The notes under the pieces were generated by a model. It did not search any database. It saw only the letters and a list, made by a program, of their open reading frames with translations, and was not told where the DNA came from. From Desmodesmus armatus (lineage: Eukaryota > Chlorophyta > Chlorophyceae > Sphaeropleales > Scenedesmaceae), in the NCBI GenBank assembly GCA_007449985.2, contig VIIQ02000145.1, forward strand, positions 62,001 to 126,000: a DNA stretch of 64,000 bases, in the 5' to 3' direction. Below, piece after piece: positions 1 through 64,000 of the stretch (its first letter is position 1; the number at the start of each line of letters is the position of its first letter). A program made the translations under genes and the position numbers.

Positions 1-290
1 ATTTATCGACACTGGTGATGTTCAGACCTTCCATCAACCTTCCCTGCGCTTCGAAGGTTTGAGTGGGCCGAGACGGAGACGGTCGACGCTGCGAGCAACC
101 GCACTAGGTTGCACACGAACCACGTCGGTACACAAAAAAGAGACGAAGCTGTGTTGTAGGATGACGTCCAGAGCTCAACAGCAAGCGCACGTCTCTCCTT
201 GCGGATGTAACCAGCGGCTTCGCAGCAGCGCCGATAGCGCTTGGTTCGCATGCAGCCCAGCATCGGGCCACTTGATTTGCGGATGATTGC
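1..290. other. Unassigned left edge
   Basis: No gene is supported here. Short overlapping ORFs on both strands have no recognisable domain. The stretch adjoins the 5' side of the reverse transcriptase remnant and may be the rest of that element. Confidence 0.4.
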
Positions 291-1539
291 TTGCGATTTT
301 GGTGCACAGCAGCAGAAAACGCCAGCCACCAGTTGCCTGAATTGGTGGCTCGCTTCAACTCCGCCAGGGTGTCAGAGGCAGATTTTGTAGCGGGCGGGGG
401 TTGGCAGGGAGCAGATTTTATGCGTCTTTACACCAACATTCCCCACACTCCTTTGCTGACTAAATTAGATTGGGTGGTGGACACGGCTTGGGATCGCCAT
501 CCAAGCACGCCCGTTTTGTTGGTGTACCGGGACAAGCAAGTGCGGCACGAGTGGGTGGCGTCCTTTGACCACAAACACTCCGCACAGGGTTACACTTGGG
601 TTGGCACTGGCCTACAGGGCGTGCAGTTGGGCAAACACAAGCAGAAGGGCGCCTGCTACATGTTTGATAGAGCCGGGGCTAAGGCAGTTTTGCAGCTACT
701 GGTGTGTAACTCTTACTTGCGGCTGGGGGGCACTGAGTTTCAGCAGACTGTGGGTATCCCCATGGGTATAAACCCGGCTGTGTATATGGCTAATTATTTC
801 TTGTTCTCCTATGAGGTCTCCTTTGTTGAGCGGCTTGCCGGTCTGGTGGAGGCTCACCCGCCCAATCCGGACGGCGGCACTTATGCTGAGGCTTTCTTTG
901 CTGATACCAGCCCGACGCCAGCTTGGGTGGGGGCGCATGTGCCCCCACACCGTATTGGTGACGTGGCACGTTATGTCTGGCGCTGGTTTTCGGTTTACGG
1001 CTCGCTTTGTTGACGATTTCACATCCGGTCCCAACCGCTTGTTGCCGTTCTTGTGGTATGACAGCCAATCTATTGCCGGGGGCGCCATCACTGGCATCTA
1101 CCCAGGGCCGGAGGTTTTGGAGTTGGCACGGGTGCCAGGGGACATTTGGGGCTACCCCACCTTGGACATCCGCATTGTGTCACAGGTGGTTGACGGACGG
1201 GTTTGCAGCACTACACACTTGTATGACAAACGCCGGGAGTCTTGCTATGCTGATATTCATGTGGTGGGTTACGTTCATGTTGCTAGCGCAGTCTCAGCGC
1301 GCGTGGGCCCGAACGTCTTGCACGGGCAGTTGTTTCGTTTCAGTACCATCATTATGGACAGGTCTAACTTTGTGGAGGAGGCAGCCCGGTGCATTGTGAA
1401 CCTGGAAAAGCGTGGGCACGTTCGGTCTTCGTTGTTCAAGGTTCTTCGTCGGTTTTTGTCCCGTCATTTTGACACTTATGGCGACATTTCCGTGGACCCT
1501 TTGTGGAATGATGTTGTGGCGGCCGTCCGTGATTCTTGA
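291..1539 (+). pseudogene. Reverse transcriptase remnant, Penelope-like type, frameshifted
   Basis: Two overlapping frames together give one RT domain. The first (291-1013) carries a motif A region reading LYTNIPH and a motif B region reading GIPMGINPAVYMANY, followed by an F/Y-rich helix. The second (811-1539) carries the catalytic motif C RFVDDF, then a YLDL-like segment and LYDKR. This order and wording fit the RT group that includes Penelope-like elements. The switch of frame lies between about 840 and 1,000, so the copy is broken. The 5' end (finger domain, any nuclease) is missing or unrecognised, and no GIY-YIG nuclease was seen before the stop at 1539. Certain that it is RT-derived; less sure of the family, since similar orphan RTs occur widely. 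Confidence 0.75.
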
Positions 1540-3732
1540 ACACTTGGAACAGATGACTTTGAACTCTTTTCAGTTACAGATACGGCATTTGGCACGACCA
1601 AAGCCGTACAATCCACAAGGGAGCCCGAGGCTCGTGGAGTAGCCAACAGAGAACCATCAGTTTCAAGAACAGAATCACAATCATCAAGCACTGCTGAGAA
1701 CAGTCACCCAGATCGGACAACCCACCTCATCAATCTCCTCTGCATGGTGCACCCCCTCCCCCTCCCCTCCCCACCTTGTGTCACACTGCCTTGCTCCCCT
1801 CCCCTTGTCTTGTGTTTGTTGCAGGGACACTGGGCCACGCTTGGGGTGGGGACCGCTACGGCGCCCGCCCCACATCCTTCTTCTTACCCTCTTTTCCCCT
1901 TGTGCCCACTCACTTACATGAAACCTCTCTGCTGTCACTCATACACATATGCATATCCTTCAGCCTGTCTCTGACCGGGCTGCGCCCGGTGCGTTCCTGT
2001 AGCAGTGTGAGTGCCACCGCTTAGCAACGGCGGGGCTTCTTGCCCCGTTGGTGGTTGACTTCACACCGTGCTGCGTTACGTTTTTGGGTGGCAGGGTGGT
2101 TTTCTTGTGCCTTGTGCTCTTTGCCGCCCGGCTGTCTGTTTTTTTGTGTGCCCCGCCTGTCCTGTGTTATTTCTGTCTGCTGTGCCTGTTCAGGTCCCAC
2201 GGTGACGGCCTACTTGGTGCTGCCAGCCTACGCTGGGGTGGGGGAGGACCCCCACCTTCCCCCCTTGTGCCTACATGCTCCTTCCTGGCATCCTGGTGGG
2301 CTGTTCCTGACGCTCGCTGCGCGGTGGTGGTGCTGCTTGCAGGTAATCCTGTTAGGCTTGATGGGGCTGCTGGACTCGCAGCTTTGGACTGGACGCCTTC
2401 TATTGTACTGTGAGGTTGCTTTGTTAGGCTTTTGTTGCCTAGGGTGGCGGTGGGGGACCCCAGTGCTAGCTACATTGTGTTACCATTTTGTGTGTTCCCA
2501 GTGTCTCCACAGGAGATCACGCTACCTCCCCGGTTCCGGGCACTGTCTCACAGAAAACGCTCAAAGGACTGTGCATGCACTTTCCGGAACACTCAGCATG
2601 CAGCAGCTGGCAAAGGAGTGGCAAACAGCATCACCGCCCACCTCTCCCAGTCCAGCACAGCACAGCCAGTGAGGCTTGAAGTCGGGCTCGGCCGAAGCTG
2701 TTACATTTGGAGGAGCAGCAGTACTCTCCCACGCACCTCATCAGTGTGTCAGCGGCTGGGAGATAACACGCGCTAGACTATATTGCCGCACACTCTGAAG
2801 CCAACCACAGTCTCCTTCAAAAAGTAGGGCAAGACTCTTCGGAAGGTATCACTGGCCCTACTGAGTAGCCGCTAAGGGAAGAGTGAACCTTGCGCAGCAA
2901 CGCTCACACACACTCCGCCCTGCAGGCCTGTCGACCCCGATATTGCTGCTTCTGCACCGCCAGTTGTTGGATCACATGCTCACCCAGCCACTGAGCGGGT
3001 CAGCAATTTGTTCACAACGTACGTGTAAGTCACTCAAAGGACTGTGTCCAGAACACAAATGAGGCCACAAGCAGACCACAACACTGTGTGCTGAGCACAC
3101 CACCCAGTCACATGAAATTCAATTGGTGAGCTGCCAACACATTCCGCAGGTTCGTGGCACTGTGTTTGTCACAACCATCAAGCAATATTATTGATGTTGC
3201 GCCACAACTTGGGTGCCCCCTTGCCAAGCCTCCCACAGACACCAAGGCCGAGGTTTCAATACCACAATTGGGCAGAACAAGAGGCACCATGTGCTCTTTG
3301 GACAAGCCTTGCCAGCGCAGATGCATCATCACCCAGTACTGTCATAGGGCTCAAGGCGGCGCCAATGCACACGTAATTGCGGTTGACACTGCCAACAAGA
3401 AAGAGCATACAAGGTCTTCATCCACCAGCACAACTTGTTGAATCAACAAGCCACAACAGGTACTCAGTGAGCAATGCCATGTGTGCTTGTGTAGGTCAAT
3501 CATCACAGTCAGCGCTGTTCTTGAAGATACTGAAGTGAATGAAGCGACATGTCATCAAAGGGCCAGCACAACCAAGCAAAACGCAATCATCGGCCTGTTG
3601 ATATTCATGGAAGATGCCAAGCATATCTCAAACCAGAACCTCAAGCTCAGCCAGCAGCTGTTAAGCCTGTACTGTGTGGCTGTGCTCGTGCAGCGTGGCT
3701 GAAACCATGCGTATTTTATCTGCCTGTTTCCA
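1540..3732. other. Non-coding stretch after the RT, with hairpins
   Basis: Pyrimidine-rich sequence at 1745-1815 and T/G-rich sequence at 2090-2480 create long but compositionally biased ORFs with no domains. Two stable hairpins lie at 1974-1990 (ACCGGGC, TGC loop, GCCCGGT) and about 2026-2050 (GGGGC, TTCTT loop, GCCCC, with flanking AACG/CGTT). They could be the 3' tail of the RT element. Nothing else is recognised up to the stop codon of the next minus-strand gene. Confidence 0.4.
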
Positions 3733-6700
3733 CTAGCCCATCGCCAACTTTGCCCAGGCCTTGGCATCTCGCACACGCCTCCGTTTGACACCCGCCACCA
3801 TGCCAAGCGCCTGCGGCATCAGATTGTAGGTGAACAGCAACACAGGCGCAAGATGTTAGTCACAGTCGTCACTCCAACATGTCTCCTATGCCATGCTGTA
3901 TTGCAACATTGTTTCTGCATCAACCAACACCTTGGGCCAGCCAGCCAGTGGCAATGCAAGCTTGCTGCTGCTCCACCTCAGGCTGATGTTCCACCTCACC
4001 AAGGCGTCCCAGCAGCCGGAGCAGTTCAATACCTGAAGGGAGTCTTTCAGTGTGCGGACACGCGTACTCCAGCTGGCTGAGCGTTGCTCCAGGTGTGAGA
4101 TTGTCTGCTCAAGATCCTGGGGCAGCTGTGTGCCAAACGGTGCGTGTGCCTGCACCAAAATACAAACACAGAAGACCAATTGACATCCATAATGTATGTC
4201 ACGGAAGTGATGGAATGGTATCCATACTGTATGTCACGGAAGTGATGGAATGGTAGGCTATGTGCCCACAAAATTGAAAGGCCAGATGCATTCCTGGCAA
4301 CTTGGCCAGCACTGATACAAAACAAACCCCCGACTGCTGTACTGCTCTGACTGTACTGCACTGGCACTCAAATGACAGCGGCTGTCATTTGTGGTGGCGA
4401 GTGACAGGCTGGTGCAGCCCCTGCACAGGGCTTGCACTGCAGAATGCAGATGTGACCCAGCAACCTCGCAACCACCACAACCCACCTGAGCACAGGCGTG
4501 GCTGCTCTTCTCAAGCAGGGCGAATGCGCTGCCCACTGCCTCCTCATCTTGTTTCATATCAATCCCCACCAGGCCTGCCTGCAGCTGTGCACACACATCC
4601 CGCTGCATGGGCAGCCACAACGTCCAGTAGGGTGTGCGGCCAGCTGGGAGGTGGAGGGCCAGGGCCTCTGTGAGGGTGGCCAGGCTTGCCAACTGAAGGA
4701 TGGGCCAGAACCCTGTGATGCGCCCCTGCTGGTCAATCCAGAGCTTGGTCTGAAGGAAGTCTACCAGCAGGATGCGTGCTGGCTGCAGCAGGGAGGTTGC
4801 GCCCTGGCTTCGAAGCATCTGGGCAGGCACAGACAGGACAGCAAGCAGGCAGACACAGCAGCCACTGCTGAACGGCACCCAAGTCAACGGCGATACAAAC
4901 ATTGCTGACATCAGCTGATGCAGCAGCAGCAGCAAATTGATACATGTAAAACCATCCTGTGCTGGAGCCGTAGAAGCCATGCATGCAAGGCGTTGGTTGG
5001 AAGCACACAGCTGACCTGTATGTGTACACTATCCGATATCGGATGCCATCGTTGAGTCAAGCGTCTTGCAAAAGAGTTACATGTCCTATGACACTATGCA
5101 CCACCTTGGACCAACATACCTGTTCATACATGTTGGCCAGTGCTGCCATGTTGACTCCATCTTGGCCTGGGTGCTTGCACATCAGCTCCCAACTGACTGC
5201 AAGGGTTGTCTCCTGCAGAATGTATGGCAAGAAAAGCTTTGGGCTCAGCGGGTGTGCATCAGCTACAGTAGTGCAGCCACCTCAATCACCTGACTTACAT
5301 CCACCATCATGCATGCCAGGCGCTGAGAGCAACTCAGACCTTTACCCATGGAGCCAGCACATGGGATGAATGTACAGCATGATGTATGTCATAATGTACA
5401 GGATGATGTACAGCATGCAGTCTGAAACATCGCACAGCGAGCAGGCTGGTACCAGCATGTTCCGCATTCAAAGCAGATAGCTGGGGTACATGCAGCACTA
5501 AGCAGCCAGCAAGCGTAGAACCTGCAACAACCCCTTGTCCGGTCGTCACGCTGCTAGCTTACCATGTGGGCATGTGCTTGTGCGGACTGCTCTGGGGGCA
5601 CACCAGCAGTCAGCAGTGCAGACATGGCGCCCAGGAGGCGCATTGCTGTGGACACATCATCTGGCTGCAGCTCAGGGGGGCTGTCCTGCAGGAACTGTGC
5701 TGCAGCATCAGCACTGCTGTGGGTCTGAGCACCTGCTGCAGCCACAGGCCTACTGCAAAGCCGCAACAGGGACTCTGAGGCAGCCGTGGATGCGTCTTCC
5801 CTGCAGAAGGTACGCCACATGGCAGGAAACAATGCCAGCACTGTGGGTGGTTGAGGTCAGGCAATATGCTCCACACACCTGCTAGATCCGACAGAGGGCG
5901 CATGCCAGTAGAACAGCACAGCTCCCAAAGCTGCCAGCTGCCTAGGCTGCATGACAAATGGTCAGCTGATGTTCCAGCAACAAGCGGTATCATACACATA
6001 TCCTGCAACTGCTGCAGCACCACGCTCACCAGTGCAGCTTCTTGTTGCTGTCCACCACATCCAGCAGCACCTCCAGCACCTTGTCATGAACCACTGGGCC
6101 AAGAGGGAGGGCCAGTGCACCAATCAAGCTGTATGTCCAAGCTGGCGCCCAGTCAAAAGCTGGTGCAGCGCCCTTCAAGCCTGTGCAGGCCAGGCGCATG
6201 CACTCCAGGCCGCGCAGGTACACAGACTGCAGGCAGCAGGGAGCAGGTGACACAACCTCGATCTTAGCACACCTCGATTCGAAAGCATGGTGGCTCAGCA
6301 CATACTGTTAAGATGACACATGTGCATATCGTACCAGCACCTGCAGGAACTGCAGGTACTGCCGCAGGTGCGGAAACGTGCAAGGGAAATCGGCAGCATG
6401 CATGCGCCACAACACACTCTGCTACATCAGCAGGCATGCCAAGCCAGGCGCAGGACAAAGTCCTTGCGTGCTGGCCCTTGCATAGGCCAGGCCAATTTAG
6501 GGTGACGTGCAGGCAGGTGGCCTGCGAATTGCAGCAGCTGCTGGATGTGCAGCGCAAAAGAAGTAAACATCGTTGAGGTGGCATGTACCAACCCACCTCA
6601 TTCACTGCATTGGTCCCAACTGCGTTGTCTGAGGGGTTGATGGGGAAATGCGCTGTCAAGAAACCCTTGACAAAGGCATATGCTGAGCGAGTCAGGCGCT

Positions 6701-7122
6701 GCAGCTGCCAGTCATCCCAGCGGCTGCACCCCATCTTGCTGTTTATGAGGCTGATATTTGAGATAGTCTGCAGGAACCCTTGTGACTTGTTGTCAAAATC
6801 TGCGAGGGCAATGAGCAGGAAGCAGTGCATGTCAGCAGTGCATGTGTGCCTTCGGCTGCATACAGATTTCTTTTGGCACAACCTTCATATGAGGACGGTG
6901 TCGATATTAGCTCAGCAGTGCTGGCTGCTGCCAGTCGCAGGATATCCAAAGGCCATGTGCTGTCGTTTGGTGCTTACCATCTGTCTGTTTACTGCTGCCC
7001 CGCTGCCCTGCTGCTGCTTGATGTGCTGGCTTGCGCCATCTTAGGGCCTGGTGCCGGTTGAGCTGCTTCAGAGAGTTGCTGAATGCAGTTATGCTGGAAG
7101 AAAGGACTTCCACGATGCTCCT
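3733..7122 (-). CDS. Unknown eight-exon gene, copy A of a duplicated pair (5' end missing)
   Basis: Eight exons are defined by GT-AG borders and by comparison with copy B: 7122-6978, 6799-6597, 6226-6030, 5800-5563, 5212-5120, 4818-4486, 4149-4033 and 3810-3733. Sizes are 145, 203, 197, 238, 93, 333, 117 and 78 nt. All phases join and give 467 codons plus a TAG stop. Copy B has the same exon structure, differing only by whole codons. The first exon follows an acceptor, so at least one 5' exon is unidentified. The protein looks mostly alpha-helical, without membrane segments, and ends in a short basic exon (KRRRVRDAKAWAKLAMG). I do not recognise the family. Conserved blocks include LECMRLACTG and a PAGRTPYWTLWLP segment in the 333-nt exon. 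The frame kept across eight exons in both copies argues that both are real genes. Confidence 0.7.
4189..4254. repeat. Short tandem duplication, two units
   Basis: A unit of about 35 bp containing GTATGTCACGGAAGTGATGG occurs twice in tandem with one or two differences, inside the intron between the 333-nt and 117-nt exons of gene A. Copy B lacks it. Confidence 0.75.
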
Positions 7123-7453
7123 CTGCAGTCAGTTAAAACAGTCAATACAGCACAAACCTTGGAGCGGAAGCTCACACACACAGAAGACAACCAAGGCGAT
7201 GCCGCCTCAAGGCCCTTCTTCTGCGCACCTTTTTGGAAGGTGGTTCAGCCATGTCTCAATCAGACACTGCGTACATCCCTACTACAGCACTGTCGTGGTG
7301 TCAGAACTGCCTGCTGAGCATGGCACACTACTGCTGGCATCGGAAGCGCGGAGCGGAACAGATGGGCACACTATTGCATCTTCACCTGAGTGACATATAT
7401 TCGGTGATGTTTGCCTGGACAGCCTCAACCTGTTCTGCAAGCTGACATGTTAT

Positions 7454-8211
7454 TTAACCGTTGGCAGTTTGTTTTTTGCAGCTCCCTTGCCTACAAATGG
7501 TTTTTGCCCTGCTGTAACCATCCATCCATCTTGCATCCGGAGCTATTCAAAATGCTCCGAAGAAGGGCGAATGGCTTGCCCACCCCACCAGGTAATGCTG
7601 TGGGTGTGGCTCCCACTCTGCTCGCACTGTTGGGCACATCGGGGGCCAAACCGGAAACGACACGGGTGTGTGAAGTCCTTTGCGGACTCGTTAGAGGGGC
7701 CATCGGCCCCTCTAAAGCACCTTCAAGGCACAGCTGACCTTTGAGTCTGCACTTGGAACAGTAGGCATGAGAGGTCACCTCCTCTACTGTTCAACCGTCG
7801 TTGCTCGCCCAAGGTTAAGGGCGATACGGTGTTTCCCCTGTTGGAGTCACAGGCCAGCAGCTGCTGTCATAGACAGCAGCTGCATACCCACCAGGGCGCG
7901 GGCATTAACCCCCTGGGTCTGGCGTAGGCCTGTGACACCCTCATTCTGTCCTTGCACTAGTGCATGTGGCAGTGTGAAGTGCTTGAGCGGGGTGCTGGGC
8001 TGTGTGGTAACACATGGCCCACCCTTGTATTTTGGGTGCGTATGGTTACCCCAAAGGCACCTGCTGTCTTTGGGTGCTGGTCCGACTCCAGCAGCGCCCG
8101 GCTTGAAGATTGGCAAAAGCAATAGCCGCACTCCGTGAAAGTAAAAGCAGCAGGGCATCGTGTACAGTTGCAAGCTTGGCTGGATCCTACATTGTCAAGC
8201 TTGCACTGTGA
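7454..8211 (+). ncRNA. Putative structured RNA, copy A
   Basis: This island is far better conserved with 19392-20147 than the neighbouring paralogous exons, yet differs by frame-breaking indels (1, 8 and 1 nt), so it is not protein coding. Hairpins kept in both copies: 7538-7559 (CGGAGC/GCTCCG), 7674-7688 (AGTCC, TTTGC loop), 7691-7715 (11-bp stem), 7756-7792 (9-bp stem with an inner GAGG/CCTC), 7857-7883 (12-bp stem), 7891-7916 (CCAGGG/CCCTGG), 7997-8020 (10-bp stem with a GTAA tetraloop) and 8164-8209 (GCAAGCTTG/CAAGCTTGC inside ACAGT/ACTGT). The 7891 stem changes G-C to A-U in copy B. At least three other stem changes are G-C to G-U when read on the plus strand. A pyrimidine tract ending in TTTTTTGCAG (to 7480) and a CCAG|GTAATG at about 7590 could be splice signals of a host transcript. 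No known RNA family was recognised. Confidence 0.6.
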
Positions 8212-8268
8212 CTTCCTTTAATACCTTGAAAGCAGCATGCCATGACTATCGAATTACTGTCTGTGTTA

Positions 8269-8684
8269 TCAGCTGTTTCTTGGCTTCTGAAAGTCTCTGA
8301 CAACCCAACGCTGCAGCCACGTTCGGTAGCAGGACAAGCAGTACGTGCCTACTGCTGCTGTCAGCGTTACTGATACCATGCTAGCTGCCACTGCAAGCAA
8401 TCCGTGAGTTCTGAACGTGTGAGCTGGAAAAGAGCTGGATCTGCGGGGACATGGACCCCAAATCATCTGTGTGCAGGCAAGCATGATGATGAGTGGATCG
8501 GCACCCTCCTGTTCAACAGTGAGCGACGCCGAATGTTTGCGTTAAGATTGAAGACTATGCTGCAATAGAATTGACAGTCAGCTCACCTCGATCTCAAGGC
8601 AACAGCAAAGGGTTGCTTTCATGGCAGTTGTCGATGTGTTCATGGCTACACCGGCGAACTTCGTTCAGCAAAAGGGCGTAGCCC
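8269..8684 (-). pseudogene. Duplicated 5' end of an OPR-type gene
   Basis: The minus-strand ORF starting at 8484 begins MLAC and then WGPCPR, as does the OPR-RAP protein at 25333. The upstream sequence also matches: GGCAGTTGTCGAT and GTTCATGGCT near 8620-8650 correspond to GGCGGTTGTCGAT and GTTCATGGCT near 25480-25510. Homology therefore covers the 5' flank and the presumed targeting-peptide start. No OPR repeats or RAP domain follow, and the ORF stops after 71 codons. It is best read as a truncated copy of the 5' end. It could also be the start of the 5' exon missing from gene A, but copy B shows no such start. Confidence 0.5.
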
Positions 8685-11600
8685 AGCGCCGTTACATCAG
8701 TCACTTGATTTCGTCAACCCCAATCCCGCGCCGTTGTCTCAACTGGCAGCAACAGCAGCAAGCTTGTTGGTGCCTTGCAAACTGAGGCCTCAAATGCTGT
8801 TTCGAAGTGCAGTGGTGGCAGATCGCCTTCGTTGACATGTTGGGTGTCTTCTCTGCTGCATCGATCGAGTGATTGGATGGTTGACAGCATACGACAGGGG
8901 GCAGCACCAGCAGCAGCAGCAGGACCAACAGCACGCACCACCCTGGGGCATTCAGCAGGCTCTCAATAGCGGTGGCAGTTCCATCAGAAGCAGGTGTCTA
9001 TGGTTGAGCAGGAACGTCCACCGACAGCGTTTGGGGCTCTGCTGTGAAGGCGCTGAACCGCACAGACTGCTCCTGCAGGAGGTGGGTGATGCTGGCCGAT
9101 CTTAGCTGGACGTAGGCAGCGATTGCGCAACGAGTAGAGCAGGAGCTGCTGCCGCTCGTGGTGCAATGCTGTTGTCAAGACTGTCGAGAATATATTTTCT
9201 TGTCATGCAACAGCAGATGCGTGACTCTGCATGATGCATCGTGCAAACGGTGAACAGGCTTCACCTGCAGCTTCACTAGGCAGCAAACCTGAGACACAAC
9301 GCAGCACCACACTCTGCTGTGCCTGTGTGCTACACTTTTGCTGTGCCTGTGTGCCGCACCCTGCCGTCTGCCTGCTTGATGATGTAGCTTACAGCTGTGA
9401 TCCTGTGGCAGGATTGGTGCCCTCGATCCAGTCGCTGCAGTAGGACTCAGAAGTTGGACGGCAATGCTCTCCCAGTGCGCTATGCAAGGCGCAGCGTGCA
9501 GGGTTTCTTCCTCTACTGAGTTGACCTGGAGCTTGTGACTATCCCTTGGTGAGCTCCAGTCAATAATGTCATGCAACATAGTGCACTACAGAGTGGCTGA
9601 CATCGACAGTGCAAGCAGATTGTTGCACAAGGTGCGGATGCTCAGGGTGTCGACTGTGAAGAGGCTGTTTAGGGCTTTCAACCCTCAGGCCAGGACCTGG
9701 CCCAGGCACTGTGTAGCTGTTCGTCCTGTGCTCGAAGATAAGCCAGCACACCCTGCTTGTGGTATGCCCTACAGGCTGTCCTTTTTTCACACACCTGACA
9801 GCGCTGCAGTCTTTCACATGACCAAAGCTTCTCTGCCCCCCCCCCCCTACACACACACACACACCCGCCCCCCACATCGCCCCCTACTCTGCTGTATGCT
9901 GCCTTTGCAGGTGTGATACTGTCATGCGCACGCGACCAGGGCCCTCAAGCAGAGGGCCCCTGTCAGTGGTTGTGTTCAGTCAGATGCGTAGGCCGCTACC
10001 TGACAGCTGACAGGCACAGGCGACAGCACGTCAGCACAATGCAGTAGCGGCATACGCTGTGTTTGATGCTGCCGTCACAGCTGCTTCCTCTGGTGCAGTG
10101 GCTGGCCTTTGCTGAAACTGCTGCATGTGCTGTGAGGCTCACAAGCTGAGGCTGGGACTGCAGCAGAGGTACGGGGTGTTCAGGGTTTGGGAGCAGGTGT
10201 GGTCTGCAGACGCAACCAACCAGGCACCAGGTACTGCCTTATCAGCGGCACATGCAGCCCCCGCAGCCTCCGCACCTTTGTGTGTGAGCCTGTGGTGTCA
10301 ACCAACTTGCGGCAACTTACGAGCAGTGCCTGCAGGTGGTGTGACAGATGCTGCTGCTGCTGCTGCTGCTACTGCTTAGGTTGAGTTGAAGAGGGGCTGA
10401 GGGTTTGAAGGCTAGCGGAAAGGCTGGCAGTGCCCGCAGCAGCTGCATCATCTTTTGGGACGTGTCAGCAGCAGTGGCTGCAGCACTGCTGATGCCTTTG
10501 GGCACAGCAATGCCAGGGGGCTGGGCAACTTTCTGGACTAGAGTGCTGGCCAGATTTGTTGCAGGTAAGACTGCTGGAGAGATGCAGCAGCTGGCACGAC
10601 CTTCCTGGCAGCAATGCCCATATGTAGCGCAATGGCCTCGTGCGGTTTTTTGCACCCTCAGGTCCGCAGTGACCACAGCACTTGATTTAGACCACAAGAT
10701 CAGGCAGCAGCAGGTGGCAGTACAGGAAGGCGCAGGGGCCCGGGGGGGGGGGGTGCTGAAGGGCGGGGTGCTGAAGGCCTCTTACTGTGTGCCATAGGGG
10801 GTTGGGGCATGGAGTCTGCACCAGCCTCCCGTCATGCATGCAGCTCTTTGCAGCTACAAATGTGACATAGGCCTTTGCATCACAACATGCTGTTAGCCCT
10901 GTCAAGGCCGCTGAGCCAACATGACGGCAGTTGCACTGCCTGTACCAAAAAAATACATCGCCCCTCATCCACCTCTTCGCCACACCCCCCGCAGTGCGCA
11001 GCTCACCTGAGATACAGACTGGGTCCCGCCCTAGTGTCCTCACCACAGATCGCAGACCCTCTCCCCCATCCGATGAGGCTCTACATGTTCTCTCCCCCTT
11101 TTTTTTTGGAGGGGGGGGGGATTGTTACAAGTAGATACTTTCTCTGCAAAGCGGCACTCTCTACACTTGATTGACTGGCTAAAGATGTCATTTGGTGCAT
11201 GTCATGTGCAATGCAGGCTGCTGCGATGCTGTCTACTAAGAGTATCTGCTGCTACTGCCGAAATTTGCTGGTGCTATTGTCAGTCAACAATATTTGTTGT
11301 TGCTGCTGCTGCTCCTGCATGTGCTGTGCTAGGATCTTCCTCAACCCCGGGTTTGAAATTGTGTTGCTGATCATCCTGCTGCTGCTAGCGCTGCCGCTGT
11401 TGTTTGCTGCCGCTGATACGTTTTCTCTTGCTGTTGACATCTGAGTATCGCAGCCTATGCTGTGTTGCTGATACTGCCGTGTGGTTGTACCCTCATAACC
11501 TGACTTTTCTGAAACAGGCTGATTTTCTGAAACATCCTGGTGGTCATCCTTTGTTGATTGCCCCGACCTTGGCGTAGGAGTTGTGCCGCACTTCTTGCAC

Positions 11601-12627
11601 TGCAAGTTGCAGGAGTCGGTGGATGCCACTGTGCCACCAGAACCCTGCCAGCGACGGGCGGCATGTGTTGCAGCTACCGGGTGCTGTAGTGGCTCCTGCC
11701 AGCAACATTTGTGAGGGCGTCAGCTAGTCAAGTCGTGACGATAAGGTAGGCCCTGCAGTGCAGGGGCCCCTGCTGGCAGTGCTGCTTCTACAAGAAGAGC
11801 TGCGCTGCTTGTTTACATACCGTGAGTCACCGTGTGCAGCACAGGTTGCTGTCGGGCATGACAAGCATACGGCCAACTGCGCACCAGCGCCGGTGCGACT
11901 CCGGTACATATGTGGCATCTGACTTGGCCAGACCCCCTATGACGCATGACAACAACAATGACCAACGAACAGCATGAGCACCAGCATGCCATTGGAGCAG
12001 CAGCTGTGCAGGAGTCGCACAGTAGTTTGTACTGAGTCAATTGCTCATCCAATGCAGCAACAATGCTTGGCGCTGAATTCTTGGTTGCATCCCGCAAAGC
12101 CTTTCAAAGAGGCTCTCATCACTGTTGCATGCAGGAGGGATGCGCATCATGCTCAAAACAGGATGCCGCTGCTGCTTGATGGTGTTCCAAACTTTGTCTT
12201 GAAGACACGGAGTTACCATCATTGACAGCCAGGCCAGCCGCTAGCCTGGTAGTAGTACTGCTAGGGCGGCAGGTACAATACCCACAGACACGACACGCAA
12301 GTCCCAAGAGAAGGCGGCAAGAGGATGCACAGTGCGTTGCTTTTGTAGCTGCTTTCCACCAGCTCTGCAGCTCCCGAATCCCGGATTGGTGGGCCACCAA
12401 CTCACTTGCCCTCTGTCACGTGACTGATGCGCCGCGTGACTCTGACCATACCACCAGCTGCAGCAGCAAGTCATAACGAGCTCACTGCTGGTCTGCACCA
12501 GCTTGAACATGGGTGAGAGATGCCGAAGTTGAAAGCATGTAGCTTTTCTAAACGCCCCTCAAGCTTGCGAGCTGTAACAGCTAATTTCATCATGACCGGC
12601 GATCGTCGTGGGCGCGACGCCGCGAGT
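8685..12627. other. Unassigned intergenic region
   Basis: Nearly 4 kb without a gene I can support. ORFs are short, overlap on both strands and reflect CTG/CAG-rich composition. Simple repeats include a C-run followed by CA repeats at about 9836-9866, a CTG tract near 10350, a G-run at about 10740 and T/G runs at about 11099-11120. Some minus-strand stretches near 9175-9580 are moderately open but lack domains. Confidence 0.5.
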
Positions 12628-12665
12628 GCCGACACTCCGGAGTGTCCGACGGTCGGACACTCGAC
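12628..12665. promoter_or_regulatory. Overlapping palindromes upstream of the ankyrin gene
   Basis: Two perfect palindromes overlap about 125-155 bp upstream of the start codon: GACACTCCGGAGTGTC (12631-12646) and AGTGTCCGAC with its complement around one G (12641-12661). They share the half-site GTGTCCGA. The position and the repeated half-sites suggest a dimeric factor-binding site. This is inference only. Confidence 0.35.
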
Positions 12666-12785
12666 CTCGGACTGCAGCTGTGACGTATCCCATGACGAAC
12701 CGCCCCATCAACACTCGGAAAAGCACCTTGGTTTCGAAATCGTTCCCTTTTTTTGCACCATTAGCAGAACCATCTCGTACTCACA

Positions 12786-14216
12786 ATGGCTTTGGGCCCA
12801 GGGCATCAAGCTTCTGCTGGCGCAGAAGAGCAGGCAGGGGTGATTCTTGACCCCAAGCTCAAGGTGGTTCTGATCACGGTAAGCATGCATGTCAACATCT
12901 ATGCACATTTCTGTCCTAAATGAGGTCTGTGTATACAGCAACCAGCTGCTTGTCAAGTGGCTTGCCCAGCAGTGCTCAAAACTTGCGGTTGTGCTGTTGT
13001 GCATGCAGGGGCTGTTCTTTGTAGGGGCTGTGATCAGCGACACCATCTACTATGCTAAGGTCGTGGTGCCCAAATTGCGTAAGTCCTTCCAACACAGGCA
13101 TTGGCAATAGACTTGGTGGCTACCACCAGCTGCTCCACAAGACTGTTCAGCCGCTCACACTGTGAGGTCAACTTAATTCAAAAAAATTGCCTTTCCGCAG
13201 TCACCCTTTGCTGTTGCGCAAGTTGCAGCCATCCTCAGGCAAAGTGGCACAATGCTAGACTGTTTGGCAGTCATCGTGCTTGGCGTGTTTGAAGCCGTCA
13301 GCAGCCAATGCACCAGCTTTGTCAAATTGAAGGACGTCAGAGTGAACCTTGCATATCAAGTTGGTACCATCTACCATACCGTCAGCTCCGTAGAGGTGGT
13401 GGGTGTAACCAATAGTCCCTCTTTTGCTGCTGCTGCCGTGCTGCAGGCAAGAAGCTGGCAGCAGCTGTGAAGAGGCGGGAGCATGCTGAGTTCAATGCGA
13501 TCGTGCAGTCAGGCGGCAGCAGTATCCTGCAGGATCAGGTCGCAGCCGGCATGCCAGCGCTGCACCTTGCGATAGTGATTGGTGACTGTGATGGGGTGTC
13601 TGCACTGCTGCAGGCAGGTGCAGCCGTGCATGTCAGCGATGCGCATGGCCTGACTGCAATCAGCTATGCCGTATGGATGAACGACAGGCGCATGCTGCAT
13701 GTGTTGATGCAGCGCTGGCAGGACACTGCCATGCAGAACAGCTTGATCACCAGCCCTCACCAGCTGCAGCACCTGCAGGACTTGCAGCTGGCAGGGTGGC
13801 CAGTTGTGGTTGGGTCTGTGCCTGTGCCTGGCAGCCAGCCTGAGAGTGAGGAGCAGGAGGGGGATGAGGGGCAGGGGGTCGACTCAGCAGAGCTTCCAGC
13901 ATACTTGAGCATCCACCAGGGCGATGCTGACTATGTGGTGGTGACGGAGGTCACAGCAGAGGCCCTCAGCTGGAAGCAGTCACGCGGCATTGCAGCAGCA
14001 GCTCTCGTTGTCCGTATGCGCAACGTACGCCGTATGCTGCTGCCCTTTGGCTTGGCGGTTGCTACCTACTTTGCCCTTGTTCACAGTGGTTGGCCCAACG
14101 TGGGGCCCAGTTCAGTTGACCTGAACTGCATGACGACAGTTATCAAGGAGCAGCTTTCTTTGATTATCTACACTATCTACGTCCGTGTTTACTACGCGCT
14201 TTTTGGGGATGTATAG
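12786..14216 (+). CDS. Ankyrin-repeat membrane protein
   Basis: Three exons, 12786-12878, 13009-13078 and 13447-14216, join in phase (GT-AG borders) to a 310-residue protein. The ATG sits in a favourable CACAATGGC context, with two palindromes upstream and a TGTAA motif just after the stop (14221-14225), typical of Chlamydomonas-type polyadenylation. The protein has a hydrophobic N-terminal segment (VVLITGLFFVGAVISDTIYY), a basic stretch, two ankyrin-like repeats (MPALHLAIVIGDCDGVSALL, then an HGLTAISYAVWMNDRRMLHVL-type unit), an acidic linker (SEEQEGDEGQG), and a second hydrophobic segment (LPFGLAVATYFALV) near the C-terminus. It is probably a membrane-anchored scaffold; the compartment cannot be told. 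No catalytic domain is visible. The frame is intact. Confidence 0.75.
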
Positions 14217-16005
14217 TCCATGTAAAAGATCATCAAGTGCCGCTTGAACGACTGTTCACTGAACATCTGAACATGGCATGCAGAGTTGGTCACCTGCACC
14301 TCGATGTGATCAGCACACCCTTGCATGTGCCTCACCAAGGGCCATTGTCACTTGGCGCAGCTGCCCATTGATGTTTTGGGGCTGAAGCAGCAAGCACAGC
14401 AAGATCAGGGCCGCCCCGGGCGGCTCAGGCTGAGCAGTTGTGTGGGCCACACAACTGCTGGCCAACCGTTGGCTAGTAGCGTACCCCCCATACCATGTGA
14501 GATATACGCCAGCTTCTTCCATGTCAACTTCCGCTCAGCCGCTGAAGGTGACTGTCCAGCTCAGTGTGATCCAAAAACACCCTGAAATCAAATTATGTAA
14601 TGCAGCTTGCAGTCCACCTGAGGTGTGCAATACTGCAAGTGCCAGCGAAAGGGTTGCAGCGCAGCCACAGGCGATCCATTCAACACAGTTCTGGCCCAAC
14701 ATGCGCTGTAACCTGACATCAGTACAGGATGATGCATGTACTGGACCGGCGGCGGCAGCAATCAGTCATTGCATGCATTTGCCTGGTTGATGCATGCCTA
14801 GCAGCAGGAAAGAAGGCAGACTTTGCCTCCAACTTTGGTTGAGTTGTTCAACACTGCCAGCTGCATAAGAACTTCTGAGATCTGACATGTGCGGAAGCCT
14901 TCCGTGCCTTGAAGGCACGGTCAATATGCAGGGGAAGTTACACGTGGTCGCTTTCACCGCTTGGCGATACTATCCTCACAGTATACGTTAAGAAACGTGG
15001 CCTCTAGACACTTGACGTGTGTAGACTAGACTTGATTTGTCTGGAGGAGACCTCCAGCCTGAAGGTCATCTCTACTGCCTGAGCATATACATGTGGCTGC
15101 ATACCCAGCGTACACGGCTGCAGAGCAAGACCATCAAGTAGGATGTCAAAAAAGATCGCTCCTCTCCCAGAAAAACCGACATTGCAACTGCCACACACAC
15201 CAGGAATACCACCACTATGGGCATCCAAAGCTTATGCATGCCTGCATCACCCAACTTGCAGAGCCACGGACATCAAACATGCGAGCACCAACACAATGCC
15301 ATTGCTGACCTTACACACACAGAATCACAACCCTGTTCCCCGCAGGGTCGAGCGTTCCAACCAGTTCAGCAGTGCGTAGTGACTTGAGGGCAGCCACACA
15401 TGACACCCAGGTTCAGCCCAGCATGTGGCACACTGCAGTGCAGCCTGCTATTTAGCACAGCTGTGCAAGCTCCTTATGACACAGTTGGTAAAAGGGCCAG
15501 GCATATACTGATGCCCTGGTTTGGCCCAGTCATGATCAATACCAGTCATAGTATGTGCAGTTGCCTTGTAAAACCCGGTCCGTCCCAGTTGCTGAAATCT
15601 GTACTGCAACACTAGGTTCACCTGCTTGGACTCATGGTGAGGCAGCATGAGTCCGCAGGTGCGACCAATACCAGCCTGCAACAGTGACAGCATGACAAAA
15701 ACTCCCCAGCCCTTTATCAAGACCCATGTACCATTGTACAGTCACTCAAAAGAAACACCAGCAATCTGTGCTGACCAAGTGTGATTTTAAAGCTGTAAAT
15801 GCGCTGACACAAAGGAATCCAGATATGTAGTTCTGTACCGACCCTCTCAGACACCACAACCCAACATAACACCGACTGTGCCGCATGCTACACCAGTCTC
15901 TGCAATCTACAGCTTCAGCCTTGACTCCAGGACCAGACAGAGCCTCAACAGTTGGAGGACGCTCGTTTCTTGCGCCGTCTGCCCTTCGCTCACGCACAAG
16001 AGGCT
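14217..16005. other. Intergenic region
   Basis: No supported gene. It holds the 3' flank of the ankyrin gene, a perfect 9-bp inverted repeat (CCGTGCCTT, G, AAGGCACGG) near 14903-14921, and the 3' flank of gene B. Short ORFs on both strands show no domains. Confidence 0.5.
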
Positions 16006-19000
16006 TCAGGACTTGACCGTGCTTGCCCACGCCTCACCATCACGCAGGCGCCTCCTCTTGTTGCTAGCCCACACCCCAATCGCCTGCAGCATACATCAAG
16101 AGGCACATTCAGCACACGTGTGGTGAAGCACTATCCAAAACCAAAAGCAAAGCAAGCTTCAGAACCTACTCCCGGTGCTGTGGTAATACGTGCTGGACCA
16201 ACGCACCCAGCAGCTGTTGCTGTGCTGAGTGCTGTTTTGACTGCCATGACTTTGCAGTCACACTCCCCGAGGCCACAGATTGTCCCTACCTGCAGTGACT
16301 CCCGCGCAGACCGCACACGTGCACCCCAGCTGTCATACCGTTCCTCAAGCTGTGACAGCGTCTCTTGCAGGTGTATGGGGAGATCCTGCGTCACCAGCAC
16401 ATGTGCCTGCACCGGCACGAAACACAAGCAAGCGTCATCAGGAGCAGCTGGTGATTGATTGAGTCAGAACCGCAGTTTGTCAAAATCACCGCATTACTGC
16501 ACGCTCATACTGATACTGCTGGCACTAACAACCTGCCCCAGCACAAGGCAGCAAGCACAGCTCCCGATGGCGATAAGGTGAAAGACAATACCATGCAGCT
16601 GCTTAGCCCCACAGCACCCACCTGAGCCCAGGCATGGCTGCTCTTCTCAAGCAAGGCAAAGGCACCGCACAGCGCATCCTCGCCCTGCTGCTGGTCCCCT
16701 GCCGCCAGCTCTGCCCGCACTTGAGCACACACCGCCTTCTGCAGGGGCAGCCACAGCGACCAGTAGGGAGTTTTGCCAGCCGGCAGGTGGGGGCAGATGG
16801 CCTCTGTCAGTGCTGCCAGGCTGTGCAGCTGCTGCATGGGCCACAGACTGGTGAAGTGCTCAGCTCCGTCATCGTCACAGTACTTAGGCAGCAGGAAGTC
16901 GACCAGCACCAGGCGTACTGGCTGCACAAGGGAAGCGTCAGCAGGGCTCTGCAGCACCTGAGCAGCCACACACAGAGACGGCAGGAAATCCGTCTCGACA
17001 GTCAGCATCTTGGGTGGGAAGCCCGGAGTGTGGTGTGTATGGTGAAGAAGGAAAGCATATTGCGCACATAAACAGCAGCTGTACAAGCCCTGCCTGCATC
17101 GGCATATGGACATCACCGAGTGAAGCTCACTGCCATGGCAAGCTACTTGACTGAGGGGACTGCTTGGCTGCGTTTCAGGGGGCCTGCAATTTGGGAACGC
17201 ACCTGTTCAAACATCATTGCCACATTGGCCAGGTGGGCTCCATCCTGTCCAGGGTACATGCACACCAGCTTCCAGCTGACTGCAATCAGCAGCTCCTGCA
17301 TAAAAATATCATGTGCATATGAGACAGTGTGCGGCGGCTGTGGTGCTTGGCATGTCACTGCTGTGCGCAGCACACTCACAACACCATGCATGCTGGGCGC
17401 TGCATGTGCACTGACACTGCTGAGGCTTTTTTCCCTGTATATAGTCACCTGTCACCAGTTCAGCCCCGATAATAGATGCCCCGCATCCTCTCGCTGCTTC
17501 CCCGCCCTTCATGCTGCAGACTCACCATATTTGCATGCGTAGACTGCTTGGAAGGCGCGCCAACTGCCAGCAGCTCAAACATGGCAATGAGCAGCAGCAT
17601 TGCTGCAGGCACGTCCTCCTTCAGCAGCCCAGGGTGCGACTCCTGCAGGAACTGTGCTGACGCCTGGGACAGGCTCCTGAAGGCGACTTGTGCTGAGCCT
17701 GCTGGCCTCCTGCATGTCAGGCGCATCAGGCCCTCAGCAACAGACCCAAAGGCATCCTCCCTGCGACCAAACACAGAGACAGAAGGGCAGAACACAACAG
17801 CAAGGATGGTTGAGTGGTGGAAAAAGTATGAGTGGTGGCAAAAGTATGAGAGTATGTTAAATCGGTGTAGCCCTCGCCAACAACCACAGTGCAGGACACT
17901 CCGTTGCAAGGGATCGCTGAAGCACACTAGATGCACTGAGAATGGCACCCACTTCATGCCTGCATCAACACCCCCCATACTGCTCACCAGCACAGCCCCT
18001 TGTTGCTGCCCAGCACATCCTGCAGCACATCCAGCACCTTGTCATGCACCACTTGACCGAGAGGGCGGGTCAAGGCACTGACCAGCCTATCAGTCCACGC
18101 TGGTGTCCAGTCAAGGGCTGGTGCAGCGCCCTTCACGCCTGTGCAGCCCACGCGCATGCACTCCAGGCCCTGTAGGTACACATACTGCACACAGCAGGAA
18201 GCATGCGTAACTTACCCTGAGGGTATGCTCAGCACAGACATAGGTAACAAGCCAGGTGCTCCAGCACACACTGTTTAGTGGACTCTTGAGAGCTGTGGAA
18301 GCTACAGGACTGCATTGGAGCACATGCAGAAGTGTGAAACTGGCTGAGGCATGCAGATAAAACTGGCGCATGCCTCGCACGGAGGGGTGTGCTCAGACAC
18401 AAACACTCCAGAAAAAGTCGACAACTGCCAGCTCGCTACTTGGGTCATGCGCAACGTGACGCGCAAGCTGGTGACATCTGGCATGTTCTTCATACACCAG
18501 ATGCTGCAGCACAAATGATCAGTTGTGTATTGAAAACTCACATCAGGTGCTGCCTTGGCTCCAGCTGCACTGTCTAGGGGCCCGATGGGCATGTGAGCTG
18601 TCAAGAACCGCCTGATGAAGGCGTATGCTTCTTGGGTCAATTGCTGCAGCTGGCGGTCCTCCCGCTCACTGAGCTTCTCCTTGCTCTTGATGGCCCTGAT
18701 GGCAAACTCTCCACGAAGGAACTCCTTTGCCTCTGTGCTGAACTCTGCGGGCGTGACAATCAGAAGTGCACTTGTGTCGGTGGTGACACCGCAACTACCA
18801 CCAGCGCACCAACTTGTGGACAGTATTCAGTACTTGTAATGCTGGGACTGCTTGCAGTGTCAAGTCAGTTGCCCCACGTGTGCTTTTTGATGATGCTTAC
18901 CTGTGACGTTCTTACTCCTGCCGTTTTGTCCTGCTGCTTCTGCCGCTGCATTGCGCCATTTTTGGGCCTTATGCAGATCCAACTGCTCCAGAGGGTTCTT

Positions 19001-19042
19001 GAGACTCGGAATACTGGAAGTCAGAGCTTCAAACAGGCTTCT
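16006..19042 (-). CDS. Unknown eight-exon gene, copy B of a duplicated pair (5' end missing)
   Basis: Exons 19042-18901, 18744-18542, 18184-17988, 17760-17526, 17295-17203, 16957-16622, 16406-16290 and 16083-16006 have sizes 142, 203, 197, 235, 93, 336, 117 and 78 nt. They join in phase to 466 codons plus TGA. Each exon aligns with one of copy A (3733-7122), differing only by whole codons, while the introns are diverged. By eye about half the residues agree. The last exon is basic (NKRRRLRDGEAWASTVKS). The 336-nt exon has PAGKTPYWSLWLP, and the 93-nt exon has AVSWKLVCMYPGQDG. The family is not recognised; there is no signal peptide or membrane helix in the part seen. As in copy A the 5' exon is missing, and the structured-RNA island begins about 350 bp upstream. 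Confidence 0.7.
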
Positions 19043-19391
19043 CTGCACTCAGTCAACATGCAGCGCAGCATCTTTGTTATCAGCATGTCCTCACAACAGC
19101 AGACATGTCTGTACAGTACATGACTCTGCAGTTTCATTGAGGGTCATGCCAGTCAGGGCCTCCTACCTTCTTCACTGCAGTGTAGCCAGGCATGATGTCG
19201 GAGGCTATGTGATGGATTTGCACCAATGTGGAAGTCGCTGCTGACACAGTTTACAAGTGTACTGCTGCTGGGCGGGACGTGGTGGAGCACTGTTCACAAG
19301 CTGCTGAATCATATATTTAGCAATTATTTGGTACACTTCAGTACCAAAAACAACAGATAGGGGCAGGGCAGCGCGATGACAATTTGTGTGA

Positions 19392-20147
19392 CAACCGTTG
19401 GCCGTTTGTTTCTTTTGCAGCTCGCCAGCCTACAAGTCTGTTTTGACTTTCATTTTTTTTGTATCAATGCATCTTGCACCCGGAGCTATTCAAAAGGCTC
19501 CGAAGAAGGGCAAATGGCTTGCCACAACCCACCAGGTAATGCTGTGGGTGTGGCTTCCGCTCTGCTCGGGCACTTCAGGGGCCAAACCGGAAACGACACG
19601 GGTGTGTGAAGTCCTTTGCGGACTCGTTAGAGGGGCCATTGGCCTCTCTAAAGCACTTTCAAGGCACAGCTGACCTTTGAGTCTGCACTTGGAACAGTAG
19701 GCATGAGAGGCCACCTCCTCTACTGTTCAACCGTCGTTACTCGTCCAAGATAAGGGCGATACGGTGTTCCCCCTGTTGGAGTCACAGGCCAGCAGCTGCT
19801 GTCACAGACAGTAGTCGCATACCCACGCCAAGGTGCGGGCGTTGACCCCTTGGCATGTGAGGTAGGCCTGGGACACCACCACATTGTCCTTGTGGCAGTG
19901 TGAAGTGCTTGAGCGGGGTGCTGGGCTGTGTGGTAACACATGGCCCACCCTTCTTTTTGGGCGGGTATGGTTACCTCAAAGACACATGCTGTCTTTGGGT
20001 GCTGGTCCGAATCCAGCAACGCCCAGTGTCTGTGTTTGGCAACAGCTGCAGGGTGTCTTACTCCGTGAATGTACAAGCAGCAGGGCGTGTGTACAGTTGC
20101 AAGCTTGGCTGGGTCCTGCATTCGGTAACTGTCAAGCTTGCACTGTG
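19392..20147 (+). ncRNA. Putative structured RNA, copy B
   Basis: Second copy of the island at 7454-8211. The stem CCAGGG/CCCTGG of copy A is CCAAGG/CCTTGG here (19828-19833 with 19848-19853), a compensated G-C to A-U change with the same 14-nt loop. The long hairpin at about 19630-19655 carries a G-U in place of a G-C, and the 12-bp stem near 19794-19820 carries two G-U and one mismatch. The 10-bp hairpin with the GTAA tetraloop (19923-19946) and about 35 nt before it are identical in both copies. On the minus strand these G-U changes would be C-A mismatches, so the RNA should be read from the plus strand, opposite to gene B. A GGTCCGAATCC segment resembles a pol III B box. Confidence 0.6.
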
Positions 20148-23100
20148 AGTTCAGTGGATTTTTGAAAGCAGCATCACCTGGCAGCATGCCATAAAATTCA
20201 ACGACTGTATGTGTCATCAGCTGTTCTTTTGTTTTTGGAAGTTCCTGAAAGATTCCAACGCTGCAGCCAGAGTGGGGTAGCAGGGCACAGTAAACGCCTA
20301 CTGCTGTTGTCAGCGGTGTTGATATTGATGGCATCGCTTCGCTGCAACTTCATGTAATATGTTGCATCCTCTCAGGCACCAATCACAACTGCTGCACACA
20401 GGCTTCAGCTCCAGGTGATGGATAAGTCAGTTGGCCCTATTGAACCTGTGCACACAACCACAAGGACAGCATAACCCATTCTGATAATTGTCGCAAAAGC
20501 ACGCCGGACCCAATGACACGTTTGTGTCACAAACCCCTTGACACATAATTCCATCTGACATGTGCCAGAACCCCGTGGCTGCAGCAGCAGCCAGATCTGC
20601 AGTGCCGCACCAGACGCCTGGCACCCCGCACACTACATCACCTTTGCTGCTGTGGGAGTCACTGTGTAAGCATAAATAAGCCCAGCGCTGCTCGCACAAA
20701 ACAACTCTACAGCGTGCCAGCGGCAGCTGCAGGCAACACAACACTTTGCTACAGCCTCCCTTGACCCCACCGCGAGAAAACATAACACATACATTGCACA
20801 CCTCTTGTTGCACCTGCAGCTGCTGCCTGTCTGCCCATAAGGTGTCCCACACCTTCACCGTACAGAACCAAACAGCATGGTGGGGTGCACTGCTGCAAGA
20901 TGCCATGAGAGGCGACACAGCTGCCACAATCATGACGTCCACACTCCCACTGCTGCAGCTGCCTGCTGGCCACTCAGCATGAGATGTCCTGCAGGTAGCA
21001 CTGCTGCTGCTTGGCTCAGCGTCGCTGCATTCTACTTCGTTGAACACCTGCACAGAATAGGACAGCAGCGGCATCAATACACTATGTCACCGTGTCACAA
21101 GAACAACCACAATTTCCAACACAACGGACATATAACTGCTTGCAAGCAACTGCAAGCTACTGTCCTACTCCATGCGAGCGGTTGACCTGTTACCCGCATC
21201 TGCATTCCCAGCACATAGGGTCAGCAAGGCACAGCACGCAAGTTGAACAGAGGAAAAAAGTTGAGCGCGATGTATGAAGCATCAGTTGGCCGATGGCCAA
21301 GCACAAATGCAGCAAGCAGAGTAAGAGCAAGCATGGGCTGCAGGCTGGAGAGAACCATTCCAACTCAGCCTGAGTGCAGCCGCTGCATGAAGCAGTGCTG
21401 CAGGTTGAAGCCAGGGGTCTGGATCAACAAGGCAACTGGGATTGCATCAGTCACATTGCCACGCCACTGCTGCCTGCACCCAAAAAAGGTACCTACCAGT
21501 GGCGGCATGTGCTGCCGGCTGGCTGCTGTCGTAGCTCCTGCCAGCAACATCTGCGCTTGCATCAGCAAGCAGTATGCTTGTAGAAGTGCATGTGTCCCTG
21601 CTGGTCTGCCTTTGCTGAGCTCCCAGCTTGCACTGCTGCTGTAACATGACAGCTGTGCTGCTGCTGTACATACTGCACTGCAGCAGTGGGGCTCACGCCA
21701 ATGGAGTTTGTCTCTTGCGCTGCTCGTTAGGCGTATGTGCTGACCTGACCAGCCTCGCTCTCAGGTAACATACAACCATGCTGCTGCCTGCTGTTGCTGG
21801 TGTGTAGACACAGGGAGTGTGTGCGAGGGGTTCATGCACCTGCAGACGTAGCAAGCATCTGACAGTCAAAAAAGCCGCCGTGCAATAGCTGAGGAAGCCT
21901 GCATACCCCTTGTGACAGCGGACGGTTACAAGTACTTGCACGAGAAACGTCTGCTGCTGGCTGCTGGAGCTGATTCTAGATAAATAATGCTGGTATGGTG
22001 TCAGGCGCACATTGGCGGGTCATGCTCAAAAGCATGTTCTGCCATAACAGCAGTGCTGAGTCCAGCATGACTTACTTTCTGCGAAGTAGTTTGACATACT
22101 CAGTGCAAGAGTTGCACTCACCTAAGGCTGTTTGAGCGCCTGTCAGCCACCACCCAATAGCCATACTTGCCCAGCCTGAATCATCCTGGAGGCAGCACAG
22201 GAGGTACACAACAGCACGAAGCCAGCTGGTCACCTAATGAAGTGAGGACATTGCCGTGCAGCACCGTTGACCAAACTGTCTCTGGTCTTCGCAAAACGAG
22301 TTGGCTAACCACATGTCAGTGTTGCACGGCAGGGGTGACGTTGCGATGCATGATGAACTGGCACCTCACTCAGGCTAGAACAGCAAGCACTGCTGCATCC
22401 CGCACTGCTTCCAGCCTGTCAGGGGCTGTCAGGAGCTGCCAGTCCTTTCCGCCCTACTATACAGGCAGCCCCTCACCTTGCAACACACTGCAATGGCGGT
22501 CGTTGCTGCTGTTGCTGGCTTCCCAGCCCATCAGTCAAACCTGCGCCATGATGTGGTGTGACGGCCACCATGCTGTGCCCATCCACTGGCTGGCGTGAGG
22601 CAATGGTGCTGCATGCCTCAAGGACAGGAGCGCCAGCCTGAGCCGAACATGCTGAAGAACTGCCTGTAAAGCAGTCACCAGACAGGTGACCCACATGAAG
22701 CGCAGCACGACAGATAGGCAGCAAGCAGAGCAGTCAAAACAGTTGAAGCGGGATGAGTAAAAAACGACTTTGACTACCCTACAACTACCATGTACCCTGC
22801 AACATTCGGGTCAGTAAGCCTTGGGTTGATGACTGCTTGATGGGGTGATTCATGCCACCATGGTGAGAGAGGACTCGCATGGTGATGATCTAGTTGATGT
22901 AGCATGCTGACAGCAGCACTGGCTGCTGCTCTTACCGCATGAAGCCTTACTGTAAACTGCACAGCAGTACAGCTGCAGGTGCAGAGACTGCTGCATGCGC
23001 AGGACACACATGAGACATTATCAAAGACAGCCAGCACTCCTTGCTGTCAACTGCACCACTATACATGCTGATAGCACGCACCTTCCAATCATGCCGCCAC

Positions 23101-23242
23101 GCTCTGTGAGTTGCCTGACTTCAATCGTGCTGGTGGGCCCACCCTTCACTGCACCACATGGTGCACCTGCCGCTGCAGCTGTCAGCACCGCTGCTGTTGG
23201 CGCCCATGGCTATCTGGCAGGAGTGGCAGCAGGAGCAGCATG
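20148..23242. other. Unassigned region between copy B and the OPR gene
   Basis: Homology to the flank of copy A fades out over 20148-20330. A 216-codon minus-strand ORF (20427-21077) is open but Cys- and Ser-rich with no recognised domain, and may contain an exon. Nothing else is supported. The 3' flank of the OPR-RAP gene occupies the right end. Confidence 0.4.
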
Positions 23243-25129
23243 CTAGTGCTGCACGGCATGCAGCTTAGCAAGCAGGTACTGCTGCTGCTGCCCTGCGCTG
23301 CGCAGCACCTCCCACTCCCAGTGTGGTATGGCGATAACTGCATACCCGCGTGCTGCCAGTGCTCTGTTCCTGGCCTGCGTTGTGCCCGCCAAGGTGCGCC
23401 CAGGCTGCGCAAAGTGCTGGGGGCCGTCTACTTCGATTGCCACCCTGACCCCTGAAGCTGTCACAGCGACAATGTCCACCAGACATGCCTTGTCGGCTGT
23501 GGGCTGCTCTGACTGCGGCTGCTGCTGCCAGGTGTTAGGCGGCAGCTGCAGCACTGCAGCACACACCGACTGCTGAAGGCGGGACGACTGCAACTTGGCT
23601 GTTGCAACCATTGACTGCTCCCAGCTGGCCCCACACTGCTCTAGCTGCTGCTGGGTCAGCACACTTGACAGGCCCTGACCAGGTGCGGGCAGCTGACTGT
23701 CCAGCAGCCACAAGTGCACTTGGTGCAACTGATAAACACCCTCAGCACCAGCAGCGCTGAACACCTGGCTGACAGCAGCTGCAAGCTGCAGCACATGCGA
23801 CACATACTGCTGCATGTCCAGTACTGCTGCTGCCCAGCACAGGTTGCACAGCTCCTGTGAATTCAAGCTGCCTGCACCCTCACCCTGCAACAGCTTGACT
23901 GCCAGCTGCAGCAGTGCCCCAGGCAGCAGCTGGCCCCTGTACCCCAGCTGACCACACGCCCAGGCCATGTTGGCCAGGTGCTGTGCCTGAGCTGTGGTCA
24001 GAAGCTGCTGCAGCTGCTGAGCGTCCTGCTGCAAGGGCTGCAGCAGCTGCAGTGGCAGATACTGCATTTTTCCGCAAGCCCACAGCAAGTTTGACACATC
24101 TTGGGCGTTCATACGAGGAAGCAGCTTGCCCATGGCAGCGCAAATCAGGTGCAGCTGCTGTGGCGGCACCTGCTGGCCCATGGTGGCCACAGCCCACAGG
24201 CTGTTGGACAGCTCCTGTGGTTTGGCTGCTAGAAGCACAGCTACCAATCTTCCCAACAGCAGGTGCAGCTGCTGTGGCGGCACCTGCTGCCCCATGGTGG
24301 CCACGGCCCACAGGGTGTTGGACACCTCCTGTGGCTTGAGGGCTGGCAGCACAGCTACCAATCTTCCCAACAGCAGGTGCAGCTGCGGTGACGGCACCTG
24401 CTGCCCCATGGTCGCCACAGCCCACAGGGTGTTGGACACTGCCTGTGGCGCAGCATCCACAAGCACTGCTTCAAGCCTTGCCAACAGCTGCTGCAGCTCG
24501 GCTGCCGTCAGCTGCATCTGCAAGGTCGCAGCAGCCCACAGCACATTGGACAGTGCCTGTGGGTCAGCCTGCTGCAGTATTCTGGCCTGCAGGAACAGCG
24601 GCAGCAGCAGCTTGGCTGTATCTAGACAGCACAGCTTGCTGCTGGCGTGAATGATGTTGGCGAGCTGCCTTGCCACACACTGCTGCTGTAGCCGCACCGC
24701 TAGCTGATGCAGCACTGACAGCAGCTGCTGCACCACTGCTGGCTGCTGCTGCAGAGGCACACCCTGTCTGCACAGCCTGGCAGCATGGGTATATGCTGCA
24801 CTGAGGTTCACGTGTGTGAAGTCAGCTGCGTGCTGTTGCACCAGTAGCAGCAGCTGTTCTGGGCTGCGGGTAGCCTTAATGGCCTCTGTGCGCTCCTTAG
24901 ATGCTGCTAGCCAAGCAGCGTGACCCTCGTACCGCTTGCTGTCACTGCCGCTGCTGGGCTTGCCGCCCCTGCCACCACCCCTGCCACCCCGTCCCTCTCT
25001 GCCACCCCCTCTGCTGCTCCTGCCCCCTCTGCCCCCCCTGCCTCCCCTGCCTGCTGCCCTGCTTCCTGCAACCTGCCCTGATGAGCTCACAGGTGAGGTG
25101 CTATGAAATGCACTGCCATCACTGTCTGG

Positions 25130-25175
<46 letters not shown>

Positions 25176-25333
25176 GCCTGGGCTATGATGACCGCTGCCC
25201 TACTGCTAGTGCTGGTGGTAGTGTGACTGAGTGCTGGTGGGGCGTTGAGTAAAGGTACGATGCCGATGTGATTGGACGCAGGTGTGTTTATGCGCGGACA
25301 AGGACCCCAGGCTGCCCTCCTGCAGGCTAGCAT
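23243..25333 (-). CDS. OPR protein with C-terminal RAP domain (organelle RNA factor)
   Basis: An intronless ORF of 696 codons, starting at 25333. An in-frame ATG 32 codons upstream exists, but the duplicated 5' end at 8484 begins at the equivalent of this Met (MLAC..WGPCPR). Order: Ser/Thr-rich N-terminus that could be an organelle targeting peptide, poly-Ser encoded by a CTG tract, a Gly/Arg-rich RGG-like stretch, then helical repeats of 37-38 residues with the OPR-type core SNTLWAVATMG, and a RAP domain at the end (VDIVAVTASGVRVAIEVDGP, then RNRALAARGYAVIAIPHWEW). In Chlamydomonas such proteins bind single organelle transcripts and control their stability, splicing or translation. Three consecutive repeats are almost identical in DNA, a sign of recent internal amplification. 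The target RNA and the organelle cannot be told. Confidence 0.9.
25131..25173. repeat. CTG/CAG tract coding poly-Ser
   Basis: About 14 CTG units, read as AGC codons in the OPR-RAP gene on the minus strand. They form the poly-Ser run after the presumed targeting peptide. Confidence 0.9.
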
Positions 25334-25699
25334 GGTTGACAGTAGATCAGGACCCAACAGCAGTGAGGGACGTGGAACCTTGAAAGTAGGATCGTGAGAA
25401 GTGCGCGTGTTGCAAGTGACTTCAAGCAAAAGTGCGTTGTCAATTTTATCATAAAACTCTTATGTGGATGGTCACTTCCATGGCGGTTGTCGATCCGTTC
25501 ATGGCTGGAACTACATTGTCTGCATTGTCCCGACGAGTCCACGTTATCTTGAATCGTAACGTATCTGAATAATCTCAAGGTCACAGATCGTGCAAGCACA
25601 CCTCACCGTCATCGTCATAATCCTTGAAGCTACTACCTACTGTCTTGACATACCTTGGCCATCAAGCCGTGACTGGCACTCACTCAGTTTTATCTGGTC
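25334..25699 (-). promoter_or_regulatory. 5' flank of the OPR-RAP gene
   Basis: Intergenic space between two divergent genes. The part at about 25440-25520 resembles 8600-8684 upstream of the duplicated OPR 5' end, with the shared wording GTTGTCGAT and GTTCATGGCT. It may hold the promoter or 5' UTR. Confidence 0.35.
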
Positions 25700-27140
25700 A
25701 TGGAGGATTATAGCTTCCGAAGGTCAGCTTCATGGCTAATGCAGCTGTCAGCAAGCTGTCTGCTCGAAATACTGAGTCACTGTGCTGACGACCCTTGCAG
25801 CCTAGGCCTGTTCAGTACTGCCCGGACCCACAGCAGGCTGCACCAGGCAGCCGTGCTGATAGCAAGCAGCATCAGGGTGGCTGCGACCCAACAGCATACA
25901 TTACCTGCCGAGCAGAGGCCAGCACATAGACAGCATCGACCTTCAGGGTGACAGCAAGGTCGTACTCCATTTGAAGCAGCTGCCCCACACCAGGCTGCAG
26001 GGGCTTTCCAGCCTGAAACTCAGCGGGGGGTTGTACCTGCATTTGCAGCCGTGGAATGGCTGCCAGGGTGTGCTATCGGCTGAGACGCCCCTCGAGCAGC
26101 TGCAATTATGTTGCTGCGGGCTTGGTGCTGAACAGCAGCTGGCAGCAGCACTGGCGCTGCTGCCTGGCCTGCAGCACCTCAGCTTTTTCAACAGCCACTC
26201 TAACAGCGGACGTGCCCTACGCGTCATAGGGGAGGCCCTGCAGGGGCTGCAGCAGCTGACGTACCTAGAGCTGGCCAGGGGTTTCTGCCAAGGCCCTGCT
26301 GACCTGCAGCACCTGTCGGGGCTGACACGGTTGCAGGACTTGAGGGTTGGCACGAGGGACGCACGCATCATCACAGCCAGCATGTTGTCAGGCGCACAGG
26401 GACTAACACGCTTCAGGTTTCGTGGGGACTGCCACACGGGCGACTTGGAGGCAGGGGCCTTAGAAGGCAAGACACGGCTGCAGCACCTCGAGTTCGTGCA
26501 GTGCAGCCTAGCTGGAGGCTCAGCGGGGATTGCACAGCTGCTGTCCCACCTGCAAGGCATGCAGCAGCTGACACACCTGGATTTGGTGTGGACCTTGGTC
26601 AGTCCTGAGCCAAGCCTTGTGCAGTAGCCGCTACATAGTATGCAGCGCTGACTGCCAGCCGCAATCTGCAGTACCTTGACATCAGCTACTGCACAGTGCC
26701 GGCAGCTGGATGGCAGCACGTGTTTGCTGCCGGGGCTAATATACCCGGTAAGAAGAGGCTCTTCTTGGGCTAATATACCCGGCAAGAAGAGGCTCTTCTT
26801 GGGCTGAAATCGTCAAGTGTTACATGCTGCCACCCTCTGCATGTTTGCAGTTCGTGTGTGGTCCTGCGCTGACGTGTCCTTGTCGCTGTGTGTGTGTGTG
26901 GGAAGGGCAGCAAAACACACTACCTACATTCAGTGTGTTCTGCTGCCCTTGGCCAACTACTCACTACCATGCCTGTGTGCTGTGCACGATCTGTGTGTCA
27001 CACACATGTGGAACATGTTGGTGTGTGTGGTTGTGCAGGCTGAAGGCAAAGAGGCTGTCTGGCGGCAGATGCTATGCTCACTCATGAGGAATCGAGACCC
27101 TGAAGTGGCACAGCAGGCTGCTGCAGCCCTTGCAGACTGA
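25700..27140 (+). pseudogene. F-box-like/LRR protein gene, decayed
   Basis: The first frame (25700 on) encodes an F-box-like helix pattern (ASCLLEILSHCADDP, then STARTHSRLHQAAVL) seen in an algal LRR family. The sense reading shifts frame near 25920-25970 and continues in 25971-26627 with repeated LxxL units of about 24-27 residues (for example QLTYLELARG, RLQDLRVGTRD). A further shifted stretch at about 26645-26740 (LQYLDISYCTVPAAGWQHVF) and a probable last exon after an acceptor at 27039 (EAVWRQMLCSLMRNRDPEVA, stop at 27140) belong to the same family. At least two frame breaks make it a pseudogene, unless they are assembly errors. The LRR/F-box family commonly serves as substrate adaptors of ubiquitin ligases. 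Confidence 0.65.
26733..26800. repeat. 34-bp tandem pair with hairpin
   Basis: Two units of 34 bp differ at one base. Each contains a perfect hairpin, AAGAAGAG, G, CTCTTCTT. It lies in the LRR pseudogene, before its last exon. Confidence 0.9.
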
Positions 27141-27780
27141 CAGCCTCCGCGATTGCAGCAGTGAGCCATCAGGTAACACCCAGTGTGGGTTGAAGGGGCG
27201 GGGGCATGTGCACTGCTGCTGCTACCGCTGCTCAGGCTGCTGCGCACCTAACTGGGCAAAGTGGTCAGGTAGATGACTGCAGCGCGGCGTGTGTGGGTAG
27301 GATGAACAACATGCATGCGGCACGCATAGCAACTGCTACGTACAAACGATACAGTTACTCTTCCTTGACAGGAAGTAAGACACGCTGTGCTGTCTTGCAA
27401 GACCAATGCTGTGTGAGCGTGTGACATGAACCAGCTGGGGGTCTGTAAAGAATGCAACAGCACTGTCCTGTTGCTGTCATACTGCAGGGCATCTGGGACC
27501 TATCACTACCGACTCACTCCAGGCCACCCCCATACAGTGGGGGTCAGACGATGTAAATGCTAGTAGGTTTATGGAGGGTCAAGGAGCCCTTGTCGAGAGA
27601 GGGACTTCTTCAACAAGCGAGCCTGACACACGCTTGCCCACATATCGCCTGCATCATTGCTTTGAGTTGCGTACAGCTTGCAATCAGTTGCAACATCTGC
27701 TGTCAGTAGTTGTTGAACATCCTGTGAGCACACTGTTCAGTGACTGCGTCTGCACTGCTGCCGCTGGCACCATTTTTTCA

Positions 27781-27781
<1 letters not shown>

Positions 27782-27824
<43 letters not shown>

Positions 27825-27825
27825 A
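27782..27825. repeat. CTG microsatellite
   Basis: About 14 uninterrupted CTG units ending in CTGCAG. Confidence 0.95.
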
Positions 27826-28790
27826 GGAGTCCAACTAGTGTACCCCTCCCAACCTCGTGGGGCCTGGCAATCAGGAGGCGTGCTGCTACACCCACTGGCA
27901 GAGACCCTGCTGCAACAGCAAATACAGGGAATGTGGCCACTGGCCGCCCTGTGCTGAAGTGTCCATTTCAGCAGCTTGCCAGTCAGCAGCTTGAGGAGCT
28001 CTGTACAGCACGGGATGTCTAGTGGCCCAGCCAGCGCTGGGCAGGCAGCAGGGGCAGAATCAAAACAGGGCAGGTGAGACCTGGGGCGAGCGTTAGTGGG
28101 CGGTGAGGGTGGGCTGGATTCAGCGTTTTCATCGAGGTTGCAGGCGTGGCGCATTGCAGGTTGGGTCACCAACACTGTATCCGATACAGAGTCAGGGCTG
28201 GCTTCAACAGTTTGGTGATGTCCAAACAGATGGGTGGAGTTGAGAGTGTTGTCAAGGGAGGGGGTAAAATGCGGAAGGGTTTGGGCAGGGTAGAAGCAGG
28301 GTTGAGGGATAGGGGTGCAGCAGCTAGCAATCTATGGCTTGATTAACAATCTGCACAGCAGGTGTGGCTGGGCTTGCATGTTTGGGTGGTGGGCGTCATG
28401 ACTCTGGAAGGTTGACCCAGCGACCTAGAAGTTACCGTAACTCGCAGTGACATCACCAAAGGTTGGTGGTGGGGGCCCTTGCTGGGTGAAGAGTGTGACG
28501 ATGCAGTGTGGCAGCTCACTGAGCTCGGCTGGCACTGCATGAAGTCCTACTGGATCACGTGTCTTACGGCCCCTTCTAGGCCCCACTGGGCCCCACTGAG
28601 TGGGTGCGGGCGACTGTGCAGACATGATGATTTGTCGCCCCTGCTGCTGCAGCTGCTACACCTGACCTTGCGCATGTTTGCCCTAGAGCTGTAGCACATC
28701 TTGAGATACGGCTGTTGCACCCACCGACCTTCGCTGTGGCATGTCGCCAACATAAAATTTGCCGCTCCTCAACGCCTTGCCTGCTGCGCC

Positions 28791-28791
<1 letters not shown>

Positions 28792-28846
<55 letters not shown>
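28792..28846. repeat. CTG microsatellite
   Basis: About 18 uninterrupted CTG units, the longest tract in the window. Confidence 0.95.
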
Positions 28847-29868
28847 AGCTGTACTACAGCGGCTATGGTGTTGACGATGAAGGAGCCCTCTTGTTGCCTA
28901 ACAGTTGCAACTCAAGCCCGTCTATCAAGCTGGAGACCTCCCTGCTACGGAGGTAGTGCAGTCACTGCCAGCACACAGGTGGGTTCCGAACGAAGTTACG
29001 CATACATCAACGCATTGTGCTGCTGCCCAATGCTGCCTTCACCCTTACTGTGCTGATGATACGGCGGACCCTACACTCAGTGTAGGCATTGCCCATGCAG
29101 TGCACGCATAGCCTGGAGCGCCGCGGCAGCACTGCTGAGCTGAGCTGTTGGCCAGGCACACAAAATGGACAACACGCGCATTGATGGGTGCAGCATGTTG
29201 CATTCCCTGTAGCATGTCAGTTCTGTTTTCTAGCTGAGAAGGGCTCTTGGCATGCACTCTGAGGCACCTACATGCATGCTAGCAGCTAGTGACTGTCATC
29301 TGCGAAAGCTGTGGCTTCATGGCACGGCCCAAAGTAATTTGCTGTTACTGTATCAGTTGTCGCTGTGCTTTTTTCTGTGTACAGATCTGCGATACCTGGC
29401 GGACAGCTGCGCTGCCGCCAGCGGCACCTCCCGCGTGTTGCTGCAGCCCGGCTGCAGTGCAGCACGGACGGACGGTCGGCCCTGCATGGAGCACCTGTTG
29501 ATGTTAGCAGCTGTGGTGTTTTGGCAGCAACACAGACTCTGGATAGTTCTGGCAATACTTTGAGTCCAACTGTCCGGCAAACATCAACCGTTGCACCGTG
29601 TGTTTATGGTGATACTGTGTGGAGATAAGCTGTTTTGACATGGTGCAGAATTGTGGGCTGGTGTTTGCAGCAGCAGCAGCAGGAGCACATTACCCTGCTT
29701 AATTGTAAAAATTGTGTTCGTTGCTGACCGCACTACAAGGCTATACATGTCTTCATGTGGTATGTGAGAAAGCAGCTGGGTCACTGACTCTGAGAGCCGC
29801 CAGGGCCCTTGCAATAATTCCAGTCTATCGAGCTCAGCTCTGCAGTGCAGGGAACTCACGTTTGCTGC

Positions 29869-30065
29869 GCTCGACCGCGCGGGCGTTTCTGCTGAGACGT
29901 CGATTGTAGATGTTTCAGGCAGGTCTGTCTGGACATACAGCAAGTTGCTGTGACAGCAGACCCTTGCAAAGAGCGCGTCAGGGCAGCCGAAAGTTTGTCA
30001 CGCTCGGCTTGCTGGCCATAGCGCTCTTTGCAACTGTCCGTTTTGTTGTTACCTAGGGAGTACAC
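29869..30065 (-). other. Possible first exon(s) of a minus-strand gene
   Basis: The minus strand is open (for example AERDKLSAALTRSLQ), and a donor-like GTGAGT follows GCAGCAAAC at about 29860. A TATA-like CTATATAATT lies at 30091-30100 in a CpG-rich stretch (30060-30240). No downstream exon or domain was recognised. Weak. Confidence 0.2.
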
Positions 30066-31938
30066 AGGTGTCGCGAGTCAGCTGACGTTTCTATATAATT
30101 GCGAAAACCGCAAGACAAGGCTGTCGAAGGTGTCGAGAGTGGGCCTTCCAGCAACGTTCTATGCACGTCCAATGTTTGACTCGACCAAGGCGAAGGCGCT
30201 CGGACGTCCGCCGTCGACTCATTGTCCGACGCTGCGCACAACGATGCCCATGGCGACACGGAGGCTGGAATTGTTCTGAAACGGTGTGACGAGGAGATAT
30301 GCTGCAGCCGCAGGTTGACAGCACCCCACGTGGTCCATCCCATGGCCAGTCACCGGCACAGTGCACACAGGCTGCCCATGAGGCTGCCGGAGCCACAACA
30401 GCTGGAGTTGCAGAACCGGCGGGCAGCGCTGGCCAGTGTGGGGGTCTGCAGCACACCTCACAGCCCGAGGCCTGGAAGGGCTTGCAAGCCAGTGGCACAG
30501 GGAGGGGGGGGGAGGGGGAGGGGAGCAGTCGTTCTGTGAGCTGGCGGGCCTGAGGCCGTCTTGTTGTTACACCACATGCAAGCCTTGCACCTAGCGGGTT
30601 GTGAAGCATGATGTGTGTAGAGTGACTTTCAAGTATTCTTGTGGCCAGTGCTGCTGCTTTGTCTCAATTACCTCCTAGCCTGTTCAGTGAGCATTCAGTG
30701 AGCACGTGTGCAAGACAATTCAAGTGAAAGAGGTAACAAGGCCGAAGAGCGTCATACATCTGAATGTGTGGCAGCGGTGACAGTACTACTGAGGTGTCAT
30801 TGCGTGTGGCAACAGTGACAGTAGGTGTCACGTCACTTGCAATATATCGATGGTGGGCAATGGCTGATGCTGTACTGTCAAATGCAACCCATTCATGCTG
30901 ACAGTTGCAGTATCAAGTGCACGCTGAAAGCTGATTTCAGGTAGATCTTTTTATTACAGCTGCTGGACACTTTGGCCAGACCGGCATCATGTGACACCAG
31001 AGCAGCGATGCAGCTTGAATTGCCCATTTGATTGGGAAATTTTCAAAGGTCAGTAGCTGTCACCGTGACACACTGGAAGTACTGTAACCTGGGTGGGCCC
31101 AACTTTGGAAGATTGACAGCTCGTTGAGACCTATGCAGCCACTCATACAAAAGACCAGTACTGCTGGTGATTGTGGAGTTGCAAGCACGTCACAGAGCTA
31201 TGTGCCGCTCTGATCAATTGCTGAGCGCTGCTCATTGGACGTCGGGGCTCAGGTCCAGCAAACACTGGTAATCGTGCGAGTATCCGTGCTCTGCCAATTG
31301 TTCTTAGACTTCTTAGACCTGACAGATCAACAACACCTGCAGCACCTATAGGGGTGCTGTGGGCACACTGGCATCAGTGCTGGAAACCTCAGCCCCCCAA
31401 CCAAAGATCACCAGCCCTGAGCGGTGCCCCACAACCCACCCCAGTGCCACAACTGCCACGGCACAGCACCGGGCATGCGACCATAGGAAAGCAGTACATG
31501 GTGTTCTGAGCTTCTCAGAAGGGTTCCTGATCACAACATTGCCACTCACTGTGGACAGCGCACAACCCAAACCAAGGCTGTACAGCCCTGCTGTGCCATA
31601 CCGTATGGCCCATACGTTTTCAGAAACTCAACCTGCCGGCAGTTGAGGCCACCACCAGCCAGCTGCCCAAACCACACTCCATCTCTCAGAAATCTGCCAC
31701 CAAATTGTGACAAAGGCATCTCCCCATTTCAGTGCTGCTGCCGCAGCTACGGCGACACAAGAAATTGCCGCACTACTGCCCTACCACCACCACTACCAGT
31801 GGCTGCAACGCTACTACCAAGCTGCCTGAGGCCTGGCTATGCGCACCGGCACACACAGGGCTGGAAGCCGCCAGACTTGCTGCCACCACTGTCATGCTGG
31901 CTGTCAACCCAAGGGAGCACTTGACTTATGATACGGCA
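30066..31938. other. Unassigned region
   Basis: It begins with a CpG-rich stretch containing CGGACGTCCG and TGTCCGAC (about 30200-30230), similar in wording to the palindromes upstream of the ankyrin gene, so it may be a promoter. The rest, up to the kinase stop codon, shows no supported gene. Confidence 0.35.
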
Positions 31939-32319
31939 TCACAGGCACAGCCGAGCGGCCTTCTGCGGCTGGCTGGCATTGGCCGCCTTCATGTCGATCA
32001 GACACTGGTCCAGGATGGCTTGCCGCTGCTGTGGGTCCCGCAGGCGCTGCACCAGCCTGCGGGCGCGCGCAAGCAAGCGGCAGCCCATCATGTCTGCTGT
32101 GTCCCAGCGCTGCTGGTGGTGGTAGGCAGTGGTCCCTCTAGGAACTCCAGCCACTCCTCCGTGAGCTCTGCTGTGAGGCCTGGCAGGCAGCCATCCTTGA
32201 CCAGCTCCTTGACGCCAACAGCACCATGGGCCTTGGTCATAGCTGTGGGGTCCTTCTTCGGGCCAGGTGCTGGTGGTACGACTGGCTGCCGCAGCTCTTG
32301 TGCAGCATTGAAGCCGAGC
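31939..32319 (-). CDS. Protein kinase, last exon (split gene)
   Basis: This exon begins after the acceptor CACAG at 32320. It continues the kinase frame of exon 52498-52740: the two bases CT there plus the first G here make a Leu codon, then LGFNAAQELRQ completes helix F of the kinase fold. Later TEEWLEFLEG and QQRWDTADM match the last kinase subdomain (xFLxxCL...xxRW). A one-base frame break lies near 32145-32150, beside a GGG run. The C-terminus is MKAANASQPQKAARLCL with TGA at 31939-31941. About 20 kb of transposon DNA separates this exon from the previous one. Confidence in the link comes from matching intron phase, strand and domain order on both sides of the insertion. Confidence 0.75.
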   Translation of the reverse strand, partial: ARLQCCTRAAAASRTTSTWPEEGPHSYDQGPWCCWRQGAGQGWLPARPHSRAHGGVAGVPRGTTAYHHQQRWDTADMMGCRLLARARRLVQRLRDPQQRQAILDQCLIDMKAANASQPQKAARLCL

Positions 32320-32481
32320 CTGTGCATGGGGCAGCAATCAGGCAAAAAAGCTCGTATCAGATGCAAACCGAGATGTGACTCATGTAGACATTTGACACCA
32401 CTTGGGCCAAGGGTGAGGGTGGAATTAGCATAGGAGAATCAATCCAGACCTACACACGGCCAGTTGTCTTGGCAGTGTGGT

Positions 32482-33974
32482 GCGAACGGACGGGGGCGGG
32501 GCTACGCGGGGTGCACAGCCACACAGCGAGTGGCAGGCAGGCAGGGCAGTGGCAGAGAGGGGGAGGGGTGCTATGCTGCTGTCAGCAGCACTAGCAGTTG
32601 GCTGTGTGTTAGGCTGGCACAGGAGTTCACTCCCTTACCCTGGTCCTTTACAGGGGCTTGATGTGTTTTGCTTTGTTTGTTTTGAGTGTATGTGTGTGTA
32701 CGATTACTGTGTGACAGGTGGTGCGAGTCAGGTGACTTTGTGACAGGCGGTACGTGTACAGCCAGCAGGACTTTCAGGCAGTGGCAAGGCAAGGATCGAG
32801 ATCAGAAGGTCAAAGCTTGATAGCTTTGTGGAATCAAAAGCTTTGGGGCGCGGGTTACAAGGGGGCAACTCTCTTGGGAGTTACTGGTTGAGCTCTGCTG
32901 TTGGAGGCAGGTATGCTGTTTTGGCAGGGAGGGCCCCCACCTTATATAGCCGGTGGCAGCTTCCACCCAGCTACCTGGGCAGCTTCATCCAGCTACCAAC
33001 TCAACAAAGCTGCTCAAATGTTGCAGCAAACAACCGCATGAAAGCACTTATGCCTCATGCGCGGCCTCAGCGGCCTGGAGGGGGCGAGGCCAGCAAATGT
33101 GCCCTCATTTCTCCAATTTGCGCACCTGAGAAAACAACATAAAAGCAACCGCTCCATCATAACAGCTTAGTCAGGGACACCACGGGTCCCTATCATGTCC
33201 CATCAGAAAAGATCACCTCCTGGCCGCGAAAAACCCCTCGAAACATGTTCCAAAGCACGTGTGACACCAAGGGTGGCCAACGCTCTTCCTGCAAGGCCAT
33301 CGTTTCTGCAAACAGGGCACGATGAACACAGCTTTTTGCTCGTATGGCACCGCTGACACTCCCTGGAAGCTGTTGTGCTTGGAACGAACATAAAACACAA
33401 GTGCAAGGTGCTTCGCACCTGCACGTGGGCTGCCAGCTTCGTCGCTGCTGCATACCCACAACAAGCACTGTACATGGCTGTGTGCTGCTTCTCAAACAGT
33501 CTGACCATAGCTCAAGAACTGCCCAGCTGTGCGTAGTGACCAGCTGTAAGACTCACAACAGCCCAGAGAAGGGAGCAGCAGCAAGAGGGCGCGGTGGAGT
33601 GTGAACCACTTTCCCAGCAGAGGGGATGAACAGCAGGACTCCCAACCTGCTCGCGCATAGCCCCAGAGGCCACATGGCAGCATGCAGATGGCAACACAAG
33701 GGCTTGCATGTGTCCAGGTGTGCGAGGCAGCAGCTGCAAGGTACTCAAAGGGAGGGAGACGGGGGTGATGGGGTGGGCAGGGTGAAGGGTCACCCCAGTG
33801 CACAGCAGTAGACCACCGCCTGAGGCACAGTGGTGTTGCTGGCAGCCCGCAACAAAGCAAGCCAAGGACAACTAATCAAAAGCAACCAAAGGACGACATC
33901 AAAGTCTGCTTGGCCGTCACGTATTGTACAGCTGCTCACTCACAGGTGGGCCCAGCACCCGTGCTGGTGCCACA
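32482..33974 (-). repeat. 3' LTR of the retrotransposon
   Basis: Intact copy of the LTR. 32482-33615 matches 45160-46292, and 33634-33974 matches 52047-52387 without visible difference. On the element strand it starts TGTGGCACC and ends GTTCGC. A TATATA at 32944-32949 could be the promoter core. ORFs inside it are the same in both LTRs but show no domain, so they are not called genes. An 18-nt piece (33616-33633) has no exact counterpart in the other LTR. Confidence 0.85.
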
Positions 33975-35085
33975 GCTGTGGTAGCTGCCACCAACAACAA
34001 GGCCTGTCCCTAGGCCTGATGGCTTAGCCAGTAGTCAAGTCAAGAGTAGCAAGCCGCTGCCTCACAACGTGTGAGTGTCAGTCAACAGCGTGCGTAAGCC
34101 ACTAAGCAGTGTGTATCACAACGATCAACGGGGCAGCTGCCCTGGGTTTGATTTACAACGGCATACAGCCGTGACTGTACAAAAACAGATCTGGGTGTGC
34201 AGGGTTGACCTGGTGGTGACGGCTAAGGTACTGGGAGCAGGTGGCGGTAAGAGTACCTACCGCACCTCTCTCTGGTGGACTAAATAGCACAAACAAACAG
34301 GCCGCGACGTGACTGCTCAACCCTGCCGGCAGCAGCGCACAGTAGGCCTGAGACAACATGACCATTGGGCGCAGCAGCAATGGCTGGCCCCCTACCGTCA
34401 CTCACAGGGCCAGGCAAGTTGGCGGTAGCCGTAATTGCCTGTCACAGGTCATGTGTTGTAGCCAGACTAGTCAAGTCCTGCTGGCGGCGGCGCACAGCAG
34501 GCACCAACAACCAGCACCCTTATTGCAGGCGCCTTATAGTACTCATAGAAAGGACCCAACCCAGGATCACGACAGAAGGAGCCAACGTTAGCAGTGGCTG
34601 CACTGGGCCCTCAACCCAGAATCAAACCATAAGGAACCAAACCCTAGCAGTAGCTGCACTGGGCCTCAACACAGAATCAAACCAGAAAGAACTGAACCCT
34701 AGCAGTGGCTGCACTGGGCCCCAACACAGAATCAACCCAGAAGGAACCAAACCCTGGCCGCAGCGCTGACTGTCAGCCGCGGCTGTGACAGCAGATGCAC
34801 TGGGCCCTCAACCCAGAATCAAACCAGAAGGAATCAAACCATAGCAGTAGGTGCACAGGGCCCCAACACAGAATCAACCAGAAGGGACCAAACCCTAGCA
34901 GCAGCGCTGACTGTCAGCCGCAGCTATGACAGCAGTAGTGCTGGCCCTGACACGCAGCCCAGGGGCTCCAAGGGGCACACTTTCATAAAAGCAAGGTTAT
35001 ATCAGACATGACAAAGCCACGGACCGAAGCTGGGGCACTCTGTCCCCAACCCGCTCCCCTCAACAGGAGGCTGGCCCCCAGCCCT
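33975..35085 (-). other. Retrotransposon 3' untranslated region
   Basis: Between the extra ORF and the 3' LTR. It holds no supported gene and an imperfect tandem array at about 34560-34950. No clear polypurine tract is seen next to the LTR. Confidence 0.5.
34560..34950. repeat. Imperfect tandem array inside the retrotransposon
   Basis: Five to six units of about 50-60 bp share ACACAGAATCAAACCAGAA and GCACTGGGCC. Two of them carry an added segment containing GCGCTGACTGTCAGCCGC. Confidence 0.8.
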
Positions 35086-36193
35086 TTACTTCTTGCCGAA
35101 GGCGGGGTCTTCAATGGCGGTGTAGACGCCAACACCAGCGGTCCTGCCATCCCTGTTGCTGGTCGCATACACGCCAACATTGGCGGCAGCATGGGTTTGG
35201 TACGACCATAAGTAGGGTGGCTTGTCAGCGCGGTCTGCAGACGTGGCCCCGCTGTTGGACCTCGTGGCGGCTGAGTTGGGTGGGGTGCGGCCGCCACGGG
35301 TGGGCATGATGGGCCGAGGCTGAGGCCGGAACCCACCGAAGGTTTCTGCGGTCACGTTGCCACCGGACAGGTAGAGGTTGCCCCCGTTGGGGCCCAGGTT
35401 GGCAGCAGGGGCGTCCAGCAGGGTGGGTGTCTCCCTGTAGCCGCCTGGGTTGTCGACGAAGATCTCGTTCCCGCCGCCTGTGAGCATTGACAAGGGGGTG
35501 GTGTTGGGTCCAGCCTCCAGCAGTCGCCAGCTGTGACAAGGCGGCTGTTGATAAGTATAGTGGCGCGGTGGTCGAGGCAGTTGTCTGACAGGCTGATCAT
35601 CACGCACTCTAGGTAGAGAGCAGCTGTGGCACAGCTGACGCAGGCTGTGGCACACTGCTGTTGTCCTTGAGTGTGGCCGCAGCCGTAGTTGGGGCACTAA
35701 CGTGGTGCCTGTCGGCAGTAACGCTCCCCAACTCACCAAGGTTGGCAGCAGGGGGGTCCAGCAGGGTGGGTGTCTCCCTGTAGCCGCCTGGGTTGTCGAC
35801 GAAGATCTCGTTCCTGCCGCCGTTATCCCTCTCCGGGATGGTGCCCATGACTCCCTTGCCGTAGCGTGGGGTGGGGTGGTAGCCTGGGGGGGCAGGGTAG
35901 CTGCTGCTCTGGCCCTGTGCAGGCAGGTACCTGCTGCTGCTGGGGCCGGATCCTGTTGCATTTGCGTAGCCAAAGGGAGGGGCGTTCTGCACGCTTGAGG
36001 GCATGATGGCATTCCCTGCAGGGGGCACCATCACCCCCCAGGGCTTTGGGGGCAGCGATGTGGCCAGCAGGGGGGTCTGCATAGGGTTGTACAGGACGAT
36101 GGGAGAGGATGGTGCCACGTTTTCCTCGTCATCAGTGAATGTGCCCAGGTCTGGGAAATCGCCATACAGGCCGGAGCTCAGGAAATCTCCCAT
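35086..36193 (-). CDS. Extra ORF downstream of integrase, function unknown
   Basis: Starts at MGDFLSSGLYGDF (ATG at 36193) and runs in one frame to about 35609. It resumes in another frame to the stop at 35086 (last residues TAIEDPAFGKK). The first half is acidic then Pro/Ser/Gln-rich. A module reading NEIFVDNPGGYRETPTLLD occurs twice, at about 35820-35757 and 35480-35414, nearly identical in DNA. The second copy is followed by GGNLYLSGGNVTAETFGGF, a Gly/Asn-rich pattern reminiscent of beta-structured repeats. No transmembrane helix or envelope-like feature is visible. The Chlamydomonas element REM1 also has a third ORF, but that one carries PHD and chromo domains in reverse orientation; this one does not. 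I do not recognise the protein. Confidence 0.5.
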
Positions 36194-36587
36194 GCTGCTT
36201 GGGGTGCAAGGAGTCTTGATAGAAGGCTGTTTTTGTTTGTTTCTTGGTGCGATGGGACGGCGTGTAGGGGTATGGGTGAGCCAGTGGACCTCTGTAGCGA
36301 GTGTTGAAGCGTAGTAGCGCGGATGCGCAAATAACACACTCCTAAACTTCAACTCATATTTTTGACAGGCGCTTGGCTGGTCTTCGAGCCTTCAAACGTG
36401 TTGTGCGGTGGTCAGCGCTGGATACGGACAGGGTGGCAGGCTCCTGTTGAAAAACAACCCTCTTCATGTAGGTTGGGGCTGAAACTTTTGGTATGGTTTT
36501 TGAGTTGTTTACGAATGTAGTCTGTGGGGCCGACGTCACCACTGGTCTCAGTCGCACACTTGACCGTATTGCTCCTAGGTACTTCGA

Positions 36588-38321
36588 TCACTGTGTCACG
36601 TAGGGAGCCAGCCTTGTGGTTGCCACTGGCCAGGTCTTCCCATCTCCTTCCTTCACGATTGCCCTGGTTTTGCCGTCCAGGTATCTGACTAGCTCGTAGG
36701 GACCTTCCACTGACTTTCCCAGGTGAAGCTTGCTGCGCGCAGCACACTTCAGCAGGACCAGAGAGCCCTCGGGCATGAGAGCAGCTGGGTCCTGTAGGTG
36801 ATGTCGTTTAAGGAAGTCCCGTTTTTGTTTGCCTTGGGCACGCTGAGTGTTGCTGCGCAGCTTGGCCATGACTCCTGCTTGCTTGTCCGCCAACTGCTGT
36901 AGGTGCCGTGTGGTGCCTTCATCCACCTCACCTTCCTCCAATTCATTGTCACCTGGGCTGGCGGCTGCAGCGGCGGCAGCAGCAGCATTGGCCGAAGCTG
37001 GAGTGGTTGCAGGGGGAAAGACTGCTTGGGTGAGCAGGTTGGCTTCTGCTGCCAGGCTGGATGTCTGATTGGGGGGTAAAACATCAGCCAAGTGGCGGCG
37101 GTCTGCGGGGAGTACAGGGTGGCGCCCTGTCAGCACATAGTGGGGGGAGAATCCTGTTGTGGAGTGCTTGGCGCTGCGTAGTCCCAAGAGTACCATGGGC
37201 AGCTTTTCATCCCATGTGAGGGGGCTTTGGCCCACAGCTTTTTGCAGGCCGTGGAGTGTGGCCTTCACCACAGCTTCGGCCTGCCCATTGCTCTGGGGCG
37301 AGTAGGCTGCAGACTGGTTGTGGGCCACACGCAGGGAGTGTAGGAGGTCTTTAAAATCCTTTTGGAACTCTTTGCCTTGATCTGTGCAGCAGAGAGTGGG
37401 AACTCCATGACGCGCCACTATGTCTTCCAGGAAGAAGGACGCCATTGCGGCTGACGTGAGTTGAGGGACAGCACGGGCCTCTACCCACTTGCTGCAGGCG
37501 TCCACTGCCACCAGGATGAACCGGTTGTTGCGACTGGTGGGAGGGTAGGGTCCCATGGTATCCATAGCCACACGGTCCCAGATTGTGCTCTGGGGTAGGG
37601 GACGTAGCTCAGGTTGCTGTTTAAACAGCACCTTGGTGCGCAGGCAGTCTGTGCACTGCTGTATGCGTTGCTTTGCATGTGCAAAGACCCCCTTCCAGTA
37701 GTAGCGTGCCAGGACGGCACTGCACAGCTTGCTGATCCCGAGGTGGCCTAGGTCTACATGCATCTGATCGATCAATGAGTCCCGCTGCTCTGGGCGCGGG
37801 ACTTCGCGGTCTTGGGGGTACCGGGGTGTAGCCTTTTTGTACAGCCGTTGGTGTTTGTGGTCCCAGTAGAAGGCATCTGCGCGCTTGTTGATGCGCTTCA
37901 TAGACCTTTTCAGGTCTGCAGAGTTGTCTGGTAGTTGCTCCACATCAATGTGGCCTTTCTGCAGGAGGGCGAGGGTTGCCCCATCATCCCAAATCTCATG
38001 CAGAACCTGAGTGGCTTCCTCAGACTCATTGTCCTCTTCCTCTTCTGCTTCTGCCGCTGTCTGCCACAGGTCAGGTAGCATGTCCTGGCTGGGCACAGCT
38101 GGTTCAGTGGAGCAGTCGGATGCCGGGTCACTGTGGAAGCTTGTGCTTGGCGTGGGCACAGGGCTGGGCAGCGCGCGCGCCCTGCCTTTGGTGGCCTTGC
38201 CCAGGATTGTGGTCTCAGGTGGGTGTGTCGGCCGGTGAGACTGAGGGGAACAGATGCAGCGGGTGGTGAGTTGAGTCCCTGGCTGCTGCCGCTGTATGAG
38301 CAGCAGCTGGGGCAGAGCCAC
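36588..38321 (-). CDS. Retrotransposon integrase
   Basis: The 577-codon frame carries, after an acidic and Pro-rich linker, the integrase zinc-binding module (HVDLGHLG with CTDCLRTK, an HHCC pattern), then the catalytic core with D in VAMDTMGPYPP, D in CCTDQGKEF and E in NGQAEAVVKATL, with D-E spacing usual for retroviral-type integrases. A C-terminal beta-rich segment (GSLVLLKCAARSKLHLGK, then GPYELVRYLDGKTRAIV) follows. A poly-Ala run interrupts the linker after the core. No chromodomain is obvious. It inserts the cDNA copy into the genome. The upstream PHD frame overlaps it at 37910-38321, joined by a frame change near 38230. Confidence 0.9.
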   Translation of the reverse strand: MALPQLLLIQRQQPGTQLTTRCICSPQSHRPTHPPETTILGKATKGRARALPSPVPTPSTSFHSDPASDCSTEPAVPSQDMLPDLWQTAAEAEEEEDNESEEATQVLHEIWDDGATLALLQKGHIDVEQLPDNSADLKRSMKRINKRADAFYWDHKHQRLYKKATPRYPQDREVPRPEQRDSLIDQMHVDLGHLGISKLCSAVLARYYWKGVFAHAKQRIQQCTDCLRTKVLFKQQPELRPLPQSTIWDRVAMDTMGPYPPTSRNNRFILVAVDACSKWVEARAVPQLTSAAMASFFLEDIVARHGVPTLCCTDQGKEFQKDFKDLLHSLRVAHNQSAAYSPQSNGQAEAVVKATLHGLQKAVGQSPLTWDEKLPMVLLGLRSAKHSTTGFSPHYVLTGRHPVLPADRRHLADVLPPNQTSSLAAEANLLTQAVFPPATTPASANAAAAAAAAASPGDNELEEGEVDEGTTRHLQQLADKQAGVMAKLRSNTQRAQGKQKRDFLKRHHLQDPAALMPEGSLVLLKCAARSKLHLGKSVEGPYELVRYLDGKTRAIVKEGDGKTWPVATTRLAPYVTQ

Positions 38322-38974
38322 GTCTCGGTGGGAGGCAACTCATCCATCCCCATGCAGTAGGAGTGGTACGCCCCATCACACTTGTCGCACAACAGCATAT
38401 TGTCCCAATCATGGGGGCTGCCGCACACGAGGCAGCAGACCTCTGAGGGGACTTCATGCTGGCCGGTTACAGCTTGGCGCTGTTGTTGCACCCATGAATG
38501 TATCTGTGTCACAGCTTTTTTGGCGCTTTTGCGCTGAGGGCGCTGCTCTGTGTCTTGTAACACGTTAATCTCATCCATTGGTGGGTTGCATCGCTGCAGC
38601 CCTTCATTGTTGTGAGGGATGCTTCCCACCAGGCGTAGCCTGCCTTGGCCTTCTGAGGGTGTGTATTCTTCAGCCGAAGGAGGTACAGCAGAGTGCACCA
38701 GGGTATTAGGCAGGTGGGAGTGCAGGCTGATGCCGCATGGCAGCATGGGTCGCAGCCGCACCAGACGCACCCAACCATCAAGGGTGTAGCCTTCATTCCT
38801 GAAGGACTCCAGCCAGGGAAATTGGGCGGCATCATCTTCCCAATAGTTGCAGGGCCCTTCCAGCCGTGCGCGTTCTCTCAAGGCGGCATACTTGTTGGTG
38901 TCTACGTACACCACCTCAGTGCCGTCAGGGCTTACGCACACCACCTTGATCGCAGCTCCTGCCTTTTTAGGCAC
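37910..38974 (-). CDS. PHD-finger segment of the retrotransposon Pol
   Basis: The frame opens with MPKKAGAAIKVVCVSPDG. After about 180 residues it contains a PHD finger: CCLVCGSPHDWDNMLLCDKC, then GAYHSYCMGMDELPP, then WLCPSCC, giving the C4HC3 zinc ligands. PHD fingers bind histone H3 tails, so the likely role is guiding integration to certain chromatin. Sense continues into the integrase frame after a shift near 38230; the rest of this frame is a shadow. In Chlamydomonas REM1 a PHD finger lies in a separate reverse-oriented ORF (from memory). Here it is on the same strand, between RNase H/kinase and integrase. Confidence 0.75.
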   Translation of the reverse strand: MPKKAGAAIKVVCVSPDGTEVVYVDTNKYAALRERARLEGPCNYWEDDAAQFPWLESFRNEGYTLDGWVRLVRLRPMLPCGISLHSHLPNTLVHSAVPPSAEEYTPSEGQGRLRLVGSIPHNNEGLQRCNPPMDEINVLQDTEQRPQRKSAKKAVTQIHSWVQQQRQAVTGQHEVPSEVCCLVCGSPHDWDNMLLCDKCDGAYHSYCMGMDELPPTETWLCPSCCSYSGSSQGLNSPPAASVPLSLTGRHTHLRPQSWARPPKAGRARCPALCPRQAQASTVTRHPTAPLNQLCPARTCYLTCGRQRQKQKRKRTMSLRKPLRFCMRFGMMGQPSPSCRKATLMWSNYQTTLQT

Positions 38975-39493
38975 TGCTGCAATCTGGATGTTGGCGTTTG
39001 GCCCGTTGAGAGCCAGGGTCCCATCTCAGCGTACAGCTGTAATGCCCTGAAGTTGCTAATGCGGTCACTCGCATCGGGTGTAGAACGGTACCTTCGCTGA
39101 TACTCGGCGCAGAACTGGGATGAGTAGCAGAATGTGCCGGTCCATTCTGAAACATCACCAGCACTTCATAGTCCATGTCATACAGTAGGTTGATAGGAGT
39201 GGACTCAAAGGCGTAAGGCTCGTAAGTAGGCACCACAGCATCTGGTTGCGCGTCCCCAAGGGGGTGGCCACAACCTCAGGCTGTGGGGGTGCCTCTTCAA
39301 TGGTCAGCAGCTGCTCGGGGAACAATCGTAGCAGGTAAGGATCGCATGTGGTCAGTTGTTGGTCGGGAAGCAAGCGTGCCAAGGCAGGGAAACTTTGCAC
39401 CTTGAAAGGGGGTGCGTCGACGCGCCGGGGCTGTGGGAAGTGGCCTGTGGGGTAGTTGCTGGAACATCCCCTGACAGGAGTTCCACCGCGCAT
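38967..39493 (-). CDS. Pol linker between kinase domain and PHD segment
   Basis: Two successive frames (39493-39155 and 39236-38967) give a plausible continuous protein stretch (PFKVQSFPALARLLPDQQL, then YEPYAFESTPINLLYDMDYE). It continues in yet another frame with YQRRYRSTPDASDRISNF. No domain is recognised. The repeated frame changes in about 500 bp show either decay or sequence error. Confidence 0.4.
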
Positions 39494-40760
39494 TTGACGG
39501 CCGCGGCCACTGCTTCCTTGGGCTGAGTGGCGTCTATGGTGATGACTGGGCCTGGAAACGCCGTAATCTCCTGCTCGTACTGTTGATGCAGGCGCTTGAC
39601 GTAGTCCAAGTGGATCATGTTTTCCCCAGCTCGCTGGCGCCTTTGGATGCGCTGCAGACAGGCTTCAGGATCAGCCCTGAGGTAAATGATGGCGGTAGGT
39701 AGGGCATTGTCTAAATTGTAGTACATGTGGTGGGCTGTTTGTGTCACCACTTGCGCCAGGCTGGCGGGGAGTGCCTGTACGGGCAGAAAAACTGACAGGG
39801 AGCTCCAGGTTGACCGCTCTGTCAGCACTGTTGGTGCATTCAAAGGCGACGGTACCCGCAGCGCGTAAGCATTGAGGACAGCAATCTGCAGGAGGGCTGC
39901 AATGCTGTGCCTCTCCATGCTTTTTGGGGTGCAGCATAGAGGGGCCCAAGCAGGTGGTGCCATTCGTGCACTGGTTCCGGGATGATGGTGAGATCGCCCC
40001 AGCCTGCATTGGTTGCCTGCTGCTCCTGTAACGCCTCCATCACTGTGGACTTGCCACATCCGATGTTACCTTCAAGGCAGATCCTGACTGCTGTCCTCAT
40101 TGCCCTTTCGACGCTGTCACTGTACACAGGGTGTGACGTGGCAGAGCCGAGGTCGGCCGTGTCGCCTTCGGGGGCAGCGGCCATCTGGGGCGTGGCGGGA
40201 GGTATTGCAGAGGCCTCTTCTGCCGTCAGTATCTCCTCAGGTGAGCCCTGTGGTGCGGCGAATGCCGCGTCCGCCGGCTGGTCAGGGTCCTCGTAGCTGG
40301 CGTAGCGTGTGAGGGCATCTGGGGCGCTGTGCAGGGTGCCCTTGCGGTACTTGATCTCAAAGGGCAGGAACTCCTGCAGCCTCAGGCTCCAACGGGCCAG
40401 CTTGCCCTGCAGTTGTGGTGAGGTCATGAGCCAGCGCAGCGCTATGCAGTCTGTGTAGACGCAGAAAGGCGAGCCCAAGAGGAAGTCGGCCCAGTGGTCG
40501 CAAACGGCATTTACCACGGCGTAGCACTCCAGCTGGGAAATAGGCCAGTTGCGCTGTGTAGGTGTGAGTTTTTTGCTATGGTATGCAACGACGTGCTCAC
40601 GCCCTGTCTCGTCCTGTTGTGCCAGGATGGCGCCCACGGCTTGGCTGGAGGCATCCGTGTGTACAATGAAGGGGCGATTGAGGTCAGGCCGCCGCAGAAT
40701 AGGGTAAGTGACAAGCCTTTCCTTCAGGGTGTTGAAGGCCAGTTGCTGCTCTGGCCCCAA
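39352..40760 (-). CDS. RNase H fused to a deoxynucleoside kinase domain
   Basis: The frame from 40760 opens with RNase H: D in FIVHTDASSQAVGA, E in QLECYAVV, D in VYTDCIALRWL, D in SAPDALTRYA. After a linker of about 70 residues the same open frame enters a kinase: P-loop LEGNIGCGKSTVMEAL (about 40032-40080), then IPEPVHEWHHLLG (EPV..W). A one-base break in a C4A5 run near 39930 moves the sense to frame 40059-39352, with TERSTWSSLSVF (ERS motif), IIYLRADPEACLQRIQRRQR (LID arginines) and YVKRLHQQYEQ. This is the full motif order of dCK/dGK/TK2-type deoxynucleoside kinases in about 200 residues. These enzymes phosphorylate deoxynucleosides with ATP. Inferred role: raising local dNTP for reverse transcription. 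Confidence 0.85.
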
Positions 40761-42321
40761 CTGAACCTCACTGTTTTTGCCAGCAGCCGGGTTAATGGCT
40801 CTGCGATTTTAGCATAGTCCTGCACAAAACGGCGGTAGTAGCCTGTGAGGCCGAGGAAGGATGCCACCGCCTTGGTGTTTTGGGGGTCCCTGCGGTGGGC
40901 GATAGCTTCCACCAGGCGGGGGTCTGGGCTTAGGCCGTTCTCATCCACCACAAACCCCAAGAATGTGACGTGCGCCTTGAAGAACTGGCACTTTACGGGG
41001 TTTAGCTTCAGGTTGGCCTCCCTCAGCCTGCTGAACACCTGGTTTAGGTGCTGCTTGTGGGCCTCGAAATCTTGAGAGAATGTAATTGTGTCATCAAAGA
41101 AAACAAAGGCGATTTTCCCAATAAGGCCTTCCAGCACCTTCATCATGATGCGCATGAAGGTGGCAGGGCCTCCTGTGACACCAAACGGCATCCGCAGATA
41201 CTCATACAGCTGGTTCCAGGGCACCACAAAGGCGCTGCGCTGGACCGCACTTGAGGTGGTGGCGTCATTGACGTCACTTGGGCACCCTCAAGCTTGATCT
41301 GCAGGTAGCCACTGAACAGATCCAGCACAGACCAGTACTTGGCTGGCCCAATATTATGTAGTATGTCGTCGATCCTGGGGATAGGGAATGCGTCCTTGCG
41401 TGTCACAGCATTCAGAGCCCGATAGTCCACTACTTCACGGGTCTCATCCCCCTTTTTGGGGACCAGGTGCATGGGTGAGCTCCATGCTGACTCAGAGGGC
41501 CGTATGATTTTGTGCTCCAGTAGCTTGTTGACATGCTCTTTCAGTTGCTCATACTTCTTGTATGGCATTCGGTAGTATGATTTTTTGATGGGTTCGGCAT
41601 CGCCTGTGTCAATGGAGTGACAGCCCACATTGCACACACCCAACTCGCTGGGGTGGAAGCAGAAGCAATCGCGGTTGTCATTCAGCAGCTGTAAGGCTTC
41701 CTGGTACTGCTCTTGGGTCAGGTGGGAGCTATCAATCAAGCTGGCCAGGGTGATGTCCCTGTTGTCAGCTAAGGCATCATCATCAGGGAAAGCATCATCC
41801 CTGTCAGGGGGGCACAAGCCTGGGGTGGGGCTTGGGCACTCCTGGTGCACAGATAATTGGGCCAGGCTCACTCGAGTTGGCCTAGTGAGAGGGGTTGGGA
41901 AGGGCAGGTAGCCTTCCACTTCGTCGCTCTCGGGGTAATCTTCATTGTCTGAGTCTGACGCCAGGTCGGGCAGGTCAGTGGGGTAATCGCTCTCAGACCC
42001 CAGATGACTGGGTGGTTCCCAGGTAGTGGTGGGACTTGTATCTGTGGGGCTGTAACTGGGGTGCTCAGGTGGGAGCTCCCGGAAGAAGTTGATCTGTTCC
42101 ATGAACCGCTCAAACTGTAGTGCCGGCATGGGTAGTAGCTCTTCTGGGTCGGACAGCATCCTTGCCTCCTGACGCAACTCTGCAATTTCGCGCTGCAGGA
42201 TGGCCAGGAGTGCGGGTGGATGCGTCTCAAGGGAGAAGCCGAGCCAGCAGGTGCCGCTGTGGCAGCAGCTGGGGCAGCTGAGGGTGCGGCGTGGTCGGTA
42301 GTGGCCAAGCTTGGGGAGCAA
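40724..42321 (-). CDS. Retrotransposon reverse transcriptase
   Basis: Frame 42321-41143 carries the RT fingers and palm (HKIIRPSESAWSSPMHLVPK, VVDYRALNAVTRKDAFPIPR, then VLDLFSGYLQIKLE with the first catalytic Asp). The sense shifts near 41250 to frame 41227-40724: LYEYLRMPFGVTGGPATFMR, the catalytic FFDDTITFS (the usual YxDD replaced by FFDD), then FLGFVVDENGLSPDP and FLGLTGYYRRFVQDYAKI of the connection. Another shift next to a T5 run near 40775 leads into RNase H. Upstream of the palm the frame is an acidic, Pro-rich linker. The domain content is typical Ty3/gypsy. The two frame breaks make this copy non-coding as written. Confidence 0.9.
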
Positions 42322-43872
42322 TTGTGCCCACTGTTGGTGCAGGCGTCTGCACGCTGGACCTGTCAGGTACGTCTGTGCTCTCAGGGTTTAGGGCACAAGA
42401 CAGCAGTGCTGGCAGGTTTGCCACTGTGAATGTTGCCAGCTGGGCCTCTGCATCGTTGAGACGCTCGGCCATGCTGTCCTGCATGCTCCGGGTGTCTTCG
42501 ATATCCAGGGTGAGCTCGAAGCGCATGAGGTCCAGCTCAACCATCAGGTGTGCCGCCTCAGGGTCAAGGTGGCTGTAGCCTTTGCTGTACCAGTTGATCA
42601 GCTCACTGCGCTCTGCAGCACTGAGGGGGCCCATAGGTTGTGGGCTTGTGGTGGCCGCCAGGGGTCCAGCCTTGTTGTCACACACCACCTGAGAGGGTGA
42701 GGGGTGTGTTGTTGCTGCCACTGTCCCCAGGGTGTCCGTGTCAGAGTCCTCATCCAGGTTGGGGTCCCACATCCCTGAGAGGCTCTCACTGTCCTCCAAG
42801 CTCTCGTCGTCTGGAGCCTGGGCAGTGGCGGCAGTGCAGCTGGCTTGGGACACAGGTGGGGAAGTGGTTACATCCCACATGCCGTAGGCTGTGTCAGTCG
42901 GCCCAGCAGGGGAGGCGGGAGCAGCAGAAGGTGTTGCTGCCTCCAGGGTGTAGCAGGCTGAGTCCTCAGGGGCTGTCAAGCAGATGTCCACCTCCTGAGC
43001 CAGAGAAGGGTCCACCTGAATGACCATCTTGCCCCTGTTGTAGTCGATCACTGCGCGTGCCCTGTGCAGAACGTCGTTACCTATGAGCATGTCATAGTTG
43101 AGGGCGGTGGTGACTGTGGGGCTGATAAGGGTGCTGAAGTCTCCCAAGGACAGCACCAGGTTGGGCACTCTGCCCTTGCCTGCAGTGATGCGGCCGTCCG
43201 CATTCAGATAATTGATGGTGGTGGGGTCGATCAGAGAGTCCAGGTTGAGCCTGCGCAGGCAGTCCAGTGTGATGGCACTGGTTGTGGCACCTGTGTCCAC
43301 CACATTGTCAACCTCCTTGCCGTTCACCTCTGCTGTCACCTTGCAGGTTGTTATCTTGGGCAGGGACCGTACTGGCTGGCGGGCGTACAGCCGCTGGGTG
43401 TTGTGGTATGCAGACCGAAGAGGTGAGACCGAGAGGTGCAGCGCCTGTGCTGGGGGTTGGGGGTGACGCACCATCCCTCGCAGCATAGTAGTGACACGAC
43501 GGGCCATGTCATGCCCACGGTTGATCAGGGTCTGCTCTCCAGCCAGGTGACCTGCCAGGGTGGTCAGCACTGCCTGGGGGGGTAGGGTAGCTTCTTGAAT
43601 GCCGTCGAACTTCATGCTGCGGCAGATATCTGCAGCCATGCGCTTGGCCTTCTCGTCGACCAGTTGGGCAGCATCTGGCAGCCCGCTGGGGCGCATGGGT
43701 GGCCTTGCGCCAGCAGCAGCAGCAGCAGCAGGGGCACCCTGGTTGGCAGGGGGGTAGGGTGCTGCTGTGTAGGCTTGGCGCTGACGCGGGATGCGCCTGG
43801 CGCTCTCTTTAGCTGCCTCGGCCCTTTCCTGCAGAGGGGAAGGAACTGGGAGCCTGGCAGCGCCGGGGGGAG
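42227..43872 (-). CDS. Retrotransposon aspartic protease region
   Basis: The frame ending at 42227 contains the retropepsin-like motif VVDTGATTSAITLDCL (catalytic DTGA) and, about 60-70 residues later, YDMLIGNDVLHRARAVIDY (the ILG-like second motif and hydrophobic strand). It is followed by a long acidic, Pro/Thr-rich linker. Upstream in the same frame (43872-43697) lies an Ala/Pro-rich region that probably joins Gag. Cleaves the polyprotein. A frame change separates it from both Gag and RT. Confidence 0.8.
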
Positions 43873-44931
43873 TCAGTGCTGTGCGCTTAGCGGGGTACGG
43901 GTGTACTGTGGCTCAGCGTCAGCAGACCTCTTTACAAAGAGGGAGGTGAGTAGCTCGTGATCCAAATCATCCTCATCTTCTGAGGGGGGCAGGTCTGGGG
44001 TCTCTGTGCTGTCCACAGGAGACATGAAATTGATCTGTGTTGAACCTGGTTGCTGCTCTCTTTCCCTTTTCAGGGCAAAGCGCAGGGTGCGGATCTCCCT
44101 GTCCTTATCTTGCATCTGGTGGTGCACATTGAGCTCGAGCCGCTTGAACTTCTGGTTCAGCTCGTCCATAGCAGCCTCAGCTGGTGCAGCAGCAGGTGCA
44201 GGTGAGGGGATGTTTGCTTTGAAGGGCGGCTTATAGTCGGCTCTGGGTGCCACAGCATGGCCACGGTTAGTGTTTTCCCTCAGGGGTGGTGCCCTGTGAG
44301 GAGGGCCGCTGCGCCCCTGCTCTCTTAGCTTGAAGTCAGGGCGTCTGGGGGGGCCTGTGAAAGTGCGGGGGCGAGAGAAGGACCGGGGCTCTGGGTTGGG
44401 GTCACCAGGGTCCGTGTTCTCATCAGCACCGTGCAGCAGACCCAGCCAGAAGTTGCAGAAGGTGACAATCCCTTCGATGCTGTGCAGACGTTGGCGGGCC
44501 ACCTCAAGCTTGAGATCTGGTTGCAGCCTCTGTATGAAGTTGTAAACCAAGGCCTCGTCCTCAGCGCGACCTGCCTTGTCTGCATTTTGCAGGTACCTGT
44601 CAGCAAAATCTTTGACAGACTCGTGGGGGCGTTGCCAGCAGCACTCGAGGCGGGCAATGGCAGACTCTTTGGTCTCACCATAGCGAGACTCGAGTTGCTG
44701 TTGGAAGGCGGGCCAGGTGTTGAACTGGCGGGCCTGAGCCCAGCTCCAGGCAGGACCTGTCAGCCGTACCCGTGCAATCTTGAGACAGAGGTCGTCTGTC
44801 CAGTTATACAGGTCAGCAATGGCTTGGATGGAGTTCAGCCATGCGTCTGGGTCCTTCCTGCCGTCGTAGGGAGCGATGGCATTCAGGGCTTGCAGAGGCG
44901 GCATAGCCGGAGCGTGATTGTGGCCCTCCAT
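43873..44931 (-). CDS. Retrotransposon Gag
   Basis: 352 codons from ATG at 44931. The N-terminal half fits the retrotransposon Gag (capsid-like) domain: YDGRKDPDAWLNSIQAIADL, then RLTGPAWSWAQA, FQQQLESRYGE and VKDFADRYLQNADKAG. A basic, Arg/Pro-rich region follows, then a predicted coiled coil (MDELNQKFKRLELNVHHQM) and an acidic tail (PPSEDEDDLDHE). There is no CCHC zinc knuckle. RNA packaging may use the basic region. It follows the leader after the primer-binding site. Confidence 0.85.
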   Translation of the reverse strand: MEGHNHAPAMPPLQALNAIAPYDGRKDPDAWLNSIQAIADLYNWTDDLCLKIARVRLTGPAWSWAQARQFNTWPAFQQQLESRYGETKESAIARLECCWQRPHESVKDFADRYLQNADKAGRAEDEALVYNFIQRLQPDLKLEVARQRLHSIEGIVTFCNFWLGLLHGADENTDPGDPNPEPRSFSRPRTFTGPPRRPDFKLREQGRSGPPHRAPPLRENTNRGHAVAPRADYKPPFKANIPSPAPAAAPAEAAMDELNQKFKRLELNVHHQMQDKDREIRTLRFALKREREQQPGSTQINFMSPVDSTETPDLPPSEDEDDLDHELLTSLFVKRSADAEPQYTRTPLSAQH

Positions 44932-45159
44932 TTAATGGAGAGTTGTCAGAGTAGGTGGGGTAGTAGGCAGCAGGGTAGCAGTAGGCGGAGTAGTGGGCAG
45001 CAGAGTAGCAGTAGGCGGAGTAGCAGTAGGCAGAGTAGTAGGCAGTGGAAGCGTAGTGTACGGGTTGCTCAGCCCAAGGCACAGGCGGAGCTTGTCTTGG
45101 CTCTCTTGTCTTTCTTGTCTTTCTTGTCTTTCTTGTCTCGTCCTGTCTCTCCGCTACCA
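44932..45159 (-). other. Retrotransposon leader with short repeats
   Basis: Between the 5' LTR and gag. It contains a string of GTAGGCRGAGTAG-like repeats (44950-45045) and a TTTCTTGTC repeat (45107-45137). No gene. Confidence 0.6.
45142..45159 (-). promoter_or_regulatory. Primer-binding site
   Basis: Read on the element strand, TGGTAGCGGAGAGACAGG follows directly after the 5' LTR end (GTTCGC). The TGG start and TGGTAGC.GAG pattern would pair with the 3' end of an initiator-Met-like tRNA (..CUACCA). The match to the algal tRNA is not verified. Confidence 0.6.
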
Positions 45160-46292
45160 GCGAACGGACGGGGGCGGGGCTACGCGGGGTGCACAGCCAC
45201 ACAGCGAGTGGCAGGCAGGCAGGGCAGTGGCAGAGAGGGGGAGGGGTGCTATGCTGCTGTCAGCAGCACTAGCAGTTGGCTGTGTGTTAGGCTGGCACAG
45301 GAGTTCACTCCCTTACCCTGGTCCTTTACAGGGGCTTGATGTGTTTTGCTTTGTTTGTTTTGAGTGTATGTGTGTGTACGATTACTGTGTGACAGGTGGT
45401 GCGAGTCAGGTGACTTTGTGACAGGCGGTACGTGTACAGCCAGCAGGACTTTCAGGCAGTGGCAAGGCAAGGATCGAGATCAGAAGGTCAAAGCTTGATA
45501 GCTTTGTGGAATCAAAAGCTTTGGGGCGCGGGTTACAAGGGGGCAACTCTCTTGGGAGTTACTGGTTGAGCTCTGCTGTTGGAGGCAGGTATGCTGTTTT
45601 GGCAGGGAGGGCCCCCACCTTATATAGCCGGTGGCAGCTTCCACCCAGCTACCTGGGCAGCTTCATCCAGCTACCAACTCAACAAAGCTGCTCAAATGTT
45701 GCAGCAAACAACCGCATGAAAGCACTTATGCCTCATGCGCGGCCTCAGCGGCCTGGAGGGGCGGGGCCAGCAAATGTGCCCTCATTTCTCCAATTTGCGC
45801 ACCTGAGAAAACAACATAAAAGCAACCGCTCCATCATAACAGCTTAGTCAGGGACACCACGGGTCCCTATCATGTCCCATCAGAAAAGATCACCTCCTGG
45901 CCGCGAAAAACCCCTCGAAACATGTTCCAAAGCACGTGTGACACCAAGGGTGGCCAACGCTCTTCCTGCAAGGCCATCGTTTCTGCAAACAGGGCACGAT
46001 GAACACAGCTTTTTGCTCGTATGGCACCGCTGACACTCCCTGGAAGCTGTTGTGCTTGGAACGAACATAAAACACAAGTGCAAGGTGCTTCGCACCTGCA
46101 CGTGGGCTGCCAGCTTCGTCGCTGCTGCATACCCACAACAAGCACTGTACATGGCTGTGTGCTGCTTCTCAAACAGTCTGACCATAGCTCAAGAACTGCC
46201 CAGCTGTGCGTAGTGACCAGCTGTAAGACTCACAACAGCCCAGAGAAGGGAGCAGCAGCAAGAGGGCGCGGTGGAGTGTGAACCACTTTCCC
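45160..46292 (-). repeat. 5' LTR, first part (interrupted)
   Basis: Matches 32482-33615 except for one indel and one substitution near 45758-45765. The LTR is cut here by a DNA transposon and resumes at 52047. Confidence 0.9.
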
Positions 46293-46564
46293 CGCAGAGG
46301 GGGTCAGGCAGAGGGGGTCAGTCAGTGGGTATGGGGCAATTCAGGGTCTGAATTGCCAGCAGTCATACGACGCCTGCGTCAGCTGCGCGTGCTTTGTTTG
46401 TGTTTGTTTGATGATACAAAGCACGTTTGGACTCCCGTGCGGCCTGTATTGCGACAGCACTCGTCCCAACCAGCATCAGTTAACTGCCCTGAATTAACTT
46501 CGTGCTCACGTCGCCGGTATGCCTGTGAAGTGATGTAGTGACATCTCGTGTACCATAAAAAAGA

Positions 46565-49500
46565 ATGAGCACGTCTGGCACGACAGCTGCAGCTGCTGGG
46601 GCCAGCAGCACAGCAGCTGATCAGACGTTGACAAGTGCAGCAGCAGAAGCTGTTCGCAAGCGTATACAGCAGGCCCTGCCCCCAACTCGTCTCCCATAGA
46701 CCACGAGTTGGGCTCAATCAAGAGCCAGGCCTCCCTGGCACCGTTCTGGAAGGCAGTGCAGCGGTCAGGGGGGTGGCTGGAGCCTGATTCAGCAACAGCG
46801 TACGCAGCAACTCACCCCAGTGCGTCCCTTGAAGACATCATTCGTAACCACACAAGCGCATTCGTCTGCAACCCACTGGTGAGGCAGCAGCTGCACATGG
46901 CTATCTACAGGTTTGAGTTTTGCGACAGCTGCTGGCTGTTACCTCGGATTTGCTGTCAGCTGCTGGCTGTGCCGTCAGATTTGCTGCATACGGTGTCTTA
47001 GGGACAACCAGGACAGACAGATGTGCGCACAAGCGGCAGTTACAACAGGTGCTGGATTGTCCTCAACCCTGCTGCTTCCCTTTGCTGGTTGTGCTGCCCC
47101 TTCTTGCTGCTGGTGCTGTGCTGCTGTGCTGCTGTGCTGCCAGTTGACGCACAGCAACCTGCGCAAGGAGGGAAAGCTGATGTGTCCCGGCTGCGGGCAG
47201 GCAGGCTGCTTGGAGGGAGGTGGTCTCAGGAAGGATCACAACACTGTGCTGGACCGGCCTAAGCAGTTCTGGGTGTTCAGCTTCAACCTGGTGCACAAGG
47301 GATGCAGCCAGATCAAGGCACCCAAACCAAGTGAGTGTGTGGCTGCTGCATGTTGTGGAGTTGCTTGACTCAGCATACGACTGCCTGTTAGGCAAGCAGG
47401 CAATAACACACAAGGCTAGCAGTTGCATGCAGCAAGTGGGACTCATGCATGATGCTGAAGAGCACCACATTTAGGCAAGCAGCCTGTCTCATGCCCCCAC
47501 CCCTACCCCCCTGTGTGCTTGTCTGCGCTCGTGCAGACCCCAAGGCGGCCAGCTACAGGTTTGGCACAGCCTCCAGGGAGTTCCTTGCAGCCAACTTCGA
47601 GCCTGCCATCTTCTCTGCCCTGCCCTTTACCTGGAGTGAGAAGGGCGCGCTGGTGGGCCGGCACCTGAGTGATGCCATCGTCTTCGAGCGCACACACGGC
47701 AAGTCATTCGACCTCATTGCGCAGCAGCACAACGAGCAAGTTGCCAGGCCCGTCGACGATATCATCCACATACGCTTGCAGCTTATGGCGCTGAAGGCTA
47801 AGCAGCTCAGGAGGAGGGCGCAGCCTGGGTCGCTGCACCATTGGGTGAACAGTGCAGCAGATGATGCACCCACCAGCAGCAGTGCGGCCACAGCAGCAGC
47901 AGCAGCAGCAGCAGCAGGCGGCTCAACAGCTGCAGCGGTTGCCTCTGGCATGAGTGAGGCTGTTGGTGCAGCCGCCCAGCAAGCAGCCAAGCCACGGCTG
48001 CCACCGCTGCCACCACTGCCGCCAACTCAGTCGAGTCCTAGCGCTGGCAGCAAGGTGCGGACTCTGTTTGGACTGTTGGTGGGGACACGCAAGCCACACA
48101 GCACCGGTGCACCTGGTGTGGCTGCTGGTGGCACAAGGACTGCGGCTGGCAGCAACAGCAGCGCCACAGCTGCAGCAGGCAATACAAGCAGCTGCGCTGC
48201 AGCTGACGAGGGCAACTTCGGTGGCGGCGCTGGTGCAGATGCTGTCCTGGCTGTCGGCACAGGGACCGCAGCTGGCTGCAGCAGCAGCTGCGGTGGGGCT
48301 GGCACAGGGACTGCAGCTGGCAGCAGCAGCGGCAGGGCGGCACGCACAGGGACTGCTGCTGGCGGCAGCAGCGGCGGGGCGGCGGCAGCTAGCACAGGGG
48401 CTGCAGCTGGCGGCAGCAGCAGCGACAGGGCTGGCAGCACGGGGGCTGCAGCTGGCCCCGGCTTGGGCAGTGGGCCCTTTGCTGGGATCAGGGCAGCTAA
48501 AGACATCAGGGAGCTGCAGCTGCTGTCCCTTGGCGCGTATGACAAGCAGGGCTTTGCGCTCAACCTTCTCAACAGCCAGTTTGCTGTTGATGTCTTTATG
48601 GGTCACAGCAAGCAGCAGGAGCAGCTGCAGGTCGCCCACATGCAGGGGCTTGCGTCTGGCGGGCAAGTCTCGTTGGACCATGTGCACCAGCTGAGCAAGC
48701 GCATGCAGGGGGACTACCTGGGCACGCTCATTGCGTGTGGCGCGAGCGGTGTCGTGCTGGGCTTCTGGCATGTCCACAGCACCAGCATGCATGATGTGCA
48801 GCAGAGCCTCAGGGACCTCAGGGCAAGGTCTGTGGACAGGCACAAGGAGGTGAGCCATTGGCAGTGGGTGGAGGGAGGGAGGTGGGAGGGAGGGAAGGGA
48901 AGGGAAGGGGGCTGCCTACTGGTACAGCATGCCGCCACCATAGCACTGTGCAGAATGTCACCAGCTGAGCAATCGTGTGCTGTCACCATGCATGTGTACT
49001 TGGGCCATCAGCGGCCTCGGCTGTGACAGACACCTACAGTGTACCCCCCCCAACCCACGGTCTTGGGGGAGCCTACCTCACTTGCGTACCTGCGCGCTGC
49101 CCATCTTGGCTTGCAGGACATCGTCTTGGTGACTGTGGACAACCCCCACACCACCAAGAACCTGCTGAAGAAGGCTTTCCCTGAGGCCAAGGTGATGGTG
49201 GATATTGGGCACGTGCTGTTCAGCCGCTGCGGCAAGCGCTTTGACAAGTCCCACCCCTCTACCGTGAGTCACGGCACCCAGCGGTGAAAGTATCCAATTG
49301 TTACCCCCCCCCCTGCCCCAGTATTCATCAGCCATCTGCATGTGCTTCATTTGGCATCATCTGCACTTGGTGTGACAGTTGCACTATGGGGTGATGTGTT
49401 TTGCTGTGTTGTGGTGAGAGCTCAGCTTGTATGGTCTGCAGCCACCCAACCCTCCACAACTGCCAGTCATCGTGAGGAGTGGGTCATGCACTTGTCTATG

Positions 49501-51297
49501 CTGCTCACCTCCCCCCCCCCCCCCCCGTTCTCCCATCCTTTCTGCAACTGCAACACAGGTATGGCATCCAAGGACTTGGCCCTCTCTCTGTTTGACTTCA
49601 ATGAGGAGGACCTGAAGGCAGCAGCGGCTGTGCTGCGCAAGGCGTTCAAGGTCAAGGCAGACCGCCTGCGGAAGGAAGGCAAGGCTGCCGAGGCTGACAA
49701 GTACGCCAAGCTGTCCGTCATGCATCACAACCAGCTGGTGCAGGAGCTGCCGCTGTCTACCTGGAAGCGCACTGTGCGCCGCGTCTACGGCCCAGCAGAG
49801 CGCCAGTCCGCGCGGCTGGCTGCGTGGTACGACAAGTACATCACGGACCCCACCATGTTCGTGGCCGAGGGCAAGACCCTCATCCACGGCGGCCCAGAGG
49901 GGCTGGAGAAGTTCAACAGCATCTGGCGCAGCCAGCTGGAACTCGTCAACGGCGACATGTTGAGCGGTGAGCACTATGTGGCGGGTTGCCCAATCATCAC
50001 CACCCTTGCACCACACTTGCTCCCCTACATCAATTGCATGAGTGTATCATCTGGAAGGCGCAGCAAGCAGCAGGGCGTAGGCCAGGTAGTGGTTGAGTTG
50101 GGGGTAGCACTGTTGTCATGTGGGATTTTAAGTATCTTACACCCATGCATCTGTTGACACTCCCTTACACTCTTGTTGCACGCTGCACCCACTTGCAGAC
50201 CCAACCGGCATGGAAATGTACATCAAGATCGGCACCACCAAGGACGGCCTCACCCTGTGGCGCAGCACGCGCGGCAGCTCCAAGAACGAGTCGGTCAACC
50301 TGGTGGCGGAGCACAGCCTGCACACCACAGGGAAGATGCGGGAACGGGTGGCAACAGCCATGCTGGGCAGCCGCTTCACGCGCTACAACCTGCGCATTGA
50401 GCGCAGCCTGGCGGATGCAGACCAATATCGTTCCAGCAGTACCAGCCGCAAGGCGCGCGTTGTGGGCTTCAAGCACTGCCATGACCTGTTGCAGGTGGGT
50501 TGCTGTGTATGTGCTTCTGTTTGTAGGGAACAGGGAAGCAAACACTTCAGCATGGTTGGTGTCAGCACCTCCTGAGCGTAGCACCAAGGCCGTGATGATG
50601 TGCTGTTGACAAGCCATGGCTGTGTGGAGCCTGTGACAAACACTAACCCAACACATTCTTGTGCTACTGTTTCACACAGTGGGCCCACATCAACGCACTC
50701 TGCCAGGAGCTGGGGATCTTGCAGCTGGTGCCCGGAATCAGCCCCAGCCTCCTCAGCAGCAGCAGCAGCACAGCACGCCAGCCAGCGGCAGACAGCAGCG
50801 GCGAAGCAGAAGCAGATGAAGACGTGGCTGGCGTGGCTGCTGCAGCTGTGGGGCAGGTGGGGAGTACGACTCACTGCCAGCCGACTGGGACGAGAGCCGC
50901 GGCATCAAGTGGGTGGATGTGGTGAACAGCTTCAACACAGCCGTCACCACCGCCTGGGATGCCGGCCATTCCCGTGACAGCCTGCGCATGAAGAACATGG
51001 CTGTGCTGGTGAAGTTTTACAACTCATTCAGCAAGGACCAGCGTGTTGCAGCTGCACCTGTGTATGCACAACAGCGGAGCGATGCGGCTGCCGCCGCTGC
51101 GGCTGGCGGCACACCAGACGCAGCAGCGGTGAGCGGGCACGAAGCCACAGCGGCTGCTGCCCAAACAACAGCAGGGGTGGCAGCTAGCAGTGGCCAGCAG
51201 CAGATGGGAGCAAGCAGTGGTGCACGGCGGCAGCGGCAGCAGCAGGGGGAGGCGTCTCGTAGGGGCCAGCAGCTGCACACTGGAGCGCCCAGTGGTC

Positions 51298-51330
<33 letters not shown>

Positions 51331-51662
51331 CGGGAGTGCGCGCCAGTCAGCAACCCAACTGGCTGGCAGCAGCAGGGGCACAGGTGCAGCCCAGGCCCAA
51401 GGCCAAGGGCAAGGGGCTGGGCGGCAAAGATGGTAAAAAGATATGTGTCCCGTGTTCACTGGAGGCAGACAAGAGCTTGAGCACCGCCAACGACGCACGG
51501 GACCGGGGCAGCGTAGCAAGCAGCAAGTCACACACATGCCCCTACTGCAAGTGCCCACTCTGCAAGAAAGTGTGGGACAGCAAGAAGGGCAAGGCGGTTG
51601 TGCACCGTGGCCAGCTTGCACGCACGCTGTGGGAGAATCTGCCTGAGGGCCACGCGTCGTAG
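46565..51662 (+). CDS. DDE-type transposase, multi-exon
   Basis: Probable exons: 46565-46910, 47155-47330, 47537-48849, 49117-49263, about 49573-49966, 50199-50494 and 50680-51662. Order: Ala/Ser-rich N-terminus; a zinc-binding block starting CPGCGQAGC with QFWVFSFNLVHKGC, resembling the DUF6729 type; a long Gly/Ala/Ser repeat region; a catalytic core with SLDHVHQLSKR (first Asp), VTVDNPHTTKNLL (second Asp), VMVDIGHVLFSRCG, and LWRSTRGSSKNESVNLV, where the Glu fits the RGS..E motif of related transposases; poly-Gln; and a C-terminal zinc finger CPYCKCPLCKKVW. Single-base breaks lie near 46695 (C-run) and 50862 (G-run), and the fifth exon's acceptor is non-ideal. Cuts and joins the element's DNA. 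The family assignment rests on remembered motifs. Confidence 0.7.
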
Positions 51663-52046
51663 GCATTGCAGTTAGTGCTGCTGTGACACAGGGCATGTGT
51701 CGGTAATGCTGTGTGCTTGTGTGTGGCAGTCTGTCTGCAGTTGCTGGTACCTGTTGATGTTGTTGGCAGGTTTGACAGGTGGTGAGACCGCAAATTCAAC
51801 GCGGGCAGGTGTGTTGATGTATAAACATAATTTAGAAGCCGCAAAATTGGGCTATGGGTGGTCGAGTGCATTGGTTGTTTGCAGAGTACTGCCAGGCAAT
51901 ACTCGCCTTGTGGCTCCTTGAGGGGTGAATTCAGCTGCCGGCAGTGTGTAATTGTACTTAATTTGCCTATTGGCACCGGGCGGCTTCGCCGCCCCATACC
52001 CCCCTTGCGGGGGGTGCTGCCCCATAAATCCTAAATTAACCCGTCA
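51663..52046. other. Right end of the DNA transposon
   Basis: 3' flank of the transposase gene, with TGTAA at about 51946 as a likely polyadenylation signal, followed by the GC hairpins and the junction to the LTR. Confidence 0.5.
51978..52014. repeat. Paired GC-rich hairpins
   Basis: GGGCGGC, TTC, GCCGCCC (51978-51994) and CCCCCC, TTGC, GGGGGG (51999-52014) follow each other, then GGGGTGCTGCCCC. The style recalls the palindromic repeats reported from Haematococcus organelle genomes (from memory). Confidence 0.8.
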
Positions 52047-52387
52047 CAGGACTCCCAACCTGCTCGCGCATAGCCCCAGAGGCCACATGGCAGCATGCAG
52101 ATGGCAACACAAGGGCTTGCATGTGTCCAGGTGTGCGAGGCAGCAGCTGCAAGGTACTCAAAGGGAGGGAGACGGGGGTGATGGGGTGGGCAGGGTGAAG
52201 GGTCACCCCAGTGCACAGCAGTAGACCACCGCCTGAGGCACAGTGGTGTTGCTGGCAGCCCGCAACAAAGCAAGCCAAGGACAACTAATCAAAAGCAACC
52301 AAAGGACGACATCAAAGTCTGCTTGGCCGTCACGTATTGTACAGCTGCTCACTCACAGGTGGGCCCAGCACCCGTGCTGGTGCCACA
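52047..52387 (-). repeat. 5' LTR, second part
   Basis: 341 bp identical by eye to 33634-33974. On the element strand it carries the LTR start TGTGGCACC. Confidence 0.9.
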
Positions 52388-52497
52388 CAGCCGTCAGGGA
52401 TCCACAGTACACCCTGCACTTGCTCGTATAGATACGCACACGCCTATGGTTTGTATAGATACACAAAGCCTTGTGGAGAATACCAGCTCCTACTTAC

Positions 52498-54570
52498 AGG
52501 ATATCCAGGCTGGTGATGCCACAGGCGTGCACATCCACCTTGGGTCCATGCTGCTGGCCAGCGGCCTGCTCAGGGGCCCTGAAGCCATCAGTGCCTGAGG
52601 TTTGGGTGCTGTGGCCGTTCTCAGCAGCGCTCCCCAGGTCTCCCAAGAAGAGCTCCCCAGTGACCAAGGATCTGTTCACAAACTCTTTGCCCTCACCGCC
52701 CTCAGTGCGCCCCACCATCAGGTTGGGTGGCTTGATGTCCCTACGAAGACAACAACAGGGGATGGCATATTGATTACGTGAGTTGCATCACTACTTGGTC
52801 AGCAGGTACATGGTGTGTGTGACAGGCAGCAGAGGGGATCAACAGCATGAGCAACACTGCTGCTGAATAAGCCAGTGGTTTGAATGCCTATGGAAAGGAT
52901 TCAATAGCCCGGCTAAGTGCCAGTTACAGTACCGATCAAGTAAAAGCAGTATCGGAAGCAAGGCTGCCCACACAGCCACTTTATGATGCAGAGCCACCTG
53001 TCTCCATTGACACCGCCGCTGCTGTTGCTGTGTGCCCTGACAACGCTTACAAAGCATGAAATATACAAGCCTATGCACACTTCTGCAGCAGTCGCGTGCA
53101 TTCATGCCCACGAGCGAGCACACATGTGTACGATATTTGAGGCATGCAGACAGCAGGCACCCTCAACCATCTGCAGGAGAGCCACAAGCATCTCCTGCCA
53201 ACATAGCATGCGGTACCACAGCACTTGGCCAAGGTCTCCACTGTAGCGCCTTAGCTCAATGAAGGACACCACCACGTACCACTTGGTGTTGGAATCAACT
53301 GCAACAGGCATTGATCAATGACAAGCAGCAGACACCCGCAATGTGTTGATGACGTCGATGTCGGAGGTGACGATAGTGGCAGGAGGAGCTACCACATCAC
53401 TCTTTGCCTTGACAACGCTTGACAACGCTTCGCTTATGGTGGTAGTCTCCTCCCACTGACCCACCAAATTCCACCCCTAACAAATGATCCATCGGCAGCG
53501 TCAATCTACAAAATTTCCCACATGTAGGTAAACATACATAGTGCCACAGAATGTCTTTCTCCCTACACCCAACTTACTCTTGGGCATAGGCACCCGCTCC
53601 TCAGCCTCCTGGCGGCTCAGACCAGTACTCTCCAACAGCTGGCGGGCAGCCTGCACGTCTGCCTTCAGCTGTTTCTCGGCAGCCTTCTGTGTCTCCGGAG
53701 ACAGCGACTGGATGGGCACCCAGATGCTGCCGCCGGCACCGGTTTCCACAGTGCGGTGCCCAGCCACCCGCTGCAGCAGGTGCCGCTCTGTCAGCACCTC
53801 ACGAGTGGTGTGCGGCATCGCCCGTGTGTCTGCTGTCACCAGCTGGACACTGTGTGGAATCTTCAGCACGGCTGACCTAGGGCTACTGCTGCTGCTGCTG
53901 CCGCTGGCAACTGATGCTTGGTCCACCAGGCAGCAGCTGTGTACCCCAGCTGAACCACCCTTCCCACATGCCTTCTCAGCAACACCGCTGACGTTGAGCC
54001 TGCTGCTGCCGCTGTTGCTGCCGCCGCTGCTGCCGTGAGCAATGAGGGTGTAGGAGCCCTGCAGGTGTGAAGGGGGGTGCAACGGAAGCACTGGAATGAG
54101 CCAAGCAAAGGCAAACTGGTCCATTGTTTTGCAGATCCCAAACCTGTGACATGCGGGTCTTGTCAAATTTCTAACCACTTTTTCCCTGCCCCACTTCCAC
54201 CAACTTGAACGAGCATTTGGGATCCGGTACAACCTCTGGTTCTGCACACTACCCCGAGTCCACTTGTAAACACAGGGGCCCCACGCGCTAGCAATGCGCA
54301 ACTAGCCATACAAGAGAACACGAGTGTCAGGTAGCACCCAAGCACTGCATACCTGCCGAGCCACTGTCAGGATCTGCTGCACTACCGCCTCTGCTGCCTT
54401 GGGACTAGAGAAATCCAGCTGCCTGCCGTCGATGACCAGCCCATATTGCTCTGCCTCAGCCAGCAGCAGCTGCCGGTTGTCATCAGAGATGACGGCCAGG
54501 TCTGCAGCTGAGCCGCTCTGCTCCCAGTACAGATGGTCTTGCCCACTCGGCTTCAGGGGGGCCTTTGGCG
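52498..54570 (-). CDS. Protein kinase, central exons (split gene)
   Basis: Exons 54570-54353, 54058-53578, 53298-53124 and 52740-52498 (218, 481, 175 and 243 nt) join in phase with GT-AG borders. Exon 1 gives a helical pre-kinase region (AEQYGLVIDGRQLDF). Exon 2 has a Ser/Gly-rich N-lobe with the ATP-binding Lys in AVLKIP and a charged helix (TQKAAEKQLKADVQAARQLL). Exon 3 has the hinge YVVVSFIELRRYSGDLG and the helix leading to LHASNIVH. Exon 4 has DIKPPNL, LGDLGSA (DFG replaced by DLG), SGTDGFRAPEQ (APE) and DVHACGITSLDIL. At the splice between exons 3 and 4 the catalytic loop reads HMDIKPPN, with Met in place of the Arg of HRD. It belongs with exons 31939-32319 and probably 63334-64000. Its substrate is unknown. 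Confidence 0.8.
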
Positions 54571-54573
54571 CTG

Positions 54574-54744
54574 CAGCTGACGCGTGATACTAGCGCCCCG
54601 ACATACTAGCGCCAACCGCAAGGACTCTGCATGTTTGAGTGCACAATAGTCTTGCATACAATCTACTACTGCTACTGAGGCTGTCATGCACACTAGCTAG
54701 CTGGCATGTTGCATGTCATGCTGCTTTGCTGCGGACATAACACA
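54574..54744. repeat. 171-bp direct repeat R1, left copy
   Basis: Matches 55273-55443 by eye without difference (CAGCTGACGCGTG ... CATAACACA). It starts three bases upstream of the kinase exon border (that exon begins at 54570), so it lies in the intron. Confidence 0.9.
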
Positions 54745-55274
54745 GATAAGGGTTGTGAGCGGTGCTTCCTGTTGCACCCGCTACTATTGATGGCTTCGCG
54801 AAAAGCTCAGCTGCTCCAAGCCGCTGCGCAAGAGACCTTTACAGCTGCACCTAAGCCTGAGAAGCTCCTACCGTCCTGACTGTGCTTCGGGTTGCAGCCC
54901 TCAGCGGGTGGAGCTCGGCTACCACACCCTCAGTGCCACCTGGACCTGCTGGGGACCTGAAGTGTTACACTTTGAAAACAGACGACAAACGGAGATTCTC
55001 GGCATGCAGGACCCTGCCTGCATGCGCTCTTTATCCTCAGACAGCGCGACCCGAACCAACACAGTCACCTGTCATATAACACCACCACAAATATCTGCGA
55101 AACCGCCCTGCATGTTTCGCTTTCTTAAGCACACATCGTGCATCCTTGCATTTCTCAACATGGCTTCCCTGCCACGGCCTCGTCATTGGACACCCAACAC
55201 GCAGATGTACACCACCCCCCAGTACCAATCAGTACTGTGGAGGTTATCGGGCACTGCCCTTATCGGTTGTGTCA
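54745..55274. repeat. 530-bp repeat R2, uninterrupted copy
   Basis: Begins GATAAGGGTTGTG and ends TTATCGGTTGTGTCA. The second copy is 60491-60964 plus 63052-63110, nearly identical. An imperfect inverted end is visible (GATAAGGG at the start, CCCTTATC 18 nt from the end). It lies between the two R1 copies. No coding domain; the short ORFs here are shared by both copies. Confidence 0.85.
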
Positions 55275-55443
55275 GCTGACGCGTGATACTAGCGCCCCGA
55301 CATACTAGCGCCAACCGCAAGGACTCTGCATGTTTGAGTGCACAATAGTCTTGCATACAATCTACTACTGCTACTGAGGCTGTCATGCACACTAGCTAGC
55401 TGGCATGTTGCATGTCATGCTGCTTTGCTGCGGACATAACACA
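55273..55443. repeat. 171-bp direct repeat R1, right copy
   Basis: Second R1 copy. With the left copy it flanks the 530-bp repeat like miniature terminal repeats. Confidence 0.9.
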
Positions 55444-57112
55444 CCCCCCAACCATCATCACAGCCACTCTGTGCTGTGTGATGGTTCACTGGCAACATGC
55501 CAGCGGCAATCAAACTAGTCAAACTAGGACAACACACATGCATGCAGGTACTAGCAAACTTTGCAGCACCGAAGAGTGCAGCCTCCAAACTAACTAACAA
55601 CACCCCCACACTGGGTGCATAGGCTATGCAACTAGCAAAAAACCTGCAACACGTGGACCAGTGCCAACAAACCAAGTTGTGCCACCACAACATCAGGCAC
55701 GTGAACCATCTCCCATGTTGCCTCAAACGGGCGACAACCATGACACCTCACACACACACAAGAAAAGAGATCCATTTACACTCATCAACCCCAACACCGC
55801 ATGCACCCAGCACAAGCTACTTCCATGATGCCACTCGGCATCAAACCCAACAGACACCAAGATCAAGGCTAGGTACTAAAAATCAACACGCTCAACATTG
55901 TCACTTCATATGCAGCTTTTAACAACATACACCCCAAAACCATGCGACCACGCGGCACACATCACAACACATGGGATGCAACAACACAACACCCTACATC
56001 ACAAATGGGATACCTTCACCACATACAACACATGCACCAGAGTGCAGCTTCCATCAACCACGTTGCAGCTTCATGCAACAGTCATGGCAGGCTTGCCACA
56101 ACAGGCGACTCACTCCAGCTGCTGTCACTGCTGCCAACGGTCCTCATGCAAGAGGAGATGCTTCACACGGTCTGCTGCTGATGGTATCTGGTTATCTGTA
56201 GGTCGTGTGCCACAGCTGTAGCTGCTGCTGACACTGGTGCTGCGTGTGGTTGCACTGATGCAACTGCCGTTTTTACTGTCGTAAATTGCTGCCGTGCCGG
56301 CCTCTGCCACTGTTGCCTGCACAGCTGTTGCTGCTGCTGCTGTGCCAGCCTCTGCTCGCTGCCACTGGTGCTGCTGTCACCCCTACCGGCAATCGCCACT
56401 GCTTGTCATCACTACGGTAGCTGGTTCACCTGCTGTTGGCATCTGCTGCTGTATGCTGCTGTAGCTGCTGCTGTACTTTGGTCGCTTGGGTCACCCCCTA
56501 CCGTATGTACCAGCGACCCCACTCTGGACTTGGCTGCTGCAGTCTGGCATACCGTCATGTTGTATGCCTTGCTGTGAAGCCTGCTGGAGCTTCTGTCCCC
56601 AACACATGCAGGGTTGTGCATTTGCGCCTTCCAACATGGGCCCCGTCAACTCGTGTGCCACCCATGGCCACCAATGCTCACCCCCCAACTGCGGAGCCTA
56701 TCCCTGCACACGGGATGTTCTTGTTCCCAGCACAACCGTGGCTGCATGTCACAGGCAACCCCAATGCCTGAAACTGGGAAGCGGCGCATATCACTACATT
56801 GACATGTACCATCACCACACTCCTCACCCCCCAGCATTACGGCCGTCGAGCACCGCTGCATCTCGCACACAATAGACCAACAGACTGGGCCCAGTAGTGC
56901 TGAACTCATCAGGGTCTTCCATCGCATACGACCGGTAGAAAGGGTTGTACTCGGCTTGACACAATAAGGGTGGCTTGCTGGTCCATGCATAGCTGAGCCC
57001 AAACCCTTGACCAGTGGATGTGCTTTCTATGCCCCTCTGACCTGCTCAACAGAACAGGGTTGCAAAGGCCCAGAAAGTTGCAACGCAATTGTGGGGACCC
57101 TCAGTGCATGCT
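55444..57112. other. Unassigned intronic region
   Basis: AC-rich on the plus strand (55440-56040), then CTG-rich. ORFs overlap on both strands without domains. It lies within the large intron inferred for the kinase gene. Confidence 0.4.
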
Positions 57113-59239
57113 TCACGCAGGGGTTGAGGATACTCTGCACTGCTTGTAAAGTTTTTTTAGGGGCCTGGTGATGCGCAGCCGTTCTGAAGCGCTGGTATGT
57201 CTCAGATCACCACCCCCCGAACGGCTGCTGCAGAACCAGCTGCTGCTTAGGCAAGGGCGAGCTGTACTGCCAGGCCAGGTGTGCATGCGCTGAGAATATT
57301 CAGAGGTGACTTTGCGCACTTCGGTGCCTGGCCCGAGCACTGGTCTCCAGCAGCACGGCAAGATGTATGCTGCAGTTTTCCATCCCTCCCTGCTTGTCTT
57401 GCACAGCTGTTGCCCGTCATGTGACGTAATGGGATGCTGAGCGTCCATGTGTACCGTTGAAGCAAGCGTGCACTGGATGACACGATGCTGTGCAGTGCCA
57501 CTGCTGGCAGCACGCAACAGGAAGGGCAACAGCACCAACAGAGACACAAGCAACAGTGGCACTACTCTGATGGTCATGCCCAGCTGGTAGCGTCCGCTGA
57601 GTGGCATGCCGGCCGTGCTGGCAGGTGGGGCCTTGCCTGACCCTGACGTTGCACGCTCGGGGCGGTGTGACATGTTGGCTGACTTTGTACTATTGTACTC
57701 TTGTGACTCATACTCAGCACAGTGATCATCGCTGCTGGCCCCATTGCTGACAGTGACTGGCAGATGCTCCTCCCCTGAGTGCTGAGCATTGAGAGGTGAG
57801 GTTCTACTTTGCTGCATGCGTATTGCCGAGCTGCCTTGCTCAAATGCAGCCACCACCAGTTGTGTCGGGTCTCCTGCAAGCTGCTCTGGGGAAGCTGCAG
57901 CACCCGCATCGGCGTATGTGACGGCAGAGCAAGCTATGTGAGCCCAGGTGTCGATTGGTGTTCCCAGTGTTGCAGCTGCACAAAGTGCACTGCTGTCACT
58001 GCTGCTGAAGCTGCTTGAGGTGGGTGCCTGTGAGTCCGCCTTGCACGGGCTGGTACGGGCTTCTGCTTCAGCAACAACCTGCTCATCTGCGGCCTGTTCT
58101 TCCCACCAGGCTGTGAGCACTTTGACAAACGCCCTGTGCGCAGGCAGCGCCAGATTCAACTGCAACTGCAGATCCAATGCAGCAGCCGGAGCAGCAGCAG
58201 CGGCAGTCAGCACTGGTTGTGTGGGTAGGGCCTGCTCCACAGCGTATGACTGTACACTTGCTGGTGAAGACTGCGTGGTTCCAATCTGCGGCTTAGGGCT
58301 CAGTGGCTGCTTGCTGAGTGGCACAACACTAGCTGCGGCCTGCATGTAAGCCTGGATGTCAGGGCATGCAGTAGCTGTGCTGCAGGTGCGGGGAGTGTTT
58401 GGCTCTTGGCCTGAGCTCCCGGCTGCTGTGCGCTGCTGTTCCCGTGCCTGCTCATAGCTGCGGTTGTCCCACATACGCGCTGCTGCAGAACGGGCCCTCC
58501 TCTCACTTGACCCGGGTGCCTTGGCATGGATGCCCAACTCGCGGCAGCGCAGCCTGTACAACATATGTTGTGCATCGTTCGCTGACAGGGGTGGTGCCCA
58601 CCATGCTGGTGCTTTGTGGGGCTCATGATACCAGCAATCGCCGCCATTGTGACCCTCATACTTGCCACAGTGCTGGCACATCGGTGCGGTCTGCTGGTGC
58701 GGCCGCAGTTTGGCCAGACCCACCTCAGCGAGCCGGTGACCGTTGCTGGGCTGCTGGCTGGGTTGGTGGGACAAGGTGTAGCAGCCGTGGGGTTGCACCA
58801 TCTTGGGGTTGGCCCCCTCTTGTTGGATGCGGTTGGGATAGAAGCCTGCCCCAGCGTACTGTACTGGCGCCATCCTGTCCGGTGTGCTCTCACAGTCAGC
58901 ACGGGTACGAACAAAGCTGCTGGAGCCACCTGCTGGTGCCATGTGCTGCAGCTGCCTCATCTGTACTTGACGCTCCTCGCTGCCTTGTGCAACCACACGC
59001 AACCTGCATGCATGGTGGGGCTTGTGGGGAGCTGGCTTGTTTGCTTGGCATGCTGTCTGGTGCTGTAGCCTATTGGCGTTGCCCAAGCCGCTACCCGCCT
59101 TGGTTGGCATGGAGTGCAGCGTCTGCCTAGGCATCCGTGAGGCCGTGTGCACCCGCAACATCGCTTGCTCCATGGTCATGTGATTGCGATGCATCTTTAG
59201 TGTTGCGTCCCTTGTGTGTCGGTTGTTGGACGCTTGCAC
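57113..59239 (-). CDS. 708-codon ORF with a zinc-knuckle-like motif, unknown
   Basis: Uninterrupted frame on the minus strand. Residues about 188-202 read CQHCGKYEGHNGGDC, a Cys-X2-Cys-X5-His-X4-Cys pattern close to Gag-type zinc knuckles, followed by a Trp/His-rich segment (YHEPHKAPAWWAPP). The middle is Gln/Ala/Ser-rich with low complexity. Near residue 560 lies a single strong hydrophobic segment (VVPLLLVSLLVLLPFLL). The tail is Ser/Arg-rich. It lies alone in the inferred kinase intron, right next to the minisatellites, and could be a protein of a decayed or unknown mobile element. Length alone favours a real frame, but composition bias could also keep it open. Confidence 0.4.
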   Translation of the reverse strand: MQASNNRHTRDATLKMHRNHMTMEQAMLRVHTASRMPRQTLHSMPTKAGSGLGNANRLQHQTACQANKPAPHKPHHACRLRVVAQGSEERQVQMRQLQHMAPAGGSSSFVRTRADCESTPDRMAPVQYAGAGFYPNRIQQEGANPKMVQPHGCYTLSHQPSQQPSNGHRLAEVGLAKLRPHQQTAPMCQHCGKYEGHNGGDCWYHEPHKAPAWWAPPLSANDAQHMLYRLRCRELGIHAKAPGSSERRARSAAARMWDNRSYEQAREQQRTAAGSSGQEPNTPRTCSTATACPDIQAYMQAAASVVPLSKQPLSPKPQIGTTQSSPASVQSYAVEQALPTQPVLTAAAAAPAAALDLQLQLNLALPAHRAFVKVLTAWWEEQAADEQVVAEAEARTSPCKADSQAPTSSSFSSSDSSALCAAATLGTPIDTWAHIACSAVTYADAGAAASPEQLAGDPTQLVVAAFEQGSSAIRMQQSRTSPLNAQHSGEEHLPVTVSNGASSDDHCAEYESQEYNSTKSANMSHRPERATSGSGKAPPASTAGMPLSGRYQLGMTIRVVPLLLVSLLVLLPFLLRAASSGTAQHRVIQCTLASTVHMDAQHPITSHDGQQLCKTSREGWKTAAYILPCCWRPVLGPGTEVRKVTSEYSQRMHTWPGSTARPCLSSSWFCSSRSGGGDLRHTSASERLRITRPLKKLYKQCRVSSTPA

Positions 59240-59269
59240 TAGCTGTTGGGTGTTGTGTTATGTTAGGGG

Positions 59270-60048
59270 TAGTGCGGGATGGTCCCGGCTTTGAATCGTC
59301 CACCCACAGCTATGTGGGTGCGGGCCGGACCCGGCTTTCAGTCAGTTGCAACCACCATCCCTGAGGCTATGTGCAGTGCGGGACGAACCCGGCTTCCAAT
59401 CAGGTGCAACCACCAGCCCTGAGGCTGTGTGCAGTGCGGGGCGGACCCGGCTTCCAATCAGGTGCAACCACCAGCCCTGAGGCTGTGTGCAGTGCGGGGC
59501 GGACCCGGCTTCCAATCAGGTGCAACCACCAGCCCTGAGGCTGTGTGCAGTGCGGGGCGGACCCGGCTTTTGGTCAGTTGCAACCACCAGCCCTGAGGCT
59601 GTGTGCAGTGCGGAACGGGGGCCCGGCTTTTGATCAGTTGCAACCACCAGCCCTGAGGCTGTGTGCAGTGCGGGGTGGGCCCGGCTTTTGATCAGGTGCA
59701 ACCACCAGCCCTGAGGCTGTGTGCAGTGCGGGGCGGACCCGGCTTCCAATCAGGTGCAACCACCAGCCCTGAGGCTGTGTGCAGTGCGGGGCGGACCCGG
59801 CTTCCAATCAGGTGCAACCACCAGCCCTGAGGCTGTGTGCAGTGCGGGGCGGACCCGGCTTTTGGTCAGTTGCAACCACCAGCCCTGAGGCTGTGTGCAG
59901 TGCGGGGCGGGGGCCCGGCTTTTGATCAGTTGCAACCACCAGCCCTGAGGCTGTGTGCAGTGCGGGGCGGGGGCCCGGCTTTTGATCAGTTGCAACCACC
60001 AGCCCCGAGGCTGTGTGCAGTGCGGGGCGGACCCGGCTTCCAATCAGC
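59270..60048. repeat. 58-bp minisatellite
   Basis: About 13 units of 58-60 bp, each with GCAACCACCAGCCCTGAGG and GGACCCGGCTTCCAATCAG or variants (TTTTGATCAG, TTTTGGTCAG). The first units, near 59270-59360, are the most diverged. Confidence 0.95.
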
Positions 60049-60355
60049 GCAGGACGGACCCGGCTTCCAATCAGTGCAGGACGGACCCGGCTTCCAATCA
60101 GTGCAGGACGGACCCGGCTTCCAATCAGTGCAGGACGGACCCGGCTTCCAATCAGTGCAGGACGGACCCGGCTTCCAATCAGTGCAGGACGGACCCGGCT
60201 TCCAAACAGTGCGGGAAGGACCCGGCTTCCAAGCAGTGCGGGAAGGACCCGGCTTCCAAGCAGTGCGGGAAGGACCCGGCTTCCAAGCAGTGCGGGAAGG
60301 ACCCGGCTTCCAAGCAGTGCGGGAAGGACCCGGCTTCCAAGCAACAGCAACAAGC
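60049..60355. repeat. 27-bp minisatellite
   Basis: About 11 units of 27 bp built on GGACCCGGCTTCCAA, which is also the core of the 58-bp unit. Two blocks exist, one with TCAGTGCAGGAC and one with GCAGTGCGGGAA. Because 27 is a multiple of three, all frames stay open here and produce spurious ORFs. Confidence 0.95.
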
Positions 60356-60964
60356 TGTGTAGTGTGGGACGGACCCAGCTGCTTCGATCGACCCTGCACT
60401 TTTTCTTTTGCAACCTGCAGCCGAGTGCCTGCTCACCTGACTTAAAGGCTACAAACGTAAAGGTCAAATGCAACAGGTGATGCCGAGAATGATAAGGGTT
60501 GTGAGCGGTGCTTCCTGTTGCACCCGCTACTGTTGATGGCTTCGCGAAAAGCTCAGCTGCTCCAAGCCGCTGCGCAAGAGACCTTTACAGCTGCACCTAA
60601 GCCTGAGAAGCTCCTACCGTCCTGACTGTGCTTCGGGTTGCAGCCCTCAGCGGGTGGAGCTCGGCTACCACACCCTCAGTGCCACCTGGACCTGCTGGGG
60701 ACCTGAAGTGTTACACTTTGAAAACAGACGACAAACGGAGATTCTCGGCATGCAGGACCCTGCCTGCATGCGCTCTTTATCCTCAGACAGCGCGACCCGA
60801 ACCAACACAGTCACCTGTCATATAACACCACCACAAATATCTGCGAAACCGCCCTGCATGTTTCGCTTTCTTAAGCACACATCGTGCATCCTTGCATTTC
60901 TCAACATGGCTTCCCTGCCACGGCCTCGTCATTGGACACCCAACACGCAGATGTACACCACCCC

Positions 60965-63051
60965 CACTATGACTCACCGGTGGCGTTGGTTTGCGTTGGT
61001 TTGCGTTGGTATGCGTTGGTTCAGCGTTGGCTTTGGCCAACGCGGCGTTGGCGCCCAACGCCCATATGGCGGCACACCTTGAAACGACTACATACGTCCA
61101 GATACATGTAAGAAACACTTTGGACATCCTTTGGCGCTGCTGCATGAGCATGATTGGTGCAAAACACTAGACCCTGAGTTGATCACCCCACCCCCCACAA
61201 GGCCCGGTACCGGACGGACCTGAACCTGTCCAAAACATGTGTTGAGGGTCTGTTTGGTTGTTCTACGTGCCTAAGTGTCAGCGATTGTGGCTGCTGGCTG
61301 TTTGTGACTTGCCATCACATTGATCCCTGCAGCTTGGTCACACTGCAGGCTGCATCTGGGCCATCAGAACATTGGGTTGACATCAGAAACATGTTGTGTA
61401 TGAACTGTGGTATTTTCTGACTCCGAATGGCTCGGCTAGGCTAGGCTAGCGTTATGTCAACATAACAACATTGACTGCTTCAGCCCATGGGCACAACCGG
61501 CTGCCAAACGCTAGTGAAGGACTGTATGTCCACGTACGTCACATCTGACCTCGATAACTGCAGCTTGGGGGTCATATCGTTCATCACAAGGTTAACAACC
61601 TTTCGATGGAAGTCAATGTGTGCGGTCTGCGGGCGTGCAGCCCGTGCAAGCCTCCCGAAACAGAACTTGTATATCGAGCTTACGTTTCAGACCGCACCTG
61701 TGGCGTGATGCAACCGGACAAGCGCCTTTGACCAGAAGGTTGTTGAAACAGCAATGCCTGTCAACACTGCCTGAACGGGTTGTGCTGATGGCTGCCCTGT
61801 CCGTGGATGGTGTAAGAAGCTTCACTTTGAACAGGTGAGCACTCTCAGCAGGCTGTGCGGACTTACAGCACAGGGTGCTTCAAACAGCAAAACAGCACTG
61901 CTGTACTGCAGCAGTGCTGCTGTCCTGTATGCTGCCTGTAGCCCCAGAGTGCGATCAGGTGCATAAGCAGTACCCGGAATATTTCAGCGTGATACAGTCA
62001 TGCCCTGATGATCCAGCGGCAGTATCCTTCCAGCAGCAGATGATGCTGGAATGGAACAGGGGTTGACCACCTTCGGTTTGCTGCTCGGCATGGTTGCAGG
62101 GCCCCAGCATGAGATCTGTGGCAGTAACGGCTGGTCAACGCAGCCTCCCAAGCACGCCAATCACACAGGTAACCCTCTGGTCTGCAGCCTGTCTTCGCAT
62201 CACAGCAGCAGCTGGAACCGACGTGTAAGGGTTGCACCCTATGTACGCACGATACACCTACAGTACTGATGGCCGTCCTGTTCTGTCAGCAATACCAGCC
62301 AAGCTACCTCAAAACTGTGCAGCGTGCCACAGGATTCGACATTTTGCACTGTACTGCTGCTGCAGGTCACTGTGAGGTCCTGAGAGTTGACCGGCTGGTC
62401 AACAGCGCATTGAATCACGCCATAATGCAGGTGCGCACATCAGTCAGCAAGCGGCTGTGCAGCACAGTATTGTTGTGCGGACGTATAACGGTCGCCCCTC
62501 ATGTACACAGGATACACCTGCAGTACTTCTTGCAATTGTTCTTTTGCATTTGGCAGGCAAGGAGGTGGCAAGGCAGCAGCTACACAGAACAGGTAGCAAG
62601 CCCAGCCATGCTACGTGAACACTGTAAGCAGTGTGCCACAGCATCTGACACCTTGCACTGTGCTGCTGTTGCAGGTCACTGTGACACCCTGTGGGCGACA
62701 GCAAGCAGCAGCTTGTGCTGAAGGTGTTGCTGGGCCTGGGTTGAGCTCTTTCAGTGTACTAGCTAGTACACTACAAGCTAGTACAGTACTGTACAAGTAC
62801 TTACTACAGCTGTGGTGCTGCCCTCACCGAGCATCTGTAACAAACTGCGACAGAAGCATGTATGTTGGTCATTATGGGCGTATGAATGCAGTTAAACCCC
62901 TTGTTTCAGCGTTGTTGACATGCCAACGCGGCGTTGGGTTGGCGTTGGTTTCGCGTTGGTTCGTCTTCAACGCTGCGTTGGTGCCCAGCAAAACCCAACG
63001 CCACACCAACGCAAACCAACGCCGAACCAACGCCACCCGTGAGTCATAGTG
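60965..63051. mobile_element. Non-autonomous CACTA transposon
   Basis: The 2,087-bp insert starts CACTATGACTCACCGGTGGC and ends with the inverted copy (GTGAGTCATAGTG). The first five bases, CACTA, and the exact 3-bp duplication CCC, shown against the uninterrupted R2 copy, define the superfamily. Subterminal regions (60982-61070 and 62915-63040) carry many GCGTTGGT repeats, inverted between the ends, as expected for transposase-binding sites in this group. No transposase is encoded; inner ORFs are short. Confidence 0.9.
62220..62700. repeat. Diverged duplication inside the CACTA element
   Basis: Two blocks (about 62220-62400 and 62480-62690) share the order ACACCTRCAGTACT, then GTGCCACAG, then TTGCACTGT.CTGCTG.TGCAGGTCACTGTGA in part. 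Both keep acceptor-like CTGCAGGTC. It may be captured host exons or filler. Confidence 0.5.
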
Positions 63052-63110
63052 CCCCCAGTACCAATCAGTACTGTGGAGGTTATCGGGCACTGCCCTTATC
63101 GGTTGTGTCA

Positions 63111-63333
63111 CAGCAACCGCAGCATTTCAAAAGCAGAGAAGCAGGTTGGGCTTGTGCCAGGTTGTGTTCCTGATTGCCTCCGCATACATCACTAGACAAA
63201 CTTCAGTGTATTTGCAAACCAAGCCGGGTGCCTGTCTACGGCACCCCAAGGTCTTGGTCATACATGCAGTAAAGCAGTTGAATGGACATGGACATATGCC
63301 TTGCCAGAGCCATCTGCAAGCGGTCGCACTCAC
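63111..63333. other. Intron end next to the upstream kinase exon
   Basis: No gene. On the minus strand this is the start of the inferred intron, opening with GTGAGT at 63333-63328. Confidence 0.5.
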
Positions 63334-64000
63334 TCTTCTGGAAGGCTTCTTTGAGGTACTTGTCGATAAACAGCAAGTAGTCAGGCGTGCACCGCCAACC
63401 GTGAGCCTCTTGCATCACTCGCAGGGCGCCGTTCTCAGCCACCACGCTGGCATCCATCCCCTGCTGTGCAGCATCCTGCACTTGCCTGGCAATGTCAGCT
63501 GCAGCGCGTATGCTAGCTGCATTCTGTGCTGTCACTGCCGCCAGCCTGGCCTCTGCTGCAGACAACTCTCCCAACAGCTGGCCGGCGTGCTGAAGCACTT
63601 GCTGGTGTGCCTGGTAGGCAGCTGTAGTGCCGCTGGCCAGGTCCAGGAACATGTCAGCCGCATCTTTGGATCGCAGCAGCTTCGGCATCCTCAGCAGCTC
63701 CTTGGCAAGATAAAAGCCTGCTGCATCTGCCTCCTCGGCCTGCTGCTGTAGCTCCTGCCAGTCCTCCTGTGACTGCCAATCTGGCCATTCCTGGGCCCAA
63801 GCTGCAGCAGCAGCCACTACTGACCCTCCGCCGCCACCTGCCAGGGCTGGCGCTGCAGCCTCTGCCGCTGCCGGTGGCTGGGGCCTTGGAGCCTCACCAC
63901 CACTGCCTGGTACACTTTGATGCAGCCGCTGGCGGCAATCTGCCTGCTGCTCCTGCTGTGGCTGTGGCTGTGCTGCCGCTGGCTGTTCAGGACCCTGCAC
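63334..64000 (-). CDS. Probable upstream exon of the split kinase gene (partial, runs off the window)
   Basis: An open frame from the window edge to a donor at 63333 (AAG A|GTGAGT). It ends in phase 1, which fits exon 54570-54353 starting with two bases. The protein is Gln/Ala/Pro- and Gly-rich at first, then helical: WPDWQSQEDWQELQQQAEEA, LAKELLRMPKLLRSKDAADM, a likely coiled coil (LLGELSAAEARLAAVTAQNA), and TPDYLLFIDKYLKEAFQK. No domain is recognised. Linking it to the kinase rests on strand, phase and the absence of another acceptor exon between them; a separate gene is possible. The GTG at the edge is not a supported start. Confidence 0.5.

Follow-up and report, generated by a model that had tools for sequence, protein, structure and literature searches.

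The window analysed here, 64,000 nucleotides of Desmodesmus armatus contig VIIQ02000145.1, carries on its minus strand an LTR retrotransposon (positions 32482-46302) in which a deoxynucleoside kinase (dNK) domain lies within Pol. The element is assigned to the Ty3/gypsy type by the Pfam families RVT_1, RT_RNaseH and gag-asp_proteas, by domain order and by its LTRs. Along the element, Pfam matches follow the order Retrotrans_gag, aspartyl protease, RVT_1, RNase H, dNK, PHD finger, and integrase with H2C2 and rve parts (Table 1).

Table 1. Features of the window element, and counterparts of the conserved post-dNK region in related copies
Feature	Position	Strand	Evidence or remark
3' LTR	32482..33625	-	1,144 bases; element runs right-to-left in window
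5' LTR	45160..46302	-	1,143 bases
Candidate target-site duplication GGCAG	32471..32475, partner 46307-46311	.	five bases, tentative; read from sequence
Candidate primer binding site TGGTAGCGGAGAGACAGG	45142..45159	-	adjoins 5' LTR; begins TGG; read from sequence
gag ORF, 352 aa	43873..44931	-	PF03732 6.3e-7
Protease frame	42227..43912	-	PF13975 7.1e-14
Reverse transcriptase, two frames in window copy	40754..41763	-	PF00078 2e-20 in one piece
RNase H	40368..40757	-	PF17917 2.7e-34, PF17919 3.2e-31
dNK N-terminal part: GNIGCGKST P-loop and EPVHEW	39930..40085	-	PF01712 2.7e-6; tblastn; frame is that of RNase H
dNK C-terminal part: ERS, LID arginines, last helix	39475..39888	-	PF01712 3e-19; separate frame
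Conserved post-dNK region (between dNK and PHD)	38450..39409	-	34% identity to subfamily A
PHD finger	38303..38434	-	PF00628 2.4e-9
Integrase, H2C2 zinc binding and rve core	37296..37793	-	PF17921 7.6e-12, PF00665 2.3e-10
Post-dNK conserved region in relatives	L030:644-1621 (C100), L010:1259-1963 (C403)		common to all three subfamilies

The kinase domain of the window copy is split between two frames. RNase H and the first part of the dNK share one minus-strand frame (39840-40808), in which PF01712 scores 27.7 bits against a cutoff of 27, and the rest of the domain occupies a second minus-strand frame (39352-40065; 70 bits) and shares 62% amino acid identity with subfamily A, described below. 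As revealed by tblastn with a subfamily A copy as query, the switch falls between 39930 and 39888. An earlier, sequence-only reading of this DNA had placed RNase H, the P-loop and EPV..W in one frame and ERS, the LID arginines and the final helix after a frame break, and Pfam and tblastn bear out this arrangement; the dNK profile it had suggested running is above cutoff in both pieces. The order RNase H-dNK-integrase that it proposed holds in a Ty3/gypsy-type Pol, but the post-dNK region and the PHD finger also intervene between the kinase and the integrase.

Further frame changes are found inside the reverse transcriptase (RT), between RT and RNase H, after the dNK and between PHD and integrase. 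The RT pieces were located by tblastn at 41763-41284 and 41251-40754, and the piece not listed in Table 1 gives a PF00078 match (1.9e-4, 21.6 bits) under the cutoff of 29.6. The LTR pair is 99.74% identical (1144 columns, two mismatches and one gap column). Given such near-identical LTRs together with multiple frame changes, the window copy looks young yet decayed, and assembly indels may be the source of the frame changes.

Several other observations were made in the window. At the outer end of the 3' LTR lie six bases, ACCACA (32476-32481), which read GCCACA in C616 and C100 and are absent from the junction of 5' LTR and primer site in the window and C616. The first four of them equal the sense 3' end of a tRNA that would suit each primer site (TGGT or TGGC), an agreement that may be due to chance, with one co-varying base only. 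Roughly 160 bases of LTR positions 1-167 (window 32482-32648) recur at 72-74% identity in ten other places of the genome, which may be LTR termini belonging to other families. ORF3-like frames (35089-36193, minus), in which a unit of about 30 residues recurs, lie between the integrase and the 3' LTR; they gave no Pfam match and had no counterpart in the examined subfamily A and C loci or in C548. Outside the element, a 738-aa ORF (23246-25459, minus) contains a RAP domain (PF08373, 5.7e-13) and repeats that, as we assume, resemble algal octotricopeptide repeats. Two overlapping plus-strand frames at 276-1539 hold a motif presumably like that of Penelope-type reverse transcriptases, and Pfam offered no support for them.

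Kinase-bearing elements in D. armatus and beyond

The PF01712 search of the assembly (115.8 Mb, 831 contigs) returned 18 matches: 13 element loci with a single match each, the two window pieces, and a host gene on C561 that appears in three pieces. Seen apart from this search, C677 is a 15th element locus and extends to the end of its contig. The 15 dNK-bearing loci fall into three subfamilies, namely A (11 loci of the profile search and C677), B (the window copy and C548, with dNK 72% identical over 188 codons) and C (C403). The match is near-complete (1-182 or 1-185 of 203) and free of internal stops in 11 of the 14 loci of the profile search; the exceptions are C548 with one TGA, C633 covering only profile positions 27-185, and the split window copy. 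The occurrence of the dNK domain at 14 element loci in this search is far beyond chance; the best score is 107.2 bits (C403) against a cutoff of 27.

Long open frames contain the kinase in C100 (2,936 codons), C72 (2,760) and C112 (2,338). In C100, a subfamily A element, Pfam finds a single long frame that runs from protease through RT, RNase H, dNK and PHD to integrase, and gag gave a weak match in one frame (21.7 bits against a cutoff of 24.1). In C403, Pfam finds the protease in one frame, RT-RNase H-dNK in a second and PHD in a third, and the integrase was placed by alignment (218 of 250 residues). Downstream of it the same small ORFs occur twice, about 2.5 kb apart (L010 3706-4147 and 6214-6655), and C403 also has an internal repeat of 219 bases at 98.6%. 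A subfamily A LTR used as query retrieved 13 matches of nearly full length at 99-100% identity plus one at 97%, and the 1.5 kb LTRs of C616 are 99.67% identical (4 mismatches in 1,500 columns); the window LTR had no other genome match above 85%. Chlorophyll a/b-binding protein matches number 49 in the assembly, which marks the host as a photosynthetic eukaryote, and since two of them (at 51-53 kb) are on the C100 contig itself, the C100 element belongs to the host genome.

Related elements were also found in databases. The kinase part of the subfamily A polyprotein retrieved 17 proteins, of which 16 are retroelement polyproteins and one (P0016; 1,682 residues) is a different multi-domain protein, and a second search added polyprotein P0042. 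All 17 database polyproteins, derived from jgi, lgn or ena, show the order RT-RNase H-dNK; after the dNK, PHD is found in 13 and integrase in 11 of them, while four gave neither a PHD nor an integrase match. The order protease-RT-RNase H-integrase, with integrase last, is present in the window element, subfamily A, C403 and the 11 of 17 polyproteins with an integrase. The dNK domain alone retrieved 24 proteins: 16 more distant kinases and eight kinases or fragments (P0018-P0025; 42-61% identity) that are element-like by their kinase part alone. Two of the latter, P0020 and P0021, bear a name that begins Scenedesmus sp. NREL 46B-, come from 242- and 400-kb contigs and fall inside the element kinase clade. 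The 19 elements with both RT-RNase H and dNK (A, C403, C548, P0001-P0015 and P0042) form 13 families by single linkage at 80% RT-RNase H identity; across them the lowest pairwise dNK identity is 40%, and 37 of 206 positions are invariant. Among the papers that our literature search listed, none describes a dNK carried by a retrotransposon; Repbase, subscription papers or preprints outside the library searched may hold an entry.

Conservation, predicted fold and history of the kinase domain

Active-site residues of the kinase are nearly always kept in the 24 element rows compared at 15 positions (P-loop, EPV, Y, Q, ERS, LID), a set from which the split window copy and P0042 were left out. Within these positions, P0018 has K for W and P0004 has D for E, S and T are exchanged in the P-loop, and the truncated P0021 has no P-loop. 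Outside the 15 positions, ERG replaces ERS in P0015 and P0020-P0022, C403 has EQV for EPV and P0015 has GSIG for GNIG. The P-loop, the EPV glutamate, ERS and the LID arginines are what we take to be the catalytic elements of dNKs. Up to seven extra residues precede the conserved Q in most element rows, and two dNK alignments disagree around this residue.

Codon models of subfamily A, the window copy, C548 and C403 rejected an omega of 1 for the dNK (2dlnL 344, 196 codons) and likewise for protease, RT and RNase H, as well as for PHD, integrase and the post-dNK region in three copies; the window and C548 pair alone gave 2dlnL 137 for the dNK. The dNK omega of 0.017 is unreliable as a value, synonymous sites being saturated, and NG86 returned no dS for this domain, with YN00 yielding estimates in just a few comparisons. 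Selection was therefore judged from the likelihood ratio and from divergence by codon position, with 59-68% of third positions and 14-32% of second positions differing. The expectation of purifying selection on the kinase part thus agrees with the codon models, at saturated synonymous sites. Between A and C403, identity amounts to 57% for the dNK, 53% for the integrase, 72% for the RT and 81% for RNase H; judged from these sequences, the constraint on the dNK is real but, set against RT and RNase H, not the strongest in Pol. The RNase H-dNK linker of subfamily A (174 residues) aligns to the window over 65 residues (43%) and to C403 over 60 (55%), with NG86 dN/dS of 0.55 and 0.43, whereas for the 201-residue dNK, 189 and 195 residues could be mapped in the B copies.

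The AlphaFold prediction for the element dNK has a dCK-like fold, as the sequence-only reading would lead one to expect, and the 50 matches listed among 995 aligned chains are dCK, dGK, Drosophila dNK and other deoxynucleoside kinases. Profile and predicted fold together place the domain in the dCK/dGK/Drosophila dNK superfamily, the type initially recognised from its motifs. For the post-dNK region, the best Pfam match had an E value of 0.12; a comparison of the A and C relatives with PDB sequences gave nothing below E 0.5, the best being fumarylacetoacetase (E 0.51).

In the kinase tree the element kinases form a single clade (support 99.9/100) apart from the host dNK, and the non-element database kinases are short, kinase-sized proteins in 16 of 17 cases, the exception being P0016. 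The host dNK gene on C561 was rejected as direct recent donor, as it is intron-split and lies outside the element clade. A viral donor was also considered; relatives are encoded at 32 viral loci, with 23-32% identity except for two short matches (35% and 54%). Support is weak for most deep branches beyond the element kinase clade, which limits what the tree says about the true donor.

The histories of kinase and RT coincide in part. The dNK and RT-RNase H trees of 18 elements have 6 of 15 splits in common, and an RT clade of A, C403 and P0009 is not rejected by the dNK data (AU p 0.46). In AU tests the two full topologies are mutually rejected (p 6e-6 and 2e-4), which speaks against a fully congruent history and indicates that it was not purely vertical. 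The conflict could stem from recombination between close relatives or from chimeric contigs in the databases.

An element on C545 (L035, C545:868000-873500) with 33% RT and 40% RNase H identity to subfamily A bears on the point of insertion. Its RNase H is followed by PHD and integrase, the matched stretches of RNase H and PHD lie about 180 bases apart, and the PF01712 search found no dNK match in it. The C545 arrangement likely represents the architecture before insertion, and its RNase H-PHD-integrase order without dNK suggests that the kinase entered between RNase H and PHD, the post-dNK region coming with it or separately. C545 is the one outgroup element examined, and it may have lost its dNK. 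Further RT-RNase H relatives (35-39% identity) were found at places without a dNK match, among the best 50 of 236 candidates.

A possible salvage kinase in Pol

Taken together, the data argue with reasonable confidence that a Ty3/gypsy-type lineage of algae, probably green algae, gained a dNK and kept it under selection, and that the domain would act as a salvage kinase in Pol raising the supply of dNMPs. Sequence-based evidence covers the architecture, the grouping of the kinases in one clade, the retained residues, selection and the predicted fold; from it we infer activity, packaging, protease release, substrates and a benefit in resting or starved cells. As far as the data show, the dNK would have been gained once, between RNase H and the PHD-integrase module. 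Made as part of Pol, the kinase would probably travel with the RT in the particle, where the element protease might release it. With ATP it would convert deoxynucleosides to dNMPs, the step that often limits salvage, and host kinases would carry these on to dNTPs. Supply of dNTPs is a choke point for reverse transcription that hosts exploit; a kinase of this kind could raise the supply of substrate when ribonucleotide reductase is low, and so benefit the element in resting or starved cells. As a dNK yields only monophosphates, this benefit hinges on host kinases, and the host already possesses a dNK of its own. Whether the lineage is also old and widespread among algae, with a working kinase inside the particle, with supply and not only RT limiting its copying, and with dNK and post-dNK region having arrived as one module, appears to us evenly balanced.

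An active kinase with a different main job, such as a reaction like that of thymidylate kinase or another step on nucleosides or nucleotides, is unlikely. PF02223 (Thymidylate_kin) does exceed its cutoff of 27, with 35.1 bits for the window piece, 29.1 and 30.9 for subfamily A and 30.1 for C403, and JGI labels six database polyproteins as thymidylate kinase, alone or beside a second name. Yet PF01712 scores well above it in the window (70 against 35 bits) and in C403 (103 against 30), and the fold matches listed (50 of 995 chains) are deoxynucleoside kinases.

Nor do we find it probable that nucleotide binding, and not catalysis, is what the domain has been retained for, so that it would sense dNTPs or serve Pol structurally. 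dNKs show feedback binding of dNTPs. A non-enzymatic role is reported for a retroviral domain of this sort, the dUTPase-related gene of bovine immunodeficiency virus, which is critical although its product has no dUTPase activity (PMC4261571). Yet the active site is retained almost in full, with the lysine of the P-loop, the glutamate of EPV, the first two residues of ERS and the arginines of the LID, and binding by itself would not require all of these.

A single, functionless event in which the window copy picked up part of a host gene, for which one might cite the frame change in its dNK, the internal stop of C548 and the fact that LTR elements capture host sequences, is very improbable and was ruled out by the 15 loci in three subfamilies, the 17 further polyproteins, the separate kinase clade and selection. 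The sequence-only reading had itself named such an insertion as its alternative, to be recognised by a missing profile match or by a lack of other copies and of purifying selection; the profile match exists, and other copies and purifying selection were found.

If the salvage reading is true, new precursors would be made by a fused kinase across 13 element families, as opposed to the cleaning of the pool by a dUTPase, so far the known solution among retroelements, and dNTP limitation in the retrotransposon life cycle would become directly testable. The dNK would then serve as a marker of a large algal element lineage, and 'thymidylate kinase' labels on database proteins may denote retrotransposon Pol.

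Comparison with known systems

The dNK-bearing elements share with other Ty3/gypsy LTR retrotransposons the flanking LTRs and the gene order gag, protease, RT, RNase H, integrase; what sets them apart is that a dNK, the post-dNK region and a PHD finger separate RNase H from integrase. Their kinase shares with the dCK/dGK/Drosophila dNK superfamily a PF01712 match above cutoff, the catalytic motifs (24 rows, few departures) and a predicted dCK-like fold, but 16 of the 17 non-element database kinases in the tree are short proteins, whereas the element dNK is a polyprotein domain with its own clade. LTR retrotransposons bearing dUTPases are described from bdelloid rotifers, where the dUTPase lies between protease and RT, and from basidiomycetes (PMC5408684), which indicates that LTR elements do acquire enzymes of nucleotide metabolism. 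Both systems place such an enzyme inside an LTR element; they differ in that a dUTPase removes dUTP and a dNK makes dNMPs, and in the position within Pol. Gypsy elements of orchids carry a 2-ODD m6A demethylase domain and are likewise a Gypsy lineage in which an added enzyme domain has become fixed, although there it forms an additional ORF, is RNA demethylase-like and belongs to an orchid host (PMC9289625).
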